Below are positions 1 through 25,341 of a stretch of 25,341 nucleotides of DNA, piece after piece. The DNA comes from a virus, in IMG/VR virus record IMGVR_UViG_3300006749_000111, positions 1 through 25,341 of that record; one strand, given 5' to 3'. The notes under the pieces were generated by a model. It ran no database searches and was not told the DNA's origin. It worked only from the letters and a program-made list of their open reading frames with translations. Position 1 is the stretch's first letter, and each line of letters opens with the position of its first letter. Position numbers and translations under genes: made by a program.

Positions 1-321
1 AGAGTCAGGGTTACTTAAACGCACCTGTAAGATATTTTCTAAATCTTTATAATGTTCTTCTTTCATCACATTTGTCTTATCAAGTTTAAGTGATCTGTAT
101 GCCAAACTATGTAGTGTTCTAAAATTAGAAAATTGTTTTCTTTCTATATTAAACTTTGAACATGCTCGTGTAATGGCTTCCGAAGAAGCCTTACGAGTAA
201 AAGCAAAATAACCTATGCGGTCGGGCGGTGTTCCACGTTCCAATTCCTCTTCAACAATACGAAGAAGCTTTGTTGTTTTACCAGTCCCTGGGGGACCAAA
301 TATAATTGTAGTGTTATCCAT
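1..321 (-). CDS. SF1 (UvrD-like) DNA helicase, N-terminal part, cut by window edge
   Basis: This is the N-terminal 107 residues of an ATP-dependent superfamily 1 helicase; the rest lies left of the window. The first strand leads into a Walker A motif GPPGTGKTT at about residues 9-17. It is followed by a motif Ia-like segment (FAFTRKASSEA, about residues 39-49) and by FRTLHSLAYRSL, which matches the T-x-H-S/F segment of UvrD/Rep-type helicases. The start ATG (319-321) overlaps the TAA stop of the primase gene as TAATG, so the two are probably translationally coupled. Position next to primase and an SSB-like gene suggests unwinding at the phage fork or in recombination. The Walker A and UvrD-like segments are seen directly; the exact subfamily (UvrD, Dda-like or Pif1-like) cannot be settled without motifs II-VI. 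Confidence 0.85.
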   Translation of the reverse strand, partial: MDNTTIIFGPPGTGKTTKLLRIVEEELERGTPPDRIGYFAFTRKASSEAITRACSKFNIERKQFSNFRTLHSLAYRSLKLDKTNVMKEEHYKDLENILQVRLSNPDS

Positions 322-1823
322 TAAAAAGGTATGTCTTCTTTCATACTTGGTAGTTCAAGATTAACTTCTTCTGTTCCTTGGTCAGGTACATACCACATGT
401 AAACAACCTTACCCCTAACTCTTTTTCTTGTGTCACCACCACCGAGTTGCTTGATTCGAGCTCCCATTTGTGTTGTTGTAAAATCAGTAAATCTTTTTTT
501 CTGTAAATATTCTTCTAAAGAAGACATCTTAAAAAATATCTTACCTTCATCAGACCACGCTTTACCAATTAGTATCTCTTCAATATTCATCGCCTTGCCT
601 TGATCATTGATAAAGTTATCAAGGTGCTGTTCAAACCGACCTTCCTTTCTAACTTCTTTAGGCATTTCAATTATCTCCACAGACTGTAGCAACTGTTGAA
701 TACGAGCAGTCCAGTCCCTGGTGTTCATCGGGTTAGGTAAAATATTTAAATTATCCATACAAGCTTTTCTAAACTTTGCTTGATCAAACAACTGATCAGT
801 CGTGAGCTCTAGTCTTTGCCCATCAACATTTAAAAACCAAACAGACTCATCGGACTGATACTTTGTTAAATCACCAAACTTATGTTCGTAGTCAGGACCA
901 ATACCAAATTGACGTTGACGACATAAATTAGAATTACAGTGAGAACACATTGGTTGATCTTTACACTTGTATGCGTACTCTTTCTTCTCGTGTTGTTTAA
1001 TTGTTTTATTAACCTGAGCTATTGAAAGAGAAGGGTCCATATACTTGTGATTAAACTCAGCAATCTTATCCTGCCAATGATCAGGAAAAGCTTTTTTTGC
1101 ATACACAGCATATTGATATAAAGCATTGTCCCTGGTTCCCTCAGGAAATCCCTCTGCCATCAAAGTCTCCAAGCAAGGCGGACCATCTTTAAGTTCACGA
1201 GACTCATCTGCTACGCTAATCTCTTTTAATTGCTTTGGTGTTAAAACTAACTCATCATATTGTTTATAGAATTCTTCCACACTTAAAGATTGACCCTCAT
1301 CATCCATAGCGTAACGCATGCTGTTATCACCATCATGATAGGGTAAATTTAAAAAGTTTCCTGTATCTCCTCTGTCTGCTTTGATTTCCGTTTGCTTTGG
1401 AAAAATCTCACAATCTGCATAACCTAAGTAGGCGGCAATCTCATATAACTTGTTACGCATAGTAACTGCAGGAACTGATTGTTTAGTAAATAAGAATAAA
1501 TGTGCCCCGCCACTCTTAGAACGGCAGACACTCATTGGAATCTTTTTAATCTTTAATTTTTTTATTATTGATTTGAAATCAAGAGGATACTTATCAATAT
1601 CACAACAACCCCAAAAACAATTGGAGTCATCCATGATAGGTACAATACCCAATGAAGGGTCTTTACCTTGTAAGTGGTTTTCATAATATTCTTCTAATAA
1701 AGGTTCTTTCTTGATATACGCTTTACCGGAAAGTTTACCATTTTCTTTGGTTTCACCTTTATAGTAAACTCCGTAGGCTCTATCTAACCCTCTGAATATC
1801 TCTCTAAATTTCTTGTAGTCCAA
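321..1823 (-). CDS. Archaeo-eukaryotic-type primase (AEP/prim-pol) with zinc-binding segment and SSB-like C-terminal tip
   Basis: Probable replicative primase of 500 residues. The AEP core is recognisable: a D-I-D catalytic pair at residues 75-77, a SKSGGAHLFLF segment at 102-112 (the S-x-x-G-x-H nucleotide-binding motif of the family) and GNFLNLPYH at 155-163. A helical region around 228-285 resembles a PriCT domain. It is followed by four cysteines (C287, C293, C296, C301) that probably bind zinc. The last five residues are E-D-I-P-F, the signature tip of bacterial SSB. The start is a TTG at 1821-1823: the in-frame stop just upstream excludes ATG starts, and GGGAG (1829-1833) is spaced 5 nt before it. 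An ATG at 1826-1828 is out of frame and opens only 14 codons. A terminator sits just upstream, so primase expression is probably lower than that of the SSB-like gene. Its stop overlaps the next start (TAATG). The AEP assignment is firm; the PriCT assignment is less so. Confidence 0.85.
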   Translation of the reverse strand: MDYKKFREIFRGLDRAYGVYYKGETKENGKLSGKAYIKKEPLLEEYYENHLQGKDPSLGIVPIMDDSNCFWGCCDIDKYPLDFKSIIKKLKIKKIPMSVCRSKSGGAHLFLFTKQSVPAVTMRNKLYEIAAYLGYADCEIFPKQTEIKADRGDTGNFLNLPYHDGDNSMRYAMDDEGQSLSVEEFYKQYDELVLTPKQLKEISVADESRELKDGPPCLETLMAEGFPEGTRDNALYQYAVYAKKAFPDHWQDKIAEFNHKYMDPSLSIAQVNKTIKQHEKKEYAYKCKDQPMCSHCNSNLCRQRQFGIGPDYEHKFGDLTKYQSDESVWFLNVDGQRLELTTDQLFDQAKFRKACMDNLNILPNPMNTRDWTARIQQLLQSVEIIEMPKEVRKEGRFEQHLDNFINDQGKAMNIEEILIGKAWSDEGKIFFKMSSLEEYLQKKRFTDFTTTQMGARIKQLGGGDTRKRVRGKVVYMWYVPDQGTEEVNLELPSMKEDIPF

Positions 1824-1834
1824 AACATCTCCCT

Positions 1835-1861
1835 AAAAAAGTTAGGGGGCCGAAGCCCCCT
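1835..1861 (-). terminator. Rho-independent terminator with UUCG tetraloop
   Basis: Read on the minus strand, a 7-bp stem (A plus GGGGGC paired with GCCCCC plus T, 1844-1861) closes a TTCG loop and is followed after three bases by TTTTTT (1840-1835). G-C-rich stems with a C(UUCG)G loop are exceptionally stable, and this is the clearest terminator in the window. It lies 5-32 nt after the stop of the SSB-like gene and ahead of the primase ribosome binding site. It should therefore attenuate, not fully stop, transcription into primase and helicase unless those have another promoter; none is obvious in the 43-nt gap. Confidence 0.85.
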
Positions 1862-1866
1862 TAATA

Positions 1867-2700
1867 TTAAAATGGTATATCTTCACTAGAGCTTTTAGTA
1901 GCCGTTTCGTTCTCTTCGTAAGAAACATTTCTTTCTCCCTTACGACAGCTTTCTTCAAACTCTTTTGCCATTTGAAGAACCTCAGCACTGTTAGGTAGCT
2001 CAGTAATGACGGCATCCTTAGTTGGACCATTCCATCCGTACCAAGTTCCTTTGTCATTAGACTCTTTCATCGTACCCCACTTATAGACGTTGGCGAACGA
2101 AGGAGCTGCAAACAAATTACCGTTAGCACCTTTTAAGAATTGTCTCTTCATCATAGTGTTCCAACGCTTACTGTGTTTAAGCTGCGTTGATTTAAATGTA
2201 ATAACTGCTGGCGAAGGTATACCAGTGTTATCCATCACTAGGACAAAGTGATTGTGACAAGTATCAATATAGTTGCCACTATCTAGTCTATCCTTATTCT
2301 GATCATCTCTTTTAGTTTTTAAAAGAATATCAGAACTCGCATCATAGACGTTGACAGGTGCTGAACTTCCTTGACCACGATCAGTCCACTCTACGTATTG
2401 CAACTGAAAGTAACAAGGAATAATTTTGATACCTTCATCTGATTTGAACAGGTCTTGAGTTACCGTGTTGTAAATCATTCCTGCTTTTGCACCTTCAATC
2501 TCTTCAAGTTCAGGTGAAAGCTGCATCAAGATTTTAATTCTTGGTGTAGCCATTGTATCTGTTGATACATTTTGTAGACCCCTACCTGAGAGACTTTCTA
2601 GGCTTTCCAATGTAACTGCTGCTACACTGTTTTCTTTTTTTGTCTGCACTTCTTTTGCAGCAGACATCTTCTTTTTGTTTACGGTTTTACGCTTACGCAT
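1867..2700 (-). CDS. Probable phage single-stranded DNA-binding protein
   Basis: This 277-residue protein has no signal peptide and no membrane segment. Its N-terminal 30 residues are basic and Lys-rich (MRKRKTVNKKKM). A conserved-looking core begins near residue 50 (TPRIKILMQLSPELEEIEGAKAG) and is rich in beta-strand and aromatic residues (CYFQLQYVEW; YKWGTM; WYGWNG). The tail is acidic and Ser-rich and ends SSSEDIPF, matching the tip that bacterial SSB uses to recruit partner proteins. Acidic C-tails are also general in phage SSBs (T7 gp2.5, T4 gp32). Location directly upstream of the primase and a helicase supports a replication role. The GGAG ribosome binding site lies just before the ATG at 2698-2700. 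The ssDNA-binding role is inferred from tail and context: I do not see a textbook OB-fold signature, so a recombination mediator or another replication accessory protein is possible. Confidence 0.55.
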   Translation of the reverse strand: MRKRKTVNKKKMSAAKEVQTKKENSVAAVTLESLESLSGRGLQNVSTDTMATPRIKILMQLSPELEEIEGAKAGMIYNTVTQDLFKSDEGIKIIPCYFQLQYVEWTDRGQGSSAPVNVYDASSDILLKTKRDDQNKDRLDSGNYIDTCHNHFVLVMDNTGIPSPAVITFKSTQLKHSKRWNTMMKRQFLKGANGNLFAAPSFANVYKWGTMKESNDKGTWYGWNGPTKDAVITELPNSAEVLQMAKEFEESCRKGERNVSYEENETATKSSSEDIPF

Positions 2701-2702
2701 AT

Positions 2703-3269
2703 TTATCTCCTTATTTTTATTTCGTTCAAAACATGTACCCCGAAAAGATCTAAAGGTATTTCGTGCGGGTTGCCTTTATCTAGCTGCTCTTTAAAGAAAG
2801 CTTTAAGAGTGCTTGGATGTATGGAGGCATTATCTACCGGCTGTAATCCTTGCTCTTCGATTGCATGAATGAACTGTTCTGCTTGAGAGTCTTCGCCTTT
2901 AGCGAAGCTTGCCTTTACCTCACGTTTGATTAAGTCACCAAATCCTTTTTCCCGTAGTATATCAAAGGCAGACGCCTGTACGTCTTTCTTGATATGAGCT
3001 ACGACCTTTTCAGATGCAGTCACTTTTGATCCATTCGCAAGGGTTAGTGATGAAAGATTCTTTGACCTAAGCAAATCGGCTGTCTCATCGTACAACATCT
3101 GAAGCTTTGAATTAAGACTCTTTCGATGAGCCTCTATATTCTCCATTTCAGCAATAGTTGATTCGATTTCTTGACACTTCGATCCCAATGAGGACAAAGA
3201 TCCGTCATCTAACTTACTAAGGTCTTTAGATGATTCTTCCAAAGAACTTAGCACTGATGCGTTGTTCAT
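2703..3269 (-). CDS. Hypothetical protein with coiled coil, replication module
   Basis: Function not recognised. The product has 188 residues. The N-terminal 75 residues are Ser/Leu/Glu-rich with a heptad-like pattern (about 28-70) that predicts a coiled coil. The middle is mixed alpha/beta with a Lys-rich stretch, and the C-terminal third (about 120-188) looks like a small globular domain ending in basic residues (KIRR). There is no signal peptide and no catalytic motif. The stop is two bases from the start of the SSB-like gene, and the ATG overlaps the preceding stop as TAATG (3267-3271), so it is embedded in the leftward replication operon. A role as an accessory factor for the SSB-like protein or primase is only an inference from position. 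Confidence 0.75.
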   Translation of the reverse strand: MNNASVLSSLEESSKDLSKLDDGSLSSLGSKCQEIESTIAEMENIEAHRKSLNSKLQMLYDETADLLRSKNLSSLTLANGSKVTASEKVVAHIKKDVQASAFDILREKGFGDLIKREVKASFAKGEDSQAEQFIHAIEEQGLQPVDNASIHPSTLKAFFKEQLDKGNPHEIPLDLFGVHVLNEIKIRR

Positions 3270-3586
3270 TACGTTCTCCTATGTAAATCTACTTCAATAG
3301 GATAATACTTTTGATGTTTCTTATCCCACTTCAATAAATTAAATTTACCTCTGTTCATTTCTGCACAATGAGCACACACAATACCAATGAGAGAAGGATC
3401 ACCAAGACATAAAATGTAATCATCGTCAGTATATTCTTTAATTACTTTTTTTATCTTAGATACTGCAGGACCAGGTGATAAAACAACCTGATACCCTGGA
3501 GGCATGACTGGGATTAGCTTGCCATACTTATCTGCTGACAAAATATCCCTACCTGGCATTTCCTGTACTACGTAAACTGTGCTCAT
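3269..3586 (-). CDS. Hypothetical small protein, first gene of the replication operon
   Basis: This 105-residue product has no recognised family. I choose the ATG at 3584-3586 over the longer reading to 3637: a strong purine-rich ribosome binding site (GAAGGAAA) precedes it, and the longer start would lie inside the promoter. The sequence has a conserved-looking N-terminus (MSTVYVVQEMPGRDILSADK), a PPGYQVVLSPGPAV stretch and a central CAHCAEMNRGKFNLLKWDKK segment. The C-A-H-C pair could hold a metal only if joined by other ligands, which are sparse. The YVVQ...PPGYQVVLSPG region looks like beta strands. As the promoter-proximal gene of the leftward early/replication operon it is probably expressed early. 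Confidence 0.75.
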   Translation of the reverse strand: MSTVYVVQEMPGRDILSADKYGKLIPVMPPGYQVVLSPGPAVSKIKKVIKEYTDDDYILCLGDPSLIGIVCAHCAEMNRGKFNLLKWDKKHQKYYPIEVDLHRRT

Positions 3587-3607
3587 TATTTCCTTCTTTC
3601 TTAGCGT

Positions 3608-3637
3608 ATTATATAATAGTTGTAATCTAGATTTCAA
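3608..3637 (-). promoter_or_regulatory. Sigma70-like promoter for the leftward replication operon
   Basis: On the minus strand, TTGAAA (3637-3632) and a perfect TATAAT (3613-3608) are separated by 18 bp. The predicted transcription start falls near 3601, leaving a short leader of about 15 nt that contains the ribosome binding site of the gene starting at 3586. The -10 is a consensus match and the -35 matches four of six positions. It overlaps the opposite-facing promoter, so the two probably compete. Confidence 0.75.
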
Positions 3638-3647
3638 GCACTATATT
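3620..3647 (+). promoter_or_regulatory. Candidate promoter for the rightward helicase/PP-loop operon
   Basis: On the plus strand, TTGTAA (3620-3625) and TATATT (3642-3647) are separated by 16 bp. Transcription would start near 3654, giving a leader of only about 9 nt before the ATG at 3663, which contains a weak AGAAAG ribosome binding site. Both elements are imperfect. A second possible -10 (TATAAT, 3612-3617) lacks a good -35. A promoter must exist in this 76-nt gap because it is the only upstream space for the rightward genes, but the exact boxes are uncertain. Confidence 0.45.
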
Positions 3648-3662
3648 TATTTATAGAAAGTT

Positions 3663-5105
3663 ATGAATAAGTTACAAGATTATCCGTTTAAAACCGAGCC
3701 TTTTGCTCATCAACTAGCCGCATTAGGTGCGTCTTTAGAGAAAGAAAATTTTGCTTGGTTCATGGAAATGGGTACAGGAAAGACGTTAGTTGCTATTTAT
3801 AATGCAAGTTATCTGTATGATAATGGTCACATTGAAAGCTTAGTAGTGATCGCTCCAAAGACAGTTTACAAAAACTGGATAAGAGAATTAAATAATCATT
3901 TACCGGAACATATTGTTCCTGATATTTTTGTTTGGGGTTCTGATAACAAAGCAGAAGAAAGAAAAAAACTAGAAAAAGTATTTCTTCCAAACGATAATTT
4001 TAAAATTTTCTTAATGAATGTTGAAGCCTTCAGCACTAAAAAAGGTGTTGAATTTGCAAAGAAATTTTTCCTATCACATAAAGCAATGGTTGCTATTGAT
4101 GAGAGTACAACTATTAAAAACCCCACAGCAGCAAGAACAAAAAGTATTTTAAAACTAGCACCCTTGATTAAATACAAAAGAATCATGACAGGTTCACCCG
4201 TCACCAGATCCCCGATAGACCTATATTCTCAATGTGCTTTTCTTGATGAGGACCTATTAGGTTTTAGTTCATTCTGGGCTTTTAAAAATAGGTATTGTGT
4301 CATGGTCAGAAGAAACATGCCTACGCATAATTTTAATATGATTGTTAGGTATCAAAGATTAGATGAACTATCTGATAAGATAGATGATTTTTCATATAGA
4401 GTGCTCAAGGACGATTGTCTTGATTTACCAGAAAAGATTTATCAAGTACGCAACGTACCTATGACACCTAAGCAAATGGATATGTATGTATCTATGAAGC
4501 GAATGGCCATAGCATCACTAGAGGGAGAAAGGCTGACAGCCCTATCAGCGCTAACCCAAATATTAAGGCTACATCAGATAGTGTGCGGGCACGTAAAACT
4601 AGATAACGGAGAAGTAAAGCCAGTAGAAAATAACCGAATAAAAGAATTATTAAATATATTGAATGAGACATCAGGTAAGGTTTTGATCTGGGCAAATTAT
4701 AGACACGATATTGAAAACATTGCAAGAGAAATATCAAAGATCCATGGTCCAGAATCCGTGGCAACTTTTTATGGAGACACGCCTAACGAAGAGCGACAAC
4801 AGATTATTGATGACTTTCAAAACGGCGAAGACCTTCGTTATTTTGTAGGTAATCCTAAAACAGGAGGCTATGGTTTAACTTTAACCAAGAGTCACACTGT
4901 GATATACTATAGTAACTCTTATGACTTGGAAGTCCGACTACAATCGGAGGATAGAGTGCACCGCATAGGACAAACATCAAAGGTCACTTATGTTGATCTA
5001 GTAACTGAAGGCACTGTAGACGAAAAGATTGTACAAAGTTTAAGGAATAAGATTAATATAGCAACGCAAGTTATGGGAGAGGATATAAAAAAATGGCTGA
5101 TTTAA
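3663..5105 (+). CDS. SNF2-family (SF2) DNA helicase/translocase
   Basis: A complete 480-residue two-lobe SF2 ATPase. Motifs in order: Q-like segment FAHQLAAL (14-21), Walker A MGTGKT (36-41), motif Ia VVIAPKTVYKNW (61-72), Walker B D-E-S-T (146-149), motif III TGSP (176-179), motif IV region VLIWANYRHD (340-349), motif V GYGLTLT (402-408) and motif VI QSEDRVHRIGQ (427-437). The last is diagnostic of SNF2-type translocases. No long insertions or accessory domains are visible, so this is a minimal phage-type SNF2 protein. It heads the rightward operon and overlaps the PP-loop gene by 13 nt. Phage members of this family are usually assigned to replication or recombination. The neighbouring gene also allows a link to DNA modification, which is an inference. 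Confidence 0.93.
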   Translation: MNKLQDYPFKTEPFAHQLAALGASLEKENFAWFMEMGTGKTLVAIYNASYLYDNGHIESLVVIAPKTVYKNWIRELNNHLPEHIVPDIFVWGSDNKAEERKKLEKVFLPNDNFKIFLMNVEAFSTKKGVEFAKKFFLSHKAMVAIDESTTIKNPTAARTKSILKLAPLIKYKRIMTGSPVTRSPIDLYSQCAFLDEDLLGFSSFWAFKNRYCVMVRRNMPTHNFNMIVRYQRLDELSDKIDDFSYRVLKDDCLDLPEKIYQVRNVPMTPKQMDMYVSMKRMAIASLEGERLTALSALTQILRLHQIVCGHVKLDNGEVKPVENNRIKELLNILNETSGKVLIWANYRHDIENIAREISKIHGPESVATFYGDTPNEERQQIIDDFQNGEDLRYFVGNPKTGGYGLTLTKSHTVIYYSNSYDLEVRLQSEDRVHRIGQTSKVTYVDLVTEGTVDEKIVQSLRNKINIATQVMGEDIKKWLI

Positions 5106-5950
5106 TTAAAGGTCCTAGAGTATTATCTTTAGGCGCAGGAGTGCAATCAAGCACTTTAGCATTTATGTACGAGTATGGTGAGATTGGTCCTATGCCAGAC
5201 TTCGCAGTATTCGCTGATACGATGGCAGAGCCCAAAGAAGTTTATGAATGGTTTGAATGGATGAAGACTAAGATTAAAAATTATCCTATTCATGTTATTA
5301 GTGCAGGAGACATAGAACAAGATTCTATTGAAGCAGCGGAAGGTTTGCATACTTCAAGAACACCGCCTTTTTTTACTAAAGACCCAAAGAAACACAGTAT
5401 GGGTATCTTAACTCGTCAGTGTACCGGGCACTATAAAATAGAACCTATTCATAAGTTTATTAGGCAATATATGGGTTATCAAAAAGGACAACGTGTTAAA
5501 AAAGGAACAGTTGTAGAAATGATCATGGGTATATCTCGTGATGAAACATATCGTGTGAAAGAAGCTAGAAAGCCTTGGATTAAAAATATGTATCCTTTAG
5601 TAGATAGAAATATTACTAGAGCTATGTGTAAGAAATGGTTTGAAGATCATGATATGCCAAAGCCTCCGAGATCAGCTTGTACTTTTTGTCCTTATAAAAC
5701 TTGGACAGAATGGAAGTATTTAAAAGATAATTCACCAGAAGAGTTTCAACATGTTATTGAATTTGAAAAGAAAATTAATGGTGGCTTTAAAGGTATGCGT
5801 GAGGGTTACACTGTATTTGTTACTAAAGAAGGTAAACCGCTAAGTGAAATTGATATTGATGAAAAGGCAAAAGACAATGGTCAGATGTCCATGTTTGATG
5901 AACTAGGCGGCGTTACCGTCAATGATTGCGAAGGCATGTGCGGTGTATGA
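5093..5950 (+). CDS. PAPS-reductase-like PP-loop protein
   Basis: A 285-residue member of the adenine nucleotide alpha-hydrolase (PP-loop) superfamily, of the PAPS-reductase-like class common in phages. Evidence: the N-terminal strand and P-loop variant SLGAGVQSS (12-20), FADTMAEPKEVYEW (40-53) after the second strand, RQCTGHYKIEPI (108-119), GISRDE (146-151) and SACTFCPYKTWTEW (194-207). Cysteines C110, C179, C196 and C199 could bind an Fe-S cluster, as in DndC-type relatives. Two further cysteines lie at the C-terminus (C279, C283). The family activates a substrate with ATP, or reduces or transfers sulfur. Candidate roles are sulfur metabolism, tRNA thiolation or DNA phosphorothioation; the sequence alone does not choose. 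It overlaps the SNF2 helicase gene by 13 nt and the next start by an ATGA junction, so all three are probably co-translated. Confidence 0.85.
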   Translation: MADLIKGPRVLSLGAGVQSSTLAFMYEYGEIGPMPDFAVFADTMAEPKEVYEWFEWMKTKIKNYPIHVISAGDIEQDSIEAAEGLHTSRTPPFFTKDPKKHSMGILTRQCTGHYKIEPIHKFIRQYMGYQKGQRVKKGTVVEMIMGISRDETYRVKEARKPWIKNMYPLVDRNITRAMCKKWFEDHDMPKPPRSACTFCPYKTWTEWKYLKDNSPEEFQHVIEFEKKINGGFKGMREGYTVFVTKEGKPLSEIDIDEKAKDNGQMSMFDELGGVTVNDCEGMCGV

Positions 5951-6180
5951 GTAGAATCGCATATCAAGACGGCAAGCTATACCTAAGTTTAACAAGAGAA
6001 GAAGTAGAAAAAGCTCAAGAAAATATTGGTGTTCCTTTAGAGCTACCTATTGGTCAATTAAAAGTCTTTCAAGAAGATATTAGTAAAGCTGTAATGGCTC
6101 ATTGGTCCAAGGTTGGAGTATATGAAGCAGTAGAAGAACATCAGCTATCTTATAATCGCAAATCTAAAAGAAAAAAATAA
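5947..6180 (+). CDS. Hypothetical small basic-tailed protein in the helicase/PP-loop operon
   Basis: This 77-residue product is not recognised. I place the start at the ATG of the ATGA junction with the PP-loop stop (5947-5950), not at the ATG at 5926, which would add seven residues read inside the upstream gene in another frame. The N-terminus (MSRIAYQDGKLYLSLT) looks like a beta-hairpin. A helix follows (REEVEKAQEN), and the C-terminus is strongly basic (YNRKSKRKK), suggesting nucleic-acid contact. Tight coupling to the PP-loop gene suggests it works with that protein; that is an inference. Confidence 0.7.
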   Translation: MSRIAYQDGKLYLSLTREEVEKAQENIGVPLELPIGQLKVFQEDISKAVMAHWSKVGVYEAVEEHQLSYNRKSKRKK

Positions 6181-6187
6181 ATGTATA

Positions 6188-6208
6188 TTCTCCTCAAATA
6201 AAGGAGAA
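6188..6208 (+). promoter_or_regulatory. Hairpin that would sequester the ribosome binding site of the next gene
   Basis: TTCTCCT (6188-6194) is the exact reverse complement of AGGAGAA (6202-6208), with a 7-nt A/T-rich loop. The right arm is the Shine-Dalgarno sequence (AGGAG, 6202-6206) of the 58-residue gene starting at 6214. In RNA the stem would hide this site, so it could act as a translational switch or be opened by a ribosome reading through from upstream. No U-tract follows on either strand, so it is not a classic terminator. Confidence 0.5.
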
Positions 6209-6213
6209 AAAAC

Positions 6214-6390
6214 ATGTTTAACCTAACCAACAAAGCAAAGAATCATTTTTTAAATTTCTTTAAGAGTGATGACAAAGACGAATCAATCAAAGATTTTTGC
6301 CAAGCAGAATATAAAAAAGATTGGTATGCAGCCTACATGACCTACAAAAACGAAGGTCAGTTCCCTAATTTTATTAGAAGAACTCTTTAA
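6214..6390 (+). CDS. Hypothetical 58-residue protein, last gene of the rightward island
   Basis: This small gene starts at an ATG placed 7 nt after a strong AGGAG site and runs 58 codons to TAA at 6388-6390. The product begins MFNLTNKAKNHFLNFFK, an amphipathic aromatic helix. It continues with an acidic patch (SDDKDES) and ends with an aromatic-rich segment (CQAEYKKDWYAAYMTY) and PNFIRRTL. There is no transmembrane segment. The good ribosome binding site, plausible protein composition and exact fit into the gap support a real gene. Its end overlaps the oppositely oriented lysozyme gene by 4 nt. Function unknown; small proteins in such positions are often early host-interaction factors, but nothing in the sequence shows this. 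Confidence 0.7.
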   Translation: MFNLTNKAKNHFLNFFKSDDKDESIKDFCQAEYKKDWYAAYMTYKNEGQFPNFIRRTL

Positions 6391-6848
6391 TAATTAGGTC
6401 CAGAGTTTGCAACAATTTCAGCCAAGTGTTCACAGCGCTTCGGTGTCTGTTTCCACCACTTCGAATCTTTCATTTCCAATGATGCGGTTTTCCAATCTTT
6501 AACCCGCATCGCTTTCCACATCTTCTTAAATTTTCGAACACCTTGTGTTCCTAGCTGAAAGACCATCTCAAGAATTACTTCACCTACGTGTTGAGGCAAA
6601 TCGTGACCAATGCATTCTTCTATTAAAGAATCAGCACCAGCTGCCGCTCTGTTTAAATCCATTTCAAATATCTCTATAATTTCTTCCATAGGTATTTCTA
6701 CGCCTTCAGCAAATCTTTCCATTTCATGTTTCTGCACGAGATGGCCTATACCCACAGTTTTTTTACCTAAACTATCTAAATATACCGAAGTCCTTAGGCC
6801 TTCATGGTCCTGCACCCGAGCTTTAAGCTCATCAGTTATTTTTATCAT
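6387..6848 (-). CDS. Phage lysozyme (endolysin), glycoside hydrolase family 24
   Basis: A 153-residue T4-lysozyme-type muramidase that cleaves the MurNAc-GlcNAc bond of peptidoglycan at lysis. The catalytic triad spacing of T4 lysozyme is preserved: E16 (HEGLRTSVYLDS), D25 and T31 (KKTVGIGHL), i.e. +9 and +15 as in E11/D20/T26. The FQLGTQGVRKFKKMWKAM segment matches the helical C-terminal lobe. There is no signal peptide or signal-anchor, so a holin should be needed for export; none is recognisable in this window. It is the last gene of the long leftward late transcript, and its ATG is coupled to the preceding tiny gene by an ATGA junction. Its 3' end overlaps the convergent small gene by 4 nt. 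Confidence 0.92.
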   Translation of the reverse strand: MIKITDELKARVQDHEGLRTSVYLDSLGKKTVGIGHLVQKHEMERFAEGVEIPMEEIIEIFEMDLNRAAAGADSLIEECIGHDLPQHVGEVILEMVFQLGTQGVRKFKKMWKAMRVKDWKTASLEMKDSKWWKQTPKRCEHLAEIVANSGPNY

Positions 6849-6931
6849 TCAAAACAATCACAATCCTCAACATCGAGTTCACAAATAGGACAAATTTCAA
6901 CTACCGATTCCCCAATATCTTTCATGTTCAT
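6845..6931 (-). CDS. 28-residue four-cysteine microprotein coupled to the endolysin
   Basis: A tiny ORF of 28 codons plus stop, preceded by a good purine-rich site (AAAGGAAG) and a promoter. Its TGA overlaps the lysozyme ATG (ATGA). The product contains C14-P-I-C17 and C24-D-C26, a compact arrangement that could bind one zinc ion, in an otherwise acidic sequence (pI low). It is too short for a membrane span and cannot be a holin. An alternative start at the second ATG (6923-6925) would drop two residues. It may act as a functional micro zinc-knuckle or mainly as a translational leader that feeds ribosomes into the lysozyme gene. Coding status is supported by the ribosome binding site, coupling and cysteine pattern. 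Confidence 0.6.
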   Translation of the reverse strand: MNMKDIGESVVEICPICELDVEDCDCFE

Positions 6932-6957
6932 CTACTTCCTTTCTTTTAAAAAAGAGT

Positions 6958-6986
6958 ATTTTACTAAATAAGTTTCTGAGTTTCAA
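6958..6986 (-). promoter_or_regulatory. Sigma70-like promoter for the lysis genes
   Basis: Minus-strand TTGAAA (6986-6981) and TAAAAT (6963-6958) are separated by an ideal 17 bp. They lie in the 62-nt gap between the large virion protein gene and the four-cysteine/lysozyme pair. The -35 box is identical to that of the replication-operon promoter at 3632-3637. Transcription would start near 6951 and include the ribosome binding site at about 6935-6945. This would let the lysis pair be expressed independently of the long upstream late transcript. Confidence 0.65.
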
Positions 6987-6993
6987 CCACATC

Positions 6994-7965
6994 TTAGTAC
7001 TGTAGTCCAATATTAAAATCAAAATCTCCACTAGGTTTTACGTTAAAACCATAATCAATAGGCATATCATTAAACATAAATTGATTTTCATAACCTATGC
7101 CTTTGTTTAAATTAAAAGGATCTACTTGAATACCATCTAATCCATACTTACTTCCAAAATCTTGAAGCTCACTTCCAAAATCTTGAAGCTGTCTAATTTT
7201 ATTAAAAACATTTTCTATTCCTGAAGCTTCGGCAGTTAAGTTAGAAGGATCCATTTCACTAACTCTTATAGGTTCGAAAGACATGTTATTAAACAAAGGA
7301 TTATTATTAGCTCCCGCATTTTGCAATATACCCTCTAAGTTTTCCCTTACCGCTTCACCTGGAGGATTTATAAATCTATTTAACTTCTGTTTACTCCCTT
7401 CATACTTCTCTTTTATAAAGTCTAATAACTCACCAGTAGCTCCACCACCTAAAGTAAAATCAGCACCTGCTTGTAAAAGCTTCCCTCCACCTCTAGCAAT
7501 ATCTCCGACAAGTTCACCTAGGGTTGGTGGTACAGCAGTTAATTCAGGTCTTGTCAGCGATAGTATGGTACCCCCTGTATCATCTTTAAAATTTTTGTTA
7601 ACTAAGTTTAATCTTTCAAGACCAGTATCATCCTTGTATTGATTTCCTCCATACATGATTCCTTTATTGTAAAGATTTATCCTATCTAAATATTTGTCAA
7701 TGTCTGCGCCTCGTGGATACTTTTGCATAATTCCAGAAGCTGCTTCTTGAAATTTATCTCTACCCCCGGCAAAGTCATATATTTTTTTTTGATCTTTAGG
7801 ACTGTAGTTGCTAATTTCTCCCCTACCTGGGTCAGCACCTGCTTGATATCCACCACCCGCAGTGCTTGGAGAAATGGGTCTATTAGCTGGTGGTAGTCCT
7901 TGTTCTTTTTTAAACTGACCAAAGCTTCTTGTATCACCTGATTTTCTTTTTCTACCTCGAGCCAT
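6994..7965 (-). CDS. Hypothetical virion-associated protein, last of the internal-protein block
   Basis: This 323-residue product is not recognised. It begins with a basic tail (MARGRKRKSGDTR), is rich in Gly, Asn, Pro and Asp, and has low-complexity loops instead of enzyme motifs. A glycine-rich helix-like segment lies around residues 150-180 (LGELVGDIARGGGKLLQAGADF). Near residues 260-275 the peptide LQDFGSE is repeated as LQDFGSK because of a 21-bp tandem duplication. The C-terminus is aromatic and beta-like (YGFNVKPSGDFDFNIGLQY). Its start overlaps the stop of the 935-residue gene as TAATG, which ties it to the proposed ejection proteins. A structural or injected role is inferred from composition and position only. 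Confidence 0.7.
   Translation of the reverse strand: MARGRKRKSGDTRSFGQFKKEQGLPPANRPISPSTAGGGYQAGADPGRGEISNYSPKDQKKIYDFAGGRDKFQEAASGIMQKYPRGADIDKYLDRINLYNKGIMYGGNQYKDDTGLERLNLVNKNFKDDTGGTILSLTRPELTAVPPTLGELVGDIARGGGKLLQAGADFTLGGGATGELLDFIKEKYEGSKQKLNRFINPPGEAVRENLEGILQNAGANNNPLFNNMSFEPIRVSEMDPSNLTAEASGIENVFNKIRQLQDFGSELQDFGSKYGLDGIQVDPFNLNKGIGYENQFMFNDMPIDYGFNVKPSGDFDFNIGLQY
7150..7191 (-). repeat. 21-bp in-frame tandem duplication
   Basis: Two head-to-tail copies of a 21-bp unit (7150-7170 and 7171-7191) differ only at the last base. They encode consecutive LQDFGS-containing heptapeptides within the 323-residue protein. The near identity at the DNA level points to a recent slippage or duplication event. 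Confidence 0.85.
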
Positions 7966-10772
7966 TATACTCGTCTCCTTAAGGAAGCTTGTAGTAATTC
8001 ATCTTGTGGAAATAATACTTCTGCTGCTTGTGGATCAGCAACACTAGCTGCTAATGGTTGATTAATAACTTCGTTGATATTTGGAATATTGTTAGGTCGA
8101 GCTACCTGTTCTGCATTAGGAACTTGAACCGTGGTCTCTGGTTGTTGAGCTGCGTCTGAAGTAGACAGGACAGTTGTTGGTCTTGTTACTTCATCTTGTT
8201 TTGTATCAGGTAGTAATTTTTCTTTGACAGTTTCAACAAACTTACTGGTATCTAAATTGTTTTTTTCGGCTACGTCCTTTAATCCACCAAACTGACTGTA
8301 TGAATCTTCTGCAGCTTCAATCATACCTAGTTGAGTAAAATCATTTTCTAATGAATTTTCTAAAGCTTGATCGTTGTCAAAAAATCTCTCTAGGGCTCTT
8401 CCTAAACTAACCAGGCTACTTGGATCTTTTAAATATTTACCACTAGATAAGTCTTTCATTGCTTCGCTCATCGGTCTTAACACAAAAGGTTGTGCCATTA
8501 AACGAGCAGAATATTTAGATAACAATACAGCAGCAATTGTGCCTATAGGACCCACTGTTAAAGTAGAAGCACCCACTAGACCCGCACCTGTAATACCACG
8601 TAAGAAGGAACGCACACCACCGATCTGAGCTCTTCTAGCTAAAAAGGTAGATAAGTTAAAGTTTTTGTTATTAAAGAAAATAGCAGAAGCATCTGCAAAG
8701 TTTTTTAAAGTATCAACAGTTAACGTTTCTCCACCTGCATCTTTTAGTTTTGCTAAGTTAAGAGCTTCAGACAATCCTCGTAAATTACCATCATCTAATT
8801 TACCAAACTGATCTAATCCCAAGCTCATTTTATATTTTTGAACGTCAAAGGTCATCTTACCTAAGTCATCGGCAAGACCTGCACTGCCCTTACTTGTTGT
8901 TGTAAACGCTTCTTGAAAAGATTTTCCAAGTTTGAAAGTTAAAGCTTCTTTAAAAGCATCTTCACCAGATCCTTTAATACCAACAGCCTTTAATGATTTA
9001 GGATCAGCTGCTTTAAATATTTTGTGAATAGTTCTTACACCTTGTGGAGTAGATAATGTAAACGCTTTTTCAAAAAGATCATCAAGAAAACTGCCACCCA
9101 TTAAAACTTTATCTTCAAAATAAAAACTACCAGCGCCTTTAAAATTTTTCTTTTGATCGCCCATAAGAATAGCGTATTGAGCGTATTCTTTATCTGCTGT
9201 GTTTAAGTTATCCATATAAGCTTTTTTAAGTTTATCAAAAGCTTCATCCGTAACATTTGCTGGTTTAATAGGATTACCTAGAATTCTTTCTAAAAAGTCT
9301 TGGGCTCTCATTAAATCATCAACAGAGCTCTTACCAACTCGACTTACGCCTCTTTCAGTTAAATCTCCAATTGTTGTAGATATAGTGTCTTTCATGTATT
9401 TAACTCTATCATAATCAACAAAACGACCTGCATTAGCTGAGTTCTTTGGATCGTAAATTTCTTTGAATAAATCAGAAACCATTTTTAAATCGCCGGAGGC
9501 TTTACCAAAATCTGTTCCAGCACCTAATCGATCAAACATTTCTTTTGAGAAAGTTCTCAAAGATTCAATATCAAAAGCTTTATTGAGAAGTCTACCAGAC
9601 TCATCACGAAGGCGATACTTATCTAAGATGTCATCCATCATTTTTCTATCACCCGCTAAGAAAGCTTCTCTAACATTGTATCCCATTTTAGCCATAGGTG
9701 ACACAGGGCCTGCTTTTGCAGCATCTACTAATTCTTTAAAACCTGGAACTTTTCTCTCTCCTGCTTTAAGAAAACCTCCTACATTTTTAGCATAAGCTTT
9801 TTCAAACTCAGGACCAAAGAAAGGAACACGACCTAAAACATTAGGAAGAGAATTAATGATTGGAATATTTGAGACTTCAGCTCTTCCTGGGTCAACACCA
9901 ATAGATTTTAATTTATTATAAATACCTTCGTTTGGAGAAAGTAATTTTGTTCCGCCTGCTTTAAACAAACTCATAACAGGGCGAACAGCTGTTAAACCAC
10001 CACCTAGCATCAAGTCAAACTGAGTTTCTTTTTTTAAATAATCAACTAATTGATCTTGAGTAGGTCTATTAATTCCTGTTTCATAACCAATCATCTCACC
10101 ATACTCATCAAAAGTAGGACTATATAAAACACCTTTTGAATTAAGATGAGTCATCAAACCTTCATAACCTGCCAAAGAAGAAATATAAGCGGTTGTGCCA
10201 CCTAAAACAGCACCTACCGCTGCACCAGGTAAACCAAAAAACTTACCAATGTTTGCACCTATTTTAGCTCCCGCTACTGTTCCTCCTAAAGAAGAAGAGA
10301 TGCTAGTCAATAATTTCAAACCAGGAAGAGGATTAGGTCTATCTGTAAAGTATTCAAACTTATCATCTAGTTCATTTAGGTCGTATGTTTCAGGATGCAT
10401 CATTCTATCCGTATAACCATATTGATCCATAAAGTAATTAATGTTTTTAATAATCTCTTGTTCTGGTAATCCTTTTTTCATTCCCTCGGTGGCAACCTTA
10501 GAAACAATTTGTTTCATGCCGTCTAAAGGAAGTTTAGCAGATGCAAACTTTCCAGCAGATTCATATTTTTCTGCAGCCTGTCGAAAGCCAAATATTGTCG
10601 GTAAGTCCTCACCTTTTTCTAAATCAGGTTTATCATTTTCAACTAAATCACCCTCTGCAAATTCTTTTACATCTTGCATAGTAACACCGTCCATGACTTC
10701 AGGATTGTCTGTACCTTGTTGAAACTGCATTCTAGCTAGATACATATCATCAAGTGTTAAATAGTTTTTCAT
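7965..10772 (-). CDS. Large internal virion / DNA-ejection protein candidate (935 aa)
   Basis: A 935-residue protein without enzyme motifs that I can identify. Most of it is helical and Lys/Asp-rich. Two hydrophobic glycine-zipper stretches stand out: about 152-205 (GGTVAGAKIGANIGKFFG followed by a second GAAVGAVLGG run) and, in the C-terminal third, GAGLVGASTLTVGPIGTIAA. Such segments are typical of phage ejection proteins that insert into or cross the host membrane, as proposed for T7 gp14-gp16 and P22 gp7/gp16/gp20. The C-terminal 80 residues are Gln/Pro/Ala/Val-rich and probably disordered. It is coupled by TAATG junctions at both ends to neighbouring large genes. The assignment rests on size, composition and gene order, not on a recognised family; a tape-measure-like role is the main alternative. 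Confidence 0.6.
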   Translation of the reverse strand: MKNYLTLDDMYLARMQFQQGTDNPEVMDGVTMQDVKEFAEGDLVENDKPDLEKGEDLPTIFGFRQAAEKYESAGKFASAKLPLDGMKQIVSKVATEGMKKGLPEQEIIKNINYFMDQYGYTDRMMHPETYDLNELDDKFEYFTDRPNPLPGLKLLTSISSSLGGTVAGAKIGANIGKFFGLPGAAVGAVLGGTTAYISSLAGYEGLMTHLNSKGVLYSPTFDEYGEMIGYETGINRPTQDQLVDYLKKETQFDLMLGGGLTAVRPVMSLFKAGGTKLLSPNEGIYNKLKSIGVDPGRAEVSNIPIINSLPNVLGRVPFFGPEFEKAYAKNVGGFLKAGERKVPGFKELVDAAKAGPVSPMAKMGYNVREAFLAGDRKMMDDILDKYRLRDESGRLLNKAFDIESLRTFSKEMFDRLGAGTDFGKASGDLKMVSDLFKEIYDPKNSANAGRFVDYDRVKYMKDTISTTIGDLTERGVSRVGKSSVDDLMRAQDFLERILGNPIKPANVTDEAFDKLKKAYMDNLNTADKEYAQYAILMGDQKKNFKGAGSFYFEDKVLMGGSFLDDLFEKAFTLSTPQGVRTIHKIFKAADPKSLKAVGIKGSGEDAFKEALTFKLGKSFQEAFTTTSKGSAGLADDLGKMTFDVQKYKMSLGLDQFGKLDDGNLRGLSEALNLAKLKDAGGETLTVDTLKNFADASAIFFNNKNFNLSTFLARRAQIGGVRSFLRGITGAGLVGASTLTVGPIGTIAAVLLSKYSARLMAQPFVLRPMSEAMKDLSSGKYLKDPSSLVSLGRALERFFDNDQALENSLENDFTQLGMIEAAEDSYSQFGGLKDVAEKNNLDTSKFVETVKEKLLPDTKQDEVTRPTTVLSTSDAAQQPETTVQVPNAEQVARPNNIPNINEVINQPLAASVADPQAAEVLFPQDELLQASLRRRV

Positions 10773-13495
10773 TAATAAGTTACTCCATATTGATCTAAGA
10801 TATTTGTTAAATCAAAGTATTTAGCTTTTTCATTAATATTTTGACCTGTTGATTGTAAGTTGTTTTGATTAACTTTTTCTGGAGGTAGGTTTGATTGACT
10901 TACTGCTCCAGGATTAATCATTATACCTCCTATTCCCTGTGGAGGTGCGTTAAAAACAGAAACTTTGTTCGGTTGCCAGCTATAAAGAGCACCAACACCA
11001 GGCTCTTCTGTCATAAAGTTTTGTTGCACAAGACCGTTGTATCTTAATATAGCTGCGTCTTTAAACTCTTGTAGTTTTGAATTCAATTCTTGAGGACCAG
11101 AAAAAACACTTCCTAATTGAAACTCACTGATAGAAGACTCAATTGTATCTTTCAATAATCGTTGTTCAGGTTGTTGAAAACGTGCAAACTGAATACCTAA
11201 TATTTTAGATTTTAAACCTAATTGAAACACCTTAGGGTTAATACTTAATTGCTTACCACCAAAACTGTAAGTGTAAACTTCTTTACTATTTGGTGCGGGT
11301 CTTACAAACTTTTGCCCATCAAACACAACACCCTCTTCCTCTGCTGATTGAACTAAGAAATCAAAGGTATCTTGAGCATCTTTTTGAACATTGCCAATAC
11401 GAACCATTTCAGGTTCACCATATTGATTCATAACTTGAATACGACTGTCCTCAGTTAAGTTATTTCCTTTCATATATTCTTCAACAGCTCCAGGGTTTTG
11501 CATAATTTGCATCATTGTAAAATCACCAAAAACTTTTTGATTAAATACTTCATCATTTAAAGCTTTAATAAACATTCCGTCATAATCAACACCTTGTGTT
11601 TTTAATAATAAGTCTTGTTTCATTCTGGCTTTTGTTTCTTCATCTGCATCGAGCATTTCAATATTAGAAAAAGCAGCTTTTATGTCAGATGCTTCTTGTG
11701 AACTGTAAAGTTGAGCTGTATCAACATTGTTGGTTAAAGCAGATATAAAGTCTCCAGCTTTAGCAATACCTAAATCTACTAGAGCTTTTGGACCAACAAT
11801 AGCTCTACCTGTATTTTCGTCCACCAAGTCTTCTCCTTGAATAGCACTGACAAAGTTAATTGTGTTTAAGAGATTATCCATAACAGGAAGACCTTCTTTA
11901 AAGAACTGGTCTTGATTACGAATACCTTTGTAAAAAGCAGCTCCGTCTGAACTATCTGTAAGAATATAAGGTCTTGCCACAATACTTTGTCCGTTACCTA
12001 CATCTAGAGTTTTTGGAACATTTAGTGCATTAAATTCTGTCATACTTCCAACAGGAATAAAAGTGGATGTATATCTAAGAATATCTCCATTAGGGGCATA
12101 TTCTACTTGTCTTGCAAACATAGTTTTATCAAAACCTTCATTTAACTTAGCTTCGTTTGCTGCAATCGTGGCCGCTCTGTCTAACATGTCTTGTTCTTTT
12201 TCAAACGCTAAAGATACAGCGGTCGCACCAAGTTCTCTTTCGTAAGCTTTTTTGTCTTGAGCTAGTTGAACAGCAGTGTTAAGAACAGGACCACTTGCCT
12301 GACCTAAGACATCTAAGAAACCAGCAAAACCTTTTTCGTTTGTTTTACCTGACACCAGATTAGATGCTAATTGTAATAACAATAAAGCAGGAGTTGTTTT
12401 ATCTTCTACCGCAGTAGATTCTCTTAAAAGATCTTTAAAACGTTGAGTCTCTTTTTCAAAGTCAAAACCTTCAGCTTCTTGATTAGCTATATTACTTTGA
12501 GCTTGAGATTTATTTGCAAAGTTAGCCTCGCTTTGAGTTCCTTCAGTAGCATTGTTTGACTCTACAACATTTTTTGTTTCTTCATTGATTATCTCATCAT
12601 TGGTTTGAGCATCTTTGCCACCTAATAACTTAATTAAATCTTTTGTTCGCTTGTCTATGGTAAATGGACTTTCACCGCCTCTTTTTAAATCAGTTTGTAG
12701 TTGAGGAAAAGGACCTTCTTTCGCTAAGTCTTCCATTAAAGACAAGTCACCGGTCTTCACATCTTTGAAAGGAACTGTCCCTGCAGCTCCACCCTCCGCA
12801 TCTGCTGCGTTAGAGAAAACATCTTCATTAGGAAAGTCATACACGGCGGCTGCTTGTTCATTGGACAAGCCTTCTGCTCTAGCTTGTTTAAACTTTTGAA
12901 CTAAAGCTTTTTCAGCTTGTTTAATTTCTGCTGTACCCACACCTATTTTAGCTAAATCACTTTGAAAGTTTGGTTCTCTTATAGCGTTCATTAAAAAATT
13001 CATTCTTTTTTGTGAACCCGCAGGATACTCTTCAGCAAAGAAACTAATAGGATCAGTTCCAAACTGTGAAGGAAAACCAAATGGATTGCTTTCTGTTTTA
13101 AATCTAATACCAGAACCTAAGCCTGTATCAATAGTTCCTCTATCTAAACCAAAAACACCAGTTGAGAGTTCTTGAACAATTCCTCTATTAATATCTTCAA
13201 TAGGAGCTAATAAGTAGTTGAAAGTATCTCCATAATAATCAGGGGCAGCTTCAAAAGTTTCTTTTAAATTAGAAATAATAGATTTAGTAATGTAAGGACT
13301 GTCGCCTTTTGCACGCTCTTCTTTGGCAGTGCTAGCACCAGAAGCTATACCACTAAGAAAATCAAAACCTAAAATAGGCTTGAACAAGCCTGTGTCATAG
13401 ACACTATCTGGACGAGCGCCACGAGGTTCGCTTCTTACCGAGGAACCTCCTCGGTAGCCTTTGACGAACATTTTTCTATTAAGTACATTTGACAT
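10772..13495 (-). CDS. Large internal virion / DNA-ejection protein candidate (907 aa)
   Basis: A 907-residue protein, second giant of the block. The N-terminus is basic and Gly/Arg-rich (KGYRGGSSVRSEPRGARPDS). The next 400 residues are charged, with Gln/Asn/Glu-rich stretches (NEETKNVVESNNATEGTQ). The rest is largely helical with no membrane segment comparable to the 935-residue neighbour and no visible protease, lysozyme or polymerase motif. The C-terminal 70 residues are Asn/Gln/Pro-rich. Its stop overlaps the start of the 935-residue gene (TAATG), so the two are probably made in fixed proportion, as for ejection-complex partners. The function is inferred from the neighbourhood. Confidence 0.6.
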   Translation of the reverse strand: MSNVLNRKMFVKGYRGGSSVRSEPRGARPDSVYDTGLFKPILGFDFLSGIASGASTAKEERAKGDSPYITKSIISNLKETFEAAPDYYGDTFNYLLAPIEDINRGIVQELSTGVFGLDRGTIDTGLGSGIRFKTESNPFGFPSQFGTDPISFFAEEYPAGSQKRMNFLMNAIREPNFQSDLAKIGVGTAEIKQAEKALVQKFKQARAEGLSNEQAAAVYDFPNEDVFSNAADAEGGAAGTVPFKDVKTGDLSLMEDLAKEGPFPQLQTDLKRGGESPFTIDKRTKDLIKLLGGKDAQTNDEIINEETKNVVESNNATEGTQSEANFANKSQAQSNIANQEAEGFDFEKETQRFKDLLRESTAVEDKTTPALLLLQLASNLVSGKTNEKGFAGFLDVLGQASGPVLNTAVQLAQDKKAYERELGATAVSLAFEKEQDMLDRAATIAANEAKLNEGFDKTMFARQVEYAPNGDILRYTSTFIPVGSMTEFNALNVPKTLDVGNGQSIVARPYILTDSSDGAAFYKGIRNQDQFFKEGLPVMDNLLNTINFVSAIQGEDLVDENTGRAIVGPKALVDLGIAKAGDFISALTNNVDTAQLYSSQEASDIKAAFSNIEMLDADEETKARMKQDLLLKTQGVDYDGMFIKALNDEVFNQKVFGDFTMMQIMQNPGAVEEYMKGNNLTEDSRIQVMNQYGEPEMVRIGNVQKDAQDTFDFLVQSAEEEGVVFDGQKFVRPAPNSKEVYTYSFGGKQLSINPKVFQLGLKSKILGIQFARFQQPEQRLLKDTIESSISEFQLGSVFSGPQELNSKLQEFKDAAILRYNGLVQQNFMTEEPGVGALYSWQPNKVSVFNAPPQGIGGIMINPGAVSQSNLPPEKVNQNNLQSTGQNINEKAKYFDLTNILDQYGVTY

Positions 13496-13506
13496 TCATT
13501 ACCCTA

Positions 13507-14463
13507 TTAGAAACTAAAACCTGAATCACCCAATAAAGAACTAATACCTGCTAGACCCACTCCTGCACCTAATAATTGACTAAATGGAGAAGGTGAAGGT
13601 TGTGTTGTAAATACTTGTTGACCGGAAGGAACACCTCGTAAAATATCTGAAGCAAACTGTAATCGACCAAAAGGTTCTCTTTGTGCTTCTAAAGTATTTT
13701 GACGAGCTACATCACGTTGCATCTGATCTTGTTGTTGTTGTAAACCACCAAGACCTAATAATTGTCCAATGTCCCTGAATCCTGCTGATTGGGCCATAGA
13801 ACCTAGACCAGCAGTCTGCTCTGCTAAACCTTGTTGTGCAATACCACCTGCTAATGTTTGTTGACCTAGTTGACCAAGAGTAGCTGCAGATCGTAATTGT
13901 TGTTGTTGAGCTTGTAAAAAGTTTCTTTGTACATCTTCTGCAATTCGTCTTGATTTAATATCTTGTAAGTTTCTAGCTAACTCAGCTCTCTGAACTCCTT
14001 CACGACCACCACCAAAAGCACCTGCACCGACTGCCTGAGCTGCTGCTTGATTCTGTGCCATCGCACCTTGACGATCAATCTCAGCTAAAACATTTTGTGT
14101 TACGTTTTGTTGATAAGGGTCCATGAATTGTTGAACATTAGATGGACCAACCATTCCAACACCTTGTCCAATGGCTCCTAATCCAGCGCCCATTGTTGTA
14201 CCCGCAGCTCCTAATTGTTGTGAGGCTGCACCTAGATAAGGTTGATAAGCTCCAATACCAGAAGAGACGTTTGTGTTAGCAACATCTGTTGCAGCGGAAA
14301 AAAGAGCTGTGTTTTGTAATGGTTGAAAACCTGCAACACTGGCGGCAGGAATTGCTTGAGCCGTATTTGCAACACCACTGGGTCCAAAGACAGACTCTAA
14401 AAGTTGTTCCGTTCTTTTTTCTATGAAATCTGGTTGTCTAATGATTTGTTCTTGAACTGCCAT
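13507..14463 (-). CDS. Gln/Ala/Gly-rich internal virion protein candidate
   Basis: A 318-residue protein dominated by Ala, Gln and Gly. Residues about 75-105 form a glycine-zipper run (LGAAGTTMGAGLGAIGQGVG). They are followed by FMDPYQQNVTQNVLAEIDRQ and a long amphipathic Gln-rich helix (AELARNLQDIKSRRIAEDVQ). The C-terminus carries a second hydrophobic glycine run (LLGAGVGLAGISSLLG). The composition resembles the small pore-forming ejection proteins of podoviruses, and it sits at the head of the two giants. Its ATG overlaps the previous stop as TAATG. No enzyme signature is seen. Confidence 0.6.
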   Translation of the reverse strand: MAVQEQIIRQPDFIEKRTEQLLESVFGPSGVANTAQAIPAASVAGFQPLQNTALFSAATDVANTNVSSGIGAYQPYLGAASQQLGAAGTTMGAGLGAIGQGVGMVGPSNVQQFMDPYQQNVTQNVLAEIDRQGAMAQNQAAAQAVGAGAFGGGREGVQRAELARNLQDIKSRRIAEDVQRNFLQAQQQQLRSAATLGQLGQQTLAGGIAQQGLAEQTAGLGSMAQSAGFRDIGQLLGLGGLQQQQDQMQRDVARQNTLEAQREPFGRLQFASDILRGVPSGQQVFTTQPSPSPFSQLLGAGVGLAGISSLLGDSGFSF

Positions 14464-15797
14464 TATGCCATACCTACCATATTACCTAGTATACCTTTTT
14501 TCTGAGCATCTTGTAACCCATAAAAGAAAGATCCACCTAAATCCTTTGCATCTGATAAGTTACGAGCTCCCATACCATAACCTATGTCGGCGACTGTGTC
14601 TGCGTTAACCACAAACTCACCATCAGCTAATTTTGCATAAACAGTGTCCTTGTTCGGTGATCCACGGTCATCGGATATTGGACCTCCTCTCTCTAAAAAA
14701 AGATCTCTTCTAGGACTGTTCTCTTCAAAATTATTTATACTACCGTCCATCATTCTACCTTGAGCAGCACCAATCGTTAATTTTTTATTAGGAGTGAATT
14801 GAGGGTTTTCAAACTGATCCATTTTAAATTTTTCTTGTTGCATTCTTTCAATTATCTCTTGTCTACGTTGTTCTCTTAACATTTCAAGCATGTCTTTATC
14901 TGCCTGACTTAAACCGTCATCTCTTCTGCCTTTATATTCTTCCAGAGTCTCATTAAATCTAGGAAGTGTATCGTTGACCTGCTCACCTTTTTTAGCGTGC
15001 ATGATACCACCATCTTTAGCCATGTTATAAGAATAAAGTCCACCCTCGCCTGCAACCGGGTTTCTAAGAGAAGCCATACCTGTAGGTAATGAACCTTGAC
15101 TCCCTACCTCAGGACCACTTGGCAATCTTTCCATATCTCCTTCATCAAAGAAACCTGAAGTTCCCGCTAAACCAAGAGCACCTATAAGAAGTTCAGGATT
15201 AGTTTTTGCAAATTCTGTAAACTTAGAAAGAATTCCTCCTGTAGCATCTGTGCCTGAGTTTCCACTTAAAACATTTTTCTTAGCCTGTGCTAAAATTTCC
15301 ATGTCTGAATCTCCAGTGCCTAAAGCTTTTAACGCATCAAATTCTTTTAAGGTTGCACCTCTAATCTCAGTACCTCCTTGCATACCGAACCCTGCTTCAC
15401 CACTTGTGTAAGTGCCTCCAATTGTTCTTGCAGCCTCCGCTGTTTCAGCTGGTAAATACTTACCACCAAAACCAAAACTGGTCATACCAGGAGAAAACTG
15501 TCTTTCACTAAATGCTTTTAATATTCCGGTGTCTCCACCAACAATGCCAGGTATTCTACCCTGACTAAAAAATTGTCCAATAGGTCCTGACCCGCCAGAT
15601 AAAAATCTTTGACCGCCATAGCCTATACCTCCAGCGATTAATGCATTTTGTAGTGCTTGTTGACCTTCATCACCTCTAACTACAGAACCCAATCCAGAAC
15701 CAAGAGCAGCACCTGCTGGTCCAGCTACCGCATAACCGATAGTGCCACCTATCGCAGGTAAAACATCTTTGATTCCTTCAATAAAGTTCTTTAACAT
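14463..15797 (-). CDS. Virion protein with N-terminal glycine zipper (444 aa)
   Basis: The first 65 residues contain a hydrophobic glycine/alanine zipper (IGGTIGYAVAGPAGAALGSG and a second GGIGYGG run) suited to membrane insertion. The middle is Gly/Thr-rich. Around residues 255-345 lies a charged segment with AKDGGIMHAKKGE and a Met/Gln/Arg-rich helix. The C-terminal 75 residues (RGGPISDDRG; DTVYAKLADGEFVVNADTV) resemble a motif often found at the ends of phage tail or internal proteins. It is probably part of the ejection or tail-interior assembly; the function is not proven by any catalytic motif. It is separated by two bases from the 83-residue gene upstream. Confidence 0.6.
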   Translation of the reverse strand: MLKNFIEGIKDVLPAIGGTIGYAVAGPAGAALGSGLGSVVRGDEGQQALQNALIAGGIGYGGQRFLSGGSGPIGQFFSQGRIPGIVGGDTGILKAFSERQFSPGMTSFGFGGKYLPAETAEAARTIGGTYTSGEAGFGMQGGTEIRGATLKEFDALKALGTGDSDMEILAQAKKNVLSGNSGTDATGGILSKFTEFAKTNPELLIGALGLAGTSGFFDEGDMERLPSGPEVGSQGSLPTGMASLRNPVAGEGGLYSYNMAKDGGIMHAKKGEQVNDTLPRFNETLEEYKGRRDDGLSQADKDMLEMLREQRRQEIIERMQQEKFKMDQFENPQFTPNKKLTIGAAQGRMMDGSINNFEENSPRRDLFLERGGPISDDRGSPNKDTVYAKLADGEFVVNADTVADIGYGMGARNLSDAKDLGGSFFYGLQDAQKKGILGNMVGMA

Positions 15798-15799
15798 TT

Positions 15800-16051
15800 T
15801 TACTCCGGTAGTGTATGTGCTCCAGCGAATACATTCGGAGCTGTCACATGAACATCTCTTCTAATATCTGCTTCTTTTGTGTCTGTATCTGGATTGTCAA
15901 TATCTGCCTGACATTCCTCGTGTGAATTATATTCTTGACCTGTTTTAGTATTAGTGACAGTTGTTTCTACTTTTGCACTATATACAGGAACTTTTTTACC
16001 ATCGATCGAGTCATAACGCAGGATCTTTGGTTCATCTACAATCTTTGCCAT
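15800..16051 (-). CDS. Small conserved-looking hypothetical protein (83 aa)
   Basis: This 83-residue acidic protein starts MAKIVDEPKILRYDSIDGKK. It has beta-strand-like alternation (VPVYSAKVETTVTNTKTGQEY) and an acidic middle (DIDNPDTDTKEAD), and ends in a short hydrophobic tail. There is a single Cys and no motif that I recognise. It sits between the small virion genes and the internal-protein block, with a 40-nt gap upstream that has no convincing promoter. A minor structural or assembly role is plausible from position only. Confidence 0.65.
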   Translation of the reverse strand: MAKIVDEPKILRYDSIDGKKVPVYSAKVETTVTNTKTGQEYNSHEECQADIDNPDTDTKEADIRRDVHVTAPNVFAGAHTLPE

Positions 16052-16091
16052 ACTCTATTTTTATAGGTAGAAAGCTAGGAAATCAACAGGT

Positions 16092-16448
16092 TTATTGTTG
16101 TTGCTTGATCTCTAATACGGTCACTTCAACTATTGCTCTAGAAGCAGCATTAGCTTGTAATTTCATTACATCACCCTCTTGATAGACCATTGAAGTTGAA
16201 ATTGTGTTTGTATCTGACGCTGATACGTCTACCTGAAAAACTTGAAAATCAGCACTTCCATTATTGTGATCAATATTTACAGTTACAGCACTTGATCCAT
16301 CATAATTATGTGTATTTATTGTTTTTACTATGAAAGTAGACACAGGTACTGGTGGTGTAGCTGCAACATTAGCTGTAGGCACAGTAAAGATTGTAGTTAA
16401 ATCAGTTGTAGTTAAGTTTGCAATAAATCTTTTAAAAACGTCAGCCAT
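16092..16448 (-). CDS. Small beta-rich virion-associated protein (118 aa)
   Basis: A 118-residue protein with the alternating Thr/Val pattern of a beta-sandwich: TTIFTVPTANVAATPPVPVS followed by FIVKTINTHNYDGSSAVTVN, then DFQVFQVDVSASDTNTIS and a final strand ending VLEIKQQQ. No cysteines and no catalytic motif. Such domains are common among phage tail, head-decoration and fibre-connector proteins. The ATG overlaps the stop of the 55-residue gene upstream (TAATG), placing it in a chain with the tail/stabilisation protein. Confidence 0.65.
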   Translation of the reverse strand: MADVFKRFIANLTTTDLTTIFTVPTANVAATPPVPVSTFIVKTINTHNYDGSSAVTVNIDHNNGSADFQVFQVDVSASDTNTISTSMVYQEGDVMKLQANAASRAIVEVTVLEIKQQQ

Positions 16449-16615
16449 TAACTAAAAAACCACGCTCTTCTTGTGGACTCCTCTTGAGTGTCTTGTGTAT
16501 ATTGAGTGTTCAATTGTTGTATCATTTCCTCTAATTGTCGAATTAGTTCAGCAGACTGTTGAGCATCATACTCAGGTCTAGGATCAGGAAATCTTTGTAA
16601 TGTTAATTTTGCCAT
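16448..16615 (-). CDS. 55-residue coiled-coil protein between two virion genes
   Basis: A short gene of 55 codons plus stop that fits exactly between its neighbours: its ATG (16613-16615) overlaps the stop of the 608-residue gene, and its TAA (16448-16450) overlaps the start of the 118-residue gene, both as TAATG. The product starts MAKLTLQRFPDPRPEYDAQQ and continues as a Gln/Glu/Leu-rich amphipathic helix (SAELIRQLEEMIQQLN), likely a small coiled coil, ending RRAWFFS. It is Gln-rich like nearby virion proteins. Perfect junctions on both sides are strong support for coding; a tail-assembly chaperone or structural linker are guesses. Confidence 0.75.
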   Translation of the reverse strand: MAKLTLQRFPDPRPEYDAQQSAELIRQLEEMIQQLNTQYTQDTQEESTRRAWFFS

Positions 16616-18441
16616 TATCTTCTACCATCAGGTTGTATATCAAAACGTTGTGTTCCTAATCTCCAAGCGGTGCCTGTTGTATTAGAGACAACATTGACTG
16701 TGAATTCTCTACCTCTTCCTCGTAAGCTTACAAACTCTGTTGTGTCAGTAAAGGTCGCTGTCTTAATAGTGCTTGTTGTATTGTTTGGATAATACTTAAA
16801 TTCTAATTTCATATTTAAAGTACCTTCTTGATTTTGAATATCAGGTATAAGTTTTTGTACAAAAAGAATATCATTACCTTCACCTATTTCTACAGATCCT
16901 GATTTCACAAAAGCAGTCATGGCTTCACCGTCTGCATTATTTCCTGTCTCATGTAAAAACATTTGAGTGGCACCATCAGTTAAACCAGAGATAACTTCAT
17001 TGTTGGCCGTGGTCGTTGGTAAGTAGTCCGAGGCTACAGGATTATCGTAAACTTCTCTATCAATCCAAGTTGTTCTATCTAGTGTTCCTGTCCACCAAGT
17101 TTGCTCTAGATAGTTATAAGCCACTACTGCATTAATTGTGTCAGATCCTGTTCTAGGATAAAACCATAATACTTCATTGTACTCACCGTTGTGACCTACG
17201 AAAGCATTTTCAGATCCTGTTATATTAATATTGTCAAAAACAAACTGTTCCACGGTACATGGTAATTTTTTAACTGTACCATCAAAAAGATAAAAAGAAT
17301 CTTGCGACATCCAATAAGCAACACCGTTCAAATCAAGTCCTGCGTGACTACCAATAATTCCACAGTTTTGACCTAATTGTCGTAAACCAAAAGTAAAAGG
17401 AGGACCAATAAACTGCATTGAGTGTAATGATGTATCTGTCCATACAAGTATTTGACCTCTTGATCGCTCTGCTGCCACGATCCGTGATCCGTCAGCAATT
17501 CTTAATGAGCCAGCAGTATTTTCTGCTGTAGGTTGATACGTGGTAATATCCTCTTGATCCGAAAATCTTATTAGTAAATCATCTTGCGAACCTATAGTTC
17601 CAATTGTGTTTTCTGTTCCCATAAAAAGTAAATGTCTATCAGGCGTTGAAACTAAACTTATTCTCGATGCGGTTGGTGCACCTGATATAGCAGCGGCTCT
17701 TGTGCTTACCCCTGTTGATGTGTCCCACCTGAAAGCACCACCATTTAAAACTGTTGCAATTAAATCCTCACCAAAATTATCTAGCGACCATTGTCTCGCT
17801 TCCAAAGTAACATTTGAAGTAGTAGAAGGAGTGCCCCATGTACTAGAACCCCATGAGTCAGTGCCCCAACCAAAAGCTGAAGTAGATGTTTCAGGTCCAA
17901 TTGATATCTGATATTTAGCATTGCCTGATCCACCACCACTTGCTGTTGATCCTGAAGCAGCAGCGGTTGTTGTTACAACATAAGCATTGTTATTAGCTAC
18001 TGATGTAACTTCAAATTCTTTATTCATATCTAAACCATCAATAGCTGAGAAGGAATCAAAGGTTACAAAATCTCCTTTTTGTGCACCATGAGATGTGTCA
18101 GTCACAACAACAGATGTGGTTGCATTTGTAGTAAAGGGATTAGTTAAAGCTTGTGTTTCTCTAATAGGGGTAATGTCATAAGCTAATCCTTCTTCTATAA
18201 CATAAAGCTTTCTATCAGTACCAACAGCGTTGTATCGTGTGCCATCTAAAGCTACCCAAGCATGTTGATCACGAGCGACACCCACCAAGGTTGTGGAGAT
18301 AAATTTCTCCCATCCTTTAATTTTCTGCGGTAATCCTTGAAAAAAACGTACGTTATCACCGTCTGTCCACTTGCCTTCGCCTGTGTAATCGGTGACTTCT
18401 TTATTAATACCTGGTGCTGGTCTAAAATTTACTAATGGCAT
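16615..18441 (-). CDS. Probable tail / packaged-DNA stabilisation protein (608 aa)
   Basis: A 608-residue beta-rich structural protein. The N-terminus (MPLVNFRPAPGINKEVTDYT then WTDGDNVRFFQGLPQKIKGW) is a hallmark of a phage tail/neck family that I know from marine phage genomes. The repeated pattern of short strands with W-x-D/G turns through the chain (AWVALDGTRYNAVGTDRKLY; LLFMGTENTIGTIG; ILVWTDTSLHSMQF) suggests a beta-propeller, as in the P22 gp10 stabilisation protein. A W-G-rich stretch lies near residues 190-203 (FGWGTDSWGSSTWG). It precedes the small virion genes and ejection block and follows the glycosyltransferase. The structural role is fairly sure; equivalence to P22 gp10 is an inference. 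Confidence 0.65.
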   Translation of the reverse strand: MPLVNFRPAPGINKEVTDYTGEGKWTDGDNVRFFQGLPQKIKGWEKFISTTLVGVARDQHAWVALDGTRYNAVGTDRKLYVIEEGLAYDITPIRETQALTNPFTTNATTSVVVTDTSHGAQKGDFVTFDSFSAIDGLDMNKEFEVTSVANNNAYVVTTTAAASGSTASGGGSGNAKYQISIGPETSTSAFGWGTDSWGSSTWGTPSTTSNVTLEARQWSLDNFGEDLIATVLNGGAFRWDTSTGVSTRAAAISGAPTASRISLVSTPDRHLLFMGTENTIGTIGSQDDLLIRFSDQEDITTYQPTAENTAGSLRIADGSRIVAAERSRGQILVWTDTSLHSMQFIGPPFTFGLRQLGQNCGIIGSHAGLDLNGVAYWMSQDSFYLFDGTVKKLPCTVEQFVFDNINITGSENAFVGHNGEYNEVLWFYPRTGSDTINAVVAYNYLEQTWWTGTLDRTTWIDREVYDNPVASDYLPTTTANNEVISGLTDGATQMFLHETGNNADGEAMTAFVKSGSVEIGEGNDILFVQKLIPDIQNQEGTLNMKLEFKYYPNNTTSTIKTATFTDTTEFVSLRGRGREFTVNVVSNTTGTAWRLGTQRFDIQPDGRR

Positions 18442-18459
18442 GACGCCAATATATATAAA

Positions 18460-19275
18460 TTACTCTTTTTTAGCAACTAAAGACCCAACATGACCTTTAA
18501 ATGCTCTATTACCAAAGTGAGTTAAAGGCATCGCTAAGTCAGCCCAAATCTGCCCGCCACACTCCTGCCATAGACGAGAGAAGTAGTAATCTTCGGATAG
18601 ATATCTTATTTGTGGTTGACCTTCTTTGGTTTTAGTGTTGTATGGTCCAACAGCAAACAAGTCATAACAATTATCAGACCTATAAGCTCCACCGTTAACA
18701 ATTTGATCAGACTCATATTTTCTTTCAGGAAACTTCTTCATCATAGTTCTAAATACTTCTCTTTTCACAAGCATCATACCAGTAGCTGCTTCTTGCACAG
18801 GAAAAAAACCTCCCTCACCTTTTAAATTTAAAGGGTCATCAAAGTTTACATTATACCCTAAGGCTCTAGCCTCTATTTCATCAGGGGTAGCATTTGGATT
18901 TTCTTTTAAAATGTCTTTAATCTTTTCAAGATATAAATGTTTTCTGGGATAAATTCCACAAGCTATATCTTTATCTACACAAAGTAATCTTTGAATATTT
19001 TGCCAAGTGAAACCTATGTCAGCATCTATAAATAAAAGATGTGTAGCAACAAAATCTTTATCGTCCATCATCATAGAGACTATGGTATTTCGAGCACGAG
19101 TAATTAAACTTTCATTACCCATTGTTTGTATTCTCATTGCAATATTGTTAGCTTGAGTCCAAGACTGTAACTCCAACAAACCATGTAGTGTTGATTCAGT
19201 AAGTAATCCACCATACATTGGCATTCCTAAAAATATTTTAAAATTTTGGTCTTTTAGTTCTTCTGGTTTAATCAT
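18460..19275 (-). CDS. GT-A-fold glycosyltransferase (family 2-like)
   Basis: A 271-residue nucleotide-sugar-dependent glycosyltransferase. Evidence: an N-terminal strand and loop KIFLGMPMYGG (13-23), IDADIGF carrying the D84-A-D86 metal/nucleotide site (83-89), the acceptor-side ATGMMLVKREVF segment (164-175), SEDYYFSRLW with the probable catalytic acids E228-D229 (227-236), and a C-terminal LTHFGNRAFKGH with a metal-binding His (251-262). No membrane segment, so it acts in the cytoplasm. The ribosome binding site (AAAGGA) lies 7-10 nt upstream of the ATG. It directly follows the five oxygenase-like genes, so it may add sugar to a group created by one of them, or glycosylate DNA, virion protein or surface polysaccharide; the acceptor cannot be read from sequence. 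Confidence 0.85.
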   Translation of the reverse strand: MIKPEELKDQNFKIFLGMPMYGGLLTESTLHGLLELQSWTQANNIAMRIQTMGNESLITRARNTIVSMMMDDKDFVATHLLFIDADIGFTWQNIQRLLCVDKDIACGIYPRKHLYLEKIKDILKENPNATPDEIEARALGYNVNFDDPLNLKGEGGFFPVQEAATGMMLVKREVFRTMMKKFPERKYESDQIVNGGAYRSDNCYDLFAVGPYNTKTKEGQPQIRYLSEDYYFSRLWQECGGQIWADLAMPLTHFGNRAFKGHVGSLVAKKE

Positions 19276-19307
19276 TTTGTTTTTCCTTTATTATGTTAGT
19301 AAATATC

Positions 19308-19955
19308 CTATTTCTTGCTTTCTAAGAAGTACACTGCGTTATATCTCCAAGTGTCACTACAATATTTTTTATGATCTTCTATGTATCCTCCATGTGGTAG
19401 TTTACCATTAAATATAACACATCTATTAAATTTAGCGGGAATAATATCAAACTTGTTATTTGATATATCACATCGTATATCAATTTCTTCTTCAATTAAA
19501 TCTTGTGGCATATCTTCATATATTGCTGTTCCTCCAGAACATTTTTTATCTAAATAAATAAGTATATTAAAGCTATCGTCTATGTGAGGCCTAAATTGAA
19601 TATTTGAAGAAGGTACATCAATCCATTGAAATATATTAAATCTTATCGAGTCACAATAATGATCGTGCAAATTTAACATGTGCTTTAATGTATTAATTGT
19701 CTTATGTTCTTTATCTACACCATAATTAGTCAAAGGTATTTTTAATCTACAATCATAATATTTTTTAAAATTTTTAGTGTCTTTATGTAATTTCCAATTA
19801 GGAACCCAGGTTTCTTTTAACATCTTATATATTTGTTCACCATTTTTATAAAAATTATCAATATATATGTATTCATGATCTCCAACTTTATCCTTCGCAA
19901 TTTCTAAGCTGTCGTTTATTTCATATAAATCGTGTGTTAAAAAAGGAGTGGTCAT
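19308..19955 (-). CDS. 2OG-Fe(II) oxygenase-like protein, DUF6445 type (array member 5)
   Basis: 215 residues from the ATG at 19953-19955, which I prefer because it overlaps the preceding stop as TAATG; an upstream ATG at 19976 would add seven residues inside the previous gene. The double-stranded beta-helix motifs are clear: RPHIDDS with H124-x-D126, LIYLDKKCSGGTAIYED, then FNGKLPHGG with distal H188 and DTWRYNAVYF with R204 for 2-oxoglutarate. The architecture matches the DUF6445-like branch. Members of the superfamily hydroxylate or otherwise oxidise protein, nucleic acid or small substrates; the substrate here is unknown. The gene is very AT-rich (about 15% GC in the line at 19741), unlike the glycosyltransferase that follows. 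Confidence 0.8.
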   Translation of the reverse strand: MTTPFLTHDLYEINDSLEIAKDKVGDHEYIYIDNFYKNGEQIYKMLKETWVPNWKLHKDTKNFKKYYDCRLKIPLTNYGVDKEHKTINTLKHMLNLHDHYCDSIRFNIFQWIDVPSSNIQFRPHIDDSFNILIYLDKKCSGGTAIYEDMPQDLIEEEIDIRCDISNNKFDIIPAKFNRCVIFNGKLPHGGYIEDHKKYCSDTWRYNAVYFLESKK

Positions 19956-20509
19956 TAAAAAAACATTCCGTTCCATTTTGAAACAAACAAATAATTGAAA
20001 GCTAAACTTATTCTTAGATTATCGTTTAAATTAGGCGATACACTATGGGGGCAATCATCATCGAAAATAATTATATCAGCAAACTTTGGTTTTATGTTTG
20101 TTTGCAAATTAGATTTATGTTTAGACTTTAAATTTAAATTTGAGTTATTATGAGTTAAGTAAACAATACCACTTAAATATTTTTTATATTCATCACTGTG
20201 TGTATGCTCTTCTTGGTAAAAATCTTTTTCATAAATATTTATCCAAGAATTAAAGATATAACCATTATAAAAACTATTTTTTAAATGCATAAAGTTTTCA
20301 ATGTGACTTAATATATTTAATTTTAAATCATGTAATTCAATACAGTTTAAAATATTATCAGTTATGTTAAATGAGGTTCTTATTTTACAATTCCAACTTT
20401 GTTCTTTGTAAGAGTTTTTTGTTTTTTCAACAAAGTTAAAAGATTTTTCACATATCTCATCATTGATTTTTGAGTGATAGTAATCTTCTTTATATAATAT
20501 TTTTAACAT
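19955..20509 (-). CDS. 2OG-Fe(II) oxygenase-like protein with H-x-H metal motif (array member 4)
   Basis: 184 residues. The C-terminal half has the cupin/double-stranded beta-helix pattern of the TIGR02466-like oxygenases: SWINIYEKDFYQEEHTHS (88-105), YLSGIVYLT (111-119), PKFADIIIFDDDCPHSVSP (141-159) and NLRISLAFNY (164-173). Candidate metal ligands are H102-x-H104 and H155, with R166 as the 2-oxoglutarate arginine. The usual acidic residue of H-x-D is absent, so catalysis is uncertain. It overlaps the upstream oxygenase gene by 20 nt and the next by 1 nt. Extreme AT content (17-18% GC in two 60-base lines) sets it apart from the tail genes. No strong ribosome binding site is visible, consistent with coupled translation. 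Confidence 0.7.
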   Translation of the reverse strand: MLKILYKEDYYHSKINDEICEKSFNFVEKTKNSYKEQSWNCKIRTSFNITDNILNCIELHDLKLNILSHIENFMHLKNSFYNGYIFNSWINIYEKDFYQEEHTHSDEYKKYLSGIVYLTHNNSNLNLKSKHKSNLQTNIKPKFADIIIFDDDCPHSVSPNLNDNLRISLAFNYLFVSKWNGMFF

Positions 20510-21035
20510 TAAAATCTAAATTTATTGTTTGTCTATTTCCTTCTGATTGAGGAAAAGTGCCATGAAAAACATGAGCGGGAAAAAAGAATAAATCTCCTAT
20601 TTTTGGTTGAAATCTAAAATACCTTAATTCGTTATTTTTGTTTCTTAATATAAAAAACAAATCTCCAGACAAATTTTTGTCAATATTACTCGGTATATCT
20701 AAAAAAGTAACACTAGATAAATGATTTGTTGTTTCAGGATTGTGTTGATGAATTTCATGATAACCGTATTTTTCACCGTAAACAGTCCAAGCAGATAAAA
20801 GTTCTAGAGAAATTTCTTTCAAATGTTTTAATATTATTGTTTGAATGTTTTCACTTATGTTTTTGATTTTGTTAAAATCATCAAAAAAATATTGTTTTGA
20901 ATTATCACCATGAGTGCTTATGTTTTCTTTTTCTTGATTTAAGTTTAAAACTACAGAATCAACTTGTATCTTGAAATCTTTAACTTCAATAGAATCTTTG
21001 ATAATCCAATCTTTAAGGTTACTTACCTTGATCAT
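20490..21035 (-). CDS. 2OG-Fe(II) oxygenase-like protein with H-x-H metal motif (array member 3)
   Basis: 181 residues. The C-terminal domain shows AWTVYGEKYGYHEIHQHN (82-99), SSVTFLDIP (107-115), SGDLFFIL (123-130), PKIGDLFFFPAHVFHGTFP (144-162) and RQTINLDF (168-175). This is the strand order and spacing of TIGR02466-like 2OG-Fe(II) oxygenases. Probable ligands are H96, H98 and H158 with R168. As in its neighbour, His replaces the acidic ligand of H-x-D. The N-terminal 70 residues are lysine- and isoleucine-rich with no motif. It overlaps the upstream gene by 17 nt and the downstream by 20 nt. Composition is AT-rich (about 23% GC in the line at 20881). Similar layout suggests a duplication with member 4, but the sequences have diverged widely. 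Confidence 0.7.
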   Translation of the reverse strand: MIKVSNLKDWIIKDSIEVKDFKIQVDSVVLNLNQEKENISTHGDNSKQYFFDDFNKIKNISENIQTIILKHLKEISLELLSAWTVYGEKYGYHEIHQHNPETTNHLSSVTFLDIPSNIDKNLSGDLFFILRNKNNELRYFRFQPKIGDLFFFPAHVFHGTFPQSEGNRQTINLDFNVKNII

Positions 21036-21648
21036 CTTTTACTGATGGCATTCCTAACATAGATCTTTTATCCCATTTCTCTTGAGCATGAGGTCCCTCT
21101 TTATTTACATAATGAAAAAAACAAGTAATAAAATGATCATGTGTACAGAATTCTCTCCAATGTACAGTTTGATCTGTTTGACCTTGAAATAACACAGCAT
21201 TATTTCTAATCATGTCATACTTATAATTAATTTTCACAGGCTCTAATTTTTTATCTATGTTAAAATATTTGTATTCTGAGGTTGGATCTAGCTCTCCAAT
21301 GTATAGTGGATAAGGTTTATTAACAGGGAATTCACCTAAAGCTAAAGCCACAGTATATTCACAAGATGGTCTATCGGTGTGTATTTCTAAGTCAGATCCT
21401 TTGTCATAAACTCTCATGAACGAAAACGTTGGCCATAAGCTTTTACCAACATGCTTTTCAACTACAGATGTAGATAAATCTAATATTGTTTCCATTAATG
21501 GGTCTCCGTAAGAATATGCCATGGCATTTACGGTATTATCAAAATAAGTATCTCTACAAAGAGTCTTAGTTATTGCATACTGATTAACAACAGTAATTAA
21601 ACTATCGGGTAAAAATTTTTCAATAAATATTGGTTTTATTTGATCCAT
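21019..21648 (-). CDS. 2OG-Fe(II) oxygenase-like protein with HWRE motif (array member 2)
   Basis: 209 residues from the ATG at 21646-21648 (MDQIKPIFIEKFLPD). I choose this start because the longer reading to 21747 would add 33 residues translated inside the upstream gene, while this one overlaps by only 13 nt. Motifs: FSFMRVYDKGSDLEIHTDRP with H90-x-D92, YTVALALGE, NAVLFQGQTDQTVHWRE with H163 and R165, and the closing ITCFFHYV strand. The H-x-D...HWRE...FFHYV pattern is seen in a group of phage and bacterial prolyl-4-hydroxylase-like proteins. The substrate is unknown. Base composition (about 37% GC in the line at 21361) matches the phage average, unlike members 3-5. Confidence 0.8.
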   Translation of the reverse strand: MDQIKPIFIEKFLPDSLITVVNQYAITKTLCRDTYFDNTVNAMAYSYGDPLMETILDLSTSVVEKHVGKSLWPTFSFMRVYDKGSDLEIHTDRPSCEYTVALALGEFPVNKPYPLYIGELDPTSEYKYFNIDKKLEPVKINYKYDMIRNNAVLFQGQTDQTVHWREFCTHDHFITCFFHYVNKEGPHAQEKWDKRSMLGMPSVKDDQGK

Positions 21649-22193
21649 GATATTATAGCGTATCTCGTTCCTTTTGTTACGGGTAAAACTGTATGAGGGT
21701 ACATAAAATTGGATGGGAACATAATGCAATCCCCTATGTTTTGACAATACTTTGTTTTTTGACCATTTAAATCAAATTCAAAAAGACCACCTTCATAATC
21801 TGTATTTAAAGAAATTGAACAACTTAAAACTCTTGTGGGGGTGTGTCTTGAAAAATCAGTATGATAAGTGTAACCAACATTGTATTGATTACTTTGGTAT
21901 TTTAAAATTTGTAATTCTGAAACTTCTTCAGCATCCATGTAAGGAAACTTTTCTTTGTAAATTTTTCTAGCAGCATGAATATAAGACACTAATCTTTGTG
22001 TAATTAATCTTTTTCCAAAAGTAGTTTGATCAGTAACTATATCATGTTGTTCACAGTTTCTGGTTGATTTAAGTCTTTCTCCAGAATAACCGCCAGTCAC
22101 TGTTGCTTCTGAATAATTATTAAAATAGGCAATAACTTTTTCGCAAAGCACTCTTGGCACTAATTTTTTAATCTCTATGATGTTAGATTGCAC
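21636..22193 (-). CDS. 2OG-Fe(II) oxygenase, prolyl-4-hydroxylase-like (array member 1)
   Basis: 185 residues with a complete textbook site: GYTYHTDFSRH with H111-x-D113, RVLSCSISLN, YEGGLFEF, GDCIMFPSNFMYPHTVLP with H167, and GTRYAIISWI with R177 that binds 2-oxoglutarate. The fold and order match the P4H/PKHD-type hydroxylases. The best-supported start is GTG at 22191-22193, one base after the preceding TAG; no in-frame ATG exists before residue 86, and no clear ribosome binding site is visible. It is the first and most canonical member of the five-gene array. Protein, DNA-base or free amino-acid hydroxylation are all possible; nothing in the sequence picks one. Confidence 0.87.
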   Translation of the reverse strand: MQSNIIEIKKLVPRVLCEKVIAYFNNYSEATVTGGYSGERLKSTRNCEQHDIVTDQTTFGKRLITQRLVSYIHAARKIYKEKFPYMDAEEVSELQILKYQSNQYNVGYTYHTDFSRHTPTRVLSCSISLNTDYEGGLFEFDLNGQKTKYCQNIGDCIMFPSNFMYPHTVLPVTKGTRYAIISWIK

Positions 22194-22194
22194 T

Positions 22195-22659
22195 CTAGTA
22201 GGTAATACCGTTTGCAGATAAATAATTCACTCTTGCAGTATTTGCTGCTGTTATGGCAGCAGAATCATCATCTGCATTTGCATCGTCATGATCATCGTAA
22301 GTTGTTTGCCAAGTTTTTTCAGCTTCCGCTCTAATCACTACGTTAGTGACCCATTGAGGAAGATCAGATTGTGAAGCGTATGAGGTATTTTCTGAATTAT
22401 CAGTGCTTTCTAGGATGTATGTCCAAGTGCCTCCATTGTTTTTACATTGTAAAGCGTGTGTTGTAGATGGCAACTCTGTATGAGATCTTACATTTAAATA
22501 AACTTTATCATCAATATAAACATCTGATTCAGTGTTACCACTTCCTGAGGCAGGTCCATCATTACCGACAATATTTCCTGCTTGATCTCTATGAACATCA
22601 GAATCAAATATAATTGTTAGTCTAGTATTAATGGTTGTATTATTTATCGTTATTGACAT
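22195..22659 (-). CDS. Hypothetical virion-associated protein (154 aa)
   Basis: The function is not recognised. The 154-residue product is Thr/Asn/Asp-rich. It opens with a beta pattern (MSITINNTTINTRLTIIFDS) and contains WTYILESTDNSENTSYASQS and WVTNVVIRAEAEKTWQTTYD. An unusually acidic stretch (DDHDDANADDDSAA) precedes the final strand ending in ANGITY. A W-x-x-x-x-V-x-x pattern and the acid-rich tail recall small fibre-associated or fibre-assembly proteins, but this is weak. It overlaps the gene upstream by 20 nt, has an AAGGT site before the ATG, and lies between the fibre and the oxygenases. Confidence 0.6.
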   Translation of the reverse strand: MSITINNTTINTRLTIIFDSDVHRDQAGNIVGNDGPASGSGNTESDVYIDDKVYLNVRSHTELPSTTHALQCKNNGGTWTYILESTDNSENTSYASQSDLPQWVTNVVIRAEAEKTWQTTYDDHDDANADDDSAAITAANTARVNYLSANGITY

Positions 22660-23086
22660 TTTTTTTACCTTTTTTACCTTCCTTAATTTTTATCTTATTA
22701 TTGCTTAATTGTCTAATAGTTTCATTGCCCCATTCTGGATTGTCTTCCTCTTGAGCTTTTTGATGATTTCCTAATAATTCAAATATTGATGCAGTGTTTT
22801 CCATAGCTTTCTTAGCACCTTCACTTGAACTTAAAACTTTTTGCATGACATTATTAGAGTGCACCATCTCATTTCTAAAAGACTCTGTGGCTGCTTTAAC
22901 TCCAACAGTGGCCTTAGAATTTTCAACTAAAAGCAAAGGAAGCCAAGCTATTGAACATCCCCATTCTTGCACGTCTTGTCCTGTTTGTGGATGAGTCCCT
23001 TGAAGCATGTTATACCAAATACATTGATGTTTCATACACTTCTTATTAAGAAGAGGACATTTACCGTCCGGGTCAAATATCGGCAT
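22640..23086 (-). CDS. Cysteine-containing hypothetical protein behind the tail fibre
   Basis: 148 residues. The N-terminus holds four cysteines: C10 (KCPLLNKKC), C17, C22 (HQCIWYNMLQG) and C44 (EWGCSIAWLPLLLVE). Their spacing and the flanking CPLL...C...CIWY and W-G-C-S-I-A-W-L-P pattern suggest one bound metal, zinc or Fe-S. The rest is a helical, charged domain ending in a Lys/Asn-rich tail (KIKIKEGKKGKKNVNNDK). The ATG overlaps the fibre stop as TAATG, so it is co-translated with the fibre. I recognise the pattern from marine phage genomes but know no function. Roles in fibre maturation or as a metal-binding adaptor are guesses. Confidence 0.65.
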   Translation of the reverse strand: MPIFDPDGKCPLLNKKCMKHQCIWYNMLQGTHPQTGQDVQEWGCSIAWLPLLLVENSKATVGVKAATESFRNEMVHSNNVMQKVLSSSEGAKKAMENTASIFELLGNHQKAQEEDNPEWGNETIRQLSNNKIKIKEGKKGKKNVNNDK

Positions 23087-24147
23087 TAATCTTTTGCGGC
23101 TATAATTACGTTTGCGTATTTAACATCAATAGCAGAAACTGTTGCATCAACATCTGCCGAGGCACTTGATAAACTACCACTAAATGGGTGAGAGTGGGAT
23201 CCGCCACCACCTGTGCCACCTGTGCTACCACCACCTGATGGATTACCTGGTGCGTTTCTTGGAGCACCTACTGGTCTTGCACCATTAGGGTGTGAATGTG
23301 AAGGTATTTGAGGTGTTGATAAAGTTGTATCCCCTACAGTACCACTAAGAGAACCAGTGACAGGAGCAGAATCTTGCACCGCTGTGCTATTAGTCCCAGT
23401 AAGTAAAGATGAGAAAAAAGATGTGCTACCACCTGTTCCTCCACCTGTACCAGTGACAACGGCCATAACAGCATTTCCTAATGCTGCGGTGGTATCTTGA
23501 GTCCAACCTGTTGGAGCTGAGGCTTGATAGAAAACTTGTTTTGTGCCTGAAGGAAAAGGTTCAACGCCTGTAAGGTTTGAACCACTACCAACAAAAGTTG
23601 TAGCGGTAACAGCACCGTTTGATCTTAAGATAATATTTCCAGAGCCAGCAGTTAAATCTTGACCAGCGGTTACTGTACCGCCAGCGTCCATGGTAACAGC
23701 GCCTTTGAAAGCTGTAGCTCCTAGTTTGTCAACTGCATTATAAATTTTAAAATTAGCTGTACCCTCACAATAAACATGTGAGTATGCTCCTTGTGCTATA
23801 ACAAAACCATTTGCTGTATGTCCTGTTGCAGCTATGGTAAGAGTTTGAGAACCTGATGTATTGTTAAAGAAAACATAATCGCTTTCAACGGCAGGAATAA
23901 ATACTACGATATCGCCCGTTAAGGCTCCTGTGAGTTCAATTACTTTATTCGCTGATTCAGCGGTTGGATCTGCATCCGCAGTTGAGAGAGTAATATTAGC
24001 AGAACCTGCAACAGATTTAGCTAAATAACCACCACCAAAGGCATCTAAAACATCCAAATTATTATTGGTATTTGTACCCCAGGTATTGGCGTTAGCCCCT
24101 GTTTCCATCTTTTCTAATTTGAATCTACTTGTATATGTACTTGCCAT
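23086..24147 (-). CDS. Tail fibre / tail collar protein with paired H-S-H motifs
   Basis: A 353-residue receptor-binding-type fibre. The N-terminus (MASTYTSRFKLEKMETGANA then TWGTNTNNNLDVLDAF) is an attachment module common in marine phage fibres. The middle has Ala/Thr/Gly-rich beta segments. From PFPSGTKQVFYQASAPTGWT (197-216) the C-terminal half is a collar-type domain with H284-S-H286 and H318-S-H320 flanking a Gly/Pro-rich loop. H-x-H pairs of this kind bind metal ions along the axis in T4 gp12-like trimers. It ends VKYANVIIAAKD, the usual closing strand of the domain. It is probably a trimeric tail tip that sets host range. Confidence 0.85.
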   Translation of the reverse strand: MASTYTSRFKLEKMETGANANTWGTNTNNNLDVLDAFGGGYLAKSVAGSANITLSTADADPTAESANKVIELTGALTGDIVVFIPAVESDYVFFNNTSGSQTLTIAATGHTANGFVIAQGAYSHVYCEGTANFKIYNAVDKLGATAFKGAVTMDAGGTVTAGQDLTAGSGNIILRSNGAVTATTFVGSGSNLTGVEPFPSGTKQVFYQASAPTGWTQDTTAALGNAVMAVVTGTGGGTGGSTSFFSSLLTGTNSTAVQDSAPVTGSLSGTVGDTTLSTPQIPSHSHPNGARPVGAPRNAPGNPSGGGSTGGTGGGGSHSHPFSGSLSSASADVDATVSAIDVKYANVIIAAKD

Positions 24148-24163
24148 GTTTAAACCTCTCTAA

Positions 24164-24191
24164 AATATATCTTTTTTTGTTATTCAAGCAA
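24164..24191 (-). promoter_or_regulatory. Weak candidate promoter upstream of the tail fibre
   Basis: In the 50-nt gap before the fibre gene, minus-strand TTGCTT (24191-24186) and TATATT (24169-24164) are 16 bp apart. The gap also holds the ribosome binding site AGAGAGG of the fibre ATG at 24145-24147. The -35 is poor and the region is simply A/T-rich, so this is only a suggestion that the fibre and genes downstream might be boosted separately. Confidence 0.25.
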
Positions 24192-24197
24192 CACTTT

Positions 24198-24983
24198 TTA
24201 TGCTGCGTCAACCTCTGTCCAAGTATTACTTGCACCTGTTACAACGTTTGCCCAAGGTGTAGCAAACGGATTTCCTGTGACTATCGATAAGTCAAGTCCT
24301 GTTACGTTAACAATAGCTCCACCCGTAGCTGTTGCTGTTCCCGCAGCAAAACTCATGGCAACTGTGGAAACACTTACAATTACACCAGTTCCTACCTCTA
24401 CTGTTTCCGTACCTAAAGCAGAAGTCATTGCAACCCCTGTAGGTTGTACAAGAGCATCTGCTGAAACTACAGGAGTCCCCAAAGCAGAAGTCATTGTCAC
24501 TGGAACAGGATCTACTTGTGTAAATGCAAATACATTAACTGCTCCAATAGCAAAATCTAATTGATCGGAAGGTGCAATAACTGCAACACTTCCCTCACCA
24601 GAAACAGTCGCTCCTGATAAAGCTACACTTACTAATTGACTATCTAAAGTAACAAGAGATGTTCCTGTTTCAGTTGTATCACCTAGAGCACTTGTCATCT
24701 CTAAGCCTGTTACAGAAACTATGACACCTGAACCTACTTCAATCGTAGGAGTGCCTAAGTCCGTGGACATCGTCACACTTGTGACGTTAGTAATAAATTC
24801 TATATTCTCATTCCATGCAAAAGATCCCCATGATCCTCTTCCCCAACCAAAATCAACTGAGGCATCTACAGTTACGGAGCCATCACTAAATGATGTACTT
24901 AAACCTGTTAATTCAACAAGTGTACTATTCTGATCTCCCCACGTACCTAGTCCCCATGTTCCATCACTCCAACCATTTGACAT
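24198..24983 (-). CDS. Repetitive W-G-rich tail/virion protein (261 aa)
   Basis: Residues 1-60 are Trp/Gly-rich: NGWSDGTWGLGTWGDQ and later FGWGRGSWGSFAWNE. From there on the protein is built of short repeats of about 24 residues with the pattern V-x-M-T/S-S-x-L-G-x-x...V-x-V (TGLEMTSALG, VPVTMTSALG, TGVAMTSALG, STVAMSFAAG), like a stack of beta strands. No cysteines, no enzyme motif. The repetitive beta architecture and its place immediately upstream of the fibre suggest a tail appendage or fibre connector. The ribosome binding site (AAAGGA) is about 11 nt before the ATG. Confidence 0.7.
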   Translation of the reverse strand: MSNGWSDGTWGLGTWGDQNSTLVELTGLSTSFSDGSVTVDASVDFGWGRGSWGSFAWNENIEFITNVTSVTMSTDLGTPTIEVGSGVIVSVTGLEMTSALGDTTETGTSLVTLDSQLVSVALSGATVSGEGSVAVIAPSDQLDFAIGAVNVFAFTQVDPVPVTMTSALGTPVVSADALVQPTGVAMTSALGTETVEVGTGVIVSVSTVAMSFAAGTATATGGAIVNVTGLDLSIVTGNPFATPWANVVTGASNTWTEVDAA

Positions 24984-25000
24984 AGTAGGGATCCTTTACA

Positions 25001-25341
25001 TTAAGAAAGTCTTAATATAGCACTGTCTTTATCGTTAGTAGGAAATGCGATTGTGAATGTACCGTTTGTTGATGTTTTTACACTTCCGAAATCAAGAACA
25101 CAAATAGCTGCATTAGTAGCACTTGATGATCTATTATAGATCAACGCTGCTTGAGCAGAAATTGTTGCTGATGTAAAACTTGCGTTTGCAAAATCAACAA
25201 ATGCTGTAGAAGCTGTTGCGCTAGTTGCTGTTAAGCCAATGGTTGGACTTGTTAAAGTTATACCACCTGCTGCGTATGTTCCTGATGCGCCTACTTCGTT
25301 TGTTGCGGAATAGGCTGTTGTGTTTCCATTTAAAGTTACAG
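25001..25341 (-). CDS. Virion-associated protein, C-terminal part, cut by window edge
   Basis: The last 113 codons of a leftward gene that begins right of the window; the stop TAA is at 25001-25003. The visible part is Ala/Thr/Ser-rich and beta-like: NEVGASGTYAAGGITLTSPT, then a hydrophobic strand LIYNRSSSATNAAICVLDFG, and the end TFTIAFPTNDKDSAILRLS. I recognise this C-terminal pattern from structural proteins of marine phages, located near fibres, but no specific function is known to me. It is 17 bases from the next start, so it is in the same transcript. Confidence 0.7.
   Translation of the reverse strand, partial: VTLNGNTTAYSATNEVGASGTYAAGGITLTSPTIGLTATSATASTAFVDFANASFTSATISAQAALIYNRSSSATNAAICVLDFGSVKTSTNGTFTIAFPTNDKDSAILRLS

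Follow-up and report, generated by a model that had tools for sequence, protein, structure and literature searches.

A putative tail-fibre-modifying cassette of five 2OG-Fe(II) oxygenase-like genes and a glycosyltransferase in a pelagiphage-related virus

Hydroxyproline glycosylation in eukaryotes, as in Skp1 of Dictyostelium and the HRGPs of plants, involves prolyl hydroxylation followed by attachment of a sugar to the hydroxyproline, and Mimivirus L230 likewise couples a hydroxylase with a glycosyltransferase. Oxygenases of the 2OG-Fe(II) type are also common, unexplained genes of marine phages. T4-like cyanophages, which are myoviruses, contain expansions of them (PMC3037559, PMC9602691, S-CAM8) that share Pfam families with the locus described here, S-SCSM1 alone having 24 such genes (PMC9602691); the function proposed for them is nitrogen metabolism or DNA repair. 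A close counterpart is found in the HTVC023P-type pelagiphages, the same phage group as the present locus, with eight non-orthologous 2OG-Fe(II) oxygenase families (PMC9599517); the available portions of that article contain no link between the oxygenases and a fibre or a glycosyltransferase.

Organisation and products of the locus

The window, i.e., the whole stretch of 25,341 nucleotides analysed (IMG/VR record IMGVR_UViG_3300006749_000111), comes from a fragment related to HTVC023P-type pelagiphages. The initial annotation had described five consecutive oxygenase-like genes and a glycosyltransferase inside the tail module. All six genes, here designated A to E and GT, lie where it had placed them, on the minus strand, 32 bases separate E from GT (E ends at 19308 and GT starts at 19275), and every residue that it quoted is found in the sequences. 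The position in the tail module was also borne out, as the cassette is flanked by the tail-fibre genes on one side and by a structural gene of the tail (MARK) on the other. The features are as follows.

23086..24147, minus strand: tail fibre protein TF, the proposed substrate (phrog_12796 tail fiber, 2.9e-9; co-variation with A and B)
23212..23289, minus strand: hypervariable fibre-tip loop PNGARPVGAPRNAPGNPSGGGSTGGT, TF residues 287-312, 19% proline, flanked by two H-x-H motifs
22640..23086, minus strand: gene Y (148 aa), inherited along with fibre and oxygenases
22195..22659, minus strand: gene X (154 aa), likewise inherited along with fibre and oxygenases
21636..22193, minus strand: oxygenase A, P4H/PKHD-like (PF13640, phrog_61; profile matches), with H111, D113, H167 and R177
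21019..21747, minus strand: oxygenase B (phrog_2954; profile match and AlphaFold fold), metal ligands H123, D125 and H196 with conserved R198
20490..21035, minus strand: oxygenase C (PF13759, phrog_81), with H96-x-H98, H158 and R168
19955..20509, minus strand: oxygenase D (PF13759/TIGR02466-like), with H102-x-H104, H155 and R166
19308..19976, minus strand: oxygenase-like E (DUF6445, PF20043; phrog_1644/phrog_274), with H131, D133, H195 and R211
18460..19275, minus strand: GT-A glycosyltransferase GT (phrog_1574; AlphaFold model), with DxD at 84-86, ED at 228-229 and H253
16615..18441, minus strand: MARK, tail 'stabilization'/virion structural protein (phrog_3287), a conserved flank used as lineage marker in the locus comparisons

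The GC content of C (25%), D (22%) and E (27%) is low against the 34-43% of GT, MARK and the fibre.

The product of A matches PF13640 (3.7e-14, above the curated Pfam cut-off) and phrog_61 (2.7e-26), and its ligands H111/D113/H167/R177 are invariant in an alignment with 12 relatives. C and D match PF13759, a Pfam 2OG-Fe(II) family, at 5.4e-9 and 1.3e-10, both above the curated cut-off, while E matches DUF6445 (3.4e-7, above the family cut-off). The canonical H-x-D/E...H triad is present in A, B and E; in C and D it is replaced by H-x-H...H, which is invariant, along with the Arg, in the family alignment, so that the activity of these two proteins is uncertain. In E, the His and Asp of the motif are invariant in 18/18 relatives and the distal His is conserved in at least 90%. 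The likely start of E is the ATG at 19955, from which the residues had initially been numbered (H124/D126/H188/R204, equivalent to the positions listed above from the upstream start). Comparison by hhalign, using small alignments, linked A clearly to C/D (8e-7) and weakly to B (E value 5e-4; 32%) and gave no link from E to A or B; the assignment of E therefore rests on Pfam, the motif and iterated HMMs, and E is best termed oxygenase-like. The idea that E is rare was rejected, since 17 close members occur among the loci compared.

B has no Pfam match, and its profile match is to phrog_2954 (3.7e-31). In PHROGs (phrog_2954/3531) and in the literature this family is called ferrochelatase, and Wittmers et al. 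2022 (PMC9599517) take it as a true one; there, too, the family is co-located beside an oxygenase, the authors describing oxygenases and 'ferrochelatases' as nearby but not adjacent. The AlphaFold model of B (pLDDT 86, pTM 0.85) is that of a predicted double-stranded beta-helix oxygenase, in agreement with the fold first proposed from the motifs. Its best PDB match is a prolyl hydroxylase from P. putida (4j25; E value 8e-7), the complex of this P4H with EF-Tu, AlkB and many other 2OG oxygenases also being matched; 2OG oxygenases dominate, and no ferrochelatase is among the best PDB matches listed. We consequently reject the ferrochelatase label on the basis of the predicted fold. The H/D/H residues and an HWR motif are invariant in the family alignment. 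The probable start is the ATG at 21648, the origin of the numbering H90/D92/H163/R165 used initially for H123, D125, H196 and R198.

Pfam matches for A, C and D, the predicted structure of B, and the DUF6445 match with the motif of E place all five products in the 2OG-Fe(II) superfamily, in several subfamilies. They are not recent tandem copies, which upholds the initial view that simple tandem duplication does not account for the run. They may carry out 2OG- and O2-dependent catalysis.

In GT, the residues D84xD86, E228-D229 and H253 are invariant among 34 relatives, and the AlphaFold model (pLDDT 91) predicts a Rossmann-like fold with a DxD motif, of the GT-A type that the initial annotation had named. 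The best PDB fold is human lysyl hydroxylase LH3 (E value 1.2e-7), a resemblance at the level of fold only (TM 0.47) with no significant match in a comparison of the two sequences; polypeptide GalNAc transferases follow, and GlfT2, EXTL2 and SpsA were also matched.

Recurrence of the cassette and its relation to the tail fibre

The comparison drew on hundreds of related virus fragments and on 93 glycosyltransferase loci; a nucleotide search of phage records gave almost no matches beyond the marker gene. The order fibre-A-B-[variable genes]-GT-MARK recurs among the 93 loci. Each of the 35 long loci contains three to seven oxygenases (median five), and in 14 long records all oxygenase matches lie around the tail module. 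The cultured relatives HTVC023P and HTVC027P, grown on SAR11 HTCC1062, likewise have oxygenases in this module. B is located upstream of GT in 84/87 loci and directly adjoins an oxygenase in 67/79 of the loci containing B. Fusions of B with A occur among relatives, and B and GT, separate genes in the window, are fused in one relative (L017). Some loci also include sulfotransferase, carbamoyltransferase (NodU/CmcH-type) and cupin genes. The conserved A-B order, both kinds of fusion and the recurrence of the set in tens of loci argue for the dedicated unit first suggested; the genes do occur as a set in related genomes. The run of five is real but not exceptional, being typical of the phage group, and expansions in marine phages have been published (PMC9599517, PMC9602691, PMC3037559).

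The variation of A and B follows that of the fibre, not that of GT. Of the pairs of loci most alike in MARK (98-99%), most have dropped to 39-61% for A and to 45-71% for B, with GT still at 94-98%. Divergence of the fibre tracks that of A (rho 0.81) and B (rho 0.72), whereas GT does not track B (rho 0.21). Part of this co-variation is explained by physical linkage; after correction for the intervening genes X or Y, the association of B with the fibre is 0.53 and 0.51, respectively.

A second association concerns composition. Glycine-rich tip-like proteins, regarded as candidate tips, were picked solely by the NTGGGGGG DNA pattern, blind to oxygenases. Proline makes up 7.5% of those that have oxygenase genes downstream and 2.5% of those that have none (AUC 0.97, p 2e-11; AUC 0.99 at cluster level), and the association spans unrelated tip families. 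The proline of other proteins on the same contigs is non-predictive (AUC 0.40). Loops of the fibre type found in the window give a weaker signal (7.8% vs 3.4%, AUC 0.75, p 3e-5), accompanied by differences in Arg, Asn and glycine; several loci have oxygenases and no loop proline. Among tips with oxygenases, proline does not scale with oxygenase number (rho 0.13). The motif GN[ST]PPV[ST]PPQG showed a per-locus association (83/102 vs 27/67) but was dropped as sole marker, being non-significant within the NTGGGGGG set and a poorer predictor than proline content. Two other candidates were rejected: collagen-like Gly-X-Y substrates, with 2 matches among all ORFs examined and neither in fibres of this group, and lysyl hydroxylation by analogy with LH3, given the depletion of lysine (0.37-fold) in the loops of the fibre.

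Proposed function and alternatives

We propose, with a probability of roughly 0.6, that the cassette modifies the phage's own tail fibre by hydroxylation, of proline first, and subsequent decoration of the receptor-binding tip. The oxygenases would hydroxylate side chains in a reaction dependent on Fe(II), O2 and 2-oxoglutarate, the first targets being prolines in the exposed hypervariable tip and Asn and Arg possible further ones. GT would then place a sugar on some of the new hydroxyls, and relatives may have these groups capped by a sulfotransferase or carbamoyltransferase. If oxygenases are exchanged along with the fibre tips, the chemistry of the tip, and with it adsorption, would be diversified. 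Both hydroxylation and glycosylation are activities that we infer, and the evidence for the tip as substrate is correlative throughout. Of the substrates initially considered (a base, a virion protein or a surface glycan), co-variation and the proline association favour a virion protein, namely the fibre tip, and DNA is unsupported.

It is unlikely that the oxygenases act instead on other virion proteins or on host proteins such as EF-Tu, the fibre association being incidental linkage. The P. putida enzyme that B most resembles does act on EF-Tu, and A, B, X, Y and the fibre are physically linked; however, the proline association across unrelated tip families, the conserved coupling to GT and the fusions speak against this reading. 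Action of the enzymes on a glycan of the host surface (LPS or capsule) in the course of infection, e.g., to exclude superinfecting phages, is likewise improbable. The combination of GT with sulfotransferase, carbamoyltransferase and cupin genes in relatives resembles glycan-decoration clusters, and in S-CAM8 a Nol-like carbamoyltransferase adjoins the oxygenases, but a glycan substrate predicts neither the co-variation with the fibre nor the tracking of tip proline, and the cassette lies within a virion structural module.

DNA hypermodification, in which a base or methyl group is hydroxylated and then glycosylated as in phage TET/5hmC systems, is very unlikely. AlkB-family structures are among the fold matches of B, and in T4-like phages infecting Sinorhizobium, Stenotrophomonas and Caulobacter distant GT homologues adjoin sliding-clamp genes. 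Against this, the oxygenase matches of the 14 long records are confined to the tail module, PF00303 (thymidylate synthase family) is absent from 17 records, and the TET/JBP type, requiring a dioxygenase with a C5-methyltransferase, is unsupported, with PF12851 in 0/17 records (uninformative alone, the control genomes having no match either) and PF00145 in only 3/17. Finally, an auxiliary metabolic role, in which use of 2-oxoglutarate steers host nitrogen or iron metabolism, as proposed by Sullivan et al. 2010 (PMC3037559), and B is a heme-related ferrochelatase, as proposed by Wittmers et al. 2022 (PMC9599517), is scarcely credible given the predicted oxygenase fold of B and the poor fit of a bulk 2OG sink to loci with several divergent oxygenases each, all restricted to the tail module and associated with the composition of the fibre.

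Modification of the fibre tip, our preferred reading, provides a specific predicted substrate, the tip prolines, and makes oxygenase function a question for mass spectrometry on cultured phages; if it is true, there is a chemical layer that predictions of phage-host binding from sequence overlook. A broader version is offered tentatively, at somewhat less than even odds: many marine phages may use combinatorial prolyl hydroxylation and decoration of their own receptor-binding tips, swapping oxygenase sets with proline-rich hypervariable tips while the hydroxyls are elaborated by glycosyl-, sulfo- and carbamoyltransferases, a post-translational layer of host range not known in bacterial viruses. 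The ferrochelatase annotation has been widely copied and needs correction if our reading is right, as probably do endonuclease and minor coat protein labels.

Comparison with known systems

While the oxygenase expansions of marine phages were already known, the link to the fibre and the correction of the ferrochelatase label appear to be new. S-CAM8 has an oxygenase-B (O-B) pair and several oxygenases near its tail-fibre genes, but no glycosyltransferase is annotated in the run, unlike in the window. In LH3/PLOD3, a 2OG-Fe(II) hydroxylase is coupled to a glycosyltransferase acting on the new hydroxyl, a parallel to the action proposed for the cassette and to the B-GT fusion of L017; LH3, however, acts on collagen lysines, whereas the candidate loops here are depleted of lysine and a search of this group's fibres gave no collagen repeats. 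Skp1 and HRGPs are eukaryotic cytosolic or wall proteins, while the substrate proposed here is a virion adhesin. In T2-type phages, the polyglycine adhesin gp38 (PMC12892980), described without an oxygenase cassette, combines a glycine-rich tip with hypervariable receptor-binding loops and resembles, in a comparison by composition only, the alternative tips adjoining the cassette. In mycobacteriophages (PMC11256854), virion glycosylation has no hydroxylation step and the capsid is the proposed substrate, but phage glycosyltransferases are thought to modify virion proteins, as we propose here.

Organization of the tail region and identity of the oxygenases

The tail genes of the window, a 25,341-base viral fragment from IMG/VR, are read from the minus strand and are listed here in the order of transcription.

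24198-24983, minus, gene Z, first in order
23086-24147, minus, tail fibre gene (TF)
22640-23086 and 22195-22659, small genes Y and X
19308-22193, minus, oxygenase genes A to E
18460-19275, minus, GT-A glycosyltransferase gene (GT)
16615-18441, minus, structural 'stabilization' protein gene (MARK), directly after GT

An ejection protein gene and then large uncharacterised genes lie downstream of MARK, through which phage DSL-LC04, the pelagiphages HTVC023P and HTVC027P, and 023Pt_psg01 are recognized as relatives. The coordinates, the quoted residues and the 32-base gap before GT in the initial annotation were all correct on re-examination.

For the products of A, C and D, the Pfam hits (PF13640 or PF13759) exceed the curated threshold, and E has a match to DUF6445. 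The metal ligands of all five are retained in per-family alignments, with H-x-H replacing H-x-D/E in C and D. B has no match in Pfam and is labelled 'ferrochelatase' in PHROGs, a name also given to its family by Wittmers et al. 2022 (PMC9599517). B was modelled with confidence (pLDDT 86, pTM 0.85), and P. putida prolyl 4-hydroxylase, PolD, MysH, SnoK and AlkB are among the best matches of the model in the PDB, which identifies B as a 2OG-type beta-helix oxygenase rather than a ferrochelatase. The GC content of C, D and E is 22-27%, versus 34-43% in GT, MARK and the fibre gene, as expected if these genes were imported.

The 2OG-oxygenase-like proteins of the window (19308-22193) and of the related loci L005, L014 and L026 match phrog_2954/3531 ('ferrochelatase') and, likewise, phrog_274 ('DNA endonuclease V'), phrog_2297 ('DNA endonuclease') and phrog_1644 ('minor coat protein'). 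These labels, which RefSeq phage records also carry, are probably wrong.

Recurrence of the cassette

Comparison of 93 GT loci, on partly overlapping contigs, indicates that the oxygenase-GT set is both recurrent and variable. B is upstream of GT in 84 of the 87 loci with enough sequence, and in 67 of the 79 loci retrieved by searching for B an oxygenase is its direct neighbour. The 35 loci flanked by 4 kb or more on each side contain 3-7 oxygenases (median 5), and in 14 long records all oxygenase matches fall within ~7 kb around the tail module. Gene content varies in the B-GT interval and also around MARK, the genes concerned encoding oxygenases, DUF6065, sulfotransferase, carbamoyltransferase and cupin proteins. 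B-A fusions occur in L009 and others. Variable genes in close relatives, and a second kind of fusion, are listed here.

L008:3469-4260, L021:7884-8693 and L008:7492-8943, sulfotransferase (PF00685) and NodU/CmcH-type carbamoyltransferase genes in cassette slots of close relatives
L017:2086-3495, B-GT fusion, one 469-residue reading frame of oxygenase B plus glycosyltransferase

Cellular genomes nearly lack B: when genomes representing 84,980 species were scanned, they yielded 22 loci, and many of these are on short contigs from metagenomes. A plus-strand gene of the window (5093-5950) matches the phage PAPS reductase family phrog_424; PAPS would be needed by the relatives' sulfotransferases, and a tie between the two is conceivable.

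Association with the fibre and its tip

Among 42 loci, most pairs with MARK 98-99% identical, apart from a few near-identical ones, share 39-61% identity in A and 45-71% in B; in the same pairs GT stays at 94-98%. Fibre identity correlates with A (rho 0.81) and B (rho 0.72) and is tracked far less by MARK or GT. The co-varying block is fibre-Y-X-A-B; its two neighbours, Z on the preceding side and GT on the following side, do not share the co-variation. The B-fibre partial correlation is 0.53 corrected for X and 0.51 for Y, both of which lie between B and the fibre gene. Physical linkage accounts for part of this co-variation, which is therefore only suggestive.

The fibre C-terminus consists of LSTPxIxSHxH, a hypervariable loop (54 distinct versions, median 34 residues) and GGGGSHSHPFSGSL. 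Compared with the remainder of the fibre protein, this loop has more Arg (7x), Pro (4x), Gln (2.7x) and Asn (1.5x) and little Lys; proline makes up 19% of the window's own loop. Loci with another fibre type encode a glycine-rich tip-like protein instead, similar in composition to gp38 adhesins (PMC12892980). The motif GN[ST]PPV[ST]PPQG recurs in such proteins of many viral contigs (L352-L378 and others), where the genes bearing it often stand in tandem, with oxygenase genes coming after them.

A DNA pattern was the sole criterion by which proteins containing NTGGGGGG were selected from viral contigs. The last 250 residues of the 74 non-redundant proteins among the matches listed were compared according to the presence of an oxygenase gene within 2.5 kb downstream, using thresholds set in the course of the analysis rather than beforehand. 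Among these matches, tip proline is 7.5% with a downstream oxygenase and 2.5% without (AUC 0.97, p 2e-11); Cys is the next best positive residue (AUC 0.77). The proline of other proteins on the same contigs gives an AUC of 0.40, and contig GC trends in the opposite direction. The proline AUC is 0.99 after similarity clustering (12-16 oxygenase-associated clusters) and also 0.99 when motif-bearing tips are taken out, and the signal resides in the C-terminal half (0.96 versus 0.76). For the window's own fibre type, whose loops were gathered by a separate DNA pattern and compared with thresholds set in the same way, loop proline among the matches listed is 7.8% with oxygenases and 3.4% without (AUC 0.75, p 3e-5); Arg and Asn are also higher, and Gly lower, with oxygenases.

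Proposed role and known systems

The simplest account is a cassette for hydroxylation and decoration of the receptor-binding fibre tip. The oxygenases would hydroxylate the tip, prolines first, and some of the resulting hydroxyl groups would then be decorated. Rival accounts are that the enzymes modify a host glycan, that they act on other protein targets, or that the oxygenases serve a metabolic use of 2OG. A further rival, DNA modification by the oxygenases and GT, is disfavoured, as TET/JBP and thymidylate-synthase families are absent from the records searched and C5-methyltransferases are rare in them, although the TET/JBP search gave no match in control genomes either. On the other hand, GT homologues in L247, L248 and L250, T4-like phages of Sinorhizobium, Stenotrophomonas and Caulobacter, adjoin sliding-clamp and other replication genes, with no tail genes nearby.

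Many 2OG oxygenases of cyanophages and pelagiphages have already been published (PMC9599517, PMC3037559, PMC9602691), and a structural likeness of phage 2OG oxygenases to human EGLN3 was noted previously. No paper tying phage 2OG oxygenases to tail fibres, tip proline or a hydroxylase-glycosyltransferase pathway was found in the open-access library to which the search was confined.

In GT, D84xD86, E228-D229 and H253 are invariant in 34 sequences (relatives 34-86% identical to the window protein), and its predicted structure (pLDDT 91) matches GT-A enzymes. The top six PDB matches of the model are human LH3, followed by polypeptide GalNAc transferases. The likeness to LH3, which was not recovered by a sequence profile of GT, is at the level of the fold only; LH3 both hydroxylates lysine and adds sugar to the hydroxylysine so formed.
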